Position numbers and translations under genes: made by a program. A stretch of DNA of 64,000 nucleotides from an uncultured Opitutia bacterium (GTDB taxonomy: Bacteria > Verrucomicrobiota > Verrucomicrobiia > Opitutales > Opitutaceae): the NCBI GenBank assembly GCA_903873805.1, contig CAIQQB010000132.1, positions 1 through 64,000 on the forward strand, read 5' to 3'. The notes under the pieces were generated by a model that was given only the letters and a program-made list of their open reading frames with translations, did not search any database and had not been told where the DNA came from. Each line of letters opens with the position of its first letter. Positions within the stretch are counted from its first letter, which is position 1. This document shows positions 1 to 64,000 of the stretch, one piece after another.

Positions 1-1
1 G

Positions 2-106
2 GCCAAAGCCGAGGATATCCTGGCCAAAATCGAACGCTGCCGTCGGCGGCTGGAAGCCATCCAGCCCGGTTGCACCCTGCCCAAACGGCGCAATAAGGCC
101 GCTTGA
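2..106 (+). CDS. C-terminal end of a probable IS630-type transposase (5' partial)
   Basis: Only the last 34 codons are inside the window. The peptide contains AEDILAKIERCRRRLEAIQ followed by a basic tail ending NKAA. An ILAKI/V-x-R-x-R segment of this kind is what I recall from the extreme C-terminus of IS630-family DDE transposases, just after the last catalytic segment. No catalytic residue is visible, so the assignment rests on a short resemblance. The next 70 bases hold no gene; a short dyad (GTTATG-6 nt-CATAAC, about 108-125) could be part of an element end. It could equally be the tail of an unrelated protein. Confidence 0.4.
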   Translation, partial: AKAEDILAKIERCRRRLEAIQPGCTLPKRRNKAA

Positions 107-176
107 GTTATGTCTAGTCATAACGGCATCACTACACTAGCTGGTCCGCTGACGGCAAGCTGTCGGCTTTCTCCGA

Positions 177-1631
177 TCAGCCGGACCGCAAGCTCCGGAA
201 TGCCACGAGTGCCTGGGCCCGGGCCCGGGTGTGGTCAACGATCGGGGCGGGATAATTGCGGCCGAGCGCAACCCCGGCGGTGTTCAGCACCGCGGGAGTT
301 GCCGCCCAAGGCTCGTGAATCCAACGATCGGGCAATTGGGCAAGTTCCGGCACCCAGCGGCGGATATAGGTCCCGTCGGGGTCGAATTTCCGGCCCTGCA
401 GAACGGGCGCAAAGATGCGGAAATAGGGCGCCGCATCGGCTCCGCATCCCGCGCTCCACTGCCAGCCGAGGGTGTTGTTGGCCAGATCGGCATCCACCAG
501 GGTGTCCCAAAACCAGGCCGCTCCCTCGGCCCACGGGAGACGCAGATGTTTGACGAGGAAGGAGGCGGTGATCATGCGCACCCGGTTGTGCATCCAGCCG
601 GTGTGCCAGAGCTGCCGCATGCCGGCGTCCACGATCGGGTAACCGGTGCGGCCGCGCTGCCAGGCCAACAGACCCTTACCGCCCGGATCCTGGGCCCAGG
701 GAAAACGGGCGAAGACCGGGCGCAACGGCTGCTCCGGTGTGTGGGGGAAATGGTGGAGAAGATGATGGGCGAATTCCCTCCAGCCGATTTCGGACAGGAA
801 GACCTGGATGCCACGGCTGGACGGAAACACTCCGCTGGCCTTCGCGCGGGCCTGGGCGGCGGCCCAGACCTGACGCGGGCTGATTTCGCCGAAATGCAGG
901 TGGGGCGAGAGGCGGGAGGTGCCCTCAATCCCGGGCTGGTTGCGTTGTTCATCATAAGTGTCAGCGCTTCGGGCAAAGAACGACTTTAGGCGGGCTTGGG
1001 CGCCGTCCTCCCCGGGTGTCCAGACGGCGTCAAAACCCGCGTCCCAACCCAACGGAGAGCGCAGGCCCAGAGCGGCAAGTTCGCGGGTGTCCGGCCAGCG
1101 GTCCGGTACCGGAAACGGGCCGGCGGGAATTCGGACCGGAGCGGGGACGGGCAGGGTCAGACAGTGCCGCCAGAACGGCGTATAGACCTGGAACGGACCA
1201 CCCTGCCGATTGGTGATCGCGGCCGGCTCAAAGAGCAGGGTGCCGTCGCTGGTGTGGACGGAAAGCCCGTTCGCGGCCAAAGCGGCCGCCACCGCCTGGT
1301 CGCGGTTCCGGGCGGCGGGCTCGTAACGATCGTTCCAATACACCGCAGCAGCGCCAGTAGATCGGCAGAGGTCGGGGAGGATCGTCGCCGAGTCACCGCG
1401 GGCGAGCACGAGACGGGAATTGCGTTTCCGCAGGCTGGCGTCGAGGGCGGCAAGGGAGTGGTGCAGCCACCAACGGGCGGCGCCCCCGGGAGCCCAGCGG
1501 CCCTCGCCGGCCACGTCATGAATATAGACCGGAATGACCGGACCTCCGCGGGCGAGGGCGGACGCGAGGGCGGCGTTGTCCTGCAGGCGCAGATCCTGTC
1601 GGAACCAGATGAGGACGGGGGCCGTGGGCAC
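177..1631 (-). CDS. phrB: Deoxyribodipyrimidine photo-lyase (class I CPD photolyase)
   Basis: Repairs UV-induced cyclobutane pyrimidine dimers with light energy. The N-terminal half is the alpha/beta antenna-binding domain (VLIWFRQDLRLQDNAAL at the start). The C-terminal half is the all-helical FAD domain with SRLSPHLHFGEISPRQVW, GRTGYPIVDAGMRQLW, MHNRVRM and NNTLGWQWSAGCGADAAPYF, all diagnostic of class I photolyase/cryptochrome. The frame is open to an ATG at 1742, but the extra 37 residues do not look like the family. I prefer the GTG at 1631, four residues before the conserved core, giving 484 residues (usual length about 470). No clear ribosome site helps decide. Cryptochrome-type function cannot be excluded, but the intact motifs favour repair. 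Confidence 0.9.
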   Translation of the reverse strand: MPTAPVLIWFRQDLRLQDNAALASALARGGPVIPVYIHDVAGEGRWAPGGAARWWLHHSLAALDASLRKRNSRLVLARGDSATILPDLCRSTGAAAVYWNDRYEPAARNRDQAVAAALAANGLSVHTSDGTLLFEPAAITNRQGGPFQVYTPFWRHCLTLPVPAPVRIPAGPFPVPDRWPDTRELAALGLRSPLGWDAGFDAVWTPGEDGAQARLKSFFARSADTYDEQRNQPGIEGTSRLSPHLHFGEISPRQVWAAAQARAKASGVFPSSRGIQVFLSEIGWREFAHHLLHHFPHTPEQPLRPVFARFPWAQDPGGKGLLAWQRGRTGYPIVDAGMRQLWHTGWMHNRVRMITASFLVKHLRLPWAEGAAWFWDTLVDADLANNTLGWQWSAGCGADAAPYFRIFAPVLQGRKFDPDGTYIRRWVPELAQLPDRWIHEPWAATPAVLNTAGVALGRNYPAPIVDHTRARAQALVAFRSLRSG

Positions 1632-1872
1632 AGGCTGAGGAAGGCCGGAGGTCGGGCGGATGCAATCCCGGGGTGCAAATTGAGTCTTTTGGGCTGGTTT
1701 CGGCCGGCAGCTGCGCCACATTGGCGCGGAATAAAAGTCCACTTTGGAGCATCTTACAGGGTAAGTCGCCCGTTTTATTAGTTGGAACGGTTAAAGCTGA
1801 CGACGGTCCCAGTCGATATATCCAGCGCCGCCTGCCTTTTGTGGTGACGCCCTCTCACAACCACCCAAAGCC

Positions 1873-2919
1873 ATGATCAGCAAAACAAAGTTTTCCGAAA
1901 CCGGCGATAACGAGATGAATCCAACCCCGGTGGCAGAGTTGGACGCACCACCGTCATTTCTGGAGAAGAATGATCGCGCGGAAGTTCGCGAAGTTCACGC
2001 GGAGCGCAGCAACCTGCAGCTTTATTTGCAGGAAATCGGGAAGACCCCCCTGCTGACGATCGAAGAAGAGGTCGCCCTGGCCAAGCGCATCCGGCGCGGC
2101 GACAAGGCGGCCCGCGACCACATGATCAAGGCCAACCTGCGGTTCGTCGTGAAAATCGCGATGGACTACAAGGATTTCGGGCTGCCGTTGCTGGACCTGA
2201 TCAGCGAGGGCAACATCGGGCTGATCAAGGCCGTCGAGCGTTTCGACCCGCGCAAGGGCGGAAAGCTCTCCACCTACGCCGCCTGGTGGATCAAGCAGTC
2301 GATGAAGCGGGCGCTGGCCAACCAGTCGAAGACCATCCGGCTGCCCGTCCATCTGGTCGACAAGATTTCCAAGTTGCGTCGCACCGCCATGGCCCTGACC
2401 GAGGAACTCGGGCGCGAGCCGACCGACGAGGAGTTGGCGCTCACCCTGCAGATTCCGACCAGCAAGGTCGCGCATCTCAAGTCGGTGAGCGTGCGACCGG
2501 CTTCACTCGACGCGCCGATGGGCGAGCAGGGCGAATCGGGGACGTTTGGCGACATCGTTGGTGACGAGAACGCCGTGGATCCCTTCGAGGACCTGCGCGA
2601 GCGCAACCGCAATGCCGATCTCACCGCCATCATCGACGCGCTTGATCCGCGCGAGGCCCAGATCCTGCGCCTGCGGTTCGGTCTCGCCGGGCACGACGAG
2701 CTGACGCTGGAGGAGGTGGGCCGCAAGTTCAAGGTGACCCGCGAACGCGTGCGCCAGCTGCAGAACATCGCCATCTCCAAGCTCCGCCGGGCCATCACCC
2801 ACAACGAGACCCAGCGGACGGCCGACGAGGTCGAGCTGGAGGAGCGCGCCCGGAAACGGATGGATGTCATCCGCGAGTTCGTGCAGGCCAAGGCGGCGAA
2901 GAAGCCCGCGACGGCCTGA
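1873..2919 (+). CDS. rpoD: RNA polymerase sigma factor, RpoD/RpoS-like (sigma-70 group 1/2)
   Basis: A 348-residue sigma-70 factor. Region 1.2 (LYLQEIGKTPLLTIEEEVAL) is followed by region 2 with DLISEGNIGLIKAVERFDP and STYAAWWIKQSMKRA (core binding and -10 recognition), region 3, and region 4.2 with LTLEEVGRKFKVTRERVRQL, the -35-binding helix-turn-helix. The acidic region 1.1 of long RpoD proteins is absent, so it is either a compact primary sigma or a group-2 paralogue; Verrucomicrobia commonly hold several. A second ATG at 1915 (MNPTPVAE) is an alternative start and neither has a good ribosome site. A basic C-terminal tail rich in Lys/Ala follows region 4. Symbol given by family; its exact rank among sigma factors is uncertain. 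Confidence 0.88.
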   Translation: MISKTKFSETGDNEMNPTPVAELDAPPSFLEKNDRAEVREVHAERSNLQLYLQEIGKTPLLTIEEEVALAKRIRRGDKAARDHMIKANLRFVVKIAMDYKDFGLPLLDLISEGNIGLIKAVERFDPRKGGKLSTYAAWWIKQSMKRALANQSKTIRLPVHLVDKISKLRRTAMALTEELGREPTDEELALTLQIPTSKVAHLKSVSVRPASLDAPMGEQGESGTFGDIVGDENAVDPFEDLRERNRNADLTAIIDALDPREAQILRLRFGLAGHDELTLEEVGRKFKVTRERVRQLQNIAISKLRRAITHNETQRTADEVELEERARKRMDVIREFVQAKAAKKPATA

Positions 2920-2936
2920 GCAGGTGGCATTTCCAG

Positions 2937-2955
2937 GGTGGAGCGCGTTGTCCCC
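2937..2955 (+). repeat. Dispersed TTGGGG/GTGGAGCGC repeat, copy 1
   Basis: GGTGGAGCGCGTTGtCCCC, just after the sigma factor stop. Its complement closely matches two other copies at 50875-50895 and 60527-60547. It runs into a perfect 12-base palindrome CCCAGCGCTGGG. All three copies lie just past gene ends. Confidence 0.6.
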
Positions 2956-3027
2956 AGCGCTGGGATTGACGGCTCGCAACCGAGGCTCGACGCAAGGTCG
3001 AGCCCGACGCTGGCCCCGGTGCTCCGT

Positions 3028-3513
3028 TTACCCCGCAAATTTCGTCCGCAGCGCAGCCGCGACATTCGGTGGCACGAAATTGCTGACGTCGCCGTTGTAG
3101 CGGGCGACCTGTTTGACGAGGTGGGAGCTGCAATAGCTATAGGCCTCGTTGGGCATCACAAAGATGGTTTCAACCGCCGGCTCGAGGTGCCGGTTCATCA
3201 GGGCCATGTTGAACTCGAACTCAAAGTCCGAAAGGGCGCGGAGGCCGCGGATGATGGCGGTGGCCTTGATCTCGAGCGCAAAGTTGACGAGCAGGCCGTC
3301 GAAGCCCCGGGCGGTCACGTTGGGGAATTTGGCCAAGCAGGGCGCCAGCATGGTGAGGCGTTCCTCGAGAGTGAACAGGGGCGCCTTGCCGGGATTGACC
3401 GCGATGGCGAGCGTCACGCGGTCGAAGAGCCGAGTGGCCCGTTCCAGAACGTCGAGGTGCCCATAGGTGATGGGATCGAATGTTCCGGGATAGATGCAGT
3501 GGGCGGGGCTCAT
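3028..3513 (-). CDS. coaD: Phosphopantetheine adenylyltransferase
   Basis: Fourth step of coenzyme A synthesis: 4'-phosphopantetheine + ATP gives dephospho-CoA. The 161-residue length is typical. The nucleotidyltransferase signature is at the N-terminus (IYPGTFDPITYGHLDVLERA, with T16-x-G-H19 binding ATP). KATAIIRGLRALSDFEFEF and YSYCSSHLVKQVARYNGDV, the usual pantetheine and phosphate-contacting segments, follow. It is cytoplasmic and stands alone, divergent from pgsA and converging on the sigma factor gene. Confidence 0.97.
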   Translation of the reverse strand: MSPAHCIYPGTFDPITYGHLDVLERATRLFDRVTLAIAVNPGKAPLFTLEERLTMLAPCLAKFPNVTARGFDGLLVNFALEIKATAIIRGLRALSDFEFEFNMALMNRHLEPAVETIFVMPNEAYSYCSSHLVKQVARYNGDVSNFVPPNVAAALRTKFAG

Positions 3514-3664
3514 GGCAGGAGGGAAAAGCCCAAAAACCGGGGTGGCGCGAGAACCAAATGCGGAGCGGATCTAGGCCGTGGCGGAGCGGCGAGCGCCCGG
3601 CGAGCCGACCGGATTCGCTCCAACGGTCCCGCTTCTTCCGCAGCGGGCGACGGAAACGACGGGG

Positions 3665-3684
3665 CCCGGCTCGGGCGAGCCGGG
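3665..3684. other. Perfect 9-bp hairpin in the coaD/pgsA divergent gap
   Basis: CCCGGCTCG-GG-CGAGCCGGG. The gap between the two divergent starts (3514-3765) holds no gene that I can support. The dyad could be an operator or one more dispersed hairpin; no second copy was seen in the window. Confidence 0.4.
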
Positions 3685-3765
3685 ATCCGCCGGCCTGCGG
3701 CCAAGCGCGACGTTTCCAGATTGCCTTTGCCCTGACGGCTGGACTGTTCTAGGTGGAGTCCGTCC

Positions 3766-4368
3766 ATGAACCTGCCGAACGCCATCACCCTCTCGCGCAT
3801 CCCGCTGATGTTCGTGATCACGTGGCTGCTGTATCAAGGCTGGCCGGGTGCGCCCACGTTGGCGTTTCTGCTGTTCATTGCCGGTGCGGTCAGCGACTGG
3901 CTCGACGGATATCTGGCGCGGCGGCGTGGGCTGGTCTCCACATTCGGCACTTTCATGGATGCGCTCAGCGACAAGATCTTCGTGCTCGGCATCATGATTG
4001 CAATGGTGGATCAGGAGCAGGATTTCCACATGCCGGTGCCGTTCGTGCTCATCACGCTGTGCCGCGAGTTTCTGGTTTCAGGAATGCGGATGGCCGCCGC
4101 CTCGAAGGGGGTGGTGGTGCCGGCGGATGGCGGAGGCAAGACCAAGACGGTCTCGCAGCTCATCGCCATCGGCTTCCTGCTGGCCAAGCCGATGCTGGAG
4201 CGCGACGTGCCGCGGGTGCTGCCCGGCGCGGACTTGCGGGCGCTGACCGAACAGGTGCACAACATCGGCCTCATCGGTTTCATCCTCGGCACATTCCTCG
4301 CGGTGTGGTCGGGCTGGCGCTACATTGAGCGGCACCGCCGGCTGGTCTTTGACGACGCGAGCAAATGA
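3766..4368 (+). CDS. pgsA: CDP-diacylglycerol-glycerol-3-phosphate 3-phosphatidyltransferase
   Basis: Integral membrane enzyme making phosphatidylglycerophosphate from CDP-diacylglycerol and glycerol-3-phosphate. The complete CDP-alcohol phosphotransferase motif D-G-x2-A-R-x8-G-x3-D-x3-D is present at residues 47-69 (DGYLARRRG ... MDALSD), with flanking hydrophobic segments. The start is supported by AGGTGGAG seven bases upstream of the ATG. Its stop overlaps the pgpA start (ATGA), so the two consecutive steps of phosphatidylglycerol synthesis are translationally coupled. Confidence 0.95.
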   Translation: MNLPNAITLSRIPLMFVITWLLYQGWPGAPTLAFLLFIAGAVSDWLDGYLARRRGLVSTFGTFMDALSDKIFVLGIMIAMVDQEQDFHMPVPFVLITLCREFLVSGMRMAAASKGVVVPADGGGKTKTVSQLIAIGFLLAKPMLERDVPRVLPGADLRALTEQVHNIGLIGFILGTFLAVWSGWRYIERHRRLVFDDASK

Positions 4369-4886
4369 AGTTGTCGCAACCCGTCTGGCCGCGCCGACTG
4401 CCCGCTGCGACGGTGGTGGCGCTTGCGACGCTCGGTCCCATCGGCCGGCGGCTGCCCGCCCCGGGCACCTGGGGCTCGGCGGTGGGTACGCTCGCCTGCG
4501 GCGCGGTTGGTGGGATGGTTTGGGTGAAGACGTGGGAAATCCTGCTGGTCAGCGCCGTGGGCTTCTGGCTCGCGGTCGGGCTGTGCGGTGAGGCGGAGAT
4601 CCGGCTGGGCAAAACGGATCCGGGCGAGGTGATCCTCGACGAGGTGGTCGCGATGCCCCTGTGTTTCCTCGGCTGGTATCGGTTGACGCAGATGGCGCCG
4701 GTGTGGGCGGTGTTGCTGGCGGGATTTGCGGTGTTCCGGTTTTACGACATCCTGAAGCCGCTCGGCATTGCCCGACTGCAGAAACTCCCCGGCGGCTGGG
4801 GCGTGGTGGTTGACGACACCGCGGCCGCGCTGGCGACGTGTGCGACGCTGCAACTGGTGAGGATCGTATGGCTGGCGGCCAGGTGA
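4365..4886 (+). CDS. pgpA: Phosphatidylglycerophosphatase A
   Basis: Removes the phosphate from phosphatidylglycerophosphate to give phosphatidylglycerol, the step after PgsA. The 173 residues contain the family landmarks RRLPAPGTWGSAVGTL near residue 28 and GKTDPGEVILDEVVAMP near residue 85, plus several hydrophobic helices. The start ATG overlaps the pgsA stop by four bases, which fixes it and implies one operon. Downstream lies a repeat-filled gap converging on the NusG-like gene. Confidence 0.95.
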   Translation: MKLSQPVWPRRLPAATVVALATLGPIGRRLPAPGTWGSAVGTLACGAVGGMVWVKTWEILLVSAVGFWLAVGLCGEAEIRLGKTDPGEVILDEVVAMPLCFLGWYRLTQMAPVWAVLLAGFAVFRFYDILKPLGIARLQKLPGGWGVVVDDTAAALATCATLQLVRIVWLAAR

Positions 4887-4910
4887 GGCGAAATTCGGCA
4901 GTTCAATCCA

Positions 4911-5046
4911 ATCACGGACGACACAGATAACACGGATACGGTGCGTTGATAAATATCGATCTCGAAAATCTGTTCACTTGCCGGGTGAAGGCCAGAAAAC
5001 CTGCCATGGATTGATCATCCGTGTGCATCCGTGATATCCGTGGTTA
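4911..5046. repeat. Facing pair of ACACGGA word repeats (element A)
   Basis: Left arm 4911-4938 reads ATCACGGACGACACAGAT and onward; the right arm 5014-5046 reads, on the other strand, ATCACGGATGCACACGGAT. The arms are imperfect inverted copies separated by about 75 unrelated bases. Three more elements of the same plan are at 6199-6358, 36188-36333 and 58695-58885. Confidence 0.65.
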
Positions 5047-5107
5047 CAAGTGCGTTCTGTTGGGTGAGACGTTGGCTTGCTGTCATTCGCGACGGTTCGG
5101 ATGAAGC

Positions 5108-5165
5108 CGCGACGCCCTCGTCGCGGGGATGGCCGGTCGGAGAAAACGCGACGAGGGCGTCGCGT
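5108..5165. repeat. Facing pair of ACGCGACG hairpin repeats
   Basis: Left copy 5108-5125 (CGCGACG-CCCT-CGTCGCG) and right copy 5146-5165 (ACGCGACG-AGGG-CGTCGCGT) are each hairpins, and over 18 bases they are perfect inverted copies of each other. Further copies lie at 15851-15870, 30994-31013 and 46239-46258. Confidence 0.85.
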
Positions 5166-5200
5166 CCTCAGTTTGGCGGGCGCAGCAAGTCTTCCCCGCC

Positions 5201-5713
5201 TCACGGCAGCAGCAGCAAATCCTCCAGTGTCATCTTGACCAGCAGGCCCTGCTGGAGGACATCGACGGATAGGATGATGCCCTTGGGATTTTGGGGATCG
5301 TCCACGATGCCTTCGAGGCCGCGCAACGGGCCGCCGGTCACGCGCACGCGTGAGCCGCGCTTGATCAGCGGATGCAGGCTGAGTTCCAACCCCGACGCGA
5401 CGATCAGCTTCACATCGCCCAGCTGCCGCAGGAATCGCGATTCGTCGTCCACCGGAATGACGCGGGCGAGGAGATCCTGCTGGTAGACGCGGTTTTTCCG
5501 TTCGGGCGGGACGAGGGCGAACACGTAGCCGGGAAACAGCGGCTTGGTGAAGCGCTTGGTCTGCGTGCCGTAGCGCCGTACGCTGCGGATCAGCGCGAGA
5601 TAATGCTCCAGCTTTTCGGCCGCCAGCAGCGCGGCGAATTTCTTTTCGCAGCGCGGCCGGGTATGGCAGACCCACCAGCGGGGCACATCGCCCGGAGCCG
5701 GGTCGGGAATCAT
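5201..5713 (-). CDS. NusG-family transcription elongation/antitermination protein (RfaH/UpxY-like)
   Basis: The 170-residue protein has a NusG N-terminal (NGN) domain at about residues 11-110 (WWVCHTRPRCEKKFAALL; TKRFTKPLFPGYVFA) and a C-terminal KOW motif (IKRGSRVRVTGGPLRGLEG) at about 118-138. NusG proteins bind RNA polymerase and modulate pausing and termination. The housekeeping nusG normally sits with secE and rplK; this one sits behind aroQ, overlapping it by ATGA, so it is more likely a specialised paralogue of the RfaH/LoaP/UpxY kind acting on particular operons. No target operon is evident here. It could still be the only NusG; the rest of the genome would decide. Confidence 0.85.
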   Translation of the reverse strand: MIPDPAPGDVPRWWVCHTRPRCEKKFAALLAAEKLEHYLALIRSVRRYGTQTKRFTKPLFPGYVFALVPPERKNRVYQQDLLARVIPVDDESRFLRQLGDVKLIVASGLELSLHPLIKRGSRVRVTGGPLRGLEGIVDDPQNPKGIILSVDVLQQGLLVKMTLEDLLLLP

Positions 5714-6189
5714 CGCTTCGCGGCGGGCTTCGGCCGGCCGGCGGGGGCCGTCGCCGGTGCGCCGACCGTCAGCAGGAAACGCACGGCGGCGAAATAACCC
5801 TCCAACCCTAGGCCGGTGATGACGGCGAGGCAGGCGGGGGCGGTGAGCGAGGTATGCCGGAATTCCTCGCGCTTGTAGATATTGGAGATGTGGACCTCGA
5901 CGGCCGGCAGGTGGGCGCCAAGTAGCGCGTCGCGCAGGGCGACGCTCGTGTGGGTGAGCGCGCCGCCATTGATGACGAGGGAGTCGATTTTCGCGTCGAC
6001 GAGTTCGGCGATGCGGTCGATCAGCTTGCCCTCGTGGTTGGACTGGAAAAACACCAGCTCGGCCGAGCCCTTGAACTCGGCGCGCAGCTTCGCCTCGAGA
6101 TCGGCGAGGGTGGCGCGGCCGTAGATTTCGGGTTCGCGTTTGCCGAGGCGGTCAAGGTTGGGGCCGTTGAGGATGGCGATGCGTTTCAT
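5710..6189 (-). CDS. aroQ: 3-dehydroquinate dehydratase, type II
   Basis: Third step of the shikimate pathway: 3-dehydroquinate to 3-dehydroshikimate. The N-terminus ILNGPNLDRLGKREPEIYG carries the flexible active-site loop with the expected Arg and Tyr. FFQSNHEGKLIDRI, LTHTSVALRDAL and VEVHISNIYKREEFRHTS complete the substrate site. The usual N-P-G-A-Y/F-THTS reads N-G-G-A-L-THTS, a mild departure. The start is the MKRIAIL methionine at 6189. An open extension to 6222 reads into an intergenic repeat and is rejected. About 159 residues, slightly longer than usual because of an Ala/Pro-rich tail. Its stop overlaps the NusG-like start. Confidence 0.95.
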   Translation of the reverse strand: MKRIAILNGPNLDRLGKREPEIYGRATLADLEAKLRAEFKGSAELVFFQSNHEGKLIDRIAELVDAKIDSLVINGGALTHTSVALRDALLGAHLPAVEVHISNIYKREEFRHTSLTAPACLAVITGLGLEGYFAAVRFLLTVGAPATAPAGRPKPAAKR

Positions 6190-6198
6190 GGTTGGTTG

Positions 6199-6358
6199 GC
6201 CCACGGAATACACGGAACACACGGAAGGGGGAAGGCTGTTTTTGGGAGTAGGGACGGCCGGGGCAATTCACCAAAGCCCGACAATAAACTGATTGCCATT
6301 CGCGCACGAGGCGAAAGCTCCGTCTATATTTTCCGCGTGTTCCGTGGATTCCGTGGGC
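6199..6358. repeat. Facing pair of ACACGGA word repeats (element B)
   Basis: Left arm 6199-6226 and right arm 6331-6358 are inverted copies matching at 26 of 28 bases; both contain CCACGGAAT and CACGGAACAC. They enclose 104 unrelated bases. The element fills the gap between the aroQ start and the end of the NIF3 gene, and its right arm stops seven bases before the NIF3 stop codon. Confidence 0.85.
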
Positions 6359-6364
6359 ACAATC

Positions 6365-7117
6365 TCAGAGCGGATTGGCGGTGGCGATGAACTCCCAGGG
6401 CAGGCCGAATTTCCTGGCCAGCTCGGCGGCGAGGGCCTGCACGCCGTGCACCTCGGTGGTGTAATGGCCGCAGAGGTAGAGGTTGAGCCGCTGTTCCTGG
6501 GCGACGTTAAACCACTCCTCCCGCAGCTCTCCGGTCACGAGCGTATCCACGCCCGCGCGGGCCAGCTCGGGGATGGCGCTATTGCCCGAGCCGCTGCAAA
6601 ACGCCACCGCGCGCGGGGCGGCAGCGCCGCACTCGATGGCGATGACGCGTGGGTAAAGCGCCTCAAGTTTGGCCCGCAACGCCGTCCGTTTCAGCCGCGA
6701 ACCGGCAATCCAGCCGATGCTCTCGCCGTCGCGCACGAGGAAGGGCTGCGCCGGCTTCAGCCCGAGCTGGCGGGCGAGCAGGGCGTTATTGCCGAGTTGC
6801 GGATGCGCGTCGAGGGGCAGGTGGCTGGAGTAGAGCGCGCAGTTGCCGCGAACGAGCGTGGCGATGCGGTCATACACCGGACCGGTCAGCGGGCGGGGCA
6901 TGTCCCAGTACATCCCGTGGTGCACGAGCAGGAAATCCACGCCGGCGGCGACGGCCTTTTGAAACGGCACGAGGCCGGCGTCCACCGCCGCGCCAATCTT
7001 GGTGACGCGGCCGTCGTTAGCGACCTGGAGTCCATTCCAGGCGCCGGGCGCGTCCTTGAACGCGGTGCAGCGGGTGCGTTTGTCGCAGTAGGCGGCCAGT
7101 TGGGCGAGGGTAACCAT
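6365..7117 (-). CDS. NIF3/DUF34-family dinuclear-metal protein
   Basis: A 250-residue member of the NIF3 (YbgI/YqfO) family, which forms hexameric rings with two metals per subunit and is often labelled GTP cyclohydrolase 1 type 2; its real reaction is unsettled. Visible metal-ligand segments are DFLLVHHGMYW in the first half and CGHYTTEVHGVQALA near the C-terminus, with AWNGLQVAN near the N-terminus. The frame stays open far upstream, but conserved sequence begins at MVTLAQLAAYC, so I start at 7117. The gene diverges from the dCMP deaminase gene. Confidence 0.9.
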   Translation of the reverse strand: MVTLAQLAAYCDKRTRCTAFKDAPGAWNGLQVANDGRVTKIGAAVDAGLVPFQKAVAAGVDFLLVHHGMYWDMPRPLTGPVYDRIATLVRGNCALYSSHLPLDAHPQLGNNALLARQLGLKPAQPFLVRDGESIGWIAGSRLKRTALRAKLEALYPRVIAIECGAAAPRAVAFCSGSGNSAIPELARAGVDTLVTGELREEWFNVAQEQRLNLYLCGHYTTEVHGVQALAAELARKFGLPWEFIATANPL

Positions 7118-7246
7118 AAGAGCGAGATTGGCGGGCCTCGGCCGCGGGGGCGAGCGGTTTTCCGGCGGACTGGGCCGGCGACGTTTCCCGCGATTCCGTC
7201 CGGCGGGTCGCAACCCGCGCTTGCGCCGCGGCCCGGGGGCGTTTGC

Positions 7247-7753
7247 ATGGGTGCCATGAGCCATGCCGCCGCCGCGTCCGTCGCGCCCGCCTCCGCCGTC
7301 GATCTGATCGAGCGTGCCGCCGCGCAATTCGGCTCGCGGCCGTCCTGGGACGAATATTTCATGGCGACGGCGGTGCTTATGTCCACCCGGTCGCCCTGTG
7401 AGCGGCTGCATGTCGGCTGCGTGCTCATCAGTCGCGGCGCCCAGCAGAACCGCCTGGTCGCGGCGGGCTACAACGGGTTTCTGCCCGGCACGCCTCATGT
7501 GTCGCGGACGCGCGACGGCCACGAGCAGGCGACCGTGCACGCCGAGCAGAATGCCGTGGCCGACGCCGCGCGCCGCGGCACCCCGGTGGCGGGCGCGGTG
7601 GCCTACGTCACGCATTACCCGTGCATCAACTGCGCGAAAATCCTCGCGTCGGCCGGCATCGCGGAAATCCGCTACCGGCACGACTACCAGAATGATCCGC
7701 TAGTCGCGCCGCTCCTCGCCGATGCGGGTGTGGTGGTGGTGCAACTCCGGTAA
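7247..7753 (+). CDS. dCMP deaminase / ComE-like cytidine deaminase-fold enzyme
   Basis: Converts dCMP to dUMP for dTTP synthesis, or acts as a related deoxycytidylate deaminase. The zinc site is complete: HAEQNAVADAA provides His and the catalytic Glu, and PCINCAK provides the two Cys. Also typical are RLHVGCVLIS and the substrate-loop segment GYNGFLPGTPH. Two in-frame starts lie nine bases apart (7247 and 7256); I take the first, which has a GGGGGC stretch upstream. Length 168 residues. It is followed after 11 bases by the AlgH-like gene. Confidence 0.9.
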   Translation: MGAMSHAAAASVAPASAVDLIERAAAQFGSRPSWDEYFMATAVLMSTRSPCERLHVGCVLISRGAQQNRLVAAGYNGFLPGTPHVSRTRDGHEQATVHAEQNAVADAARRGTPVAGAVAYVTHYPCINCAKILASAGIAEIRYRHDYQNDPLVAPLLADAGVVVVQLR

Positions 7754-7764
7754 CCGTCCGCGCC

Positions 7765-8325
7765 ATGCGTTCCCACCGCTCCAAGGCACCCGTCGCACTG
7801 GCCGGATCCCTGCTGATCGCGCACCCGTCGCTGCGCGACCCGAATTTCCGGCACACCGTCATCCTGCTCTCGACCCATGACGGCGACGGCGCGATGGGGG
7901 TGGTGCTGAACCGCCCGACAGGCAAGCGGCTGGGCGAGCTCGGGACGGATTTCGCCCTCGGGCCGCTGGCTGGGGTGCCGGTTTTCCAAGGCGGGCCGGT
8001 GCAGACCGAGCAACTGGTCCTGTGCGCCTGGCGGGTGCATCCGGCCCAGACGGAGCTGCAGATCATGTTCGGGCTCAACCCGGAGAAGGCCGCCGCCGTG
8101 CTGACCGAGCCGGGGATGCATCTGCGGGCCTATTTCGGCTATGCCGGCTGGACCGGGGGTCAGCTGGAACGGGAGCTGGCGGACAACGCCTGGGTGGTCG
8201 GGCCGGTCACGCCGGACACGCTGGCGGCCGAGGCGGACGAGAGCATGTGGCGCGGTGTGCTGGGGCGCATCAACCACGAGTGGAAGCTGCTGGCGGACGA
8301 GCCGGACGACCCGGAGCTGAACTGA
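7765..8325 (+). CDS. YqgE/AlgH family protein
   Basis: A 186-residue protein of the UPF0301 family. Diagnostic segments are LAGSLLIAHPSLRDPNFRHT at the N-terminus, GAMGVVLNRPTGK near residue 47, PVFQGGPVQTEQL near 73 and FGYAGWTGGQLERELADNAW near 124. The molecular function of the family is not established; AlgH was named for an effect on alginate regulation in Pseudomonas. It sits in a tight run with the dCMP deaminase and precedes two response regulators. Confidence 0.92.
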   Translation: MRSHRSKAPVALAGSLLIAHPSLRDPNFRHTVILLSTHDGDGAMGVVLNRPTGKRLGELGTDFALGPLAGVPVFQGGPVQTEQLVLCAWRVHPAQTELQIMFGLNPEKAAAVLTEPGMHLRAYFGYAGWTGGQLERELADNAWVVGPVTPDTLAAEADESMWRGVLGRINHEWKLLADEPDDPELN

Positions 8326-8384
8326 GTGGCGGACCGCGGCTTTGGGTTTGATTTGCGCCAAGCCGTACGCATGCTGCAGCCAAC

Positions 8385-8822
8385 ATGAGCGTCGTTGTCT
8401 ATCCCCGGAATCCCCCCGCACCGAGCGCCAGCAAGGATCACATCCTGGTGGTGGATGACGAGGCGCCGCTGCTCGAAGTGTTCGCCCAGGCGCTCGCCAC
8501 GCAATTCGAGGTCACCGCGGCCACTTCGGCGCGCGAGGCGGAATTTTGCCTGCGCAAGCAGGCCTTCAAGGTGGTGGTGGCCGACTACCTGATGCCCGGC
8601 GGAAACGGCATGAGCTTTCTGGTGCGGGCCCGCGAGGAGTATCCGCACATGCAGCGGATTCTGGTCACGGGCTACATGAAGCCCGAAATGCTGCTGCGCA
8701 GCGTCAACGAGGCGGCGCTGTTTCGCTACCTCCTCAAGCCCGTTGGCATGGACGAACTGATCAAAACGGTGCAGGAGGCGGTGCTGCTGCACGACCAGTC
8801 CGTCCGGCCCGACCGGCCATGA
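8385..8822 (+). CDS. Single-domain response regulator (receiver only), first of a pair
   Basis: A 145-residue protein consisting of one receiver domain (about residues 18-135). The acidic pocket is in ILVVDDEAPLLE, the phospho-accepting Asp in KVVVADYLMPGGNGMSFL, the switch Thr in RILVTGYMKPEML and the Lys in RYLLKPVG. There is no output domain, so it must act through a partner protein. No histidine kinase lies nearby. It overlaps the next regulator by ATGA. Confidence 0.9.
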   Translation: MSVVVYPRNPPAPSASKDHILVVDDEAPLLEVFAQALATQFEVTAATSAREAEFCLRKQAFKVVVADYLMPGGNGMSFLVRAREEYPHMQRILVTGYMKPEMLLRSVNEAALFRYLLKPVGMDELIKTVQEAVLLHDQSVRPDRP

Positions 8823-9211
8823 ACCCGGACCCGGCGCTTCCGCCGGCGGCCCGGCCGCTGGTGCTGCTGGTGGACGACGAGCCGGAATTGCTGAGTGTGC
8901 TGGCGCAGTTGCTGGCGGTGGAGTTCGAGGTGGTGACGGCGGGCAACACCGCCGAGGCGGAGCTGCAGCTTGCGCAGCGTCCGTTCGAATTGATCATCTG
9001 CGACCACCTGATGCCGCGCGAAACCGGGTTGGATTTTCTGCTGCGGATCCGGGACTGCTGGCCGCAAACGAAGCGCATCCTGCTCACCGGCTACATGAAT
9101 CCCGAGCTGATCTCGCGCAGCGTACCGGTGGCGGATCTCGTCTGCTGCGTGCTCAAACCGACCAGCGGTACCGAGCTGCTGGCGATCGTGCGCTCGGCGC
9201 TCGCCCGGTAG
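8819..9211 (+). CDS. Single-domain response regulator (receiver only), second of a pair
   Basis: A 130-residue receiver domain similar to its upstream neighbour: LVLLVDDEPELLSVLAQL, phospho-site LIICDHLMPRETGLDFLL, switch RILLTGYMNPELISRSV and CVLKPTSGTEL. Shared features such as GYMxPExxxRSV in both suggest a tandem duplication. No output domain. Start fixed by the ATGA overlap. The gene converges on uvrA. Confidence 0.9.
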   Translation: MNPDPALPPAARPLVLLVDDEPELLSVLAQLLAVEFEVVTAGNTAEAELQLAQRPFELIICDHLMPRETGLDFLLRIRDCWPQTKRILLTGYMNPELISRSVPVADLVCCVLKPTSGTELLAIVRSALAR

Positions 9212-9233
9212 GCGCCGCTGCGCCGGGCCGGTG

Positions 9234-12200
9234 TCAGCTTTTCAGGCGGTCGCGCAAGTACGGCGCGGTCGGGCTGCGTTTCACCCGGAGCAGGCCGGCG
9301 AGCGCCCCTTGGTAGAGCAGTTCGCCGCCGTCGGGACCGCCGACCGGTCCGAGTTCAACGATGTAGTCGGCCTCGGCGAGCAGGTCGAGATGGTGTTCGA
9401 TAACGACCACGGTATGCCCCTGGTCGACGAGCGAGTGCAGCACGCCGATGAGTTTCTCGCAGTCGCTGAGGTGGAGCCCGATAGTCGGCTCCTCGAGCAG
9501 GTAGAGGTTGCGCGGGAGGGTGCCGCGGCTGCGTTCGCGGTAGGTCGCGAGGCCGGAGGCGAGCTCGGTGACCAGCTTGAGCCGCTGGGCCTCGCCGCCG
9601 CTGAGGGTCGGGGAGCTCTGCCCGAGCGTGAGGTAGCCGAGCCCGCAGTCGACCATGAGCCGGCAGACCTGTGAGAGCTGCGAGTGGAAGTCAAAAAACG
9701 TCGCGGCCTCCTCGAAGGTGAGCTGGAGAACCTGGCCGATGGTCTTTTCCTTCCACATGATGTCGGCGAGATCGGGTCCGTAACGCAGGCCGTGGCAGTC
9801 GTCGCACGGCAGGTAGGTGTCGGGCATGAACGCCATCTCGAGCCGGATGCGGCCAGCCCCCTCGCAGGTGGGGCAACGGCCGCCCGCGGTGTTAAAGGAG
9901 AAGCGGGAGGCGGTGTAGCCGCGGAGCTTGGCGGCGGGCAGCGAGGCGAAGAACTGCCGGATCAGGTCAAAGATGCCCAGGTAGGTGGCGGGCGTGGAGC
10001 GGGGCGTTTTGCCGATGGGAGACTGGTCCACCTCGATGACCGATCGGAAGCCGTTGGCGCCGCGGAGCTCCGCAAACGGCAAGGACGAATGAGCAATCTC
10101 CGATGAGGATAGATCGGAGACGGCGAAGCAGGTGGATTTCACGAAGGCGCGGCCGGTGAGGCGGTTTTGGCGGGCCTTGATGGCGTGGGTGACCGCGGGA
10201 TCCAGCAGGTCGCGGAAGAGAGTGGATTTGCCCGCGCCGCTTGGGCCTGCGACCATGATCAGGCGGCCGAGCGGCAGGCGTAGATCGAAACCCTTGAGAT
10301 TGCGGAAGCACGCGCCGGTGAGCGTGAGCCAGTCCGGATTGGGGCGCTTGGATTTTGGATTGGGGACGGGCGGCAGGGGACGGTATTCGCCGCGAAGCGG
10401 GTGCTTGATGCCCTTGGCCAGAAACAGGCCGGTAAGCGAGCGGGCGTTGCGCCGGATTTCGGCCGGGGTGCCCTGGGCGAGCAGTTCGCCTCCGTGGATA
10501 CCGGCGGCGGGACCGAGGTCGATGATGCGGTCGGCCCGCGCCAGGAGGGTCTCGTCATGTTCGACGACGAGCAGCGTGTTGCCCTTGTCGCGGAGGGCCT
10601 CGAGCGTTTCGATCAACCGGTCGTTGTCGCGGGCGTGCAGGCCGATGCTCGGCTCGTCGAGCACGTAGAGCACGCCGGCGAGGTTGGTGCCGAGCTGCGC
10701 GGCGAGGCGGATGCGCTGGGCCTCGCCGCCGGAGAGCGTTTCGGTCGGACGGTCGAGCGCGAGATAGCCCAGGCCGACGTGGTCGAGGAATTTCAGCCGC
10801 TGCTCGATCTGGGGCACGAGATCCTGGGTGATGAGGAGGCCGCGGGCGTCGAGCTCGAGGGCGCGCAGCCGGGCCAGGAGGACGGCGGGGGTGGCGGCGA
10901 GGAGACCGGGGAGCGACAGCGGAGGCTGCCGGGCGCCGGTGCGGAAATGGAGTTTGACCGCGCAGGCGGTGCGATTGAGCCGGGCGCCGTGGCAGGCGGG
11001 GCAGGGCTGCCCGGTGCTCGCAATGTCGTCGGCCGAGTCGAGCCCGAGCTGCCGCAACCGGTCGAGGTTGGCGTCGCCCTCCTCCTCGTCCGGCACGAGC
11101 ATCCAGGGGAACACCCGTCCATGCCCGCGGCAGACGGGGCACCAGCCGCGGGGCGAGTTGAAGGAGAAATGCTTGGGGTCGAGCTCGGGGAAAGACTCGC
11201 CGGTTTCGATATCGGTGCGGGTCGTGGAGAACCACGAGAGAATGTCGCCGCGTTCGGTGAGGAGAAAACACGCTCCTTTGCCGAGGCGCAGGGCGGTGTT
11301 GAGGGCGTCGTCGCGAACTCGGCCATGGCGGCTGGCGGCTGGGGACGGGGCCTTTAGGTCGGTGACGACCACTTCGATGTCGTGCTCCTTGTACCGGTCG
11401 AGTTTCTGAAATGCGTCGGTCCGGGTGAGCCGGCCGTCGGCGCGAAGCAGTTCATAACCCTGGGCGGCGATCCAAGTGGCGATGGGCTGGTGGTGGCCCT
11501 TGCGGCCGCGGATGAGCGGGGCGCAGAGATGGAGATGCCGGGCCCGGCGCGCCTTCGGGGTCGCGAGAACGCGGGCCAGCAGCTGCTTCAGCGCGCCGGG
11601 CGAGAGGGGAGTGACCGGCCGGTCGGTCTCGGGGTGGTGCTGGACGCCGAGCCGGGCGTAGAGCAGGCGCAGGAACTGGGCGACCTCGGTGATGGTGGCG
11701 ACCGTCGATTTGCGGGAGCCGCGGGTGATGCGCTGCTCGATGGCGACGGTCGGCGGGATGCCGGTGAGCCGGTCCACGGCGGGGCGGGGCAGCTGCTCGA
11801 CGAACTGGCGGGCATACGGCGACATCGCCTCCATGAACCGCCGCTGGCCCTCGGCGAAGACGATGTCGAACGCGAGGGTGGATTTGCCCGAGCCGGAGAC
11901 GCCGGTGACGACGCTGAGCTGTCCGTGCGGAATGGCGAGGGAGAGGTTCTTGAGATTGTTCTCCCGGGCACCGGTAATCTCCAGCCCGTGGCTGGCCGGA
12001 CCCGTGAGATAGGGAGCAACTTCCTCGGCGGCCGCGAGGTCGGAAAGTTTGTCATCCAATGGGTGACTTATTTCCAGGGCGGTGCGGAGGAAGGGGGAGG
12101 TGGCGGTGTCGGCGAGTGCAACTGTTTCAGGCGGACCGGCGGCGACGATGCGGCCGCCCTCCGCGCCGGCGCCCGGGCCGACCTCGAGGATCCAGTCGGC

Positions 12201-15158
12201 CGACTTGAGAACGTCGAGGTTATGCTCAATGACGACTACGCTGTGACCGCGGTCGACCAGCGCCTGCAGGACGACGAGGAGGCGTTTTACATCGTGGCGG
12301 TGGAGGCCGGTGGTGGGCTCGTCCAGCAGGAGCAAGGCGCCGGGCTGGATTTTGGAATTTGGATTTTGGAATTTGGTTTGATCGGAAGCGGCGGTAAACT
12401 CGCCCAGATAACGGACCAGCTTGAGTCGCTGGGCTTCGCCGCCGCTGAGGGTGTTGAGCGGCTGGCCGAGCGTCAGGTAGCCCAGGCCAACGGCATCCAG
12501 GGAGCCGAGCCGCCGGTGAATTTCCGGGAGGTCTGCGAAAAGCGGCAGGGCGTCCGTCACGCTGGTCCCGAGCAGGTCGGCGACCGAGCGTTCCCGCCAG
12601 CGGATGGCGAGGACCTCCGGCTTGAAGCGGCGGGACTCGCAGACGGGGCAGGGCACAAACACGTCGGAGAGAAACTGCATCTCAACGCGTTCGTAGCCGA
12701 GGCCGAGGCAATGGTCGCACCGGCCCTCGCCGCTGTTGAACGAAAAGCTCGATGGGCTGAAGCCGGCGGCCCGGGCCTCGGGGGTGTCCGCATAGAGCTC
12801 GCGGATGAGCTCCCAGGCCTCGGTGTAGAGCGCGGGATTCGACCGCGGGGTGCGGGAGAGCGGCGACTGGTCGACCATAACGACCTCGGAAAAACCGGCG
12901 TCGCCCGAGACGGAGGCGATCTCGGCGGGATCGTCGGTGAGCTGGAGACGCCGGGTGAGCAACCCCTGGTAGATGACGTGGTCGAGCAGCGTGGATTTGC
13001 CGGAGCCCGAGACCCCCGACAGACAGACCAGACGGGCGAGTGGGAGACGGAAATCGAGATGGCGGACGTTGTGCTTGGTGCAGTTCGCGAAGGTGAGCCA
13101 GCGGGTGCCGTCCGGCTCAGGTGCGCCGACGGGTCGGCGGGCGGCGGGCGTGGGGATGGTCTCGCGGCCAGAGAAATACGCGCCGGTGATGCTGGCGGGT
13201 GAACTGAGTAACGCGGGAACGGGGCCCTGAAACACAATGTGTCCGCCCCGGCTCCCGGGTTCCGGACCGACCTCGATGACATGGTCGGCGGCACGGATCA
13301 TCGCCTCGTCGTGTTCGACCACGACCACGGTGTTGCCGGCATCCGTCAGGGTGCGGATGATGGCGATCAGCCGGTCGATGTCGCGCGGGTGCAGGCCGAC
13401 GCTGGGCTCGTCGAGGACGAAGAGCGTGTCGACCAGTGAGGTGCCGAGGCAGCCCGTGAGGTTGACGCGCTGAACCTCGCCGCCGGAGAGGGTCTTCGAT
13501 GGACGGTCAAGCGTGAGGTAGCCGAGGCCGACTTGGACGAGGTAGCGCAGGCGCGTGAGGATGGAGTCGTGGGCGAGCGACGCGCTGCGTGCGTCCTCAA
13601 GATGAGATTTGAAATCTGCGATTTGCGATTCGACAAGCAGCGAGAGGAGCTCGCTAACGGGCAGTTGGTAGAGTTCCGGCAGGGTGCGGCCGCGCCATTT
13701 CCAGCAGAGTGATTCGGGCTGGAGCCGCTGACCGCCGCAATCCGGACAGGGATTGTAGGAACGGTAGCGCGCAAGGAAGACCCGCACGTGCATCTTGTAG
13801 GTTTTCTTCTCCAGCCAGCGGAAGAATCCCTTCACGCCATACCAATACTGCGGCCAGACCTTGCCGCTCGCCTCGCCGTAGCCCGGCTCGCCATCGAGCA
13901 CGAAGGCGCGCTGTTCCGCCGTGAGAGAGGCAAAAGGAACCTCGGTCGGAATCTTCTTTTTCCGGGCCCAAACGAACAGGTCCTTCTTCGACTCGCCGTA
14001 GATTTCGCTCTCCCAGCATTTGATCGCACCCTCCTGCAGCGAAAGCGACTGGTCGGGGAGAGCGAGGCGGTCGTCGATCTCGATCACGCGGCCGAAGCCG
14101 CGGCATTTCGGGCAGGCGCCGAGCGGGGAGTTGAACGAAAACAGCGCGGGCGAGGCGGCGCGAAACGTGCGGCCGGTGGCGGGGGAGTGCAGGCCGCGGG
14201 AGAAATGGCCGGCGGGGATGAAATGCGGAGTGCGGAGCGCGGAGTGCGGAGTGGCGGGGTCGGACGGTGGCGAGCCCTCTCGCATGATGCCCATTTCTGA
14301 CGACTCGGCGGGATCAGAAGTGGAGACGGCAAACAGATGCACCTGACCCTGCCCGAAGTGGAGGGCGGTTTCGGTGGCCTCGAGAAAACGCGACCGGGCG
14401 GCGGGGGTGATTGCGAGGCGGTCCTGGATGACGTGGAGGAACGTCCAGCCTTCAACATCCAATGTCCAATGTCCAAGTTCGGAATCGGCGGGAGCCGCGA
14501 GGAGGTCGTCGATCTTGTGGACCGCAAAGGCTCCGGTGGACGTTGAAGGTTGGATGTTTGATGTTGAACGGGGCGCGGGCGCCAGCACGCGGACGTAGCC
14601 CTGGTTCTTGAGATTGGTGAGGATCTCGGTCCACGTCAGACTGGCCGGCCGGATGACGCGGAAACAGATGAGCAGCGTGCGGTCGGCGTGGGCGGCGGAG
14701 GTCTTGGCCCAGATGGTCTGCGGATTGTCATCCTCGACCTTGTCGCCGGTGGCCGGATCGTAGCATTCGGCGACATGGCTGAACCACACTTTGAAGAAGT
14801 CGGTCAGCTCGGTCATGGTCCCGACGGTCGAGCGGGAGTTTTTGACCGTGTTGGTCTGCTCGATGGCGATGGACGGGCGGATGTTTTCAATTGAATCGAC
14901 CTTCGGCTTGTCGAGCAGGTCGAGAAACTGGCGGGTGTAGGCGCTGAACGTCTCCACGTAGCGGCGCTGGCCCTCGGCGTGGAGGGTGTCGAAAACGAGC
15001 GAGGACTTGCCGGCGCCGCTCAGGCCGGTGACGACAATGTAGCGTCCGAGCGGCACATCGAGGTCGAAACCCTTGAGGTTGTTCTGCCGGACGCCGCGCA
15101 GGCGGATGCAGCGGAGGTCCGCTGCGGGCGAAGGTGAGGAAGGGGACGTTTTAGCCAC
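9234..15158 (-). CDS. uvrA: Double-length excinuclease ABC subunit A (tandem UvrA)
   Basis: Damage-recognition ATPase of nucleotide excision repair; about 1,974 residues against about 950 for a normal UvrA. Two complete UvrA units are fused, roughly 1-1040 and 1045-1974, giving four ABC ATPase modules. Walker [37 protein letters not shown]. Signatures: [32 protein letters not shown]. Each unit has CxxC zinc segments ([32 protein letters not shown]). The fourth Walker B reads [10 protein letters not shown] instead of LLDEP. The GTG at 15158 (VAKTSPSS) is chosen because the family core begins 16 codons later; the frame is open to 15467. Several short dispersed repeats are built into the frame (see repeat entries). 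The single-polypeptide tandem form is known from Chlamydiae and relatives. Confidence 0.93.
10336..10365. repeat. TTGGATTTTGG word repeat inside uvrA
   Basis: GGATTGGGGCGCTTGGATTTTGG and onward lies within the uvrA frame, encoding [12 protein letters not shown] on the minus strand just before the fourth ABC module. Related to the words at 12349-12376, 37901-37928 and 24767-24800. Confidence 0.5.
12349..12376. repeat. 28-base TTTGGAATTTGG repeat in the uvrA frame
   Basis: An AT-rich tract in otherwise GC-rich coding DNA. Its 28 bases are identical to 37901-37928 at the lgt start. It is translated as FQNPNSKIQ and lies between the signature motif and Walker B ([12 protein letters not shown]) of the second ABC module of uvrA. 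Ordinary UvrA proteins have only a few residues there, so it is an in-frame insertion. Confidence 0.85.
13601..13632. repeat. GATTTGAAATCTGCGATTTG word tract inside uvrA
   Basis: AT-rich, internally repetitive tract (ATTTG, AATCTGCG, ATTTGCGATT) in the uvrA frame, translated as [13 protein letters not shown] class it with the dispersed word repeats by composition and internal structure; no second copy is in the window. Confidence 0.45.
14223..14254. repeat. Tandem GCGGAGT(G) word repeat inside uvrA
   Basis: Four degenerate units of GCGGAGTG/GCGGAGCGC in tandem, translated on the minus strand as [10 protein letters not shown]. The tract lies before the zinc-finger segment [13 protein letters not shown] of the first UvrA unit. 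It keeps frame. Confidence 0.7.
14449..14569. repeat. Facing pair of TTCAACATCCAA word repeats inside uvrA
   Basis: Left arm 14449-14477 (CCTTCAACATCCAATGTCC and onward) and right arm 14542-14569 (on the other strand GTTCAACATCAAACATCCAA and onward) are inverted, related words enclosing about 64 bases of apparent uvrA sequence ([17 protein letters not shown]). Both arms are read through in frame. Confidence 0.65.
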
Positions 15159-15177
15159 GGACGGGCACGGATGCGCA
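15152..15177. repeat. CCACGGACGGGCACGG word at the uvrA start
   Basis: TTAGCCACGGACGGGCACGG and onward. The CAC at 15156-15158 is the complement of the GTG used as uvrA start. The word resembles the arms of the ACACGGA pairs, for example the arm ending 5046. No facing partner was found. Confidence 0.5.
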
Positions 15178-15259
15178 GGCGCGCGCGGAAGGCAAATGCG
15201 AAGACGCGGCGGCGGCAAGATTTGGCGGGGCCCGGCGCAGGTAGCCGGCACCCTGGCAG

Positions 15260-16405
15260 CTAAGCACGCTTGGTGAGCCGGGCGAAAAGATCGAGGTAGT
15301 GTTGCGCGTGGCCGTCCGGGGAGAAGGCGTTGTGTGCGAAGTCGCGGGCCGGGGCGGCGAGGGCGGCCCGCCGGCCGGGGTGGGCCAGGAGCGGGGCGAG
15401 GGCGGCTAGAAAGGCGGCATCGTCTCCGGGGGCGATGGCCCAGCCGGTTTCGCCGGGCCGGAAGCATTCGCGGACACCGCCGACCGCAAAGGCGACGACT
15501 GGGAGACCGTGCGCCTGGGCCTCGATGAGAAAGTTGGGCAGCGACTCGGATTGGGAAGTGAGCACGGCGACATCGGCGGCGCGGTAGAGCGGGGCGGGGT
15601 CGGATTGGAAACCGAGAAATTTCACGCGGTCGGCGAGGCCGAGCTGCCGGGCGAGCGCGGTGCAGGCCGGGCGGGTTTCACCCTCGCCGACGAGCCAGAG
15701 CTGCCAGTCGGCGTCGCGCGGCAGGAGGGTCGCGAGGGAGATGAGAGCGCGCTGGTTTTTCTCCGGTCGGAACATGGCGACGCAGAGCAGAACGGTGGTC
15801 GAGGGCGTGGCGGCGTGGGTGGCGCGGAGGGTTTCGCGGGAGTATTCGGAACGCGACGGGGGCGTCGCGTCCCCAATGCGGGGTGGGGGAACCCCACCTA
15901 CATCGGAAGCGGAATCGGAAGGGAAAACGAGGGAGTTGTGGATGACGGAGATCTTTGCGGCGGGGATCGCATAGTTGTCCGCAAGCACGCGCGCGGCCTC
16001 GTGGCTGTTGGCGACGATGTGGCGGACGTTGAGCAGCGAACGGCGGAAAAGAGCAGGCAGCTTCTTGCCCGTCCGCATGGTGCCGATTACGGCGGTCGCG
16101 GGCAGTATCCGCTGGAGTCCGCCCGCGCGACAGTTCGCCATGCGCCCCATGCAGATAATGATGTCGGGGTGGAAACGGGTGGCAAAGCGCGCCAGCCCCG
16201 GGGCAAACCAGTCCAGGCGGGTGTCGAACGGCTGGAGGCTCCGGCGGGCGACGGGGGCGGCCACGGTGCCGGCGAGTGGACCGCTTGGGCGGAAGGTCAA
16301 CAGCGTCACCGCGTGCCCGGCGCCGGCGAAGGCGTTGGCGAGCAGCACTGACTGGCGTTCGGTGCCACCGCTGCGGAGATAGTCTTGGAGGACGAGGATT
16401 TTCAT
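15260..16405 (-). CDS. Glycosyltransferase family 4 (GT-B fold)
   Basis: A 381-residue GT4-type enzyme transferring a sugar from an NDP donor, probably in surface polysaccharide synthesis. Start MKILVLQDYLRSGGTERQS at 16405 has the family glycine-rich acceptor loop. The C-terminal donor domain shows FRPEKNQRALI and the E-x7-E type segment ESLPNFLIEAQAHGLPVVA. Between the two domains, around residues 170-185, the chain contains GVPPPRIGDATPPSRSE. This is encoded by two dispersed hairpin repeats (15851-15902) that are read in frame. Donor and acceptor cannot be told. It is a lone gene following the divergent holin-like gene. Confidence 0.88.
   Translation of the reverse strand: MKILVLQDYLRSGGTERQSVLLANAFAGAGHAVTLLTFRPSGPLAGTVAAPVARRSLQPFDTRLDWFAPGLARFATRFHPDIIICMGRMANCRAGGLQRILPATAVIGTMRTGKKLPALFRRSLLNVRHIVANSHEAARVLADNYAIPAAKISVIHNSLVFPSDSASDVGGVPPPRIGDATPPSRSEYSRETLRATHAATPSTTVLLCVAMFRPEKNQRALISLATLLPRDADWQLWLVGEGETRPACTALARQLGLADRVKFLGFQSDPAPLYRAADVAVLTSQSESLPNFLIEAQAHGLPVVAFAVGGVRECFRPGETGWAIAPGDDAAFLAALAPLLAHPGRRAALAAPARDFAHNAFSPDGHAQHYLDLFARLTKRA
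15851..15902. repeat. ACGCGACG hairpin plus TGTAG hairpin inside a glycosyltransferase gene
   Basis: 15851-15870 is ACGCGACG-GGGG-CGTCGCGT, a perfect 8-bp stem. 15878-15902, on the minus strand, is TGTAGGTGGGGTTCCCCCAC and onward. Both families recur elsewhere in intergenic DNA, at 46239-46258 and 46316-46340 in the same order and spacing class. Here they are part of a reading frame. Confidence 0.85.
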
Positions 16406-16446
16406 TGCCCGGCGGGGTAGTGGGGCGGAAATTGGGGCTTCACGCA

Positions 16447-16881
16447 ATGAAGCATCCTTTCATCAATCTGGTGTCCCGCTGGCTGGTGCTCGCGCTGGGG
16501 GTCACGCTGGCGACGAAGCTCGTGCACGGCATCAGCTGCGACGACCCCGGGACCCTGGTCACGGTGGTGGTCCTCCTGAGCCTGTTCAACGCCGTGCTCA
16601 AGCCAATCCTCCTGCTATTCACGCTGCCCTTCATCCTGCTGAGCATGGGACTCGGGGTGCTCGTGATCAACGCCCTGCTGTTTCTTTGGGTGGGGAAGCT
16701 GGTGGACGGCTTTCATGTCGCCGGTTTCTGGCCCGCCCTGTGGGGCGCGCTGATCGTGAGCGTGACCAACATTATCGTGAGCGCGATGTTTCGCGGGCCG
16801 CCCCGCCCCCCCCGCCGGGGGCCTCCGGCACCCCCACCCGCAGCTGGCGGCAGCCGGGGTGGGGATGTGATCGATATTTGA
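16447..16881 (+). CDS. Holin-superfamily IV (YvlD-like) small membrane protein
   Basis: A 144-residue protein with four predicted membrane helices (WLVLALGVTLATKLVHGI; LVTVVVLLSLFNAVLKPIL; TLPFILLSMGLGVLVINAL; WPALWGALIVSVTNIIVSAM). The N-x-V-L-K-P and T-L-P-F segments are typical of the Phage_holin_4_2/YvlD family. Despite the family name it is usually chromosomal and of unknown role, and nothing here suggests a phage. The C-terminal 30 residues are Pro/Arg/Gly-rich and cytoplasmic. Start MKHPFINLV at 16447. Confidence 0.85.
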   Translation: MKHPFINLVSRWLVLALGVTLATKLVHGISCDDPGTLVTVVVLLSLFNAVLKPILLLFTLPFILLSMGLGVLVINALLFLWVGKLVDGFHVAGFWPALWGALIVSVTNIIVSAMFRGPPRPPRRGPPAPPPAAGGSRGGDVIDI

Positions 16882-16956
16882 GCAGAGGCGGTCCGCCGCC
16901 GGGGCAAAAAGACAGTTTCCGTTTGACGGCACCGATCCTGTGCGGACGCTGGCGGC

Positions 16957-18354
16957 ATGGCTGACACCATCGAATACGACCTGATTGTCATTGGCGGCGG
17001 TCCCGCCGGCTACGCGGGCGCGATCCGCGCCGGCCAGCTCGGCAAAAAAGTTGCGTGCATCGAGCTGGAACGCGCCGGCGGCACGTGCCTCAACTGGGGC
17101 TGCATCCCCACCAAGGCGCTGCTGAAGAGCGCGGAGCTTTACCAGAAAATCAAGAAGTCCGAAACCTTCGGCATTTCGGTGAAGGATGTGACCTTTGATT
17201 TCGCCAAGGTCATGGCGCGGTCGCGCACGGTTTCCGGCCAGATGGCCAAGGGCATCGAGTTTCTCTTCAAGAAGAACAAGGTCGACTACATCGTGGGCCG
17301 GGGGCAGGTGAGCGCGCCGGGGATGGTCTCGATCACCGACGGTGAGCAGAAGGGGAAATTCTTCCGGGCGAAAAACATTCTCATCGCCACCGGCTGCAAG
17401 ATGCGCCGCCTGCCCGATCTGGCGGTCGACGGGGTGCGGGTGATGACCTCGCGCGAGGCGCTGGCGGCCACCACGCTGCCGAAGTCGGTCATCATTGTCG
17501 GCGCAGGTGCCATCGGAGTGGAGTTCGCGTACTTCTTCAACGCCTTCGGATCGAAGGTCACGCTGGTCGAAATGCTGCCGCAGATCCTGCCGGTCGAGGA
17601 CGAGGAGGTGGCGAAGACGCTGCACCGCGCGTTCGAGAAACAGGGCATCAATCTCCGCACCGGGACCAAGTGCGAAAATTTCCGCGTCGGCCCGGACTCC
17701 GTGAAGGTGAACCTGGTGAAGGACGGCGCGAGCGAGGAGGTCGAGGCAGAGACGGTGCTTTCGGCCATCGGCGTGGTGGCGAACATCGATGGCGTGATCG
17801 CGAAGAACGTCAAAATCGACCTCGACCGCAACTACGTGAAGGTCGGCGACGATTACCAGACCACGGTCAAGGGCATCTATGCGGCGGGCGACATCATCGG
17901 GCCGCCCTGGCTGGCGCACGTGGCGACCTATGAGGCGGTGAACGCGGTCAACGGCATGTTTGGCCACGGCACCCCGCAGCGCGTGAAAAACTTTCCCGGC
18001 TGCACCTACTGCCAGCCGCAAATCGCGAGCACGGGTCTGACGGAGCAGGCCGCGCGGGAGAAGAAGTTGGATTACAAGGTGGGCAAGTTTCCCTTCACCG
18101 CGTCGGGCAAGGCCGTGGCCTCGGCGGAAAGCGAGGGCTTCGTCAAGGTCATCAGCGACGCGAAGACCGGCGAGATTTTGGGCGCGCACATCATCGGCAG
18201 CGAGGCGACCGAGCTGATCGCCGAGTACGGGCTGGCGATGGAACTGGAGGCGACGGTCGAGGAAGTGCACCAGACCATCCATGCGCATCCGACGCTCAGC
18301 GAGGCGGTGATGGAGGCGGCCGCCGCGACGACGAGCGAGGCGATCCATATCTGA
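16957..18354 (+). CDS. lpdA: Dihydrolipoyl dehydrogenase (E3)
   Basis: FAD disulfide oxidoreductase that reoxidises dihydrolipoamide in 2-oxoacid dehydrogenase complexes and the glycine cleavage system. The 465 residues show the FAD motif [11 protein letters not shown], the redox disulfide [16 protein letters not shown], the NAD motif [15 protein letters not shown], the FAD-phosphate segment YAAGDI, and the C-terminal active-site pair [14 protein letters not shown] (His and Glu). No E1/E2 genes adjoin. The gcvT and gcvH genes 21 kb away would need this activity. The stop is four bases from the tRNA-Ser 3' end. Confidence 0.97.
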
Positions 18355-18357
18355 AAC

Positions 18358-18445
18358 TGGCGGAGAGAGAGGGATTCGAACCCCCGGGACCTTGCGGCCC
18401 AGCGGTTTTCAAGACCGCCGCAATAGACCACTCTGCCATCTCTCC
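18358..18445 (-). tRNA. tRNA-Ser(UGA)
   Basis: The minus strand folds as a class II tRNA of 88 bases with encoded CCA. Acceptor GGAGAGA pairs with TCTCTCC, followed by G and CCA. The anticodon loop CTTGAAA gives TGA, inside stem CGGT/ACCG. There is a long variable arm (GGCCGCAAGGTCC region) and a T-loop GGTTCGAATCC. Confidence 0.96.
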
Positions 18446-18489
18446 GGGATGATGTGTCGCCGCCATGCAGCGGGGGCCGGGGATGACTT

Positions 18490-18702
18490 TCAATCCCGTT
18501 TTTTCCGCAGGATGAAGACCAGCCAGAGTCCGACGACCAGGACCAAACCCATCCGGCCGAGGAGATACAGTCCCCGGGAGGCGATTTCCGCGAAGAACAG
18601 CAGTCGCGCCAGCGCCAGGGCCCGGCCCAACAGCAGGCAGGCGGCAAGGCCCGCCAGCAGGGCGATGGTCAGCAAAAAGGTGCGGCGGGTGACGGAACGC
18701 AT
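18490..18702 (-). CDS. Small two-helix membrane protein of unknown function
   Basis: A 70-residue reading frame starting [19 protein letters not shown]. It has two hydrophobic stretches (about residues 8-27 and 42-62) and a basic tail KKRD. I do not recognise a family. It lies directly upstream of tRNA-Ser on the same strand. The frame continues open upstream to 18771, but that extension lacks membrane or family character. Coding status is supported mainly by the hydrophobic pattern. Confidence 0.55.
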   Translation of the reverse strand: MRSVTRRTFLLTIALLAGLAACLLLGRALALARLLFFAEIASRGLYLLGRMGLVLVVGLWLVFILRKKRD

Positions 18703-19086
18703 GCGGCAGGGTGGCCGGTACCGGCCGCACCCGGCAAGCGCAAGCGGTACCCCTGTGCCGAAAGGGCCCACTCCCGGGTGATCGTCCCACCGTTCGCAGC
18801 GATGGCCGGGCTGCCAAAAGAAGTTGGCCGGTCGCCTACCCCTAAGCGACCGGCCATTTGCTTTCTTCTTTGGACCCGCTAAGCGGGAACAATTGGGTTA
18901 TGCATTGGCCGTGCCAACTGGACGGAATGAGGGAAATAAATGCCCCCGGTCTCTCGCGAGGCGGGACCGGGCTGTGAAGCGACTGGCACTGCCAGCCGGA
19001 TTGGCCGGGCACGAGAGCCGGGCCCGTTGTGACCGGGACGGCAAGGACCGGCTTGCGCCCCGGTAGTTGACCTTCACGTTCGTTCC
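18703..19086. other. Gene-free 384-base region with two hairpins
   Basis: No coding region is supported between the small membrane protein and the YacP-like gene, which diverge. It contains the hairpin 18825-18856 and a second short hairpin CCCGC-TAA-GCGGG at 18875-18887. Promoters for both flanking genes must lie here but no clear -35/-10 pair stands out. Confidence 0.5.
18825..18856. repeat. Perfect 11-bp hairpin, TGGCCGGTCGC arms
   Basis: TGGCCGGTCGC, ten-base loop CTACCCCTAA, GCGACCGGCCA. The string ACCCCTAAGCG in its loop and arm recurs at 50892-50902 inside another repeat. Confidence 0.7.
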
Positions 19087-19563
19087 ATGGCCCCGGTGAA
19101 ACACCTGCTCGTGGACGGTCCCAACATTCTCCATGCTTGGGCGGATCTGCGGGCCCTGCTCAAACGGGATCGGGGCGCTGCACGGCAGGAATTGGCCCGG
19201 CGTCTGGGAGCCATCCACGACGCGGAGAGTGTGCGCATCACCCTGGTGTTTGACGGCGCGGGTCCGGAACTGCTGGTCGAAGGTTCGGCCGCCCAGCGGA
19301 CGTTTGCGGTGTTGCAGACCCCGGCGGGGGTGACCGCCGATGATGTCATCGAGCAACTGGTCGGGGGCGCCGCGAACCCCGGCGCATGCTGGGTGGCCAC
19401 CGCCGACCAGGCCGAGCGCCGGACGATCACGGCACTGGGAGCGATGTGGGTGCCGCCGGAGGAACTGGCCGCGTGGGCGGAGCGGGCGGAGCGGCGTCTG
19501 ACCGCACAAGTGGATGGACTGCGGCGGAATAATGCGCAAAAGTGGCGGGGAGCATCGCCATGA
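19087..19563 (+). CDS. YacP-like NYN-domain protein (putative RNase)
   Basis: A 158-residue protein with the NYN/PIN-like fold: HLLVDGPNILHAW (first acidic residue and Asn), RITLVFDGAG, GVTADDVIEQLV and WVATADQAERR (further acidic residues). In Bacillus the relative Rae1/YacP is a ribosome-associated endoribonuclease; here only the domain can be claimed. It overlaps the following DUF2851 gene by four bases (ATGA). Confidence 0.85.
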   Translation: MAPVKHLLVDGPNILHAWADLRALLKRDRGAARQELARRLGAIHDAESVRITLVFDGAGPELLVEGSAAQRTFAVLQTPAGVTADDVIEQLVGGAANPGACWVATADQAERRTITALGAMWVPPEELAAWAERAERRLTAQVDGLRRNNAQKWRGASP

Positions 19564-20780
19564 ACCCGAGCCGCACCGCCACCCCGTCCGTCGTCGAGGA
19601 AATCCAGGGCCTGTACGGGCCGTTTGCCTTCTCGGAAAAACTGCTGCAGCGGATCTGGGCCCGCCGCGGATTTGACGCGCGCGCGGCCCGCACACTGGAC
19701 GGGCGCAGGGTCGAGATCCTGCAGGCCGGACGCTGGAACGGACTGGGCGGACCGGATTTCATGCAGTCGCGCCTCCGGCTCGGGGGCGTGCCGGTGACGG
19801 GCGACGTCGAGGTGCACCTGCGGGCGCAGGACTGGGCGGCGCACGGACATTCCGCGGATCCGGCCTATCGCAACGTGGTGCTGCATGTGGTGCTGTTTCC
19901 GACGCCGGAGAATTTTACCCCGGGGGTGGACGGGCGGTCGATTCCGATCCTCGCGCTCCTGCCGCTGCTGCCGCACGATCTGGAAGAGTATGCGGCGGAG
20001 GCCGCGATTGAGGCGCTCTCCGGCCGACCCGCGGTCCAGATTCCCCGGGCCCTGGCGGCGCTGACGCCGGAGGGCGTGGCTGAGCTGTTGCGCGAGCAGG
20101 CCCGGCAACGCTGGGAGATCAAGGTGGCCTGGGCCGTCCGCCGCATCGGCCGGCTGGGTTGGACGGAAGCGTGCCATCACACCGCGTTGGAAATTCTCGG
20201 CTACCGTTTCAACCGGTCTCCGATGCTGGCGGTTGCCACCCGGTTTCCGCTGGAGACGTGGCGCGTGGGCGGACTGGAGCTGGAGACGGTTTGGTCCACC
20301 GAGCGCGAGTCCTGGCGGGTGCAGGGAGTGCGCCCGGCCAACCAGCCGCGGGTGCGGTTGCGGCAATACGCCGCCTGGGTCGCAGCGCGGCCGGACTGGA
20401 CCGAACGGCTGCGTCGGGCGTCGGACGCGCTGCCGGTTCTGCCCGCAGCGGGTGAGACCGGGCGGCTCCGCCGCCTGCACGGCCTGGCCGGTTGGCGGCT
20501 TCGGCTGGCGACTGACATCTGCGGAGGCGGCGTCGGTGGCACCCGTTTCGACAATCTGGTCGGCGACGGTTTTCTGCCGCTGCTGGCGGCAGAGTCCAGG
20601 GTGGATGCGGCCGGACTTTGGTGGCATTGGCTGGCCGGTGACCAGCCGGCGGCGCTGACCACGGTGCTCCGGATGTTGGGGGTCTTTGCCGGGCCGGCGC
20701 GGCCGGCGGCCCTTGGTCCGGTGCAAGGCCTGCTCGGGTGGTTGCTGGCGAACGGGGTGGACCCAACCGCCCGGGGTTGA
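19560..20780 (+). CDS. DUF2851 family protein
   Basis: A 406-residue protein recognised from its N-terminal block VEEIQGLYGPFAFSEKLLQR and GRWNGLGGPDFMQSRLRL, followed by VTGDVEVHLRAQDWAAHGHS and VVLHVVLF. The family is common in Bacteroidota and Verrucomicrobiota; its function is unknown. The conserved G-D-V-E-V-H and H-x-V-x-L-H-V-V look like a metal-dependent or nuclease-like core, but this is speculation. Start fixed by overlap with the NYN gene, suggesting a joint role in nucleic-acid metabolism. Confidence 0.85.
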   Translation: MNPSRTATPSVVEEIQGLYGPFAFSEKLLQRIWARRGFDARAARTLDGRRVEILQAGRWNGLGGPDFMQSRLRLGGVPVTGDVEVHLRAQDWAAHGHSADPAYRNVVLHVVLFPTPENFTPGVDGRSIPILALLPLLPHDLEEYAAEAAIEALSGRPAVQIPRALAALTPEGVAELLREQARQRWEIKVAWAVRRIGRLGWTEACHHTALEILGYRFNRSPMLAVATRFPLETWRVGGLELETVWSTERESWRVQGVRPANQPRVRLRQYAAWVAARPDWTERLRRASDALPVLPAAGETGRLRRLHGLAGWRLRLATDICGGGVGGTRFDNLVGDGFLPLLAAESRVDAAGLWWHWLAGDQPAALTTVLRMLGVFAGPARPAALGPVQGLLGWLLANGVDPTARG

Positions 20781-20892
20781 CCTGGGCGCGGTGGAGTCCG
20801 GGCGAATCTGTCCGGTCCAGGGACCAAGCCGGTCGGATCAAGCCGGTGTTACCAAGTTGCGACGGGGCCCCGGCATCCCGTGGGCGCGGGAC

Positions 20893-20922
20893 TTGACAAG
20901 ATTTTACCGCGGCGAATAGACT
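20893..20922 (+). promoter_or_regulatory. Sigma-70 promoter of the nusA operon
   Basis: TTGACA at 20893-20898, 18-base spacer, TAGACT at 20917-20922 (4/6 to TATAAT). Predicted transcript start about 20929, giving a leader of about 73 bases before nusA. The -35 hexamer is perfect, unusual in this GC-rich window. Confidence 0.7.
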
Positions 20923-20951
20923 GACACTTCCACATCCAGTTCACTTTTCCT

Positions 20952-20980
20952 AAAGTGGGCCTTCGGCCCGCTTTTTTTTT
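20952..20980 (+). terminator. Intrinsic terminator/attenuator in the nusA leader
   Basis: AAAGTGGGC-CTTCG-GCCCGCTTT followed by a run of T. It has a nine-pair stem with one G-T pair, and lies between the promoter and nusA, ending 21 bases before the nusA ATG. It is either the end of an upstream transcript or an attenuator of the operon. Confidence 0.8.
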
Positions 20981-21001
20981 CCCAATTTTACAACCACCAC
21001 T

Positions 21002-22225
21002 ATGAGCAGCGAAATCCTTTCCGTCTTGGAATACATGGAGAAAGAGAAGGGGATCAGTCGTGCCGACATGATCGCCGCGATTGTGAACGCCATCAAGACG
21101 GCGGCCCAGAAGGGCGTGAATTCGGGTCAGGAACTGAAGATTGAGATCAATCCCAAGAACGGGCAGATGCACGCTTGGGCGCTGCTCAAGATTGTCGATT
21201 CGATCAGCAACCCCAAGGTCGAGATTCCCCTCGAGAAGGCGCAGGCGATCCGCCCGGGCGCGCAACTGGGCGAGATGATTGAGCGCGAGATCGATCCCGC
21301 GACCCTGGGCCGCATCGCCGCGCAGACTGCCCGCCAGGCCGTCATGCAGAAGGTGCGCCAGTTTGAGAAGGACCGCATCTACGACGACTTCAAGGACATG
21401 GTGGGCAACATCGTGACCGGCACCGTCCGCCGCAAGGAACGCAACGACATCTACATCGATCTCGGCAAGGCGGAGGCGCTGCTCTCCGGCAAGGAGCAGG
21501 TTCCGGGCGAGGAGTATCAGCCCGGCGACCGCATCCGTTGCATTCTGCTCGCCATCGAAAGCACGCCGCGGGGCCCCGAAATCATGCTGAGCCGCGCCAG
21601 CCCGAAGTTCGTCCGCCGCCTGTTTGAGGTCGAGGTCGCCGAAATCGCCGACGGCACCGTCAAGATCGAGGCGTTTGCCCGCGAACCCGGCTACCGCACC
21701 AAGATCGCGGTGGTCAGCACCGATCCGCGCGTCGATCCCGTCGGCGCCTGTGTCGGCGCCCGGGGTGCGCGGGTGAAGACCATCGTGCGCGAGCTGAACG
21801 GCGAGAAGATCGACATCATCAATTACTTTGCCGACCCGCAGCAGATGGTGATCGAGGCGCTGAAGCCCGCGCTGCCGCGCGAAATCCAGATCGACGAGAA
21901 GACCCACCGCATCTTGGTCCGCGTGCTTGAGGAGGATCTCGCCATCGCCATCGGCCGCAAGGGGCAGAATGCCCGTCTCACCTCCCGCCTGATCGGCTGG
22001 CGCCTGGACATCGACGAGTTCAAGGCTGAGTCCAGCGATCCGCGCGAAGTGGCGCTGCAGGCCCTCGGCCGGACCTTCGGACTCGATCCCGCGATTGCCG
22101 CCCGCCTGGTGGCCATCGGCATCAATTCGCCGGCGGCCTTCGAGGGCGTGTCGGTCGAGGATCTCGTGGGCGGCGGTTTCACCGCCGAGGAAGCCGCGGA
22201 CATCATTGCCCGCGTTGCCAAATAA
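21002..22225 (+). CDS. nusA: Transcription termination/antitermination protein NusA
   Basis: RNA polymerase-associated factor controlling pausing, termination and antitermination. The 407 residues comprise an N-terminal polymerase-binding domain (1-125), an S1 domain (about 130-205, [17 protein letters not shown]), and two KH domains ([35 protein letters not shown]). A short C-terminal helix-hairpin-helix-like tail ([20 protein letters not shown]) closes the protein. First gene of a classic nusA-infB-rbfA operon; rimP, usually first, is absent here. The leader carries a promoter and intrinsic terminator, suggesting autoregulation. Confidence 0.97.
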
Positions 22226-22257
22226 ACCTTTTCGCCCTCCCACCGCCCACCGACCGC

Positions 22258-24714
22258 ATGAGCATTCGCATCCACAAACTGGCCGAGGAACTCGGTCTGG
22301 ACAACAAAGAGATGATGGCGCTGCTCAAGGAGCGCAAAATCATCGCGGCGGATGTCAAGTCGGTGTCGAGCACGGTGGACAATATCAACGCCGGGGTGCT
22401 GCGGGATGAATTTGCCGCCAAACGTCCCGCCCAGGCTGCGGCCGTGCCTGTGTCGGCGCCCAAGGCGGCTCCGCTGGCCCCCGAGTCGCCCGAACCCGTG
22501 TCGGCTCCGCCCAAGGTGATGATCCCCGCCGGCGTCTTCGTCCGCTCCAAGCTCGACATCGATCGGGAGAAGGAGGCGATCAAGGCCGCCGCCGCCGCCA
22601 AGCTGACCCCGCCGGTCATGCCGCCGCCGCCCGTGGTGCGTCCCGTGAGCGCCCCGCCCGTGCCGCCGCGCCCGGCGCCTCCCGGACCCGCGCATGTCGG
22701 TTTTGTGCCGCGGCCGCATCCCCTGCCGCCGCCGGTCCGACCGGCGGCGCCGCCGGTGGTCTCTTCGCCCGTGCCGCCGCCGCCGATGCCGTCGGCTCCA
22801 CGGCCGGTTCCCGCTGTCAGCAACGCCCCGAAGCCGCCCCCGGTAATTTCGGCCCCCAACACACCGGTCATGCCCGTCCAGCCGCCGGCGCAGACGGCCA
22901 CCATCACGACTTCGGGCGACGTCAAGATTCTCCACCTCAAGCCGCCGATCATTGTCCGCGACTTCGCCCCGGCCCTGGGCATGAAACCGTTCATGCTCAT
23001 CTCCGAGCTGATGGCCATGGGCATTTTCGCCGCCATGAACCAGACCGTCGAGGAGGCGATCGCCGTGAAGGTGGCCGAGAAGCACGGGTTTCTCCTCGAG
23101 ATCAAGCACCGCGGCGAGGCCGCGCCCCAGCTTTCGCCCAAGGAGAAGGAGACGGAGAAACAGCGGAAGGCCGTGGACGACGAGGCGAAGAACCTTGCGC
23201 CCCGCCCGCCGATCGTCTGCATCCTCGGGCACGTCGACCACGGCAAAACCTCGCTGCTCGACGCCATCCGCAAGGCGAACGTCGCGGCCGGCGAGGCCGG
23301 CGGCATCACCCAGCATATCGGTGCCTACCAGGTCGAACACAACGGCCGCAAGATCACCTTCCTCGACACCCCCGGTCACGCCGCTTTCAACAAGATGCGC
23401 GCCCGCGGCGCGTCGCTGACCGACATTGCGGTGCTCGTCGTCGCCGCCGACGACGGCTTCATGCCGCAAACCGACGAGGCCCTCAAGTACATCCAGGCGG
23501 CCAAGGTCACGCTGATGGTTGCCGTCAACAAGATGGACGTGAAGGGTGCGAACATCGACCGCGTCAAGACGCAGATGCAGGAACGCAGCATCCCGGCCGA
23601 AGACTGGGGCGGCGAGACCGTCACGGTGCCGGTGTCGGCGATCAAGGGCACCGGGCTCGGGGACCTGCTCGACATGATTCTGCTCCAGGCCGAGGTGCTC
23701 GAGCTCAAGGCCAATCCGAAGACCGAGGCCACCGGGATCATCGTGGAGTCGCAGATCGACGTGGGCCGCGGCCCGCTCGCCACCGTCATTGTGCAGCGCG
23801 GCACGCTCAAGGTCGGGGATGCGCTTGTCTGCGGCCCGCACTGGTGCAAGGTGCGCGCGCTGTTCGACGACAAGGGGGCCAACATTAAGGAGGCTCCGCC
23901 GGCCGCACCCGTGCGGGTCATCGGCTGGTCCGGCACGCCGGAGAGCGGCGCCCTTTTCAAGGTGGTCAAGAACGCCCGCACCGCCGAGCAGCTGGCCGAG
24001 GAGGCCCAGCAGATCATCAAGCAGGACGCCGCCATCGTCCAAGCCGCCGAACCCCAGGGGGTGTCCGTCGAGCAGCTCTTCGCCAACATCGCCGCCACGC
24101 AGCAGAAGACCCTCAAGGTCATCGTCAAGACCGACGTCTTTGGCTCCGCCGAGGCGGTGCGCAATGTCCTCGAGGGCATCAAGAGCACCAAGGTCTCGCT
24201 CGAGATCGTCTCGACCGAGGTCGGCCTGATCAGCAAGAACGATGTACTCATGGCCGGTGCCTCCGGCGCAATCATCATCGGCTTCAACACCAAGCTGGAG
24301 AACGGCGTCACCCCGCTGGCCAAGCACCACCAGGTGCGGATCGAAACCTTCGGGATCATCTATGAGCTCGGCGACAAGGTCCGCGAGATGCTCGCCGATC
24401 TGCTCGATCCCGATCTCAAGGAGGTCAAGCTGGGCGCCGCCGAGGTGCGCGCCACCTTCCCGCAGGGCAAGGGCTTTGTCGCCGGCTGCCTTGTCACCGA
24501 AGGCAAGGTCACCCGCAACGCCCCTGCCCGGCTGCGCCGCGGCAAGCAGATCATCCACGAGGGCAAGGTCGCCACGCTCAAGCGCTTCAAGGACGACGCC
24601 AACGAGGTGCGCGCCGGCCTCGAGTGCGGTATCAAACTCGACGATTTCAACGCCTACGAAACGGGCGACATCATCGAGTGCCTCGAAATCCAGAAGGTCC
24701 GCGCCGCCCTCTGA
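22258..24714 (+). CDS. infB: Translation initiation factor IF-2
   Basis: GTPase that brings initiator tRNA to the 30S subunit and promotes subunit joining. The 818 residues start with an IF2_N domain ([20 protein letters not shown]), then a Pro/Ala-rich linker (about 60-215), then a second IF2_N-like block ([17 protein letters not shown]). The G domain has G1 [10 protein letters not shown]3 DTPGHAAF, G4 NKMD and G5 SAIKG. Beta-barrel domains and the fMet-tRNA-binding domain follow. It starts 32 bases after nusA. The proline-rich linker is low-complexity, as in other GC-rich IF-2 proteins. Confidence 0.98.
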
Positions 24715-24766
24715 CCCGCCCCGATTCCGAGCCGATTGTTGGCGCCTGGCGGTCCGCCCGGCCGCC

Positions 24767-24800
24767 GAATCCAAAGTCCAAAATCGAGCGTCCAAATTCC
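24767..24800. repeat. TCCAAAGTCCAAAATC word repeat upstream of rbfA
   Basis: GAATCCAAAGTCCAAAATCG and onward, made of CCAAA units. It belongs to the same word class as the tracts at 12349-12376 and 37901-37928, though diverged. It ends six bases before the rbfA ATG. Confidence 0.55.
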
Positions 24801-24806
24801 GTTCCC

Positions 24807-25184
24807 ATGTCCACCCGCACCCTTCGCGTCAATGAGCTCCTCCAGCGCGAGCTGAGCGGACTGTTGCGCCGCGAGTACCAGGTCGAGGCGACGGCGATCA
24901 CCGTGATCGGCGTCGAGGTCACGCCCGACCTGGCCGAGGGCCGCGTGTTTGTCGCCGTCACCGGCGACGAGGCCCGGGCGGAAGACCGGCTGCGCTGGCT
25001 CCGGCGCCATGCCGCCGAGCTGCGCTTCGGCCTCGGCCGCCGGGTCGAGCTCCGACACATTCCCGTCCTGAGCTACGTGCTCGACACCGCCACCGCGCGC
25101 GGCAACCAGGTCCTTTCGGTGCTCGATGAAATCGCCCGGCAGGAAAAACCGGCGGCATCGGAACCGCCGCCCGCCACTCCCTGA
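24807..25184 (+). CDS. rbfA: 30S ribosome-binding factor A
   Basis: Cold-shock/maturation factor binding the 30S subunit near the 5' helix of 16S rRNA. The 125 residues match the small KH-like RbfA fold: RVNELLQRELSGLLRREY, ITVIGVEVTPDLAEGRVFV and VELRHIPVLSYVLDTA. ATG at 24807 (MSTRTLRVNE) fits the family start. The 92-base gap to infB is mostly a dispersed word repeat, and no ribosome site is visible. Confidence 0.93.
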   Translation: MSTRTLRVNELLQRELSGLLRREYQVEATAITVIGVEVTPDLAEGRVFVAVTGDEARAEDRLRWLRRHAAELRFGLGRRVELRHIPVLSYVLDTATARGNQVLSVLDEIARQEKPAASEPPPATP

Positions 25185-25185
25185 C

Positions 25186-26196
25186 ATGGCATCCGTCTAT
25201 CCCCAGTTTGCCGACAGCTTCACCCGCGTCCTCCGCGACGCCGGCGGGCGTCTGCTGGTCGTACTGGGTCATGCGCGGCCCGACGGCGACTGCATCGGTT
25301 CCCAGGTCGGACTTGCCCGGGTGCTGCGGGCGCTCGGGCACGAAGTAATCTGTGCCAATCCCGATCCGGTGCCGCGCCGCCTCCAGTTTCTGACCGGCGG
25401 CGAGGTTTTTCGGCGTTTTGACGATCTGCCCGCCACCGAACTCACCGCCATCTATGTTGATTGCGCGGACCGGGCGCGGGCCGGCGACCGGTTTGCCGCG
25501 CGCTTTCCCCGGCCGTTGGCGAATATCGACCATCACCTGTCCAACCCCGGCTATGGCGTGCACAACCTCGTGGATTCGGACTCTGCCGCCACCTGCGAGA
25601 TCCTAGCCGGGCTATTTTTCGACCAGGGGCTGCCGGTTGATGCGGCGGCGGCCCAGGCCCTGTATGCCGGCATCGCCACCGACACCGGCCAGTTCCGTTT
25701 TCATTCCACGACCCGCCGGACGTTTCTGCTCACGGCCGAGCTGCTCGCGCGCGGGGCCGATCCGGCCGCCGCCAGCGCCGAGCTCTACGAACGCGAAACC
25801 CCCGGCAAGCTCCGGCTGCTGCAGCGCTTCCTCGCGTCGTTCCAATTCGAATGCGGCGGCCGGGTTTGCATCGGCGTGCTGCCCGCCGGAAGCTATGAGC
25901 AGACGGGAACGCAGCCGGAGGACATCGAGGGCATGGTCGACACCGCCCGCGGGGTTGAGGGCGTGGACATCGGCGTGCTCATTGAGGAACGGGTCGGCGG
26001 CATCAAGGCCAGCCTCCGCGCCAAAGATCCGTCTTTCCGTGTCGACCAAGTGGCGGCCCGGTTTGGTGGTGGCGGCCATGCCTGTGCCGCGGGGCTCAAC
26101 GTCATCGGCGCCACCCCCGCCGGTTTCCGCACCGAGCTGGTTGCCGCGCTGGCTGCCCAGCTGGCGGCCGTGGATGCGGCCCAGCCCTCCTCCTGA
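25186..26196 (+). CDS. nrnA: DHH/DHHA1 phosphoesterase (NrnA-like nanoRNase/pAp phosphatase)
   Basis: Degrades short RNA oligonucleotides and may hydrolyse 3'-phosphoadenosine 5'-phosphate. The 336 residues have the DHH metal site spread over [15 protein letters not shown] (residue ~27 on), IYVDCADRA and NIDHHLSN, with a later ATDTGQFRF. The DHHA1 substrate domain follows, with the glycine-rich [12 protein letters not shown] near residue 300. It follows rbfA by one base and overlaps truB at a TGATG junction, the usual rbfA-nrnA-truB order. The symbol is by family and position. Confidence 0.9.
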
Positions 26197-26957
26197 TGTC
26201 CGGCCCCGCCAAGGAACTTAACGGCGTCCTTCTGATCGACAAACCCGGCGCCCACACCTCCCACGACGTGGTGGCGCGCCTGCGCGGCATCCTGCACACA
26301 CGCCGCGTCGGCCATGCCGGCACCCTCGATCCGATGGCCACCGGGCTGCTCGTCATGCTGGTCGGCAAGGCCACCAGCCTGTCGCAATACCTGATGAGCG
26401 TCGACAAGGAGTACACCGGGGTCATCCGGCTCGGCCAGTCCACCAACACCCAGGATGCCGAGGGCGAAGTTTTGGAAACCCGCCCGGTGCCGATGCTGAC
26501 GGAGTCCGAGGTGCGCGCGGCGTTGCAGGGTTTTCTGGGGGACCAGTACCAGACGCCCCCGATGTTTTCCGCGGTCAAAATCAACGGCGTCCCCCTGTAC
26601 AAGAGCGCCCGCAAGGGCGAGGAGGTGGCGCGGGAACCCCGGTTCATCCGCGTGATCGATTTCACCCTCACCAGCTGGGCGTCTCCGGACCTGGGTTTTG
26701 TCCTCCGCTGCACCAAGGGCACCTACGTCCGGACGCTGGCTCACGATCTCGGCAACCGCCTCGGTTGCGGGGCCCACCTGAAGGAACTGCGGCGCACGGT
26801 TTCAGGCGGCTTCAATGTGGCGGCGGCGGTCACGCTGGAGCAGTTGGAAAAAATGTCCGTGCCAGAGTTGGAAAAGGTGCTGATTCCCGCACTGGTCGCG
26901 CTGCCGCCGCCGGCCGCGGTGGGGGCGGATCCGGCGGGCAGCCCGCCCGCCCGCTGA
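26196..26957 (+). CDS. truB: tRNA pseudouridine(55) synthase
   Basis: Makes pseudouridine 55 in the T-loop of tRNAs. The 253 residues have the N-terminal [18 protein letters not shown] and the catalytic motif [13 protein letters not shown] with the nucleophilic Asp. [35 protein letters not shown] and [15 protein letters not shown] are also present. It starts on the last base of the nrnA stop (TGATG), fixing the start. The C-terminal PUA domain seen in some TruB proteins is not present; the end is Pro/Ala-rich. Confidence 0.97.
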
Positions 26958-26988
26958 AGTCCGGATTCAACCGGCTCTCACCCGAACC

Positions 26989-27939
26989 GTGCACCTGCCC
27001 GCTCAATTTGACTCGCTCGCCGCCGCCGGCGTGGCCTTGCCACCGGACCGGCCGCTGCATCTGGCGATCGGCATGTTCGATGGTGTCCATCTCGGCCACC
27101 GGGCGGTGATCGGCGCCGCTGTTGGCACGGCCCACCGCTGCGGCGAACTCGCGGGCGTGCTCACCTTCTGGCCGCATCCGAGCCGGTTGTTCAACCCACA
27201 GAATCCCACCCGTCAGATCATGCCGCCCGGTGTGAAAACCCGGGTGTTGCTGCAGCTGCAGACCGATGTGGTGATCACTCAGCCCTTTGACGCGGCGTTT
27301 GCCGGCATTGCGGCCGAGGAGTTCCTGCCGCTGCTCCGGAAACATTTTCCCGGTCTTGTCGCCATTTACGTCGGCGACAACTGGCGCTTTGGCCGGGGCC
27401 GGAGCGGAGATGTGGCGCTGCTCCAGGCTGAAGCCGCGCGTCACGGGCTCGCGGTGGTGAATTTGCCGCGACTGGACCGGGGCGGCGAACCGGTGAGCAG
27501 TTCGCGGATCCGCGCGTGCCTTGAGGCGGGTGAGATCGGCGAGGCCAACGCGATGCTCGGCGGCACGTACGTTTCCGAAGGCACGGTGGTCTCCGGCCGG
27601 CAGCTTGGCCGCACGCTCGGCTTTCCGACGTTGAACCTCGTCTGGGGGTCGGAGCTGGCACCGCGCTTCGGGGTCTACGCCATACGGGTGGCCGGACCGG
27701 GGATGTTCGCACCGCTGCCCGCGGTCGCGAATTTCGGTCTGCGCCCCACGGTGGAGCAGGCCGGGGTCCCGGTGCTCGAGGTGCACGTGCTCGCGGACTG
27801 CCCATTCGGATCCGGCGACGCGTTGACTGTCGAGTGGCTGAAGTTCCTGCGTCCCGAGCAGAAATTTGACGGAGTGGAAACGCTGCGGGCCCAGATTGCC
27901 CGGGATGTGGCGGCGGCCGGGACGATCCTGCGCGGTTGA
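26989..27939 (+). CDS. ribF: Bifunctional riboflavin kinase/FAD synthetase
   Basis: Converts riboflavin to FMN and FAD. The 316 residues start at a GTG. The N-terminal nucleotidyltransferase half has IGMFDGVHLGHRAV and YVGDNWRFGRGRSGDV. The C-terminal kinase half has EGTVVSGRQLGRTLGFPTLNL split around residues 197-217 and VANFGLRPTVEQ. It is the last gene of the nusA operon by spacing (31 bases after truB), a common truB-ribF arrangement. Confidence 0.95.
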   Translation: MHLPAQFDSLAAAGVALPPDRPLHLAIGMFDGVHLGHRAVIGAAVGTAHRCGELAGVLTFWPHPSRLFNPQNPTRQIMPPGVKTRVLLQLQTDVVITQPFDAAFAGIAAEEFLPLLRKHFPGLVAIYVGDNWRFGRGRSGDVALLQAEAARHGLAVVNLPRLDRGGEPVSSSRIRACLEAGEIGEANAMLGGTYVSEGTVVSGRQLGRTLGFPTLNLVWGSELAPRFGVYAIRVAGPGMFAPLPAVANFGLRPTVEQAGVPVLEVHVLADCPFGSGDALTVEWLKFLRPEQKFDGVETLRAQIARDVAAAGTILRG

Positions 27940-28003
27940 GCCCCTGACATTTTTCCTTGCGCCCCGCCCCGGTGGTGGCGTTACTTCCCATCCGCAGATT
28001 TCC

Positions 28004-28080
28004 GGACCTTTAGCTCAGTTGGTTAGAGCGTTTCCTTGACATGGAAAAGGTCACAGGTTCGAGTCCTGTAAGGTCCACCA
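28004..28080 (+). tRNA. tRNA-Val(GAC)
   Basis: 77 bases with encoded CCA. Acceptor GGACCTT pairs with AAGGTCC, discriminator A. D-arm TAGCTCAGTTGGTTAGAGC; anticodon loop TTGACAT (GAC) in stem TTTCC/GGAAA; T-arm ACAGGTTCGAGTCCTGT. It lies 64 bases after ribF on the same strand. Confidence 0.96.
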
Positions 28081-28175
28081 TCTGCAACTGGTTGCAAGGC
28101 AATAGGTTCATGAATACCGGTTTAGTCGGGAGGGGCTGCGGCGACTCCTTCGCACCTTGGGAATGACGGGATGAC

Positions 28176-28675
28176 TTATTTCGCCGGCACCATGTCCGGA
28201 GTGCCGATCAGCAACTTGTAATCAACCGACGGGTCGGGAGACTTGAGCATCGGTAGGTCAATCAGCACGGCGCTCGAATCGAGGATCGGCATCTTTGACA
28301 CCCAACGCGGAGGAGCCGAGAATGTCCGGCCCGCCAAGGGAAGCTTGGAGCCGGTGCTGTTCGAGCCGAACCTGAACTCGCAAACGGTGAATTGAACGGA
28401 TCGACAGTGCTGCCGCCGACCCGACTCAGCAACGGAACCGGACTGAGTGCGAATTCGCCGAGGAGTTCAGCCGGTGCTTCCCAACGCTGGGAGTCCGGGG
28501 GCAGACTGGTCGCAGCCCGGCCGTTCAAGCTGGCCAGATTCACCAGCTGGCCAGTCAGGGAAAGGGAGAGAGACGGCACCGGCAAGCCGGCTTTGGCGGT
28601 GAGGAACGATGCGCTATCAGCGGCCGTGGCGATCATCGGCACCAGGGCCAGTAGGAGGGTGGGGATCGCTTTCAT
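28176..28675 (-). pseudogene. Secreted protein of unknown function, disrupted by a frameshift
   Basis: The N-terminal part starts at 28675 with a clear signal peptide (MKAIPTLLLALVPMIATAAD) and a Ser/Leu/Pro-rich mature part. Around 28385-28395 the natural continuation moves to another frame. That frame reads QFTVCEFRFGSNSTGSK, then VSKMPILDSSAVLIDLPM, and ends LIGTPDMVPAK at 28176. In the original frame the tail becomes Arg/Ser-rich nonsense ending at 28262. Both halves look like protein, so either the gene is decayed or there is a sequencing error. No family recognised. It lies between tRNA-Val and nadK. Confidence 0.6.
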
Positions 28676-28721
28676 GGAAGGGGTGGAGGCATGCCGGAGA
28701 CCGGCGGTCCGGATTCGGGGC

Positions 28722-29561
28722 TCAGGACTTGTCCGCGGCGCCGCCGCTCCACTTGAGTTTGGCGCGCACGACGGCAAAATGGGAGTAGTCCAGCCGCTGC
28801 ACGAGTTTAAGGCGCGGGCCGGCGATGGTGATCTCCACCGGGGCCTGCGGGTTGACGGGGAGATTGCGCTGGCCGTCGATCGCGACCATCAGCCGCGTGG
28901 CGGCGGAGCAGTTGTGCACCCGCAGTCGGATGTCCTGGCTGAAAATGATCGAACGGTTACTCAGGGTATGCGGGCAGATCGGCGTCATCGCGATGACCGC
29001 CGCCCCGGGATGGATCAGCGGTCCGCCGGCCGAGAGGTTGTAGGCGGTCGAGCCCGTGGGGGTCGACAGGATGAGGCCGTCGCAGGAGTAGTCGGTCACG
29101 AGTTCGTCCCCGGCGAACACCTCGAGGCGCACCAGGCTGGAGTTGACCTCGTGCTTGATCAGCACGTCGTTGAGGGCGAGATGCGGCTCGCCCGGCCCAA
29201 TGGTGCAGGCGAGCATCGAGCGCGGCGTGAGCTGGTAGGCGCCGGCGAGCAGGCCCGCGAATTGCGCGCGGGCCTCGTCGGCCGAGAAGGTGGTGAGGAA
29301 GCCGAGGCTGCCGCAGTTGACGCCGATGACCGGGACGCCGGCCCGGGCGGCGGGACTGGCGACGCCCAGCAGCGTGCCGTCACCGCCGATGACGCAGCAG
29401 GCGTCCTGCGCGTCGAGATATCCGGCTGGGATCGAGGCGTGCGAGACCACCCGCACCGCGGCACCGGCGGAAGCCGCGGTGGCGGCGAGCGTCTGTGCCA
29501 GCGCGGATGCGCCGGCTTTCTGTTCGTTGACGACGAAGGCGAGGCGGCGGAGCGGCGGCAT
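28722..29561 (-). CDS. nadK: NAD kinase
   Basis: Phosphorylates NAD to NADP. The 279 residues show the nucleotide motif CCVIGGDGTLLGVA, the conserved GVNCGSLGFLTTFS, the loop LILSTPTGSTAYNLSAGGP and PICPHTLSNRS. The length matches bacterial NadK. It is 20 bases downstream of argA on the same strand; the two probably form one transcript. Confidence 0.96.
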   Translation of the reverse strand: MPPLRRLAFVVNEQKAGASALAQTLAATAASAGAAVRVVSHASIPAGYLDAQDACCVIGGDGTLLGVASPAARAGVPVIGVNCGSLGFLTTFSADEARAQFAGLLAGAYQLTPRSMLACTIGPGEPHLALNDVLIKHEVNSSLVRLEVFAGDELVTDYSCDGLILSTPTGSTAYNLSAGGPLIHPGAAVIAMTPICPHTLSNRSIIFSQDIRLRVHNCSAATRLMVAIDGQRNLPVNPQAPVEITIAGPRLKLVQRLDYSHFAVVRAKLKWSGGAADKS

Positions 29562-29581
29562 GGCAGGGGCGGTGCGGCTGG

Positions 29582-30916
29582 CTAGAGCTGCTTCACAAGC
29601 ACCTTCGGATTGCGGCCGCTCTCCTCGTAGAGCTTGAGCCGGGCTTCGGGCAGCATGGACTTGTCCGCCTCCTCGTAGCCGAGCTTCGAGGTGAAGAACG
29701 CGTAGCTCTGGGTGGAGAGGGCGACGACGGTGGACGCGCCGCGTTCCTTGGCCATCATGCTGGCAAACTCGACCATCTTCCGGCCGATGCCGCGGCCCTG
29801 GAAAACGGGCATGACGTAGAGCGAGCCGATCTCAGCGAGCTGCGGCTTGTCGGGATAGAAGTAGAGCGTGACGCACGCGATGATGTTCTCGTCGATCTCG
29901 AAGACGTAGAACTGGTCGATGTTCTTTTCGATCGCCTGCTGGGTGCGGTGGATCAGCTCCTCGCGCTTCACCGCGCTGCGGGTGAGCTGGTGGAGGAAAC
30001 GCACGTCACGTTTGGTCGCCTTGCGGATCTGCTGGTAATCGTTCGCGTAGATCAGCGAGCCGATGCCGTCGTTGGAGAAGATCTCGTTGAGCAGGCCGTC
30101 GAAGACCCGGCCGTCCACCAAATGCACGCGCGGCACGCCGGTCTCAATCGCGCGGACCGCGTGGAGTGCCTTGCTGCGGACGTTATCGGCGAGGCTGGCG
30201 GGCGCGTCCTTCAGCAGGGCCCGGAGGGCGTCGACGGAGATGTCGCGGCGAATCTCGCCGTCGATCTCGAGTCCGGCGGCGGGCGTGAGGAAGATGATCT
30301 TCGAGGCGGCGAGGGCCTCGGCAACCTCGGCGGCAAGCAGGTCGGAGTTGACCCGCAGCGAACGGCCGTCGGGACCGTAACCGATAGGCTGGAGGATGGG
30401 GAGGATGTCGGCGCCGATGAGGTGGAGCAGAAACTCCTTGTCCACGCGGTCGACCTTGCCGGTGTGCTGCTGATCCACGCCCTTGAGAATGCCGACGGGG
30501 AGCGCACGCACGGCATTGGTGATGGCGCATTTCAGGGAGTTCTGAGTGAGACCCTCGAGAATGAGGTGGGAAACCCGGGCGGAGGCGCGGATGGCGAGGT
30601 CGAGTGTGGCGGCGTCGGTCACGCCGGCCCCGTCGCTGTTGGTGATGGGAATGTTCCGGAGTTCGGAAAGTTCGTCCAGCTGCTGGCCGATACCGTGGAC
30701 CAGGACGACCCGGATGCCGAGGCTGCGGAGCACGGCGATGTCGACCAGCAGATTGCTGAAATTCTCGTCGGCGACGATCGAACCGTCGAGCGCGAGCACG
30801 AAGATCTGGTCCTGAAACCGGGGGACGTATTTCAGGATGCCGCGCAGATCGGTGGGCTTGATCGTGGCGGTGGCGGCCGGCTGGGCCGGCTTGTCGGAAC
30901 CTTGGCCGTTGCTCAT
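29582..30916 (-). CDS. argA: N-acetylglutamate synthase (amino-acid N-acetyltransferase)
   Basis: First step of arginine synthesis. The 444 residues form the two-domain ArgA architecture. An amino-acid-kinase-like domain comes first (about 25-290; VVLVHGIGQQLDELSELR, GADILPILQPIGYGPDG), which binds the inhibitor arginine in relatives. A C-terminal GNAT acetyltransferase domain follows (about 300-440; EIGSLYVMPVFQGRGIGRKM, the acetyl-CoA loop). It is transcribed with nadK. No other arg genes are in the window. Confidence 0.95.
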   Translation of the reverse strand: MSNGQGSDKPAQPAATATIKPTDLRGILKYVPRFQDQIFVLALDGSIVADENFSNLLVDIAVLRSLGIRVVLVHGIGQQLDELSELRNIPITNSDGAGVTDAATLDLAIRASARVSHLILEGLTQNSLKCAITNAVRALPVGILKGVDQQHTGKVDRVDKEFLLHLIGADILPILQPIGYGPDGRSLRVNSDLLAAEVAEALAASKIIFLTPAAGLEIDGEIRRDISVDALRALLKDAPASLADNVRSKALHAVRAIETGVPRVHLVDGRVFDGLLNEIFSNDGIGSLIYANDYQQIRKATKRDVRFLHQLTRSAVKREELIHRTQQAIEKNIDQFYVFEIDENIIACVTLYFYPDKPQLAEIGSLYVMPVFQGRGIGRKMVEFASMMAKERGASTVVALSTQSYAFFTSKLGYEEADKSMLPEARLKLYEESGRNPKVLVKQL

Positions 30917-30993
30917 GGAAGTGGGCGTTTGTCGGCGAACGGGCCGCGCGCGTCAATAGCGGCGAACGGCGGGGGCGGGAAGGTCGGTCGCAA

Positions 30994-31013
30994 AACGCGG
31001 CGAGGGCGCCGCG
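30994..31013. repeat. ACGCGGCG hairpin repeat (covariant copy)
   Basis: On the minus strand ACGCGGCG-CCCT-CGCCGCGT. Against the other copies (ACGCGACG-CCCT-CGTCGCGT) both members of one stem pair changed from A-T to G-C, so the hairpin is intact. It lies between the argA start and the ccsA stop. Confidence 0.85.
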
Positions 31014-31060
31014 TCCCCACGTGGTCGGGTGCGCTCGCCCCGCCGGCATTTCCCAGCGCT

Positions 31061-32968
31061 TCAGGCTGGCGCGGGGGCGCGACGCGGGACGAAGAGCGCG
31101 AGGGCGATGAAGGCGAGCTGGCTGGCGACGAACGTGATCAGGCCGACGAAAGCGGCGCTGGTGAAACCATAGGAGTGCAGGCCGATGCCGAGCATATTGG
31201 TCCCGAACCAGCTCCAGCTGGTGACGATGTTGCCGAAGATGGTGAGCGCCATCAGGCCGCGCTGCTTCACCAGTCCGCCCCAGCGCGCGTGGAGGATGAG
31301 CGCGTTCCAGAGGACGATGATGAGCGCGCCGTTTTCCTTCGGATCCCAGCCCCAGAACCGGCCCCAGGACTGGTCGGCCCAGATGCCGCCGAGGACGGTG
31401 CCGACAAAGCTGAACAGCGTGGCGAAGCAGGTGATGCCATAGACCATGCGCGCGAGGGCGTCGGCTGTCGCCGGGTCGAGCGAGCGCGTACACGTGCCCC
31501 GCACCACATAGATGAGCGCCAGCATGCCGGCGAGGAAAGTCGAGGCATAGCCGATGGTGACAACGACGACATGGGTCGCGAGCCAGAAGTTGGAGTCGAG
31601 CACGGCCTGCATCATCTCCATGGTATCGTCGCCCGTGAGGGAGAGAAAATGCGCGATCAGCAGCGTGCCGAAGCCGATCAGGCCGCCGGCGACGGAACCG
31701 ATCGCGTTGCGGTAAATCCGCTCAAGGACGAGGCAGAGTGCGACGGCGCCCCAGCCGATGAACAGCGCCGAGGAGTAGAGATTGGTCACTGGCGGCCGGC
31801 CCTCGAGCCACATGCGGACGGCGATGCCGGCGGTGGTCACCAGCCAGGCCAGGAGGAGGAGCCAGAAGGCCGACCGGCCCAGCGTGTCGGGCCAGCGGAG
31901 CCAAGATACCACCGCGAGAAGAAACGCCGTCACAAACAGCAGCATGCTGCTGTAGAACGGCGCCGCGGCGTTGAAGCGCGCCTCGGCGGCACTTTTGGCC
32001 ATCGCGTCGGCAAAATGGGGGTCGTAGGTCTGGTGATACTTGCCGAGGAGATCGTTGAACTCCGCGGGCCGGCGCTGCCGCCAGGCGTGGGCAAGGCCGG
32101 CGTAAAGGAAGGCTCCGGGATCCGGTTCACCTATGGCGATGCCGCTGAGTAGCGCCTCGCCGGTGTTGTGCCAGGCGTCGGGATCATCCCCTGACGCGGG
32201 CGGGATGGCGCGCAACCAGGCATTTTGGGCGAGGGCCTCGAACTGGTGGGCGGCCGTGAGTGTAGCCTGGGCGGCGGCTTCGTCGTGCGGCTGATTGTTC
32301 TGTTGGGCCACGATCGCGGCGGAGCCGGCGGCCAGACCGTCCTGAAAGCGCAGGAGGTCTCCCAGGAAATCATCGCTGCCCGGGGGGACGAAGGAGTTTT
32401 GGAGCCGGTTGTAAAACTGGATGTGCTCCGCGAGCGCGATCACCGCCTGCTGGAAACTGGTCCGGAGTTTGGGCTCAACCGGGGCGGCTAGCTGGGCCTG
32501 CGCCTGCAGTTGGGTCAGATGAGGCGCGAGCTGGTTGTAGCTGAAACGCGAGCGCGTCGAGGGGATGAAGCCGACCACCGCCAGAATCCGCCGCGTGGTA
32601 TCGGGATATTCAATCCGCGTGTCGGCCTCGCTGATGCCCAGCAACGCCAGCAGATCGGGGGAGTCGATGCGGAACGTCGGGTAGGTGTCCGCCTGGCGGG
32701 GGTGGAAGGCCATGTCGGCGAGCCATGCGGCGGGCGAACTGACCAGCGGCTCGCGGAGAAGCGGGTCGCCCACGCGCTGCCGGCCCTGGAGCGTGAGGAG
32801 GGCGTTGCGGGCGACGGAGTCGAGCGGCTCGACGCGGCCGTTGGCGAGCACGGGCAGCCGGCCGAAGCCGGTCAGGTCGAAATCCCCAGCGGGGGCGGGC
32901 GAACGGAGGGTCGAGGCCAGCCAGCCCGCGGCGAGCAGGAGAATCAGCAGGGGCAGAAATCGTTTCAT
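31061..32968 (-). CDS. ccsA: Cytochrome c biogenesis protein CcsA/ResC with N-terminal extracytoplasmic region
   Basis: Haem-handling subunit of the type II cytochrome c maturation system. The 635 residues begin with a membrane anchor (MKRFLPLLILLLAAGWLAST). A roughly 300-residue extracytoplasmic segment of unknown role follows. The CcsA domain comes next, with several membrane helices and the tryptophan-rich haem motif (about 535-565: WADQSWGRFWGWDPKENGAL). The start at 32968 overlaps the resB stop by four bases, so ResB and CcsA are coupled. The long N-terminal part resembles Bacteroidota/Verrucomicrobia forms of this system. Confidence 0.92.
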   Translation of the reverse strand: MKRFLPLLILLLAAGWLASTLRSPAPAGDFDLTGFGRLPVLANGRVEPLDSVARNALLTLQGRQRVGDPLLREPLVSSPAAWLADMAFHPRQADTYPTFRIDSPDLLALLGISEADTRIEYPDTTRRILAVVGFIPSTRSRFSYNQLAPHLTQLQAQAQLAAPVEPKLRTSFQQAVIALAEHIQFYNRLQNSFVPPGSDDFLGDLLRFQDGLAAGSAAIVAQQNNQPHDEAAAQATLTAAHQFEALAQNAWLRAIPPASGDDPDAWHNTGEALLSGIAIGEPDPGAFLYAGLAHAWRQRRPAEFNDLLGKYHQTYDPHFADAMAKSAAEARFNAAAPFYSSMLLFVTAFLLAVVSWLRWPDTLGRSAFWLLLLAWLVTTAGIAVRMWLEGRPPVTNLYSSALFIGWGAVALCLVLERIYRNAIGSVAGGLIGFGTLLIAHFLSLTGDDTMEMMQAVLDSNFWLATHVVVVTIGYASTFLAGMLALIYVVRGTCTRSLDPATADALARMVYGITCFATLFSFVGTVLGGIWADQSWGRFWGWDPKENGALIIVLWNALILHARWGGLVKQRGLMALTIFGNIVTSWSWFGTNMLGIGLHSYGFTSAAFVGLITFVASQLAFIALALFVPRRAPAPA

Positions 32969-34131
32969 GGCGCGGGGCGGCGGCGGAGAAAACCGGTGAG
33001 GGACTGGCCGAACTGGAGGACGAGGCCGAGGGCGACGAGCAGACAACTCACATAGGGCAGCCGCCAGCTTGGGTTGCTCACCACCTGGAGAATGGTGCCG
33101 GCGTCGTTCGGGGTGAACCCCGCCTGGTAGAACGTGAGGCCCGCATACCGGAGCGGGTTGTTCATGTAGATGTCGACCTCGCGGTCGTCGCGGCCGTCGG
33201 CGGATTGCAGCCGGACGCGGCTGGAGTAATTCCGCGGGATGTCGGTGCCGGGGTAGACGTCGTGGGTGAACTTGAGCAGGGTGAGTGTGAAGGGGCGGTA
33301 GGTGCGCGCAAAACGGAGCGTGAGGCGCCAGGAGTGGCCCTCGTAGTCGAACGGCTGCGCAATGAACCGGTCCTGACTGTCGGCGATCATCGCCGAGACC
33401 AGCCAGGTGCCCAGCGATTTGCCGCCCGGTCCGGCGAGCTCGACGTAGGCGGCCGGCAGGTTGACGGTTTTCTCCTTGTAGGTGAGCGGCACCGGGGTGG
33501 CTTCATATTCCAGCCCGGCGCCGGTGGTGCCGGCCGGAGCGGGGCTGCCGGCGGTGCGTTTCACCAGGACGGCGTTGGGGAAATAGGCGTGGGGAATGAC
33601 CTGAAAGGGCAGCTTCGGATGCTGGATGGTCCGGCCGGCGGCGAGGGCGGTGTCGGGGATGGCGACGACGTCGTCCCACTGCGGATCCGTCGCGTCGATG
33701 ATGGCGAGTTCGCAATGCTGGTCGGTTTCGCCGTAGTTCTTGGTCTCGCCCGTGGCGATGGTCATCTGGGATTCCTGCTGCCAGAGGCCGGAGAGGAGTT
33801 CACCGACGAGCAGGAGGATGACGCCGAGATGCGCGAGCTGGATCCCGAGCTTGCGCGCCGTCAGCTTGAAGCGGCAGAGGTGCGCGGCGACCAGATTGAC
33901 AAAGAGCAGCCCGCCGAGGAAATAGCCGCCGGGATACAGCGGCACCGGGAGGCCGTTCAAGTGTCCCAGCACGATGAAGGTATGGAAAAACTGCTGTTGG
34001 ACGCCCAGCACGCCGATGTCGACCTGCGCCAGCGTGGCCCAGAAGATGAGGATGATCGAGAGCGCGAGCAGCGCGACCGTGAGCCGCAGCGACACGAAAA
34101 ACTGGACGAAGGACTGCCAGAGTGCAGGCAT
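32965..34131 (-). CDS. resB: Cytochrome c biogenesis protein ResB (Ccs1)
   Basis: Partner of CcsA; holds and presents apocytochrome c. The 388 residues have three N-terminal membrane helices (LRLTVALLALSIILIFWATL; GGYFLGGLLFVNLVAAHLC; LGIQLAHLGVILLLVGELL). A large extracytoplasmic domain (about 125-340) and a C-terminal helix follow. YAGLTFYQAGFTPND before the last helix is typical of ResB. It is the upstream gene of the pair. Confidence 0.92.
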   Translation of the reverse strand: MPALWQSFVQFFVSLRLTVALLALSIILIFWATLAQVDIGVLGVQQQFFHTFIVLGHLNGLPVPLYPGGYFLGGLLFVNLVAAHLCRFKLTARKLGIQLAHLGVILLLVGELLSGLWQQESQMTIATGETKNYGETDQHCELAIIDATDPQWDDVVAIPDTALAAGRTIQHPKLPFQVIPHAYFPNAVLVKRTAGSPAPAGTTGAGLEYEATPVPLTYKEKTVNLPAAYVELAGPGGKSLGTWLVSAMIADSQDRFIAQPFDYEGHSWRLTLRFARTYRPFTLTLLKFTHDVYPGTDIPRNYSSRVRLQSADGRDDREVDIYMNNPLRYAGLTFYQAGFTPNDAGTILQVVSNPSWRLPYVSCLLVALGLVLQFGQSLTGFLRRRPAP

Positions 34132-34336
34132 GCGGAACAGCCGGCTAGGCCGTTGGGCTCGCCCGACCCGGGGCGAGGGTGGGGTGGAAGCGGGAAGACA
34201 GACAGGACGATGACATGGAAGCGGGGCAATCTCGACAGTTTCGGCGCGGAGGCAATCCTAACTGGCGCCGCCGGAAAATATGCCGGAAGGTTGCACGGGT
34301 CTTGAGCTGGCGCTCCAGTTGCCCCACGCTGCCCGG

Positions 34337-36115
34337 ATGCAAATCACCCCCATGGGAGACAGCTCCATGCTGGTAGAGGTCGGACCGGTCGCCGACGAAG
34401 CCACCCTTGAACGGGTCCTGGGAGTGGCGCGGGCACTGGCGTCGGCCCTGCTGCCAGGGGTCACCGACATTGTGCCGTCATTCAACACCGTGACGGTGCA
34501 CTACGATCCGGTGGCGATCCCGGCTGGCGCGGGTTCCCCCGTTGCACGGGTGGCCGAATGGCTGCGGCTGACCGCGACCGCCGCCAAACCGATCGCGGGC
34601 GTCCCGGGCCGCGAAGTGGTGGTGCCGGTCTGCTACGGTGGGGAATTTGGTCCGGATCTGACCGCGGTGGCGCGCCGGGCGGGGCTGGATGAGGCGGAGG
34701 TCATCCGCGTGCACAGCAGTGTGCGCTACCGGGTGGCGGCGGTCGGCTTTGCGCCGGGCTTCCCCTATCTGCTGGGGCTGCCGGCCCGACTGCACATGCC
34801 GCGCCGGGCCAACCCGCGGGTGAGCGTGCCGATGGGCAGCGTCGGCATCGGCGGCTCGCAGACGGGAGTCTATCCCTTTGCCACCCCCGGCGGCTGGCAG
34901 CTGATCGGACGCACGCCGCTGCGTTTCTTCCGGCCGGAGTCCCGGCTCCCCTCGTTGCTGTATCCGGGGGACTATCTGCGCTTCAAGCCGATCGCCGCCA
35001 GTGAATGGACCGAGGGCCCGCCCGTCGAGGCTCCCGGACCTAGTCCGACCAAACCCTCCGGACTGAGCAAATGGACGCGCCTGATTCCCGGGCGGGCCGC
35101 CCGCGCTCCGGCCAAGGCCGCACCTGTGGCGGACGCGCCGGTGACGGTGACCGAACCACCGCCGCAGGGGTTGATCGAAATCCTGCGGGTCGGAGGTCTG
35201 ACCACGGTGCAGGATCTGGGGCGCACGGGCTGGCAGCGGGTGGGCGTGACCCCGGGCGGGGCGATGGACCGGCAGGCGGCGCGGGTGGCCAACTTGTTGC
35301 TCGGAAATCCGGAAAACTCGCCGCTGCTGGAGAGCGCGTTGACGGGCCCGGAACTCTGTTTCCATGCCGAGACCTGGATTGCGGTGACGGGCGCGGTGGT
35401 GGAAGGGGTGGCGGGCTGGCGCCCGTTGCGGATGGCGGCAGGCACACGGCTCTCGCTTGGCAAGGTGACCCGCGGGGCGCATCTCTATGTCGCCGTGGCC
35501 GGCGGAATCGCGGTGCCGCCGATGCTCGGTGGATCGGGGACGCTCTTGCGGGCGGAATTTGGCGGCTTTCAGGGGCGGGCGTTGCGGACCGGCGACCGCC
35601 TCGGGGTGGGGCCGTCGACGGTGGCGTTGGACCGGTCGCGCGGCGACTGGGCGGCCGCCTGGGAATTCTGGACCGCGCACGGCAGCGAGGCGAAGGTCAG
35701 GTTTGTGCGCGGGCGCAGCTGGCCCGCGTTCGATGAGCTGGCGCGTACGGCGTTCACGACGACCGCGTGGCGCATCGGCCCGCAGTCGGACCGGATGGGG
35801 TTGCGGCTGGCCGGGCCAGTGCTGACGGCTGCGCTCCCCGGCGAACTGATTTCCTCCGGAGTGACCTTCGGAGCGGTGCAGGTGCCACCGAACGGCCAGC
35901 CCATCGTGCTGATGGCGGACCGCCAGACCCTGGGGGGCTATCCCAAAATCGCCCACGTGATCTCGGTCGATCTGCCCCTGCTGGCACAGGCGCGGCCCGG
36001 TGACACTGTCAGGTTCACCGAGATCCCGGTGGCCGAAGCGCAGGTCTGTGCCGCTGAGCTGGAAAAGTCCCTCGCCCTGCTGCGGCTGGGCGTGGCGGCC
36101 AAGCTAAAGGGATGA
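34337..36115 (+). CDS. pxpBC: 5-oxoprolinase subunits B and C fused in one protein
   Basis: Together with PxpA, hydrolyses 5-oxoproline (pyroglutamate) to glutamate using ATP. The 592 residues contain a PxpB/KipI domain (about 1-235: MGDSSMLVEVGPVADE, FAPGFPYLLGLPARL, VSVPMGSVGIGGSQTGVYP). A linker follows, then a PxpC/KipA domain (about 275-590: GGLTTVQDLGRTGWQRVGV, GGAMDRQAARVANLLLGN, SDRMGLRLAGP). Start MQITPMGDS is chosen; a longer ATG at 34280 adds 19 residues outside the family. pxpA follows after 246 bases occupied by a repeat element. Older annotations call this urea amidolyase-related or allophanate hydrolase. Confidence 0.92.
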   Translation: MQITPMGDSSMLVEVGPVADEATLERVLGVARALASALLPGVTDIVPSFNTVTVHYDPVAIPAGAGSPVARVAEWLRLTATAAKPIAGVPGREVVVPVCYGGEFGPDLTAVARRAGLDEAEVIRVHSSVRYRVAAVGFAPGFPYLLGLPARLHMPRRANPRVSVPMGSVGIGGSQTGVYPFATPGGWQLIGRTPLRFFRPESRLPSLLYPGDYLRFKPIAASEWTEGPPVEAPGPSPTKPSGLSKWTRLIPGRAARAPAKAAPVADAPVTVTEPPPQGLIEILRVGGLTTVQDLGRTGWQRVGVTPGGAMDRQAARVANLLLGNPENSPLLESALTGPELCFHAETWIAVTGAVVEGVAGWRPLRMAAGTRLSLGKVTRGAHLYVAVAGGIAVPPMLGGSGTLLRAEFGGFQGRALRTGDRLGVGPSTVALDRSRGDWAAAWEFWTAHGSEAKVRFVRGRSWPAFDELARTAFTTTAWRIGPQSDRMGLRLAGPVLTAALPGELISSGVTFGAVQVPPNGQPIVLMADRQTLGGYPKIAHVISVDLPLLAQARPGDTVRFTEIPVAEAQVCAAELEKSLALLRLGVAAKLKG

Positions 36116-36187
36116 GCGGACAAGGCGACGGCCGGGCGAGAGTACGAAACACACCAACGACACGAAAGTGATTACCCCTCAATCTTA

Positions 36188-36333
36188 CCCGCGAATCACG
36201 CTAAGGACCGCGACGCGGAAGCCAGGCAATCCAGACCGGTCGGAGGCATTGGCGGGTCTGAAGTTTGATTGGCCGCTAGATGGATCCGTTTTGGGCTTGC
36301 ATCCCATTCGCGCCATTCGCGTGATTCGCGGGC
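36188..36333. repeat. Facing pair of CGCGAATCACG word repeats (element C)
   Basis: Left 36188-36201 (CCCGCGAATCACGC) and right 36320-36333 are perfect inverted 14-mers, with weaker similarity extending about 10 bases inward. A related word ACACACCAACGACACGAAAG lies just before, at 36148-36167. The element fills the pxpBC-pxpA gap. Confidence 0.75.
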
Positions 36334-36361
36334 AATGTTTCTGGCCGGATTTGACCTGCCA

Positions 36362-37090
36362 ATGCAGTACCTCGACCTGAACTGCGATCTCGGGGAAGGC
36401 GGGGCGCAGGACGCGGAACTGATGCCGCTCGTCTCCTCGGCGAACATCGCCTGCGGGGCGCACGCGGGCGATGTGGCGACGATGCGGGCGACGGTCGCGC
36501 TCGCGCAACGGCACGGGGTGGCGGTGGGCGCGCATCCGGGATTTGCCGACCGGGAACATTTCGGGAGACGCGAGTTGCGGCTCACCGCGACGGAGCTCAT
36601 CCGCCTCGTGCGCGGACAGATCGAAGCGCTCCAGGCGCTGGGGCCTGTGCGACACGTGAAACCGCACGGCGGCCTCTACAATCTGGCGGCGCGGGATGCC
36701 GACACCGCCCGGGCGGTGGCCGTCGCGGTGCGGGAGGCAGATCCTTCGCTGGTGCTATTCGGCCTTGCGGGCGGCGAACTGCTGCGGGCCGGACGGGCGT
36801 TGGGATTGCGCGTCGTCAGCGAAGTCTTTGCCGACCGTGCCTATCAGCCTGACGGAACGCTGGCACCGCGCGGCATGCCGGGTGCGTTGCTCGGCGTGGA
36901 CCTGGCGGTGGCGCAGGTGCTGGGAATCGTACGTACGGGTGCGGTTCGAACGACCGACGGCAGCCTAGTGCCGGTGCAGGCCGACACGGTCTGCGTGCAC
37001 GGCGACGGCCCGGAGGCGGTGGAACTCGCGCGGGCGTTGCGCGAGACGCTCAGGCGGGCGGGGGTGACCCTGCGGGCTTTTTCGGGGTGA
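36362..37090 (+). CDS. pxpA: 5-oxoprolinase subunit A (LamB/YcsF family)
   Basis: Works with PxpBC in 5-oxoproline hydrolysis. The 242 residues show all family blocks: DLNCDLGEGGAQDAELMPLV, SANIACGAHAGDVATM, VGAHPGFADREHFGRREL, HVKPHGGLYNLAARD, VFADRAYQPDGTLAPRG and CVHGDGPEAVELAR. Start MQYLDLNCD at 36362. Its 3' end overlaps the convergent lgt gene by 41 bases. Confidence 0.95.
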   Translation: MQYLDLNCDLGEGGAQDAELMPLVSSANIACGAHAGDVATMRATVALAQRHGVAVGAHPGFADREHFGRRELRLTATELIRLVRGQIEALQALGPVRHVKPHGGLYNLAARDADTARAVAVAVREADPSLVLFGLAGGELLRAGRALGLRVVSEVFADRAYQPDGTLAPRGMPGALLGVDLAVAQVLGIVRTGAVRTTDGSLVPVQADTVCVHGDGPEAVELARALRETLRRAGVTLRAFSG

Positions 37091-37901
37091 ACACAATCAG
37101 CGCCACGCCCGCCACCAGCACGAAAACCGAGTAGAACGTTCCGCGGCTCAGACCGAGAATGAGGGTGACGTCCTGATCGGGCTCGCGAAAGACCTCGCCG
37201 ATGATCCGCACCAGCGCGTAGCCGGCGAGAAATTCGCCACCCAGCTGGCCGGGCTGGCGTTGCATCACATCCGTGCGCCAGAAACGCCATTGCATCCAGG
37301 CCAGGAGGAGCGCGCCTTCCAGCCCGGCCTCGTAGAGCTGCGAGGGATGGCGCGGCAGGATCTGGTCCACGGGGGTGCCGGGTGGGGCGCTGAGGGGAAA
37401 GATCACCGCCCAGGGCACGGTGGACGGTTTGCCCCAGAGCTCACCGTTGATGAAATTGGCCAGCCGGCCGAGCAGCAGCCCGAGCGGCACCACTGACACG
37501 ATGAGATCGCCGAGCTGGAGAAACGGGATGCGGCGGCGGCGGGCGAACCAGGCGACCATCACAATCACCCCCACGAAGCCGCCGTGCGAAGCCATCCCGC
37601 CTTCCCAGACCCGGAGCAGGCTGAGTGGGTCGGAGGGAATTTTCCGCCAGCCGTCGTAAAGCAGAAAGGACCCGAGACGTCCCCCCACGAGTACGCCAAG
37701 GACGACCATGAAGATAAAATCATCGATGGCTTCCCCCTGCAGCGGCGAGCGGCCGGCGCGGGCGGCGGCGCGAAGGAGCAGCCAGCCCCCGACAAAGGCC
37801 AGCACATAGGCGAGGCCGTAGTACCGGATGCCGAGGTTGCCGGAAAAGTGGATGAGAAACGGGTCGAGGTGGTGGACCCAGTAGGCGGGCGGAGGATTCA
37901 A
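37050..37901 (-). CDS. lgt: Prolipoprotein diacylglyceryl transferase
   Basis: Integral membrane enzyme that attaches diacylglycerol to the lipobox cysteine of prolipoproteins. About 283 residues with seven hydrophobic stretches; landmarks are GGMASHGGFVGVIVMV (catalytic His region) and LLLGRLANFINGELWGK (family signature). There is no ATG at a plausible start. The frame is open upstream through a 28-base dispersed repeat. TTG at 37901, or TTG at 37943 on its far side, are the only candidates. I use 37901, which gives a family-like N-terminus (LNPPPAYWVHHLDPFLIHF). The 3' end overlaps pxpA. Confidence 0.85.
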   Translation of the reverse strand: MNPPPAYWVHHLDPFLIHFSGNLGIRYYGLAYVLAFVGGWLLLRAAARAGRSPLQGEAIDDFIFMVVLGVLVGGRLGSFLLYDGWRKIPSDPLSLLRVWEGGMASHGGFVGVIVMVAWFARRRRIPFLQLGDLIVSVVPLGLLLGRLANFINGELWGKPSTVPWAVIFPLSAPPGTPVDQILPRHPSQLYEAGLEGALLLAWMQWRFWRTDVMQRQPGQLGGEFLAGYALVRIIGEVFREPDQDVTLILGLSRGTFYSVFVLVAGVALIVFTPKKPAGSPPPA

Positions 37902-37928
37902 TTTTGGAATTTGGATTTTGGAATTTGG
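37901..37928. repeat. 28-base TTTGGAATTTGG repeat at the lgt start
   Basis: Identical over all 28 bases to 12349-12376 inside uvrA. It occupies the place where the lgt start codon should be, and the candidate TTG at 37901 uses its edge bases. Confidence 0.85.
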
Positions 37929-38004
37929 AAAGAGGAGACCCAATCGGAACCGGCTTTCGTGGCAACTGGTTCGGGCAGCATCCGGTCAAGCCGTTCCACC
38001 CGCC

Positions 38005-39087
38005 TCAGGTGGCCGGCGGCGTGAAGGGGGTGGTGGGTGGAGCGGCCTCGCCGGGCCGTTTGGGCCGGACCTGTTTCTGCTGCCGGGCGCGGGCCAGCTC
38101 GCGCATGTCGACGGCCAGATCGTCCTTCTCGAAAATCTCGAGCCCGAGCAGGTGTTCCATGACGTCCTCCATGGTGACGACGCCGGCGACGGAGCCAAAC
38201 TCGTCAACCGCCACGAGCAGTTGCTGGTGGGTCTTGAGGAAGACCTGGAGGGCGTTGGCGGCCGTGACGGTCTCCGGCACGAAATGAATTTCCTGCATGA
38301 GCTTCTCGACCAGCTCGAAGTCCTGGTCGTTGGCCTTGGCCTTGAGCAGGTCGCGGCGGCGCACCAGGCCGACGATGTCATCGAGGTTCCGTCCGAAAAC
38401 GGGAATGCGGGCGAAGGGAATGTTCGGGTGCTCGTGAAACACCTCCCCGACGGTGGCGTTGCGGCGCAGGGCGGTGACGACCGTGCGCGGGGTCATGATT
38501 TCCCCCACGCGGACGTCGTCGAGCGACAACGCGTTGGCGATGATGTTGGACTCGCTCCGGCTGAGCGTGCCCTCTTGGGCGCCGCGGGCCGCGAGCAGAA
38601 TGATTTCCTGGTCGGAACGATGGGTGCTGACAGGCTGGCCGATGATGAGGCGGACGGCGAGCCGGCAGAAGTAGGTGATGGGGGTGAGCAGCCGGCAGAG
38701 CGACCAGAGCGGATAGACGACGTGCGGCTGGAGGCGGCGGCGGTAGACCACGCCAATGTTCTTCGGAAGTACCTCGGCGCCGACAAGCAGCGCGGCCCCG
38801 AACAGCACGGTAAAGACCACCAGACCCCGTTCGCCGAAAAGGTGGACGCCCACGGCGCCGATGATCACCGAGCCGACGCCGTTCACGATGGTGTTGAGCG
38901 TGAGGATGGCCGAGATGGTCTCGTCGAGGTTGGTCTTGAGCCGCTCCAGGGTGGCGCCGCGGCGCGGGCGGGATTTCTTGAGGGCCTCGATTTCGGCCAC
39001 GGTCGTGCTCAGAATGAGCGCCTCGAAGAGCGAGCAGGTGAAGGAACCGGCGAGGGTGAGGACGATGATGGCGGCAAGCCAGGGCAT
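38005..39087 (-). CDS. CNNM/HlyC-type membrane protein with CBS pair
   Basis: A 360-residue protein with an N-terminal DUF21 (CNNM) membrane domain of about four helices (1-150, including VLLVGAEVLPKNIGVV) and a CBS-domain pair (about 190-315: VGEIMTPRTVVTALRRNATV, ARIPVFGRNLDDIVGLVRRRDLL, VVTMEDVMEHLLGLEIFE). The C-terminal CorC/HlyC domain of many relatives is missing; a Pro/Arg-rich tail takes its place. Relatives are linked to Mg2+/Co2+ efflux, and the label hemolysin is historical. Ion specificity cannot be told. Confidence 0.9.
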   Translation of the reverse strand: MPWLAAIIVLTLAGSFTCSLFEALILSTTVAEIEALKKSRPRRGATLERLKTNLDETISAILTLNTIVNGVGSVIIGAVGVHLFGERGLVVFTVLFGAALLVGAEVLPKNIGVVYRRRLQPHVVYPLWSLCRLLTPITYFCRLAVRLIIGQPVSTHRSDQEIILLAARGAQEGTLSRSESNIIANALSLDDVRVGEIMTPRTVVTALRRNATVGEVFHEHPNIPFARIPVFGRNLDDIVGLVRRRDLLKAKANDQDFELVEKLMQEIHFVPETVTAANALQVFLKTHQQLLVAVDEFGSVAGVVTMEDVMEHLLGLEIFEKDDLAVDMRELARARQQKQVRPKRPGEAAPPTTPFTPPAT

Positions 39088-39241
39088 GGGGCGAGTTTAC
39101 GCCTTGCGGGCCGTTTACGAATCAAAAACGCAGCCGCGGCGGCGCTTCCGGGGTCGGGCGGCCACCTTTCCCATCTGATGGCGCCGGCACGCACCGAAGG
39201 GACTTGCGCGCCGGGCACGCGCCCTTCGTAGTTTGAGGTTC

Positions 39242-40345
39242 ATGACCAGCGCCCTCCAACGCACTCCGTTGCGCGACTTCCACGCCACCCACGGCGGCCG
39301 CCTCGTCGACTTCGCCGGCTGGGAAATGCCGGTGCAATACCGCTCCATCCTGGAGGAGCACCGGGCGGTGCGCCGCGCCGCCGGGCTGTTTGACGTGAGC
39401 CACATGGGCGAGGTCGACGTCCGCGGACCTGATGCCGCCAGGTTTCTCAATCGCCTGGTGACGAATGACGTTTCGAAACTATATCCCGGGCGCGTGCTCT
39501 ACTCGCCGATGTGCCTGCCGGACGGTGGGGTGGTCGACGATCTGCTCGTCTACATGCGCGGGACTGATGATTATTTTCTCTGCATCAACGCCGGCAACAT
39601 CGCCAAGGATCTGGCCTGGATCCACCAGCAGGCCGTCGGGTTTGCCGTCACGGTGACGGACCGTTCGGCCGATTATGCCTTGCTGGCCGTGCAGGGCCCG
39701 CGGGCGGCTGCCATCGTTCAGTCGCTCACCGGCGCCAAGCTCGGTCTGGTAAAATACTACCATTTCACCGAAGGCACCGTGGCGGGCGTCAACTGTCTGA
39801 TCAGCCGCACCGGCTACACCGGCGAGGACGGTTTTGAGCTCTATCACGCGGCGGGGGATGCGGTGGGTCTGGCGGAGGCCCTGGTGGCCGCCGGCGCGCC
39901 GCACGGGCTGGAACTCGTCGGACTCGGCGCCCGCGACAGCCTGCGGCTGGAAGCCGGTTACCCGCTCTACGGCCATGAACTGAGCGCCACGATTTCGCCC
40001 CTGACGGCCGGTCTCGGCTGGACGGTGAAGCTCGACAAGGCCGGCGGCTTCATCAGCGATGAAGCGCTACGGGCCGAAAAGCTGCACGGCGGGGCGCAGC
40101 GGGTGGTGTTTTTCAAGACCGGCGATCGCCGCATTGTGCGCGCCGACACCCCGGTGCTCGGCGCCGGGGGCGCCACCGTCGGCCGTGTGCTGTCCGGCAC
40201 GCTGTCCCCGATGCTCAACGAGGCCATCGGATCCGCCCTGGTGACGGCGGCGGCGGCCGCGAGTCCGCTGGCGGTGGACATTCGCGGGACCCAGCTCGCT
40301 TTGCATCTCGTCAAACCCCCGTTTGTCGAACTAAAGAAAGCCTGA
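39242..40345 (+). CDS. gcvT: Glycine cleavage system T protein (aminomethyltransferase)
   Basis: Transfers the methylene group from aminomethyl-lipoyl H protein to tetrahydrofolate, releasing ammonia. The 367 residues show HATHGGRLVDFAGWEMPVQY, FDVSHMGEVDVRGPDA, GVVDDLLVYMRGTDDYFL (with the conserved Asp) and SRTGYTGEDGFELY. The ATG at 39242 is preceded by GAGG four bases away, a better start than the TTG at 39233. gcvH follows after 38 bases; gcvP is not in the window. I looked for a glycine riboswitch upstream and found none. Confidence 0.96.
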   Translation: MTSALQRTPLRDFHATHGGRLVDFAGWEMPVQYRSILEEHRAVRRAAGLFDVSHMGEVDVRGPDAARFLNRLVTNDVSKLYPGRVLYSPMCLPDGGVVDDLLVYMRGTDDYFLCINAGNIAKDLAWIHQQAVGFAVTVTDRSADYALLAVQGPRAAAIVQSLTGAKLGLVKYYHFTEGTVAGVNCLISRTGYTGEDGFELYHAAGDAVGLAEALVAAGAPHGLELVGLGARDSLRLEAGYPLYGHELSATISPLTAGLGWTVKLDKAGGFISDEALRAEKLHGGAQRVVFFKTGDRRIVRADTPVLGAGGATVGRVLSGTLSPMLNEAIGSALVTAAAAASPLAVDIRGTQLALHLVKPPFVELKKA

Positions 40346-40383
40346 CGTTTTCACTTTTTCCCGAGCCCTCCCTTTTCCACACC

Positions 40384-40767
40384 ATGAGCAGCGTCCCCTC
40401 CGAACTCCGCTACGCCAAGTCCCACGAATGGGTCAAGCCGGCCGCCGACGGCTCCGTGCTGGTCGGCATCACCGACTATGCCCAGGGCAGTCTGGGTGAC
40501 ATCACTTACGTGCAATTGCCGAAAGTCGGCGCCAACCTCGCGGCGGGCCAGGTCTTCGGCGTGGTCGAGTCGGTCAAGGCCGCCTCCGATCTCTATGCCC
40601 CGGTCGCCGGCACGGTCCTCGAGGTCAACGGCGCCCTCGATAGCGCCCCTGAGACGGTCAACGGTTCACCCTATGAATCCGGCTGGATGCTTAAGCTCCG
40701 GCCCGCCGATCCCGCTGCCGTCGCCAGGCTGCTCGACGCCACGGCCTACGGTCAGCTGCTCGGTTGA
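40384..40767 (+). CDS. gcvH: Glycine cleavage system H protein
   Basis: Lipoyl carrier that shuttles the aminomethyl group between P, T and L proteins. The 127 residues have the lipoylation site VVESVKAASDL with Lys65, plus YAKSHEWVK and TDYAQGSLGDITYV, all typical. It is second gene of the gcvTH pair. The L protein it needs is probably lpdA at 16957. Confidence 0.97.
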   Translation: MSSVPSELRYAKSHEWVKPAADGSVLVGITDYAQGSLGDITYVQLPKVGANLAAGQVFGVVESVKAASDLYAPVAGTVLEVNGALDSAPETVNGSPYESGWMLKLRPADPAAVARLLDATAYGQLLG

Positions 40768-40810
40768 GCGGAAACTTGCCCCTGGGCCTGACTAGTGTCG
40801 TTGCCGAAAC

Positions 40811-40949
40811 TACTGAGGCTCGCAGATTGGCCTGACGTGGCTGGTGCCTCACTTCCCGCCGCGCCCGCGGCGGGCTGCATCGGAAATGTAGCCCTGCGCG
40901 TGAGCGCAGGGAGTTTGGTTTTCGTCAGGCTGACGTGCGAGCCTCAGTA
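40811..40949. repeat. Nested repeat: 14-bp inverted arms around a TGTAG hairpin
   Basis: Outer arms 40811-40824 (TACTGAGGCTCGCA) and 40936-40949 are perfect inverted copies. Inside lies the TGTAG hairpin 40887-40911: TGTAG, then CCCTGCGC-GTGA-GCGCAGGG. Further inner similarity: GCCTGACGT on both sides. The right arm contains the stop codon of the convergent DUF1080 gene. Confidence 0.85.
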
Positions 40950-41798
40950 AGGCGTCGCAGCCGGATGATCCCCGGATGGGGCGCCGGGCGCCGGCTCCGT
41001 CTTGGCGGGCACGGTTTCGGGTAGGTGCAGTTCACGCACCCAAATGTTGCGGAAAGCCACGGGGCTGCGGTGATCTTGGAGCAGCAATGGCAGTTTCGCC
41101 GGATGGGCTTCGTAGGGCGGAAGGGTGGAGCGGTTGAAAGTCGGACCGTTGGGCGTGGGGCCGGTCAGCACGACATCGTGCTGCACCAGCACGCCGTTGT
41201 GGAATGCCGTGAGACGAGCGGGCCGGAGGAGCGCGCCGTCCGGGGCGAAGCGGGGTGCAACAAAAACGACGTCATAGGTCTGCCACTCGCCGGGCGGCCG
41301 TGAAGCGTTTACCAGCGGCGCATGTTCCTTGTAAACGGCGGCGTTCTGCCCGTTCACGTAGGTGGGATTGCCGACCGAATCGAGAATCTGCAGCTCGTAA
41401 AGGCCCATGAAAAAAACCCCGCTGTTGCCGCGGCTCTGGCCGGAGCCAGATACCACCGCCGGCTCGCGGAACTCAAGGTGAAGCTGCACGTCGCCAAATG
41501 ACTGCTTGGTGCGCTGGTCGCTCGGCGTGGGCTGGGGGACGACCACCATCGCGCCATCCTCGATTTTCCAGCCGGGTGCGCCCGTCCGCGCGGGCTCCCA
41601 CGCGTCGAGATTCCGGCCGTCGAAAAGCACGATGGCATCGGACGGGATACCGGTCGCTGGTGCGCTGACGACCGGCGGTTCGGGCGACCAGACCTCGGTC
41701 GCCGCGGAGGGCGGCGGCGCGGCGGCAAATGAAGGCGCGGTTCCTGTCACGATTGCCAGCAGAACAAACAGGGTGGGGCGGGGTGAGGTGGGGCGCAT
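40944..41798 (-). CDS. Secreted DUF1080 (3-keto-disaccharide hydrolase-like) protein
   Basis: 284 residues. The signal peptide (TLFVLLAIVTGTAPSFAAA) is followed by a Pro-rich spacer and a concanavalin-like DUF1080 domain: AIVLFDGRNLDAWEP, GAMVVVPQPTPSDQRTKQSF, DVQLHLEFREP, SGQSRGNSGVFFMGLYELQI, EWQTYDVVFVAP and GVLVQHDVVLTGPT. Members bind or cleave sugars, some as 3-keto-glycoside hydrolases. Start at 41798 gives the best signal peptide; an ATG 12 bases upstream is possible. It is followed on the same strand by nothing obvious. The stop lies in a dispersed repeat. Confidence 0.9.
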   Translation of the reverse strand: MRPTSPRPTLFVLLAIVTGTAPSFAAAPPPSAATEVWSPEPPVVSAPATGIPSDAIVLFDGRNLDAWEPARTGAPGWKIEDGAMVVVPQPTPSDQRTKQSFGDVQLHLEFREPAVVSGSGQSRGNSGVFFMGLYELQILDSVGNPTYVNGQNAAVYKEHAPLVNASRPPGEWQTYDVVFVAPRFAPDGALLRPARLTAFHNGVLVQHDVVLTGPTPNGPTFNRSTLPPYEAHPAKLPLLLQDHRSPVAFRNIWVRELHLPETVPAKTEPAPGAPSGDHPAATPY

Positions 41799-41893
41799 CG
41801 CGCAACACAAAAGACCCCGTCCGGATGGTCAAGAGGGAGACAGCGTTTCAGCTGGTGGACGGGTAGCGAAAGGGCACCTGTCCTGCCGGCGGT

Positions 41894-43402
41894 TCAGTCC
41901 TTCAGCACCATGAAATCGAAGAGTGAATAGCCGGTGACGGGAGCCGGCGGCGTGGGAGCAGGAGCGGCGCCGGGAACTCCCGCCGCCGCACCTCTCCGGC
42001 CTCGGCCGCCGCCCAGCAGCGGGGCGCGCTCGGTGGCATTCATCCGCACATACCGGGCGCTGGTGGTTTTGAATTTCTCATCGGTGACGCTGCAGGATGA
42101 TCCCTGCGCCGTGCTGAAAAGATCGGTCCAAGCCGTGCCGTCAGTCGAGATTTGGACCTTGAAGGACTTGGCCGCGTTCGTGCCCCACTTCAGGATGACG
42201 CGGTTGATGTCCGTCGCTTTTCCAAGGTCGACCATGAGCCATTGGGCGTCGGCGGGGCCGCTGTTCCAGCGGGTGTTGATATAGTCCTGATAGGTCTTGG
42301 GTGCGGTGGCATGGCTGGCGACATTCGTGCCGTCGTCGGAGGATGCGGTGGCGGTCTTGCCGGCGGCGAGATTGCGGGCGGGATCGAACTTTCGCCAGGT
42401 CCCCGCGGCGAGGTTCAGGTCCCAGTCCTGCTGGTAATTCACCGTGGGGACATCGCCGTCGAATTCCACCGGCAGCCAGATGTAGTCGCCGTTTCTGCCC
42501 TTCGGGAGGTCCTTGGTCCAGCGATCGCCGGCAAACATGTAGAGCGTTCCCTGCGTGCCCTGGAAGGGGTAGACAAAATCCACCTGCGAGTCCCAGGAAT
42601 TGTTGGAGCCGGGCGTCGAGAGCGGCTTGGCGGGCGACCACGGGCCGGCCAGATCGGTGGCGGTGTAATAGCTCGTGCCGGAGGACTGGATGCCGGCGGT
42701 GCGCGAGGTGCCGTAATAGTAGATGCCGTTGCGCTTGAAAATATGGGGCGCTTCGCGGCTGCGGATGTCCCAGAGGTAAATCCGCTTGTCCAGCGTCAGG
42801 TAGTCGTCGGACATCCGGTAGATGCCGTGCTGGGCGTTGGTCCCGACCGCCCAGGAAACATACGCGATATAGGCCTTGCCGTCGGTGTCCTTGAAGACGG
42901 ACATGTCGCCCATGCGGGCGTTGTCGACCAGCGTCTGGCTGAGGAACGTGAACGGCCCCTCCGGCTTTTCGGACGTGGCAATGCCGAGAAACGCGCCATT
43001 GCCGTCGTACTTGAGGAACATGACGTATTTCTTCGTCAGGTCGTTGTAGAGAACGTCGATGCGGTTGGCGTCCACATCCTGACGGAGGATCACGCCCCGG
43101 TTGGTCCAGTGGACAAGATCGGTGGATGAATAGCAGTACTGCTCAAAAAACCCGCGCGGGTTGCCGCCGTACCAATAAAAGACGCCGTCAAACTGGCAGA
43201 GACACCCGCTGCGGGTGAGGATTCGCGCGCCCACCTGATCGGTCCAGTAGAAGTCGTTATGAAAGGTCTGGAAGCCGTCCGGCACCGCGGTCGCAGCGAG
43301 TCTGGCTGCGGGGATCGCCGGTGCGGTCTGCGTCTGCGCAGTGGAACTCAAGATGGCGGTAGCACCAAAGACTAGAAGGGCGGGGATATGACGGGGGTTC
43401 AT
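41894..43402 (-). CDS. Secreted GH43-like glycosidase with C-terminal F5/8 type C (CBM32-like) domain
   Basis: 502 residues with a signal peptide (HIPALLVFGATAILSSTAQT). A five-bladed beta-propeller-like domain of the GH43/62 type follows (about 45-345: CQFDGVFYWYGGNPRG, SSTDLVHWTNRGVIL, EAPHIFKRNGIYYYGTS, ATDLAGPWSPAKPL). A discoidin-like domain comes next (about 350-460: KTATASSDDGTNVASHA, WLMVDLGKATDINRVILKWG, ARYVRMNATERAP), which usually binds carbohydrate. A Pro/Gly-rich linker interrupts the end of that domain. Probable role: degrading galactan- or arabinan-type polymers outside the cell; substrate unproven. Encoded next to the DUF1080 protein. Confidence 0.85.
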   Translation of the reverse strand: MNPRHIPALLVFGATAILSSTAQTQTAPAIPAARLAATAVPDGFQTFHNDFYWTDQVGARILTRSGCLCQFDGVFYWYGGNPRGFFEQYCYSSTDLVHWTNRGVILRQDVDANRIDVLYNDLTKKYVMFLKYDGNGAFLGIATSEKPEGPFTFLSQTLVDNARMGDMSVFKDTDGKAYIAYVSWAVGTNAQHGIYRMSDDYLTLDKRIYLWDIRSREAPHIFKRNGIYYYGTSRTAGIQSSGTSYYTATDLAGPWSPAKPLSTPGSNNSWDSQVDFVYPFQGTQGTLYMFAGDRWTKDLPKGRNGDYIWLPVEFDGDVPTVNYQQDWDLNLAAGTWRKFDPARNLAAGKTATASSDDGTNVASHATAPKTYQDYINTRWNSGPADAQWLMVDLGKATDINRVILKWGTNAAKSFKVQISTDGTAWTDLFSTAQGSSCSVTDEKFKTTSARYVRMNATERAPLLGGGRGRRGAAAGVPGAAPAPTPPAPVTGYSLFDFMVLKD

Positions 43403-43481
43403 GGGGAAAAGGGGCTGTAATTGCCGCTTCGTCCATGGTCGCCCGCCAAATCAGACGGACCTGAACCAAGCGTGAACGCAG

Positions 43482-45668
<2,187 letters not shown>

Positions 45669-45699
45669 GAGGGTGGCGCGAAAGTCGGGTAAGGAGAGG

Positions 45700-45735
45700 G
45701 ATTGCCATGACGCTGGCGGCGTCGCAATGACAATC
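45700..45735. repeat. Small inverted repeat GATTGCCATGACGC / GCGTCGCAATGACAATC
   Basis: The two words face each other six bases apart between the GAF-ATPase start and the yraN start. On one strand they read GATTGCCATGACGC and GATTGTCATTGCGACGC. It could be an operator of the divergent pair or a further dispersed word pair. Confidence 0.5.
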
Positions 45736-45761
45736 AGAGGCGGAATCGTATTCCTGCAACC

Positions 45762-46208
45762 ATGTGGCAAACCTTCAAGGCGTGGATGAAGCGGCTGGTC
45801 CCGGTTGGCGGGGCCGGGCGGGAGGCTGATGATGCCGGGGCTGAGGGCGAGCGGCTGGCGGCGGAGTTTCTGCGGCGCGAACTGGGCTTCAAGATCATCA
45901 CCCGCAACTGGCGGAGCCCGCGTGACCGGCGCGACGAGCTCGACCTGGTGTGCCGGGACGGCGAGGTGCTGGTGTTGGTGGAGGTGAAGAGTCGGTCGGC
46001 CGAGGCGCTGGTGCCGGGCTACTACGCGGTGAACCGGCGCAAGAAGGCCGCCCTGCGCCGGGCCGGCACCGCCTATCTGCGTGCGCTGCACCCGGCACCC
46101 GCGAGCTTCCGGCTGGATGTGGTGGAGATTGGCACGCACGAAGGTCGCGCGCCCGAGATCCGGCACTTTGCCAACGTGGAGCTGTTTGCGAAGCACTGGC
46201 GTCCGTGA
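45762..46208 (+). CDS. YraN/UPF0102 family protein (nuclease-like fold)
   Basis: 148 residues. Family blocks: [20 protein letters not shown] starts the fold (about residue 26), [20 protein letters not shown] carries the PD-(D/E)xK-type acidic residues and Lys, and [17 protein letters not shown] and FRLDVVEI complete it. Cytoplasmic; function unknown in bacteria generally. It diverges from the GAF-ATPase gene. Confidence 0.9.
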
Positions 46209-46238
46209 GGGCGGGGCGGGGTGGGGTGATCCATGGGG

Positions 46239-46258
46239 ACGCGACGCCCTCGTCGCGT
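46239..46258. repeat. ACGCGACG hairpin repeat upstream of zwf
   Basis: ACGCGACG-CCCT-CGTCGCGT, flanked by GGGG and TTTCCGA. Same family as 5108-5165, 15851-15870 and 30994-31013. Confidence 0.85.
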
Positions 46259-46315
46259 TTTCCGAGCCCCGCACTGCGACAGGGCGTTACAGCTCCATGC
46301 AATCTCGTGGGGTGA

Positions 46316-46340
46316 GGGCCCCCTGCCTACATCAGCGTGC
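46316..46340 (-). repeat. TGTAG hairpin repeat upstream of zwf
   Basis: On the minus strand TGTAGGCAGGGGGCCCTCA and onward. Most similar to the copies at 15878-15902 and 58631-58656. Here, as in the glycosyltransferase gene, it follows an ACGCGACG hairpin. Confidence 0.7.
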
Positions 46341-46393
46341 CAGCCGCATTAGCCTTGCTACCGGGTGCCTGCCTTCGCCAAAACCTCCCCGGC

Positions 46394-47935
46394 ATGGCTG
46401 AAACTGAACGGCATCCTTTTCTGCAGGGCCTGAGCAAGCACCGCGGTGCACCGCCGACCGTCGTCGTCATCTTCGGCGCGTCCGGCGACCTGACGGCCCG
46501 CAAGCTCATTCCCGCGATCTACAATCTCGGCTTCGACGGCCTCCTGCCGGCGGACTTCTTCCTTGTCGGCTACGGGCGCAAGCCGATCGCCGACGATGAT
46601 TTTCGGAAGGACGCCGCAGCCGCCATCACGGAGTTTTCCCGGCGTTCGCTCGATCCGGCCGTCTGGGGCCGACTCGAGCCCAACACCAGCTATATCAGCG
46701 GTGGTTACGACGAAAAGGCGGCGTTCGACCGCCTCGCTCTGCACCTGGCCGACATTGAGAAGAAGATCGGCCGCGAATTGCAGCCGCTGTTCTACATCTC
46801 GACGCCGCCGAATGTCTTCGCCCCCATCCTCGTCAATCTCGGGGCGAGCGGCCTCGCAGCCAAATACCTCGGCCAGCCGCACCACGCGAAGGTGATCATC
46901 GAAAAACCCTTCGGTCGGGACCTCGATTCCGCCCGCGCGCTCAACGCCACCATCCGCTCGGTGCTCGAGGAGCACCAAGTATATCGCATCGACCACTATC
47001 TCGGCAAGGAGACCGTGCAGGACCTGCTGGTACAGCGCTTCGCCAACTCCATCTTCGAGCCGCTCTGGAACCGCGACTTCATCGACTCCGTCCAGATCAC
47101 CGTGGCGGAGGAGGTCGGCGTCGGTTCGCGCGGCGGTTACTACGAGCAGAGCGGTTGCCTGCGGGACATGATCCAGAACCACACCATGCAGCTCCTCGCC
47201 CTCACGGCGATGGAGCCGCCGGGTTCGCTCGATGCCGAGTCAGTGCGCGATGAAAAGGTCAAGGTGCTCAAGGCCATCCAGCCGCTCACCATCGGCCCGG
47301 CGGGCGAAGTCATCCGCGCGCAATACGCCGCCGGTTTGATGGCGGGCAAGCAGGTGCCGGGCTACCGCGAGGAAGAGGGCATCGCCGCTCAGTCCGGGAC
47401 CGAAACCTACGCGGCGCTCCGGCTCTCGATCAACAACTGGCGCTGGCAGGGCGTGCCGTTCTATCTCCGCTCCGGCAAGCGCATGGCCCGGCGCGTGTCT
47501 GAAATTGCGATCAATTTCCGCCGTCCGCCCGGGACGCTCTTCGCCGACGAAAGCGCGCGCTTCGACCTCGCGGCCAACACGCTTTCGTTCCAGATCCAGC
47601 CCGACGAGGGCCTCAGCCTCATCCTCAACACCAAGATCCCCGGCCTCGAGACCCGGACGCAGCCGGTGAAAATGAGCTTCCGTTACGCGGCCACGTTCGG
47701 CTCCAACACCGCCGAGGCCTACGAGCGCCTCGTGCTCGATGCGATGATCGGCGATGGGACGCTGTTCATCCGCGGCGACGAAGCCGAAGCCTCGTGGAAA
47801 CTCTACACCCCCGTCCTCGACTACTGGCGGAGCGTCGGCCGCACCGGCATGGACACCTATGCCGCGGGCTCCTGGGGGCCGCCCGGGGCTGACGCGCTGC
47901 TGGCCAGCCGCGGCCACTGCTGGCGGCAGCCGTGA
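46394..47935 (+). CDS. zwf: Glucose-6-phosphate 1-dehydrogenase
   Basis: First step of the oxidative pentose phosphate pathway: glucose-6-phosphate to 6-phosphogluconolactone with NADP reduction. The 513 residues show the nucleotide motif VVIFGASGDLTARKLIPA, VIIEKPFGRD and the active-site RIDHYLGKETVQDL. LRSGKRMARRVSEI and the late QPDEGLSLILNTKIPG segment are also present. Start MAETERHPF at 46394; the upstream open extension reads into a repeat. It is the first gene of a zwf-opcA-pgl operon. Confidence 0.97.
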   Translation: MAETERHPFLQGLSKHRGAPPTVVVIFGASGDLTARKLIPAIYNLGFDGLLPADFFLVGYGRKPIADDDFRKDAAAAITEFSRRSLDPAVWGRLEPNTSYISGGYDEKAAFDRLALHLADIEKKIGRELQPLFYISTPPNVFAPILVNLGASGLAAKYLGQPHHAKVIIEKPFGRDLDSARALNATIRSVLEEHQVYRIDHYLGKETVQDLLVQRFANSIFEPLWNRDFIDSVQITVAEEVGVGSRGGYYEQSGCLRDMIQNHTMQLLALTAMEPPGSLDAESVRDEKVKVLKAIQPLTIGPAGEVIRAQYAAGLMAGKQVPGYREEEGIAAQSGTETYAALRLSINNWRWQGVPFYLRSGKRMARRVSEIAINFRRPPGTLFADESARFDLAANTLSFQIQPDEGLSLILNTKIPGLETRTQPVKMSFRYAATFGSNTAEAYERLVLDAMIGDGTLFIRGDEAEASWKLYTPVLDYWRSVGRTGMDTYAAGSWGPPGADALLASRGHCWRQP

Positions 47936-47937
47936 CC

Positions 47938-48921
47938 ATGCCCGCCATCTTTGACGCCCTGCCCGGATACGAAGTCCCCGTCGGGGGGATCGCGAAGGGG
48001 CTCGAACAAATGTGGGCCGACACTTCGGCGGCCGGACGCGAAGCCCCGGCGGCGGAGGATGGCAAGGCGACCCAGGTCAACCTCGTTCTTCACCTTGGGC
48101 TCAACACGACGGTTCCGGATGCGGAGGAGCAGTTCCAGGTCGCCCGGCGATTTTCGCAGCGCTACCCGAGCCGGGTCGTGGTCCTGTGCCCACAGGAGGA
48201 CGCCACCGGCGCGGCCGGGATGCGGGCGAAGGTCTACGGCGAGTGCTTCCTCGGCAAATCCAAGGCGGATAAACGCTGCGTCGAGTTTGTGATGCTCAGC
48301 TACCCGCGCGCGGTGCGCGAGCATCTGGAGAACCAGGTTTCCATCTGCCTGTCGACTGACCTCCCGCTCTACTACTGGCCGCATCGCTTCTCCTCGACGG
48401 CGCACCTGGCCGATTACCGCTACCTGCTCACGCGCGCCAACCGCATCCTGATCGACAGTGCGGTGGCGCCGCCGGGCGCGATGACCTTTGCCTGGCCGCG
48501 TCCGGCCGCCGTGCGGGATCTCGTCCTGGCCCGGCTCCTGCCGGTGCGCCAGTCCCTTGGGCAGTTCCTCAGCCGTTATGCGATGGATGTGCTCAGCGCC
48601 GGACTGCAATCGGTCACACTCACCCACGCGCCCGCGCTCGCTCCCGAAGGGGCCGTTCTCCTCGCCTGGCTGCAGGAACGGCTCACGCAGTGCGGGGAGC
48701 AAGGGGCGACGTTCACGGCGGCTCCCCTGGCGGCGGGGGCGGCGGGATCGTTTGCCCTCAGCTTCAACTATGAGGGGATCAAGTTTTTCCGCTGGTCGGG
48801 CGATCTCGCCACGCACCTAGCCCAGTTTGAGGCGGATTTCGGCACGGCGCGGACCACGCTGCCGTCCTCCGTGGCCCTGCTGGTGCCGGAGGCGGCGCTG
48901 AGCGAAGCGATGTTTTTCTGA
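47938..48921 (+). CDS. opcA: Glucose-6-phosphate dehydrogenase assembly protein OpcA
   Basis: Allosteric/assembly partner of glucose-6-phosphate dehydrogenase, best known in cyanobacteria and actinobacteria. The 327 residues contain TQVNLVLHLGLNTT, SRVVVLCPQEDATGA, STDLPLYYWPHRF, NRILIDSA and IKFFRWSGDLATHLA, in the order seen in OpcA. It begins two bases after the zwf stop, consistent with coupled expression; an overlapping GTG at 47932 is possible. pgl follows. Confidence 0.88.
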   Translation: MPAIFDALPGYEVPVGGIAKGLEQMWADTSAAGREAPAAEDGKATQVNLVLHLGLNTTVPDAEEQFQVARRFSQRYPSRVVVLCPQEDATGAAGMRAKVYGECFLGKSKADKRCVEFVMLSYPRAVREHLENQVSICLSTDLPLYYWPHRFSSTAHLADYRYLLTRANRILIDSAVAPPGAMTFAWPRPAAVRDLVLARLLPVRQSLGQFLSRYAMDVLSAGLQSVTLTHAPALAPEGAVLLAWLQERLTQCGEQGATFTAAPLAAGAAGSFALSFNYEGIKFFRWSGDLATHLAQFEADFGTARTTLPSSVALLVPEAALSEAMFF

Positions 48922-48964
48922 AAATTGTGTGGCGAAGCGGCCGCGTCGCGTTTGCTTGTCGCGG

Positions 48965-49693
48965 ATGACCGAACGCTCCACTCCCTGCGGCCAGCTCCTC
49001 GTTGGGCCCCAGGAACTCCTCTTCGCCCGGGCCGCGACGCTGCTCGTGGACCTGCACGCCGCCGCCGCGCGACCGCCTGTCTGCGCCCTGAGCGGCGGCG
49101 GAACGCCCCAGGCCTGGTTTCGCTGGTGCCTCGCGCAGCAGGCGCTGCCGGCACGGCTGACGGGCACGACCCATTTCACCGTCAGTGACGAACGCCACGT
49201 TCCGCTGGCCAGCGACCAGAGCAATTTCGGCAACGCCACCCGGGGTCTGCTCGATCCGCTCGCGGTGCCCGCCGCGTTCCGGCATGCTTGGCCGGTCGCC
49301 CTGACGCCGGCCGCGGCGGCGGCCGCCTACGGTGCGGCGATGGAGATCCTGACCGGACCGGGTCGGGCTTATGACCTTTGTTTCCTCGGTCTGGGCGAGG
49401 ATGCGCATACGGCTTCGCTGTTCCCCGGCAGTCGGCTGCTGACGGAGCCATCAGGCGACTTTTTCACCGCGATCGACGTGCCCGGCAAAGGCGGGCGCCT
49501 CACGATCACCCCCGCCGGTCTCCGTTCCTGCAGTCTTATCGTGGTGCTCGTGTTGGGAGCAGGCAAAGCGGAGGCGCTGCAGCGCGTGCTGCTCGGGCCG
49601 GCCGATGTGCGGCAGACGCCCGCGCAGATCCTGAAAGACTGCGCCGACCGGGTCATCTGGCTGGTGGACGAGCCGGCGGCGGCCAAGCTCTGA
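48965..49693 (+). CDS. pgl: 6-phosphogluconolactonase (DevB/Pgl)
   Basis: Hydrolyses 6-phosphogluconolactone to 6-phosphogluconate, following Zwf. The 242 residues have CALSGGGTPQAWFRW, the active-site TVSDERHVPLASDQSNFGN and LCFLGLGEDAHTASLFPGS (catalytic His region). Start MTERSTPCG at 48965. It ends the zwf-opcA-pgl operon; gnd is not in the window. Confidence 0.95.
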   Translation: MTERSTPCGQLLVGPQELLFARAATLLVDLHAAAARPPVCALSGGGTPQAWFRWCLAQQALPARLTGTTHFTVSDERHVPLASDQSNFGNATRGLLDPLAVPAAFRHAWPVALTPAAAAAAYGAAMEILTGPGRAYDLCFLGLGEDAHTASLFPGSRLLTEPSGDFFTAIDVPGKGGRLTITPAGLRSCSLIVVLVLGAGKAEALQRVLLGPADVRQTPAQILKDCADRVIWLVDEPAAAKL

Positions 49694-49759
49694 TGGCACC
49701 CCGTCGGTTTAGGGTGGGCAGACGCGCCTCCGGCCCCAAGCATCGGACCTGTTGAACGC

Positions 49760-50806
49760 ATGATCTATTTCGACGTCACCAAGACCGGCCGGGCCGGACA
49801 CGCCTCGGGGCTGAACCGGGTGAGTGCGCGGTTGCGCGAGGAACTGGGCGCCGCGGCGCGGCCGATCGAATGGCACACACGGCGGCGGGAATTCCGGCAA
49901 CTACCGGCGGGCCGGCCAGTGGTGTGGCGGACCGGGGATTGGTTCTTCACCGGGGAGTTGTTCAGTGAAACGGAACGGCCGGGAATTGGGGCGTGGCTGC
50001 AGACGCGCCCGTGCCGGCTCGCGGCGCTTTTTCACGATGCGATTCCGCTGCGTTTTCCGGACATCACCTGGCCGCAGAGCGTCGCGCGGCATCCAGGGTA
50101 CCTGTCGTTGCTGGCGGATTTCGACCGGGTGTTGGCGGTGTCGGACGAGAGCGAAAAGGAGCTCGCTGCATTCTGGCGCTGGCAGGGCCGGACTGAGCGC
50201 GCCAAGACCGGCCGGCTGCACCTCGGGGCGGATTTCAACCGCCACCCCCGGCGACGCAGCACAACTCCGCCGCCGGAACCTGCGCTGCTCTGTGTGGGCA
50301 TTCTGGAGCCCAGGAAGAACCAGCTGTTTCTGCTCGAAGTCTGCGAGGCACTGTGGGCGGCAGGCGCGCATTTCACCCTGCATCTGGCGGGGCGGGTGAA
50401 CCCGCATTTTGGCGCGTCAGTGGTGGCGCGGGTGAAGTCCCTGCGCCGGACGGGCCGGGCGGTGCGGCATCATGAGGGCGTCGGCGACGCGGCGCTGGCC
50501 CAGCTCTACGCCTCGGCCCGGGCAACCGTTTTCCCGACCATTGCTGAAGGCTGCGGGCTGCCACTGCTCGAGTCGCTCTGGCAAGGCGTGCCGTGCGTAT
50601 GCAGCGACCTGCCGGTGCTGCGTGAAAACGCCGACGGCGGCGGCTGCGTGTCGGTGGCGGTGAACGATGCGGCGGCATGGTCGGGCGCGCTGCGACGTGT
50701 GCTCACTGACGACGCGGCCTGGCGGACGCTGGCGGACCAAGCCGCCTCCCGCCCGTTGCCGACCTGGGCGGAATCCGCCCGGGCGCTGCAGGCGGCATTG
50801 GTGTGA
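49760..50806 (+). CDS. Glycosyltransferase family 4 (group 1)
   Basis: 348 residues. N-terminal GT-B half with GRAGHASGLNRVSARL, FHDAIPLRFPD and FDRVLAVSDESEKEL. Donor-binding half has LLCVGILEPRKNQLFLLEV and the E-x7-E segment FPTIAEGCGLPLLESLWQG. Likely a mannosyl- or rhamnosyl-type transferase in surface glycan synthesis, by resemblance of VGxLEPRKN. It follows pgl after 66 bases but probably belongs functionally with the glycan genes on the other side of the 50.8-51.0 kb gap. Confidence 0.9.
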   Translation: MIYFDVTKTGRAGHASGLNRVSARLREELGAAARPIEWHTRRREFRQLPAGRPVVWRTGDWFFTGELFSETERPGIGAWLQTRPCRLAALFHDAIPLRFPDITWPQSVARHPGYLSLLADFDRVLAVSDESEKELAAFWRWQGRTERAKTGRLHLGADFNRHPRRRSTTPPPEPALLCVGILEPRKNQLFLLEVCEALWAAGAHFTLHLAGRVNPHFGASVVARVKSLRRTGRAVRHHEGVGDAALAQLYASARATVFPTIAEGCGLPLLESLWQGVPCVCSDLPVLRENADGGGCVSVAVNDAAAWSGALRRVLTDDAAWRTLADQAASRPLPTWAESARALQAALV

Positions 50807-50874
50807 CCGGACTCATGCTGCCGTGGGAGGCGGGCATCGATTGCATGACGCGGGATCACGGCGAACCCAGTGCG

Positions 50875-50895
50875 TTGGGGTCAACGCGCTCCACC
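50875..50895 (-). repeat. TTGGGGTCAACGCGC repeat, copy 2
   Basis: TTGGGGTCAACGCGCTCCACC, 20 of 21 bases shared with 60527-60547. The core folds as GTTG-GGGT-CAAC; the other copy has ATTG-GGGT-CAAT, a compensatory change. It continues with ACCCCTAAGCG, also found at 18838-18848. Confidence 0.75.
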
Positions 50896-50947
50896 CCTAA
50901 GCGCGGGTCTGTTCGCCGATGGAGCAGATCCCTTCCGGAATTTCAAA

Positions 50948-50986
50948 ATGGTCCGGTCTTTCGCCAGCCAACGCAGGCCGGACCAT
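50948..50986 (-). terminator. Hairpin after the alpha-oxoamine synthase gene
   Basis: ATGGTCCGG (50948-50956) and CCGGACCAT (50978-50986) are perfect inverted 9-mers. On the minus strand the stem is followed by a short T-containing tract (CATTTTGAAATT), 28 bases beyond the stop. Weak terminator, or another dispersed hairpin. Confidence 0.4.
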
Positions 50987-51013
50987 CCAGCGTCCCAAGG
51001 CTTGGATTCCGCT

Positions 51014-52210
51014 TTAGGACTTCTTCACTGCGTAGGCCATGGCCTCGGCGATCTGCTCGAGTTGCTCGTCGGTGTGGCTGGCGGAGATGGCCGTGCGGAT
51101 GAGGTCCTTGCCCGTGGGCACGGCGGGCGCGATGGACATCACGGTGAAGACGCCTTTTTCGAGGAGTGCCTGCCAGAAATAATAGACGCGTTCCTTTGAG
51201 CCGAGCACGATGGGGACCGCGGGTGTCTCGCTGCCCCACGTATCGAGTCCCAGCGATTTAAGCATGGCGGTGTATTTGCGCGTGTTGCTCCAGAGGCGTT
51301 CGAGGTGCTCCGGTTCGGACTGCAGGACCGCGAGGGCGGCCCCGGCGGCGGCGGCCTGGCTCGGGCTGAGGGCGGCACTGAAGATCGTCTGCTTGGAATG
51401 GGTGCGCAGGTATTCGATCAGGTCGCGGCTGCCGGCGACAAAGCCGCCGGTGCTCGCGAGCGACTTCGAAAGGCTGCCGCAGACGATATCGATCTGGTCG
51501 TTGAGCCCGAAATGATCCGCCGTGCCCCGCCCGCCGCGGCCGAGGACGCCGAAACCGTGCGCATCATCGAGCACGGTGAAGCAGCCGTGTTCCTGCGCCA
51601 CCGCCATGATCTCCGGCAGGCGGGCGATGTGACCCTCCATCGAATAGACGCCCTCGAGCACCAGGAGCTTGGGCGCCGCCGCCGGAGCGTGACTGGCAAC
51701 GGTGCGGAGATCGTCGGGGTTGTTGTGCGAGAAGCGTTCGACATCAGCGGTCGACAGCCGGATGCCGTCCCAGAGACAGGAGTGGATGTTTTTGTCCGCC
51801 AGGATGATGTCGCCCTTCTGCGCGAAGGCGCCGATGCCGGAGAGACAGGACAGGTAGCCGGCGGCATGCACGTGGCAGGCCTCGCGGCCGAGAAAGGCGG
51901 CGAGCTGTTCCTCCAGCTGGTGGTGATACGCCCGGGAGCCGTTCGAGATGCGGGCGCCGGTCGGGCTGGTGCCCCATTCGAGGAGCGCGGCGCGGGCGGC
52001 CTCGATGACCTTGGGGTGAAACGAGAGTCCCAGGTAGTCGTTGCTCGCGAGCATGATCATGTCCCGGCCCTTCAGCCGGACGCGGGGGCCGGTCTGTGCC
52101 TCCATCGCATGATAGTACGGCGCGTATTTCAGCCGCAGCTTGGTGGCGGTGTCGGCCCGGCAGCGCTCGCGGATGAGACGGGTGGTCGTGGAAAAGAGGG
52201 AAAACGCCAT
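51014..52210 (-). CDS. Alpha-oxoamine synthase family PLP enzyme (KBL/BioF/serine palmitoyltransferase-like)
   Basis: 398 residues. Fold type I PLP enzyme: ASNDYLGLSFHPKVIEAA, GARISNGSRAYHHQLEEQL, VLDDAHGFGVLGRGGRGTAD, and the PLP lysine in CGSLSKSLASTGGF. The family condenses an amino acid with an acyl-CoA (2-amino-3-ketobutyrate ligase, 8-amino-7-oxononanoate synthase, serine palmitoyltransferase). Neighbours are a GT2 and two sugar epimerases, not biotin or threonine genes. A lipid role (sphingoid base or acyl-amino lipid anchor) is therefore plausible but unproven. Start MAFSLFST at 52210; the open extension upstream is rejected. Confidence 0.85.
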   Translation of the reverse strand: MAFSLFSTTTRLIRERCRADTATKLRLKYAPYYHAMEAQTGPRVRLKGRDMIMLASNDYLGLSFHPKVIEAARAALLEWGTSPTGARISNGSRAYHHQLEEQLAAFLGREACHVHAAGYLSCLSGIGAFAQKGDIILADKNIHSCLWDGIRLSTADVERFSHNNPDDLRTVASHAPAAAPKLLVLEGVYSMEGHIARLPEIMAVAQEHGCFTVLDDAHGFGVLGRGGRGTADHFGLNDQIDIVCGSLSKSLASTGGFVAGSRDLIEYLRTHSKQTIFSAALSPSQAAAAGAALAVLQSEPEHLERLWSNTRKYTAMLKSLGLDTWGSETPAVPIVLGSKERVYYFWQALLEKGVFTVMSIAPAVPTGKDLIRTAISASHTDEQLEQIAEAMAYAVKKS

Positions 52211-52259
52211 GGCGGTCGGGTAGCGGGGCGGATTTTGCCGCGGATGGCAAAGCCAGATT

Positions 52260-53030
52260 TCAGGGCCCGCCCTTGCGCCGGTAGTCACCGCGACTGAAAA
52301 ACTTTTCCAGCCACACATACATGCAGATGAAGAAATACCGGCTGCCCATCTCCTTGATCTTGAGCTTGGCGACGCCGTGGCGGCGGTTCTGCCAGCTGAT
52401 CGGCACGACGGTCCAGGAGTAGCCGCGCACGATCGCCTTCAGCGGCAGTTCGACGGTCAGGTTGAAGTGCGGCGCGATCAGCGGCCGGCAGCCGTCGATC
52501 ACCGTGCGTCGGTAGGCTTTGAAGGCGTTGGTCGTGTCGTTGAGCGGAATGGCAAACATCACCTTGATGAACAGATTGGCCATCCGGTTGACGAAAAGCT
52601 TCACCCGGGGGTAGTCTGTCACGCGGCCACCCTTGATGAACCGGCTGCCGAAAACGCACTCCCAGCCGTCATCCTGAAGCAGCCGCCAGTAGCGCACCGC
52701 GTCGGTGGGGGAGTCCGAGGCGTCCGCCATCATGATCACCACGGCGTCGCCGCGGCTGTGGTTGAGGCCGCGAACGATGGCGCGGCCGAAGCCGTTCAGG
52801 CCGGTGTTCTGCACCGGATTGAGCGCGGGGATTTCCCGCTGCAGCTCCTGCAGCACAGCCCAGGTGCGGTCCTTGCTGCCGTCGTCGACCACGACGAGTT
52901 CGTGGGGAATTCCCTCCCGGTTGAACGTCGTGTGCAGGTCGCGCAGGGTGCCGGGCAGCGACTCCTCCTCGTCGCGCGCGGGGATCACCACGGAGTACAG
53001 CTGCAAAGGCGGGGTGGACGGCGGAGGCAT
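52260..53030 (-). CDS. Glycosyltransferase family 2 (dolichyl-phosphate mannosyltransferase-like)
   Basis: 256 residues of the GT-A fold: YSVVIPARDEEESLPGTLRD, LVVVDDGSKDRTWAVLQEL, GFGRAIVRGLNHSRGDAVVIM, and the metal-binding MADASD in place of the usual DADLQ. Then FGSRFIKGGRVTDYP, NDTTNAFKAYRR and SRYFFICMYVWLEKFF. It resembles enzymes that load a sugar on polyprenyl phosphate. No C-terminal membrane helix pair. Followed after 49 bases by the alpha-oxoamine synthase gene and preceded after eight bases by an epimerase, in one operon. Confidence 0.9.
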   Translation of the reverse strand: MPPPSTPPLQLYSVVIPARDEEESLPGTLRDLHTTFNREGIPHELVVVDDGSKDRTWAVLQELQREIPALNPVQNTGLNGFGRAIVRGLNHSRGDAVVIMMADASDSPTDAVRYWRLLQDDGWECVFGSRFIKGGRVTDYPRVKLFVNRMANLFIKVMFAIPLNDTTNAFKAYRRTVIDGCRPLIAPHFNLTVELPLKAIVRGYSWTVVPISWQNRRHGVAKLKIKEMGSRYFFICMYVWLEKFFSRGDYRRKGGP

Positions 53031-53038
53031 GGGGCCCG

Positions 53039-54112
53039 TCACAGCGGTGCGGAGACGTCGAGCCACTCCGGATGGGCGTCGGCCTGCGCCGCGATTTCGC
53101 CGAGGATTTCCGTCACCGGGGTCTGCGGGCGCCAGGCCCAGATTTGCGTGGCGCGGGCGTGGTCGAGCACGACCCAGGGCAGGTCGAAGGCGCGCGGCGC
53201 GGGGTCGGCGGCGACCGGATGCGGGCCGAACCGCTCGGCGCACCAGTCGCTCAGTTGCCGCAGAGAGCGGGCGGAAGCCGCGCCACCGCTGACATTGACG
53301 AGCCGGTCGGCCGGGGCGACCGCCGGAGCGGCAAACTGCGCGGTCAGCAATGGCATGAGGTCGCGCGGGTGCAGGCAGTCGCGCACCTGGTGGCCGTGGC
53401 CGCCGAAGCCGATGTAGCGGAGCGGACGGCGTTGACGCCACATGTGGAGCCAGTAGGCAAAGATGCCCTGGTCGGGCCGGCCGAACTGGCCCGCGCCGGC
53501 CAGCACCCCGCAGCGGTTGATGAAGACGGGGAAATTGAACGTGGCGCCGTATTCGAGGGCGAGCGCCTCGCTGGCGAGCTTGGTCGAGCCGTAGAGCGAG
53601 ACGGGGGCCTGGGTGGAGAAATCCTCCGTGATGCCGGCGGCGGACAGCCCGGGCGGGAGCTTGGCGCCGGGCGACGGGACGAAGGCGTCATCGACGGCGG
53701 CAACCGGCAACGCGGCGAGTGGCGGGATGGAATAGACCCGGCTGGTTGACAGCAGGGTGAAGCCGGCGCGGTGGCGCTTGCAGTATTCGAGCAGATTGAC
53801 CGTGCCGCCGAGATTGTGCTCAACCAGCTGCCGCGAACTGGTCTGGCCGTCCACGCCCGCCAGCACGCTGGGATTGGCGGCGGCGTCGATCACCCAGTCG
53901 GCGGCCGGCAGCGGCTCCAGGTCGCTGGCGGCGCGGAGGTCGGCGTGATACAGGCGGACGCCGAGCCGCTTGAGCTCCGCCCGGTTGGTCTCGCTGCCCG
54001 GGCGGATGAAATTGTCGAAGCCGCTGAGCTCGTGTCCCGCGCCGCTACGCGCCAACTCCCGGGCCAGGGCGCCGCCGACGAAACCGCAGACACCGGAGAT
54101 CAGGATTTTCAT
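53039..54112 (-). CDS. NAD-dependent epimerase/dehydratase (SDR, nucleotide-sugar type)
   Basis: 357 residues. Rossmann motif MKILISGVCGFVGGALAREL. The active site reads STSRVYSIPP with YGSTKLASEALALEYG (Tyr-x3-Lys). FINRCGVLAGAGQFGRPDQG and DCLHPRDLMPLL are substrate-side segments recalling CDP-paratose 2-epimerases. Works on an NDP-sugar; exact substrate unknown. It lies in the same operon as the second epimerase and the GT2. Confidence 0.88.
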   Translation of the reverse strand: MKILISGVCGFVGGALARELARSGAGHELSGFDNFIRPGSETNRAELKRLGVRLYHADLRAASDLEPLPAADWVIDAAANPSVLAGVDGQTSSRQLVEHNLGGTVNLLEYCKRHRAGFTLLSTSRVYSIPPLAALPVAAVDDAFVPSPGAKLPPGLSAAGITEDFSTQAPVSLYGSTKLASEALALEYGATFNFPVFINRCGVLAGAGQFGRPDQGIFAYWLHMWRQRRPLRYIGFGGHGHQVRDCLHPRDLMPLLTAQFAAPAVAPADRLVNVSGGAASARSLRQLSDWCAERFGPHPVAADPAPRAFDLPWVVLDHARATQIWAWRPQTPVTEILGEIAAQADAHPEWLDVSAPL

Positions 54113-54137
54113 GGGGTGAAGGGCGGGGTGGGCGGAG

Positions 54138-55202
54138 TCAGGCTTGGGCGGGACGCGAACGCCAGGCGGCGACGATCTGCCGGATGGTCTCCTCGAGGCT
54201 CACGGAGATGTCCCAGCTCGGGTAATGCGCCCGCATTTTGCGCAAATCGGAGTAGTAGCAGATATGGTCGCCGGCGCGGTTTTGGTCGACGTAGGTGTGG
54301 ATCTGTTTGCGGCCGGAGAACCTCTCCGTGATTTGAAACGCCTCGAGGATGGAGCAGGAGTTGTCCTTGCCGCCGCCGAGGTTGTAGACTTCTCCCGCGC
54401 GCGGGGCGGCGACGAAGGCGGCCATGAAGCGGGCAACATCGAGCGAGTGGATGTTGTCGCGCACCTGCTTGCCCTTGTAGCCGAAGACGCGGTATTCGCG
54501 GCCCTCGAGGTTGCACTTCACGAGGTAGCTGAGGAAACCGTGCAGCTCGACGCCCGTGTGGTTGGGGCCGGTTAGACAGCCGCCGCGCAGCGCGCAGGTG
54601 GGCAGGCCGAAGTAGCGGCCGTACTCCTGCACCATCACGTCGGCCGCAACCTTGCTGGCGCCGAAGAGCGAGTGTTTGGACTGGTCGATGGTGAACGTCT
54701 CCGCGATGCCGTGGGCGTAGGCGGGGTCGGCGTAGTCCCAGCGAGTCGCGAGCTCCGTGAGCGCAATGCGGTTGGGCGCATCGCCATAGACCTTGTTTGT
54801 GCTCATGTGGACAAACGGCGCCTCCGGGGCGGCCTGGCGCGCCGCCTCCAGCAGGTTGAGCGTGCCGACGGCATTGGTGTCAAAGTCGTCAAACGGGATC
54901 GCGGCCGCGCGGTCGTGGGACGGCTGGGCGGCGGTGTGGATGATGGCGGCGGGCCGGAGCTCCCGCACGAGGGCGAGCACCCCGGCGCGGTCGCGGATGT
55001 CGAGCTCGTGGTGGGCGAAACCGGGCAGCTCGCGTGCGAGCCGCTGCTGGTTCCAGCGGGTGTCCCCGGTCGGGCCGAAGAAGACGGCGCGCTGGTTGTT
55101 GTCGACGCCATGGACGGTGTAGCCGAGCTCGCGGGCGAAATGGAGACAGACCTCGGAGCCGATGAGGCCGGAGGAGCCGGTGACGAGTAGAATTTTGGCC
55201 AT
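54138..55202 (-). CDS. NAD-dependent nucleotide-sugar epimerase, CDP-paratose 2-epimerase-like
   Basis: 354 residues. [20 protein letters not shown] binds [23 protein letters not shown] is characteristic of the RfbE (CDP-paratose/tyvelose epimerase) group as I know it. [33 protein letters not shown] (variant of Tyr-x3-Lys, with Phe in place of Tyr) and [18 protein letters not shown] follow. Start MAKILLVTG at 55202; longer ORF rejected. First gene of the operon. The Phe at the Tyr position is also seen in some RfbE proteins, so activity is not excluded. Confidence 0.85.
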
Positions 55203-55378
55203 GGCGGGAGCCCCTGTTGTGCCGAAGAAGGCTGGTGGGTGTCGAGACTGCAGTCTGCGCTGCCCAGGGGAGGTCTTGGATTGGCGGCAGCTTAGAGCAG
55301 GCGGCGGCGAACATTGCCCTACATTGGCTTTGGCCGGGTTCGGCGCCCCCATGTATTGGGATGGCCATCCCTCAATCC

Positions 55379-55402
55379 CCGGGGTCAGCGACCCCGGCTA
55401 CA
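55379..55402 (-). repeat. TGTAG hairpin repeat between an epimerase and kup
   Basis: On the minus strand TGTAG, then CCGGGGTC-GCT-GACCCCGG, a perfect 8-bp stem. Nearly identical to 61644-61668. Confidence 0.85.
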
Positions 55403-55411
55403 GTTGTCGGG

Positions 55412-55443
55412 CCAATCCAATCCAATCCAATCCAATCCAATCC
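55412..55443. repeat. (CCAAT)6 tandem repeat
   Basis: Six perfect CCAAT units (55412-55441) plus CC, immediately before the kup stop codon. The only perfect multi-copy microsatellite I noticed in the window. Confidence 0.95.
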
Positions 55444-55450
55444 CCCCGGC

Positions 55451-57355
55451 CTACAGCTGCACGGGCAGGCCGAGTTCGATGATCTGCGAAGGCGGGATGC
55501 GGTAATAGTCCTTCGCCGGGCGGGCGTTCCGGGTGAGCAGTCCGTAGAGGCGCTTTTCCCATTCCCACATCTTGGCGCTGCCGCCGGTGATGATCATCTC
55601 CCGGTTGAAGAAATAGATCGCCGCCTGCAGGTTCACCGGCACCTTGCTCTCCTTGATTTTCGCCATGATCAGTCCGACATCGGGTGACTGCATGTAGCCG
55701 TAGCGGGCGACCGCGCGCCAGACACCCTCGCCAATCATGCGCAGGACGAGCTGCTCGGTTTCGTGCACGGTCGGCACTTCCTCGGTCAGGATGCTCAGCA
55801 GCACGACAGTCTTGTGCAGACAGCGGTTGGCCTTGACCTGGTGGAGCAGGGCGATGGGCGTGCCCTTGGGCGAGCCGGCCATGAACACCGCGGTGCCCTC
55901 GACTCGCACGATGTGCTTGCTGCCGGCGATGTTCATCAGCTCGGACTCCGTGATGCTGTTGCTGTAAATGCGGTGAAACACCTCGTCGCGCCCGAGTTTC
56001 CAGGTATGCATCACCGCGAGCACGGCGGCGCCGATGGCGAGCGGAAACCAGCCGCCGTCGGTGAGCTTGTCGGTGTTGGAAAGAAAGAACGCGAGGTCGG
56101 CCAACAGGAACACGCAGCAGAGCGGTCCCGCCTGCCAGATCGACCAGCTCCAGTTCCGCCGCGTGACCAGGTAGAAGGCGGCCGTCGTGATGGCCATGGT
56201 GCCGGTCACGGCGATGCCATAGGCCGACGCGAGACGGTCGCTGGAGCCGAAGGCGGCGACGGTGAGGATGGCGCCGATGGCGAGCAGCGCATTGACGAAG
56301 GGCACGTAGATCTGCCCGGAGTGCTCGGCGTTGGTGTAATTGACTTTCAGGCGCGGGAAATAGCCGAGCTGGATGGCTTGCCGCGTGAGCGAGTAGGCCC
56401 CCGAGATGAGGGCTTGGCTGGCGATGATCGCGGCGACGATCGAAAGTCCCGTGAGCACCGCGCGGCCGAGTCCCGCCGGAGCCATGGCAAAGAAGGGATT
56501 ATCATCCGAACCGGGGTGGGAGAGCAGAAACGCACCCTGGCCAAAGTAATTCAGCACCAGCCCGGGAAAGGCCGCGCCATACCAGGCGATGGTGATGAAG
56601 CGCCGGCCGAAATGGCCCATGTCGGCGTAAAGTGCCTCCGCGCCAGTGATGGCCAGCACGACCGAGCCGAGCAACGTGGCGATCTGCCCCGGCCGGTGGG
56701 CCAGCAACCGGAGTCCGCAGAAAGGATTGAGGGCCTGCAGCACTCCCGGATACGTAAAGATATACCAGGCGCCGAGGACCCCGAGGGTGGCGAACCACAC
56801 CAACATCACCGGACCGAAGACGCCGCCGATCTGCTTGGTTCCCCGCTTCTGGAACCAGAACAGCCCCGCCAGAATCACGCAGGCCAACAGGGTGATCTGC
56901 CCCTGAGTGAAGTCAGGGCTGATCTGCTTGAACCCCTCCGCCGCGCCGAGCACGGAGATGGCGGGCGTGATGATGCCGTCGCCGTAGAGCAGCGCGGCGC
57001 CGACCAGGATCATGATGACCGCAGGATCCAATCCCCGGGGGGCGGAGGTCCGCTCCGCCCGCTTGGCATGGATCAGCGCCAGCAGCGCAAAGATGCCACC
57101 CTCGCCGTGGTTGTCGGCCTTGGTGATGAAGAACAGGTATTTCACGCTCACCACCAGCACCAGCGACCAGAAGATGAGCGACAGCACGCCGAGCACGCCC
57201 TCGGTCCGGGTGACCCCGTCCGGCAGATGGGTCATGCACTCCCGCATGGTGTAAAGCGGGCTGGTGCCGATGTCGCCGAAGACGACGCCGAGCGCTCCCA
57301 GGCAAAGGGCGGCCTTGGCGGCGGATTTCATATCCCCGGTGGAATGGGTACTCAT
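55451..57355 (-). CDS. kup: Kup-family potassium uptake protein
   Basis: 634 residues; proton-coupled K+ importer. N-terminal signature ALGVVFGDIGTSPLYTMREC, then about twelve membrane helices (to about residue 450), including KADNHGEGGIFALLALI and YGDGIITPAISVLGAAEG. The cytoplasmic C-terminal domain (about 470-634) includes VEGTAVFMAGSPKGTPIALL and ends in GLPVQL. Start MSTHSTGDMKSA at 57355. Divergent from menB. Confidence 0.96.
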   Translation of the reverse strand: MSTHSTGDMKSAAKAALCLGALGVVFGDIGTSPLYTMRECMTHLPDGVTRTEGVLGVLSLIFWSLVLVVSVKYLFFITKADNHGEGGIFALLALIHAKRAERTSAPRGLDPAVIMILVGAALLYGDGIITPAISVLGAAEGFKQISPDFTQGQITLLACVILAGLFWFQKRGTKQIGGVFGPVMLVWFATLGVLGAWYIFTYPGVLQALNPFCGLRLLAHRPGQIATLLGSVVLAITGAEALYADMGHFGRRFITIAWYGAAFPGLVLNYFGQGAFLLSHPGSDDNPFFAMAPAGLGRAVLTGLSIVAAIIASQALISGAYSLTRQAIQLGYFPRLKVNYTNAEHSGQIYVPFVNALLAIGAILTVAAFGSSDRLASAYGIAVTGTMAITTAAFYLVTRRNWSWSIWQAGPLCCVFLLADLAFFLSNTDKLTDGGWFPLAIGAAVLAVMHTWKLGRDEVFHRIYSNSITESELMNIAGSKHIVRVEGTAVFMAGSPKGTPIALLHQVKANRCLHKTVVLLSILTEEVPTVHETEQLVLRMIGEGVWRAVARYGYMQSPDVGLIMAKIKESKVPVNLQAAIYFFNREMIITGGSAKMWEWEKRLYGLLTRNARPAKDYYRIPPSQIIELGLPVQL

Positions 57356-57560
57356 GCAGGAAGGGGGTACATTTGTGATGTGCAGCCCCACTCCAAGCAG
57401 TTTTGCGGCCAACCGCGAAATCTGCTTGCTTTGGGGCGGCGGCAAGGCTCGGCGGAAGACGGAGTCCCGTCGCTTCCGCGGCGGGTTACATGGTTCCAGC
57501 GATCTTAACTTTCTGCCGGGACACCGGCCATGGGTAGTGTCTCAGGTTGCGCTTTGCCGC

Positions 57561-57610
57561 CGTAGGTCGGGCTTCACGCCTGACGTGTCGGGGATAAACC
57601 CCGACCTACA
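57561..57610. repeat. Facing pair of TGTAG-type hairpins upstream of menB
   Basis: Left 57561-57584: CGTAG, then GTCGGGC-TTCA-CGCCTGAC. Right 57586-57610, minus strand: TGTAG, then GTCGGGG-TTTAT-CCCCGAC. The two hairpins face each other one base apart, and the outer 10-mers are perfect inverted copies. Confidence 0.85.
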
Positions 57611-57683
57611 GTTCGCAAACTGAGCCAGTATGCATCCCAGCCGTTTCTCGACAAACCTCATCCAATATCTAGCTTCAGATGCC

Positions 57684-58520
57684 ATGAGCCTCCCCACCTG
57701 GCAGCCCGTCAAGACCTACTCCGATATCCTTTACCACAAGTCTGACGGCATCGCGCGCATCACCATCAACCGCCCCGCCAAGCGCAACGCCTTCCGGCCC
57801 GAAACGGTCGCGCAGCTCATCGAGGCGTTTGCCGACGCCCGCGAGGACCAGTCGATCGGCGTCGTGCTCCTCACGGGCGCGGGCCCGCACACGGACGGCA
57901 AATACGCTTTCTGCGCCGGTGGTGACCAGGCGGTGCGCGGCAAAGCCGGTTATGTGGGGGGCGACGGGGTGCCGCGACTCAACGTCCTCGATTTGCAGAA
58001 GCTCATCCGCTCCATGCCCAAGGTCGTCATCGCGCTCGTCGCCGGTTACGCCATCGGCGGCGGCCACGTTCTGCACCTGGTCTGCGACCTCACGCTGGCG
58101 GCAGACAACGCGATTTTCGGGCAGGTCGGGCCGCGCATGGGCAGCTTTGACGGCGGCTTTGGTTCAAGCTATCTCGCCCGCATCGTGGGCCAGAAGAAGG
58201 CGCGCGAAATCTGGTTTCTCTGCCGGCAGTACGGCGCAAAGGAGGCGCTCGACATGGGACTCGTAAACGCGGTCGTGCCCGTGGCCGAACTGGAGGCCGA
58301 GGGCGTGAAATGGGCACGGGAGATTCTCGGTCACAGCCCGCTGGCGATCCGCTGCCTCAAGTCCGCCTTCAACGCCGATGTCGACGGCCAGTCGGGCCTG
58401 CAGGAGCTGGCGGGCAACGCGACTTTGCTTTACTACATGAGCGAGGAGGCAAAGGAATTCCACTCTGCCCAGCGCGAAAAACGGAAGCCGAACGCCCGCA
58501 AGTTCCCCTGGCTGCCGTGA
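57684..58520 (+). CDS. menB: 1,4-dihydroxy-2-naphthoyl-CoA synthase
   Basis: Crotonase-fold ring closure of O-succinylbenzoyl-CoA in menaquinone synthesis. The 278 residues show [20 protein letters not shown], oxyanion-hole segment [44 protein letters not shown] and [19 protein letters not shown] with the catalytic Asp. The C-terminus [12 protein letters not shown] is typical of MenB. Start MSLPTWQPV at 57684. No other men genes adjoin. Confidence 0.96.
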
Positions 58521-58582
58521 GCGGGTGCCGGAGTGATCGGTCCGGACAATCTCGCGCGGGTTCGAATCAAACCCAGCAGTGT

Positions 58583-58609
58583 TGAAGCAGGAAGCCAGGA
58601 AGCCCGGAA
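58583..58609. repeat. GAAGCAGGAAGCCAGGAAGC word repeat
   Basis: Three imperfect AGGAAGC units in tandem. I know similar AGGAAGCCAGGAAG words from other genomes of this kind; no second copy in the window. Confidence 0.5.
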
Positions 58610-58630
58610 ATAGCGGTCCTTTTCTCTCAA

Positions 58631-58656
58631 TGTAGGCGGGGTGCCTTCATCCCGCG
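58631..58656 (+). repeat. TGTAG hairpin repeat after menB
   Basis: TGTAGGCGGGGTGCCTTCAT and onward; GCGGG pairs with CCCGC. Closest to 46316-46340 and 15878-15902. Confidence 0.75.
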
Positions 58657-58694
58657 ATTTGGGTCTCCCCTGATGTTGGTACTTTCAAGATTTT

Positions 58695-58885
58695 AACCAC
58701 GGAGACACAGAGTTCACTGAGGACGATCCGAAGTTGCAGCGGCATCCTGCTCATGGATGCCCGCCCAATCCGTCGAACGAGGACGAAAGAGAAAGATAAA
58801 GAGGAATGAGAAAGATTTAACCCTCTTTCCCCTGTGCTCTGACAGCTGCCCTTTCTGACTCTGTGACCTCTGTGTCTCCGTGGTT
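58695..58885. repeat. Facing pair of CCACGGAGACACAG word repeats (element D)
   Basis: Left 58695-58712 (AACCACGGAGACACAGAG) and right 58868-58885 are perfect inverted 18-mers. The match extends inward to about 27 bases with two mismatches. They enclose about 155 bases rich in GAAAGA/AAAGAT. Confidence 0.9.
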
Positions 58886-58935
58886 CACCGATTCACAACC
58901 TGCTTCGTCACTCCGGAGTTTTCGTAAGCCGCGGC

Positions 58936-60330
58936 TCAGGTTGCGGGCGGCAGGAAGTAGCGGATGCGTTTGTTTACATCCGTGTTGATCGAATGGTAGG
59001 GCTGGGTGAGGTTGCCGGCGGAGAAGAGTTTCTGCCGGGTGTGCTCCATGTCGTCGTTGCCAATCGCGTCGGTGAAAATCGGCAGCAGGTAGTCGATGCC
59101 GAGTTTGGACGGACGCATCCGCTGCGCGTCATACAGCGCGGGGTGCATGAAGCGGGCGTGGATCAGGCCCCAGCGGTCGCGGAAGCGGTTCGCATCGTAG
59201 CCTTCGACGTGGAAGCCCTTCGCGGCGTTGTACTGCAGGATGGAAACGGCGTTGTTGCGGCCCTCGACCAGCATTTCGACGGCCTTGGCGCCGAGTTGCG
59301 CGGCATAGAACCGGTCGAAGAGGATCGGCCGGCCGCCGCGCTGGGTGTGCCCGACTTTGCGGGTGAAGATCGCCTCGCGCGCCGTCTCGCCGCGGCGGTA
59401 GTTTTGAAAATACTTGTCGCCGATCATCTGGATCAGCTTCGAGCGCAGGGCCTCGGAGGCGCCGCTCAGGACGACGTTGCCCGCCGGGTCGGACGTCTTG
59501 GTCTCCGCGCCGAGCTCGCGGCCCTGCTCGTCCACGATGCCCTCGCCGCAGACGATGACGACGTTCTTCTGCAAATCGTAGATTTGCTTCACGCGCTCGA
59601 CGAGGTTTTCCAGGTCGAGCGGATGCTCGGGTATGAGGATGATGTCGGGCTGGCCGTAGGCGGAGCCGAGCGCGATGTAGCCGGAGTGGCGGCCCATCAC
59701 CTCAATGATGGCGATGCGGCGGTGGCTCTCGGCGGTGGTGCGGAGGCGCTCGACACCCTGGGCGGACACAAACACGGCGGTGGCGTAGCCGGGGGTGGCG
59801 TAGTTGATGATCTGGTCGAGATCGAAAGCCACATTGGAGGGTGTGTGCTTGTAACGGTGCCCGGCTTTGATGGACGGGTCGGTCACGCGCAGCCACTCGT
59901 TGGGTTCGCTCGGGTAGTTCAGGCCGAGGTCGTTGTCGATGGTCTTGGGCGCGAGGACGACGGGCAGGCGTTCGGCGAGTGGCTGGAGGCCGTTGAGCGT
60001 GCCGTCGCCGCCGATGCAGATGAGCCCCTCGATGCCGAGCTGCGAAAGGCGGTGGGCGACCAGATCGAGGTCGGCCTTCTTGTCGGGATCTACAAAATCG
60101 CGCGACGAACCGATGAGCGTGCCGCCCTTGGCGGGGTCGAGCTCGGGGATCTCCTGGTAGAGTGGATTGAGGTGGACGTGCGGGACGCGCGGGTTGAAGA
60201 GGCTGTTGAACCCCTTGATCAGGCCGATGATCTCGACCCGGAGCTGGTTGGCGCGGACGACGGCGCCGTGGATGGTCGCATTGAGGGCGGGCGTGTCGCC
60301 GCCTGCGGTGAGGATGCCGATGCGTTTCAT
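58936..60330 (-). CDS. pfkA: 6-phosphofructokinase (long, atypical clade)
   Basis: Phosphorylates fructose-6-phosphate in glycolysis. The 464 residues start MKRIGILTAGGDTPALNATI; the ATG at 60330 is preferred over 60348. IGGDGT has Gly110 at the position that separates ATP- from pyrophosphate-using enzymes, and PKTIDND (129-134) has Lys129, typical of pyrophosphate or atypical ATP enzymes; Asp132 is the catalytic base. EVMGRHSGYIALGSA and GHTQRGGRP are standard. The Gly/Lys combination suggests an atypical ATP-dependent enzyme, but the donor cannot be settled from sequence. Confidence 0.93.
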   Translation of the reverse strand: MKRIGILTAGGDTPALNATIHGAVVRANQLRVEIIGLIKGFNSLFNPRVPHVHLNPLYQEIPELDPAKGGTLIGSSRDFVDPDKKADLDLVAHRLSQLGIEGLICIGGDGTLNGLQPLAERLPVVLAPKTIDNDLGLNYPSEPNEWLRVTDPSIKAGHRYKHTPSNVAFDLDQIINYATPGYATAVFVSAQGVERLRTTAESHRRIAIIEVMGRHSGYIALGSAYGQPDIILIPEHPLDLENLVERVKQIYDLQKNVVIVCGEGIVDEQGRELGAETKTSDPAGNVVLSGASEALRSKLIQMIGDKYFQNYRRGETAREAIFTRKVGHTQRGGRPILFDRFYAAQLGAKAVEMLVEGRNNAVSILQYNAAKGFHVEGYDANRFRDRWGLIHARFMHPALYDAQRMRPSKLGIDYLLPIFTDAIGNDDMEHTRQKLFSAGNLTQPYHSINTDVNKRIRYFLPPAT

Positions 60331-60452
60331 GCCGGAGTTACCCGGCAATAGCTGACTTCATGCCAGTCGAGGATTTACGGCGCGGTTTTTTCCGGGGAGG
60401 GCGGCGGCGAGCACCGTTCCGACGGATCTTTGCCAATGCCTGAGCAAAGCAG

Positions 60453-60498
60453 GGCCGGTCTGTGAACGGCCTCCGACATGGCCGGTTAGAGACCGGCC
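60453..60498. repeat. Inverted repeat GGCCGGTCT / AGACCGGCC upstream of pfk
   Basis: Perfect 9-bp arms at 60453-60461 and 60490-60498 with an inner AACGGCC/GGCCGGTT pair. It lies 120-170 bases upstream of the pfk start. Could be regulatory, or a dispersed hairpin related to the one at 18825-18856 (shared GGCCGGTC). Confidence 0.55.
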
Positions 60499-60526
60499 AG
60501 ACTTTCAGACCCGTCAAGCCAGGGTA

Positions 60527-60547
60527 TTGGGGTCAATGCGCTCCACC
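60527..60547 (-). repeat. TTGGGGTCAATGCGC repeat, copy 3
   Basis: 20/21 identical to 50875-50895. The single difference turns GTTG-GGGT-CAAC into ATTG-GGGT-CAAT together with the flanking base, keeping the stem. It ends 19 bases before the stop of the caspase-like gene. Confidence 0.75.
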
Positions 60548-60565
60548 TCGACAGAGGCGCCCGGA

Positions 60566-61753
60566 TCAGGGGGGCGCCGGTTGGGCGGGAGTGGCGGCGG
60601 GCGGCGGGGGTACGTAAACCGTGGCGAGCTGGCGCAGGATCGGTTCGAGGGCGGCGTAATAGTCGGCGTCGGACATGTTGGGCTTACCGGCCTTGAGCTG
60701 TTCGAGCTGGTTTTCGCACTGGTCGCGGAGCTGGAACTGGGCGGCCGTCATGGTGCGTTCGGCGTCGGACACCTTGAGGGTGATGAGCCGGGCGCGGGCG
60801 CCGTCAGCCACGACGCCGTTGGCCGGGTGCTTGGTGAGCCGGGTGCCGGCAAACCATTCGGCGGGGGTGCCGCGTTTGTCTCCGTTGTCGTCGATCATGG
60901 CGTGCTCGCTGGCCATGCGGCCGTTTTCCTTGTAAAACGTCTGGGTCTGTTGGGACGCGGTGACAAAGGCCTCGAGCAGCGAAATCTGCCCGTCCTGGTC
61001 GAGGTCGCTGGCGGGATCGGTGAGGGCGGCGGCGAAGCGCTCGCCAAAGCGGCAGTAGTTGATCTCCCGGCTGTTCTGAGTGGCGGTGATGATGACGCGG
61101 TTCGGACCGGACAATGCGGCGAGGAACGGTTCGCTGGCGGAGCCGCCGTGGATGAAGATGACCGGGCGGGTGACAGGCTTCAGCCACGCGGCGAGCTCGG
61201 CCGGGGTGACGTCGGGACCGCGGAGGTTCATCCGGGCCTCGCGGCCGTCAAACGTACCATGACCGACATAGGCGATCCAGACCGGCGGACCGGAAACGGG
61301 GTCGAGTTTGGCGATCCAGGCCTGGAGTTGGTCGTGGTCGGTGGGGATCTTGTCGCCCTCGGGTGCGAGGCCCAGGACGGTGCAGGTGGCACCGGCCTGC
61401 TGGCAGGCGGTCTCCCAGTTTTTGGCGGCGGCGGCGAAGCCCTGGGTGTAGGTCTCGTCGCCGGGAGCACCGATGATGACGCAAACCTCATGGGAGGGAG
61501 GCAGGGCGGAGGTGGAAGCAGTGGGGGCGGTGGCAGGAGTTTCGGCGGCGCGAAGGGGGAGGGCGAGGGCGAGGAGGGCGGCGAGAAATTGGAGTAGCGC
61601 AGAGCCTGGTCTGCGGTGGTGAACCAAGTTTGCCGCAGTTTGGCTGTAGCCGGGGTCGCCGACCCCGGAGGTTGAGGATTGGATGCCCAAGGAACCGGGG
61701 GCAGCGACCCCCGCTACAGTGTACGGAAACAAACCCGGTGTCTTTAGTTTCAT
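60566..61753 (-). CDS. Secreted caspase-like (C14/C13 fold) protein lacking the catalytic cysteine, with EF-hand
   Basis: 395 residues. The core (about 90-300) has the caspase-like beta/alpha order: HEVCVIIGAPGDETYTQGFA, the His loop VWIAYVGHGTFDGREARMNL, then VIFIHGGSASEPFLAALSG where active members have D-x-C-x-S-G. LSGPNRVIITATQNSREINY and RFGERFAAAL follow. DLDQDGQISLLE matches a 12-residue EF-hand calcium loop. A hydrophobic signal-like segment (LLQFLAALLALALPLRA) lies at about 63-79. Before it, residues 12-40 are encoded by a dispersed repeat pair. The ATG at 61753 overlaps the upstream stop (ATGA), which supports the long N-terminus. Probably a non-peptidase scaffold exported with the upstream VWA protein. 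Confidence 0.75.
   Translation of the reverse strand: MKLKTPGLFPYTVAGVAAPGSLGIQSSTSGVGDPGYSQTAANLVHHRRPGSALLQFLAALLALALPLRAAETPATAPTASTSALPPSHEVCVIIGAPGDETYTQGFAAAAKNWETACQQAGATCTVLGLAPEGDKIPTDHDQLQAWIAKLDPVSGPPVWIAYVGHGTFDGREARMNLRGPDVTPAELAAWLKPVTRPVIFIHGGSASEPFLAALSGPNRVIITATQNSREINYCRFGERFAAALTDPASDLDQDGQISLLEAFVTASQQTQTFYKENGRMASEHAMIDDNGDKRGTPAEWFAGTRLTKHPANGVVADGARARLITLKVSDAERTMTAAQFQLRDQCENQLEQLKAGKPNMSDADYYAALEPILRQLATVYVPPPPAATPAQPAPP
61644..61719. repeat. Facing pair of TGTAG hairpins inside the caspase-like gene
   Basis: Left 61644-61668 (CTGTAGCCGGGGTCGCCGAC and onward) and right 61695-61719 on the other strand (CTGTAGCGGGGGTCGCTGCC and onward) match at 22 of 25 bases, 26 bases apart. 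They are read in frame as AGVAAPGSLGIQSSTSGVGD and onward. Confidence 0.85.
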
Positions 61754-64000
61754 GGCAGGCCCCTCCAGCGGCGCCAGGCCCATTCGGAGAGGAAACAGGC
61801 GAGCACCGCGAGAAACACCCAGCTTTGGTGCCAGAGCGGTTCGGAGGAGGTTTCGGAGATCGGTGCCGCACGTTTCGGCAGCAGCGTGGCGAGGTCATTG
61901 AGCTGCGACCAGGCGATCACCTGGCCGCCGGTGCGGCGGGCGAGTTCTTCCATCAGCGGGCGGTTGGGCGCGAGCGAACGGAATTCGTCGGCGGCCGGAT
62001 CGTTGACCCAACCGGCTTGGGCGCGGCCAACGAACTGCCCGGATTTGTCCAAGACCTCGACATCGGCGAGATAGGCGCCGGCCTCGCGGGGCGCGAACGT
62101 GGCTTCAAACCGGCCGGGAATGTCGGCCACGGACTCAGCCGGAAGAGTGACCTGGGTGAAGGCGGGGGCGGTGGATTTCGGCGCCGGGTCGGCGATCTGG
62201 CCGACAGTGTCAGCGACAGCAGATTTGGGCGCGGCCTTCGGGGCTTCGCCGCTTCGGTGGATGGTGATCCGGGCGGTGGCGAGATCGAGGGCCTTGTACT
62301 CTTTGTCGCGGGCGGTGACCTGCAGCGTCACGCCATTTTCCGCGGAGGCGGCGGTGATGCGCAGCTCGACGGGCGCGGGGACGTCGGTAACCAGCCAGCG
62401 GGCGAACTGGCGCCAGAAGTGCGCGAGGTCGGCCTGGTCGGTCTCGCTCTGCATGCCCCAGAGCCAGAGTTGGCTGACGCCGAGACAGGCGACCCGGCCC
62501 GCGCCGAAGTTTTGCGCGATCAGAGTGGGAAAGTTGGCCCCCGTCTGATCGGTGACGGCGGCGAGCACAGTCGCGCCGGGCTTGATGCCGTTGAGCGCAT
62601 TGGCCACGAGCAAATGCGGCATCTGGCTCAGGCGCTCGCGCTCGTCCGCCTCGAGCGGGCGCACGCGTGTCCACGGCTCGAGCCAGCCCTCGCGAGTGAG
62701 GTTCCAAGTCAGCTCGCCCTGCGGACTGGCCGGGGCCTTGCGGTCGAGATAGACGGGCAGCGCGACGGCGAGCGGGGTGTTGGCGTAGTCGCCGGCTTCC
62801 AGCGAGTCCACGCCGCCGAGCATGAGCAGGCCGCCACCGCGTTCGGAGGCAAAGCGGCGCAGCAGCAGGAGCTGGTCGGTGGTGAAAAACGCGGACTCGA
62901 CGTGGTCGAGCACGACGGCGTCGTAGGTGAACAGCTCCGCGGCCGAACGCGGGAAGCCGCCTTGGAGCTCCTTTTCATCGCGGGCGTTGACGCGGATCAT
63001 CACCGGCTGGTCATAGCGCTGGGTGTCGTCCGTGCCGGAGCCGAAACCGCGGAAGATGGGGTTGCTGGATTCGCCGGCGCGGCCGATGAAATCGAACTTG
63101 GGTTCGCGCCGCGCGACGCGGATCAGGCCGACCATCTGGAGCTGCGGGTCGTCGGCCAGGGCGCGGTTGAAAAACTTGAACTCAAAGTTAGGCATGCCCG
63201 CGAGGTAGAGAATGCGGTAGGCGGGCCGGCCGCGATCGACCATGACCACGCGGCGGTTGTTGAGCGTGGTCGCCTCCGCGAGCGGAGCTCCCTTCGGCGT
63301 CACGGCCACCTCGTAAAACTGCACGCCGGAGCCGGTGGGATGCCAGTTGAAGACGGCTTCGGCCGGGTCGGAATCATTGCGCACGCGCACGGTCTGGGCC
63401 GCCGGAAGTACGTCGTTGCCGCCCGCCTTGTCCGCCGGCGCGCCGAACGTCCGGACGGTGGCGGTGAAATCCAGCCCGGCGACCCCCTGACCGGCGATGG
63501 TGGTGCGCACCGAGACGGGCGCGTCGTCGAAGACGGTCTGGTGGACGTCGGCGCGGTCGATCCGCACATCGCGCAGACCCTCGGCGCTACCCACGATCAC
63601 CGGATAGATGGGCGGGAGGCCGTTGGTGTCGCCGAGCCCGGTAGGCAGGTCGGTGGCGTTGCCGTCGGTGAAGAGGAGGATGCCGGCGAGCGGCTGGCCG
63701 GTGAAGCGTTCGCGGAGTTTCTTCAGGGCGTCGCCGGTGGCGGTGTGGTCGCCGGTGGCGTCGAGTTCGGTGAAATCGCGCACCCGGCGGAGGTCGCGGT
63801 CGAAGACGTAGGGGCGGAGCTGAAACTCGTCGGCGAGCGAGGCGAGCCAGCGGCTGCCGTCGCCGGTGAGCGCGCCGCGCACCTGTGCGAGGCGCGAACC
63901 GGTCGCGCCGGCGTCGGTGATCTGGAGGCTCTGGCTGTTGTCGGCGACGATGGCGAAGAGATTGGCGCCCTTCTTGGCCCGCGGGGTGGTCCACTGCGGA
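61750..64000 (-). CDS. VWA-domain membrane protein with GATase-like domain (5' end outside window)
   Basis: At least 749 residues are visible; the N-terminus lies beyond the window edge. The first visible part reads FAIVADNSQSLQITD (MIDAS-like D-x-S-x-S), then ILLFTDGNATDLPTG, as in von Willebrand A domains. Next come beta-rich segments, then a class-I glutamine-amidotransferase-like fold without clear catalytic Cys (TYDAVVLDHVESAFF, GGGLLMLGGVDSLEAGDYAN). Further beta domains follow, and a final membrane helix near WVFLAVLACFLSEWAWRRW. Proteins of this design sit with MoxR ATPase and DUF58 genes in Verrucomicrobia and Planctomycetes and are of unknown role. It is coupled to the caspase-like gene by ATGA overlap. 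Confidence 0.82.
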   Translation of the reverse strand, partial: PQWTTPRAKKGANLFAIVADNSQSLQITDAGATGSRLAQVRGALTGDGSRWLASLADEFQLRPYVFDRDLRRVRDFTELDATGDHTATGDALKKLRERFTGQPLAGILLFTDGNATDLPTGLGDTNGLPPIYPVIVGSAEGLRDVRIDRADVHQTVFDDAPVSVRTTIAGQGVAGLDFTATVRTFGAPADKAGGNDVLPAAQTVRVRNDSDPAEAVFNWHPTGSGVQFYEVAVTPKGAPLAEATTLNNRRVVMVDRGRPAYRILYLAGMPNFEFKFFNRALADDPQLQMVGLIRVARREPKFDFIGRAGESSNPIFRGFGSGTDDTQRYDQPVMIRVNARDEKELQGGFPRSAAELFTYDAVVLDHVESAFFTTDQLLLLRRFASERGGGLLMLGGVDSLEAGDYANTPLAVALPVYLDRKAPASPQGELTWNLTREGWLEPWTRVRPLEADERERLSQMPHLLVANALNGIKPGATVLAAVTDQTGANFPTLIAQNFGAGRVACLGVSQLWLWGMQSETDQADLAHFWRQFARWLVTDVPAPVELRITAASAENGVTLQVTARDKEYKALDLATARITIHRSGEAPKAAPKSAVADTVGQIADPAPKSTAPAFTQVTLPAESVADIPGRFEATFAPREAGAYLADVEVLDKSGQFVGRAQAGWVNDPAADEFRSLAPNRPLMEELARRTGGQVIAWSQLNDLATLLPKRAAPISETSSEPLWHQSWVFLAVLACFLSEWAWRRWRGLP

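Follow-up and report, generated by a model that had tools for sequence, protein, structure and literature searches.

The described system whose anatomy is closest to that of the elements analysed here is the intervening sequence (IVS) of 23S rRNA. The IVS of Coxiella burnetii is 428 nt long, ends in a 28-bp terminal stem, contains an S23p ORF adjoined by tandem heptamers (GACAGAT), and is removed by RNase III (PMC4990558). A second comparable system is formed by REPINs and RAYT genes, in which inverted extragenic doublets with a variable spacer occur together with singlet relics, and related repeats flank the gene thought to move them (PMC3116915, PMC3733652).

These systems are compared here with four pairs of facing arrays, designated E1 to E4, located in the window, i.e. 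the whole 64,000-nucleotide stretch that was analysed from an uncultured Opitutia bacterium. Degenerate heptamer arrays of similar appearance occur in cyanobacteria, as STRR arrays and heptamer-repeat stems. These arrays and stems are not known to frame genes of the GxxExxY or S23p families.

Facing arrays in the window

A sequence-only reading of the window had proposed that E1 to E4 share one plan: a word array, a stretch of unrelated bases, and the same word inverted. For E2, E3 and E4 this plan was borne out by arm alignment, and E1 was found to be weaker. The features are as follows.

E1, 4911-5046, no strand assigned: member of a MITE-like multi-copy family, with CACGGAT arrays (gapless arm core 14/16)
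E2 left arm, 6199-6226, plus strand: three CACGGA words with a period of 9
E2 loop, 6227-6330, no strand assigned: 104 nt, without a gene
E2 right arm, 6331-6358, minus strand: 26/28 match to the left arm
E3 left arm, 36185-36204, plus strand: word CGCGAATCACG
E3 right arm, 36316-36335, minus strand: 18/20 match to the left arm (core 14/14), the array extending inward as far as 36303
E4 left arm, 58695-58721, plus strand: words CACGGAGACACAGAG
E4 loop, 58722-58858, no strand assigned: 137 nt, without a gene
E4 right arm, 58859-58885, minus strand: 25/27 match to the left arm (core 18/18)

All four sites are extragenic gaps between protein genes (in order, PgpA/NusG-like, AroQ/NIF3, carboxyltransferase/LamB_YcsF and enoyl-CoA hydratase/PFK), and none lies in an rRNA gene; an Rfam search of the window returned two tRNAs only and no rRNA match. 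The arms of E2 to E4 are tandem words without self-complementarity, and no tagged palindromic REP halves are present. Their termini are complementary, so that a long stem is possible, and the same holds for the gene-bearing forms described below. RNA folding gave z-scores of -6.6 for E2 and -7.6 for E4. The loops of 104-137 nt and the lack of a T-run after the stem agree with the earlier statement that the pairs are not ordinary terminators, and the lack of an Rfam match with the statement that no named family is known for them. No GxxExxY or four-helix-bundle ORF was found in E1 to E4 or anywhere else in the window. In the host genome, E2 used as a query matched elsewhere in its arms only, and no second copy of its body was found.

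Several other repeats were noted in the window. A lone GGAAGCC-type array without a partner (58575-58610) lies directly upstream of E4; this type of word also frames a GxxExxY gene (L279) elsewhere in the host genome. A 27-nt inverted repeat (40811-40949; 85%, 85 nt between arms) contains no tandem word, and intergenic palindromic REP-like pairs are located at 5102-5170 and 57562-57609. Facing AACATCC/GTCCAAT-type arrays with arms of 34 nt (74%) are present at 14442-14570 inside the UvrA gene (9237-15467, minus strand); the pair is in frame within this gene and would therefore be translated.

Frequency of facing pairs in the window and host genome

The expectation that facing pairs are commoner than random was confirmed at two scales. 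In the window, four inverted pairs with a score of at least 15 and a spacing of 50-250 b were detected, compared to a mean of 0.05 (maximum 1) in dinucleotide shuffles. These are E2, E3, E4 and the wordless repeat at 40811-40949, with E1 falling under the cut. In the host genome assembly (3.78 Mb, 195 contigs), which its relatives mark as probably Opitutaceae-like, the pattern CACGGAN{0,4}ACACGGA occurs 39 times and the reversed pattern not once; a looser form of the array pattern is present in 241 of the 252 genomes of the family. Twenty-one host CACGGA arrays were chosen blind to any partner, and a partner was accepted at a match of at least 16/24. An inward-facing partner was found for 14 of the 21 arrays, and a same-strand or outward-facing partner for none, which shows that the facing pairs are real. 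This blind-anchor test was preferred to comparing arm identity within an element and with the nearest other element, a measure biased toward the partner because the elements had been selected by their arm match.

In 620 kb of the host genome, 30 inverted pairs scored at least 16, compared to 1 in shuffles. Many of their arms are degenerate tandem arrays of very different words, (i) of 9-10 nt (CACGGA, CACGAA, CGCTAATC) or (ii) of 6-8 nt (GTAGCGA, TCGTTCTC, AACATTC, GGATTTT). GTAG-tagged REP pairs, common in other parts of the genome, make up a palindromic group of their own. The number of CACGGA array matches differs between species of one genus, with 141 in G046 vs. 7 in G021; G046 carries no PF05635 gene.

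E1 as a member of a MITE family

The MITE family to which E1 belongs is based on a CACGGA-type word. The family has 21 matches in the host genome, of which ∼19 are long, with a conserved loop, and the body of E1 shares 72-89% identity with most of ∼18 other genomic places. The CACGGAT arrays sit within longer terminal inverted repeats, which run ∼25 nt past the arms and have CCTA-type ends. The 5-nt flanks of 13 copies agree at 3.92 of 5 positions, compared to 2.89 in shuffles (p = 0.0005); the agreement is inexact, and flank duplications of 5 nt are probable. E1 could not be traced to a parent IS. It has the terminal inverted repeats, conserved body, high copy number and probable flank duplication of a MITE; E2 differs in that no second copy of its body was found.

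The earlier proposal that arms differ between elements stands as far as the words are concerned, but it fails for E1 with its family of similar bodies, and within one word class it is softened, since an arm resembles the nearest other element almost as closely as its own partner.

Given these properties of E1, known transposases of the same genome might move all the facing pairs, which would then be ordinary MITEs or REPINs. E1 itself fits such an origin, the host genome contains inverted GTAG-tagged REP pairs, and O. terrae is reported to be rich in GTAG repeats (PMC3733652). Overall, we regard this explanation as quite unlikely: the loop of E2 has no second copy in the genome, and the facing arms are tandem words of 7-10 nt with no REP palindromes. 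The nature of the framed gene tells against it for the class in general, as this gene encodes GxxExxY or S23p and not a RAYT tyrosine transposase.

Genes framed by facing arrays

The genes found between facing arrays belong to two families, PF13366/TIGR04256 (GxxExxY) and PF05635/TIGR02436 (S23p/IVP, four-helix-bundle proteins). Facing arrays surround all four PF05635 genes of the first sequence sample. In the next set of four-helix-bundle genes, about two-thirds of the loci scored at least 14, compared to 9 of 400 random positions, and nearly every gene had its own word of 7-8 nt. In Verrucomicrobiota as a whole, 17 of 28 four-helix-bundle loci reached this score. GxxExxY genes, whose reading frames may often begin in words of the 9-10 nt type, were examined next, and 23 of 30 loci had a score of at least 15 (random positions, 4/1000). 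A cross-phylum set was drawn from named genomes of Anaerolineae, Acidobacteria, Planctomycetes, Bacteroidetes, Proteobacteria, methanogenic archaea and others; here 61 of 80 GxxExxY loci scored at least 14, and none of 400 shuffled flanks did.

In the pooled, non-redundant data, facing arrays with a score of at least 14 flank 96 of 127 genes in the GxxExxY family and 53 of 87 in the four-helix-bundle family, scorable arms being absent at about a quarter and 40% of the loci, respectively. The median distances from the inner array edges to the gene are 34 and 21 nt for GxxExxY and 72 and 46 nt for the four-helix bundle, and the median length of a gene-bearing element is 466-467 bp.

GxxExxY proteins are placed by family assignment in the PD-(D/E)XK nuclease superfamily, and the catalytic-type D and E-x-K residues are conserved. 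A search of the PDB by sequence returned no solved relative. The fold model has a pLDDT of 67, and Foldseek gave no hit below E = 0.1, several of the top hits being PD-(D/E)XK nucleases. As this model is weak, nuclease activity is predicted for the family from its Pfam assignment. The four-helix-bundle proteins match a solved Xanthomonas protein (2gsc). PADLOC returned no hit and therefore provided no evidence of a defence role.

The gene-bearing elements share several features with the 23S rRNA IVS. The lengths are similar (428 nt for the IVS, a median of 466 for facing-array elements), both have complementary ends (∼28 nt in the IVS), and the combination of an S23p four-helix-bundle ORF in the loop with tandem heptamers recurs in the elements with 7-nt words. 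However, the IVS is located in an rRNA gene and the facing-array elements in gaps between protein genes, where their words vary from element to element. Moreover, the CACGGA-type gene-bearing elements hold the unrelated GxxExxY gene, and many copies are gene-less; E1 to E4 likewise differ from the IVS in having no S23p/IVP ORF in the loop. In the literature outside subscription journals, we found nothing on arrays at GxxExxY genes or at S23p genes other than those in rRNA.

The word follows the encoded protein

The period of the word was found to depend on the framed gene: it is 8-10 nt in 46 of 48 GxxExxY elements (e.g., CACGGAG, CACGAAT, CGCAAAG) and 7 nt in 36 of 46 four-helix-bundle elements (p = 4e-13). 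Similarity of words is also correlated with similarity of proteins when only pairs below 70% identity are considered (Mantel r = 0.54 and 0.32, p = 5e-4). Within GxxExxY, proteins of the LGPG type carry C.C..AG words in 64 of 76 cases and those of the xGxG type carry C.C..AT words in 9 of 10. The correlation between word and protein is partly due to inheritance, since some pairs share their site by descent; the difference in period between two unrelated gene families is not. As the word class depends on the gene family of the element, matching arms need no special correction.

The arms of E1, E3 and E4 and the left arm of E2 match GxxExxY arms above shuffles and in the same outer-to-inner sense, while the right arm of E2 ties with shuffles. 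Of the two kinds of gene-bearing element, the GxxExxY kind supplies the best matches to the arms of E1 to E4. The best gene-bearing match to the left arm of E3 is L285, a GxxExxY element located in the host genome itself; that to the left arm of E4 is an Anaerolineales GxxExxY element (L317; score 22, compared to at most 12 in shuffles). No intact GxxExxY gene bearing the exact word of E2 was found in the host assembly. E1 to E4 have the facing 8-10 nt C.C-type arrays of the proposed GxxExxY class without the gene between them, and because the gene is missing they were classified as non-autonomous or relic.

The same data bear on a rival reading, in which the pairs are RNA hairpins that have been domesticated as stabilisers of mRNA, as processing sites or as insulators. 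The arms would then stay matched because their pairing in RNA is selected, and the small genes would simply happen to lie in such gaps. The very stable folds of E2 and E4 are in keeping with this, as is the removal of the Coxiella IVS by RNase III (PMC4990558). GxxExxY genes are, in addition, co-oriented with 68 of 92 upstream and 66 of 86 downstream neighbours, as raw counts. The hairpin explanation nevertheless accounts neither for a word whose period and sequence follow the protein, nor for the location of the arms within tens of bases of the gene, nor for the large variation in presence between species described below. We therefore consider it unlikely.

Turnover at orthologous gaps

The gaps corresponding to two sites were compared among relatives. 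The aroQ/NIF3 gap, which holds E2 in the window, contains other words, REPs or single arrays in relatives, or is empty. A CACGGA element shared within one genus (G113, G114, G117) is in the course of decay, and several species of genus g16 have hardly anything in this gap. In the latter genus most species also have an empty gap between xseB and the M48-peptidase gene. The inserts found in this gap are a CACGGA element (G184/G178), a AACGAAGGG element (G181) and a REP (G187), each sitting between 10-20 nt target copies. The gene-bearing elements showed no clear target-site duplication (11% and 12%, compared to 6% and 5% in shuffles). As duplication was not found in general, the idea of insertion at specific sites, each time with a fixed target duplication, was rejected.

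A closer comparison was possible between G002 and G110, which are ∼94-98% identical over the aligned parts. In one element the loop and right arm are letter-identical and the left arm is a different word; no outgroup for this replacement was found in G111 or G112. The absence of an element in G002 resembles a deletion between 7-nt direct repeats. At other sites both arms differ jointly with their content, be it a gene or a loop, and at one exchanged site a four-helix-bundle protein lies between the arms in both species, protein and word being different. Such joint differences would fit replacement of the whole element or independent insertion. The orthologous gaps thus show that arms may be replaced singly and that elements may also come, go or be swapped for others as whole units. 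In G002, an ATTTTCG array (C1:140880-141689; L136, 16880-17689) is located beside an inserted gene pair that is VapBC-like by its translation and absent in G110, which suggests that arrays are able to border other cargo.

The sequence-only reading had suggested joint copying or correction of the two arms. This interpretation is partly supported: the two arms of an element do belong together, words varying between elements and, at one and the same gap, between species, but a process of copying or correction is not supported in the form proposed, the left arm alone having been exchanged between G002 and G110. A mutational origin, in which a polymerase switches template in the hairpin and corrects one arm by the other, was the first idea considered. 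Some sites have indels common to both arms (e.g., G002 alignment position 30551 vs. G110), as this mechanism would produce. The left arm mentioned above was, however, swapped for a word that mismatches the intact right arm, and correction cannot yield word classes that track a protein. Template switching is accordingly rejected as a sufficient cause, and a mutational origin of the pairs is in general highly improbable.

Proposed explanation

Beside the observed anatomy, statistics, phyletic spread, dependence of word on protein and turnover at orthologous gaps, we set the following proposal. E2, E3 and E4 are probably gene-less members of a group of short selfish elements, here termed facing-array elements, and E1 represents a MITE family that arose on the same word. 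A complete element would comprise, in ∼466 bp, an array of 7-10 nt words, a small ORF, and the array inverted, the ORF being GxxExxY where the words are of 8-10 nt and a four-helix-bundle S23p/IVP gene where they are of 7 nt. Judging from the covariation of word and protein, the encoded protein may read its own array as the end of the element, and the same protein may move or copy it. Gene-less pairs could then be non-autonomous copies served by a related protein, or relics still present after their own protein was lost. The arms would pair in RNA or single-stranded DNA, and the insert might fold out of the transcript as the IVS does from 23S rRNA. According to this proposal, the arms match because both ends are read by one protein and because they pair with each other.

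More tentatively, and with somewhat more doubt than confidence on our part, the elements may form a widespread mobile class of bacteria and archaea, in which GxxExxY proteins and, independently, S23p/IVP proteins read their own word as the element end. Each protein lineage would evolve a new word and leave many gene-less pairs behind in a genome, and the 23S rRNA IVS would be the special case located in an rRNA gene.

The facing arrays provide a shared genomic context, and a testable function, for GxxExxY and S23p/IVP, two very common protein families with no assigned role. The covariation of word and protein makes the recognition code testable by sequence alone. If the proposal is true, it would account for a class of abundant word repeats shared by unrelated phyla, and the intervening sequences of 23S rRNA would fall within a much larger class of elements.

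Follow-up and report, generated by a model that had tools for sequence, protein, structure and literature searches.

The window, that is, the whole stretch of 64,000 nucleotides analysed here, which is part of a 3.78-Mb draft Opitutaceae genome (G000), contains five hairpins that are members of a palindrome family of about 90 copies and are not chance structures. We conclude that these hairpins are very probably REP/REPIN-like miniature elements that have been spread as single-stranded DNA hairpins by a RAYT (TnpA_REP), a transposase of the HUH/Y1 family. In the mechanism that we propose, the RAYT would bind and cleave single-stranded DNA hairpins with a TGG[GA]G head, a perfect 8-bp stem and a CCCY loop, and the mobile form would be an inverted doublet in which the heads point outward and the units are separated by a few to some tens of bases. 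One end of the doublet would be A-type (A-T foot) and the other C-type (C-G foot), the difference lying in the foot pair. The enzyme would need the perfect stem, the fixed loop and the head while tolerating the sequence of the stem; matched pair changes would persist, and mismatched stems would be lost or fail to spread. Cleavage at the head and single-stranded transposition are steps that we infer for the GG-headed elements.

Hairpins in the window and their copies in the genome

All five hairpins of the preliminary description are present in the window, with some corrections of coordinates and stems (Table 1). The copy placed at 30994-31013 lies one base further on, at 30995-31014, and reads ACGCGGCG-AGGG-CGCCGCGT. 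The first copy, which had been given a 7-bp stem, has a stem of 8 bp with a C-G foot pair in place of A-T, and it thus represents a second compensatory change that had been missed. Of the loops reported as CCCT, CCCC and AGGG, the last disappears when every unit is read with its head at the 5' end, since all loops are then CCCT or CCCC. The GGGG noticed in front of the stem belongs to the conserved head TGG[GA]G, while TTTTCCGA, noticed after the stem, is not conserved; the sole conserved base 3' of the stem is a T at +1 (63%). When the head is placed 5', the unit consists of TGG[GA]G, the 8-bp stem, the CCCT or CCCC loop and an unconserved tail.

Table 1. Coordinates of the REP-like units in the window and of the reading frame that carries one of them
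Feature	Position	Strand	Details
C-type REP-like unit, left half of inverted doublet	5102..5126	+	degenerate head TGAAG 5102-5106; hairpin CCGCGACG-CCCT-CGTCGCGG 5107-5126
A-type REP-like unit, right half of 5.1-kb doublet	5146..5170	-	hairpin 5146-5165 (ACGCGACG/CGTCGCGT); degenerate head TGAGG 5166-5170
A-type REP-like unit	15851..15875	-	hairpin 15851-15870; head TGGGG 15871-15875; within glycosyltransferase frame
A-type REP-like unit, stem ACGCGGCG	30995..31019	-	hairpin 30995-31014; head TGGGG 31015-31019
A-type REP-like unit	46234..46258	+	head TGGGG 46234-46238; hairpin 46239-46258
Glycosyltransferase (GT4) reading frame with in-frame GG-headed REP and adjoining GTAG-headed REP	15259..16405	-	

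The 5.1-kb doublet sits between two convergent genes, PgpA (end 4886) and NusG-like (5201-5713), and the unit at 46234 lies between a UPF0102 gene (end 46208) and the glucose-6-phosphate dehydrogenase gene (46337-47935). The unit at 30995 is intergenic between two minus-strand genes, being 3' of a cytochrome c assembly gene and 5' of an amino-acid kinase/GNAT gene. In the GT4 frame, both REPs are placed in the linker between the two domains, the GTAG-headed one at about 15880-15900. GTAG-headed REPs of other families were also seen in the window at 61645 (+), 55402 (-), 58631 (+), 40887 (+) and 57610 (-), in addition to the one in the GT4 frame; their heads and stems are exemplified by TGTAG-CCGGGGTC-GCY-GACCCCGG and TGTAG-GCGGGGTG. 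When the window was compared with the Rfam families, no hairpin matched above the gathering score. The Rfam matches in the window were two tRNA genes only, at 28004-28077 (+) and 18361-18445 (-).

In the genome, 21 exact matches to the 20-bp palindrome were counted versus none for the reversed pattern, and the one-sided pattern TGGRGNCGSGRCGCCCY, which comprises head, left arm and loop, gave 68 matches versus none. A covariance model built from 31 copies found about 100 copies at E below 0.05. Direct collection yielded 109 units, 87 of which are GG-headed and make up the family of about 90 copies; the remaining units belong mainly to a sister family with GTAG/GTGG heads and the stem GCGGGGTG. 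The GG heads were TGGGG in 67 units, TGGAG in 16 and CGGGG in 4, and the loop was CCCT or CCCC in 102 of the 109 units. The hairpins are thus palindromes in the range of 20 to 40 bases that are dispersed at high copy number, in line with the Nunvar/Di Nocera definition of REPs. In a relative, five units in the same orientation form a tandem array with a period of 115 bases (G197:C75:6321-6809).

A resident RAYT gene flanked by the same hairpins

The same genome carries a RAYT gene (L036) at C165:6413-6682, which is one of several Y1-type transposase genes there. Its protein matches the Pfam family Y1_Tnp and scores 89.2 bits against NCBIfam NF047646 (REP-associated tyrosine transposase), for which the cut-off is 80, and its nearest solved structure is TnpA_REP (4er8). 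With the motifs HVH and NYVAMNPV, the protein has the HUH motif, the catalytic tyrosine and the above-threshold profile match by which RAYT/TnpA_REP proteins are recognised. The order around the gene is C-type (-), A-type (+), gene, C-type (-), A-type (+), and the same palindromes therefore stand as inverted repeats on both sides of the RAYT gene, as is expected of REPs. Relatives of L036 in other genera, at 61-69% identity (L206, L207/L153 and L209, with L207 and L153 having identical flanks), keep the A-type upstream and the C-type downstream.

The ends of L036 and of L153/L207 carry the same combination of stem ACGCGGCG and GGGG head as the unit at 30995. The preliminary description had read this copy as one in which an A-T pair had turned into G-C. 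It is indeed a paired variant, and since the same stem stands at the resident RAYT's own ends, it is not an odd copy but the transposase-linked form, one among ten stem versions; an offshoot that was mutated and then repaired is not the best reading. The reading frame of the upstream hairpin runs on into the RAYT (MGTRRPRRV...), and this hairpin may influence the start of the gene. We also noted that the upstream A-type hairpin has the loop CCCA, and not CCCT or CCCC, at L036 (L036:1366-1440) and at L153 (L153:1503-1526).

Five further RAYT-like genes were found in the genome (L033, L034, L035, L037 and L038), each close to hairpins of its own that have GTAG or GTGG heads and different stems. 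At several of these five genes the upstream and downstream stems are unlike. The other RAYTs of the same order, too, are accompanied by hairpins of their own, which differ in stem and mostly carry a GTAG or GTGG head.

Inverted doublets with unlike ends

In the genome of the window, 21 of 29 close pairs have their heads outward, a count that includes some GTAG-headed units. Two inverted REPs with a short spacer are thus a common unit, as in REPINs, and many units are also single. When the foot pairs were left free in the search pattern, 35 inverted doublets were collected from six genomes. The foot pairs were unlike in 33 of them, 31 of which joined A with C, while the permutation mean was 18.7 and none of 20,000 shuffles reached the observed number. 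The outward A/C doublet has its units placed exactly as they stand at the RAYT gene's two ends, with the gene itself missing. Because its A-type and C-type ends match the RAYT flanks (A upstream, C downstream), we suggest that the doublet may be a non-autonomous element composed of one left-end type and one right-end type. Heterodimers are frequent in other REP families without an obvious explanation, according to Di Nocera 2013 (PMC3733652). Strict two-type doublets are, as far as we could find, undescribed.

Paired changes in the stem

In order to avoid circularity, copies were gathered by head, left arm and loop, with the right arm left free (n=68); a covariation count on copies preselected for pairing was discarded for that reason. 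In 61, 66 and 65 of the 68 copies, respectively, the three variable stem positions were Watson-Crick paired, compared with permutation means of 29.6, 35.2 and 38.4, and none of 2,000 shuffles matched the observed pairing; the copies form related subfamilies of shared ancestry, and these counts are not numbers of independent events. Collecting in the reverse direction led to the same result. The foot pair is A-T, C-G or G-C, position 4 is C-G or G-C, and position 6 is A-T or G-C, and 10 of the 12 possible combinations were found as stem versions, which suggests that several separate paired changes were needed. In this covariation test, which the preliminary description had proposed, the free arm pairs far above expectation and not merely at the expected level, and compensatory change is a property of the whole family.

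It has been reported that short-stem REPs in vitro require a perfect stem and specific loop bases while changes of the stem sequence are tolerated (PMC8266576). A mechanism that tolerates the stem sequence predicts a constant loop and head with stems that change freely yet are always paired, and this is the pattern seen here. The pairing could also have arisen by templated repair, in which one arm of a near-palindrome is copied from the other at replication and a single change becomes a matched pair; this bears on the cause of the pairing and not on the identity of the element. The occurrence of 10 of the 12 stem versions, with matched changes at each of the three positions, would then follow automatically, and a perfect stem would be the end point of such correction. 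However, templated repair cannot restore the loop or the head, and both are constant (102 of 109 for the loop); it also leaves unexplained that the type of foot pair is fixed by its place in the doublets and at the RAYT gene. We regard templated repair as a somewhat unlikely cause of the pairing.

The preliminary description had argued that the fold is either selected or needed for spreading. For the latter there is good support, namely the presence of these hairpins on both sides of the RAYT gene and the carB insertion described below. Selection on the fold is a presumed and not a proved cause of the pairing, because paired changes are also produced when one arm serves as the template for the other.

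Insertion sites and distribution among relatives

An in-frame REP doublet was found in carB (contig C102), where it corresponds to 24 residues versus two in E. coli CarB. In 12 relatives belonging to this family and order the insert is absent, and carB, the one site compared with relatives, thus provides an empty site. In carB of another genome (G003; L246), a different insert of about 17 residues occupies the same place and is possibly a decayed repeat. Other in-frame copies are found in DnaE and in a DUF255 protein. A minus-strand frame for the DNA polymerase III alpha subunit (L140, G000:C29) contains adjoining GTAG- and GG-headed REPs, with the peptide SDVGGVPPPRSATNGGEGAAAP. The DnaE copy was dropped as an empty-site test, as the length of this region varies, and a DNA-level empty site in the genus of G003 was also dropped, as the flanks were too diverged and only the elements matched.

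About 17 of the 87 GG-headed units lie within genes predicted by a simple codon-based caller, which may overcall, and many copies are positioned 3' of genes (35 codirectional, 18 convergent and 8 divergent). The latter positions, and the TTTT that follows two of the window copies, would be expected if the hairpins were intrinsic transcription terminators or stabilisers of mRNA 3' ends, with the stem kept for a function in RNA. However, T falls from 63% to 32% between +1 and +4, leaving no general U-tract, and the units lie in both orientations (21 with and 14 against transcription) as well as inside the 17 predicted genes. A function in RNA also leaves the flanking RAYT, the outward-headed doublets and the carB insertion unexplained, and we consider it very unlikely.

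Among the copies of G003, the common sequence ends at the heads and the flanks are unrelated. Such sharp ends, together with short, inverted and dispersed units, would also suit an ordinary DNA transposon with terminal inverted repeats, of which the units would be MITEs or end fragments. Against this origin, the only enzyme found linked to the hairpins is a RAYT, and conservation is carried by the hairpin, the head and the loop, which makes an ordinary transposon highly improbable as the source. TIRYT elements (subclass 2.1), with the motif GGGGWSAS, were also considered and rejected, as GGGGACGC and GGGGCCGG do not fit.

The covariance model matched 69 of 200 Opitutaceae genomes, with at most 37 hits counted in any one genome. 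Each of the nine genomes that have a close RAYT (E at most 1e-55) contains the hairpins, versus 60 of the 191 others (Fisher p 5e-5), consistent with elements spread by a RAYT. The closed genome G003 (5,957,605 bases) holds at least 147 copies and no close RAYT was found in it, indicating that copies outlive the enzyme.

Comparison with known REP systems

A close likeness is to the GTAG-tagged REPs, including GTAG-20 of Opitutus terrae, a related organism in which these REPs are highly abundant. According to Di Nocera 2013 (PMC3733652), they share with the present family the short tagged palindromes, alternative complementary residues in the stem, many dimers with frequent heterodimers, nearby RAYT genes and insertions inside genes. 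GTAG-20 is described there with GTAG/GTGG heads, whereas the present family has GG[AG]G. In G003, the GG-headed family coexists with GTAG hairpins that lie at a different RAYT.

REPINs (Bertels and Rainey 2011, PMC3116915) are similar in the inverted doublet unit, the spacer, the reported compensatory changes and the link to RAYTs. However, their ends are described as symmetrical, while 33 of the 35 present doublets have ends with unlike foot pairs. The E. coli BIMEs, as summarised in PMC6006769, likewise have two related REP types (Y and Z2) in inverted pairs around TnpA_REP; there the stems are bulged and the heads are GTAG, in contrast to the perfect 8-bp stems and GG[AG]G heads found here. 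Group 3 REPtrons of Stenotrophomonas and Marinomonas, as presented in the accessible text of Corneloup 2021 (PMC8266576), resemble our elements in the perfect short stem (8 bp in Stenotrophomonas), the small loop with essential bases and the tolerance of stem sequence, but their heads are GTAG and GG heads are not reported in that text. Elements of this kind are already known; what is new is the variant head and the strict pairing of two unit types in the doublets.

The head and the transposase residues

Published definitions of REPs demand a GT[AG]G head (PMC3686654, PMC6006769). At the 5' side of the hairpin foot, the GG family and the RAYTs that it flanks carry GGGG or GGAG instead, and we thus file these elements as a REP-like variant and not as canonical REPs. 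The GG[AG]G head is, to the extent of our search, undescribed. Near-identical stem-loops of the form GCGGGGTG-CCCT/CCTT-CACCCCGC have GGAG heads at L214, L218 and L221 and GTGG/GTAG heads at L215, L219, L222 and L223.

When 44 RAYTs were compared, Tyr98 was present in 15 of 15 GG-headed versus 4 of 29 GT-headed ones, and Arg101 or an aromatic residue at 102 in 15 of 15 versus 2 of 29. In the RAYT tree four head changes suffice, two of them on well-supported branches, and the head-residue rule is not significant by independent pairs. The apparent correlation of the head with residues 98, 101 and 102 is thus a lead and not a result. A rule based on a single residue, H101 to R101, fails, as L213, L214, L216, L218 and L221 have GGAG heads with H101.

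We tentatively propose, at somewhat less than an even chance of being right, that the changed guide head (second base T to G) has at least two origins in Opitutales, accompanied by changes in the head-contacting part of the transposase (Tyr98 plus Arg101 or an aromatic residue at 102), and that the doublets are true two-ended mini-transposons with fixed left-end and right-end types. Searches that require GT[AG]G, e.g. in PMC6006769, would miss the GG-headed lineage. Both the choice of head by RAYTs and the unlike partners of doublets are testable here by means of natural variants, and two-ended mini-transposons, if the proposal is true, would account for the high frequency of heterodimers among REP doublets.
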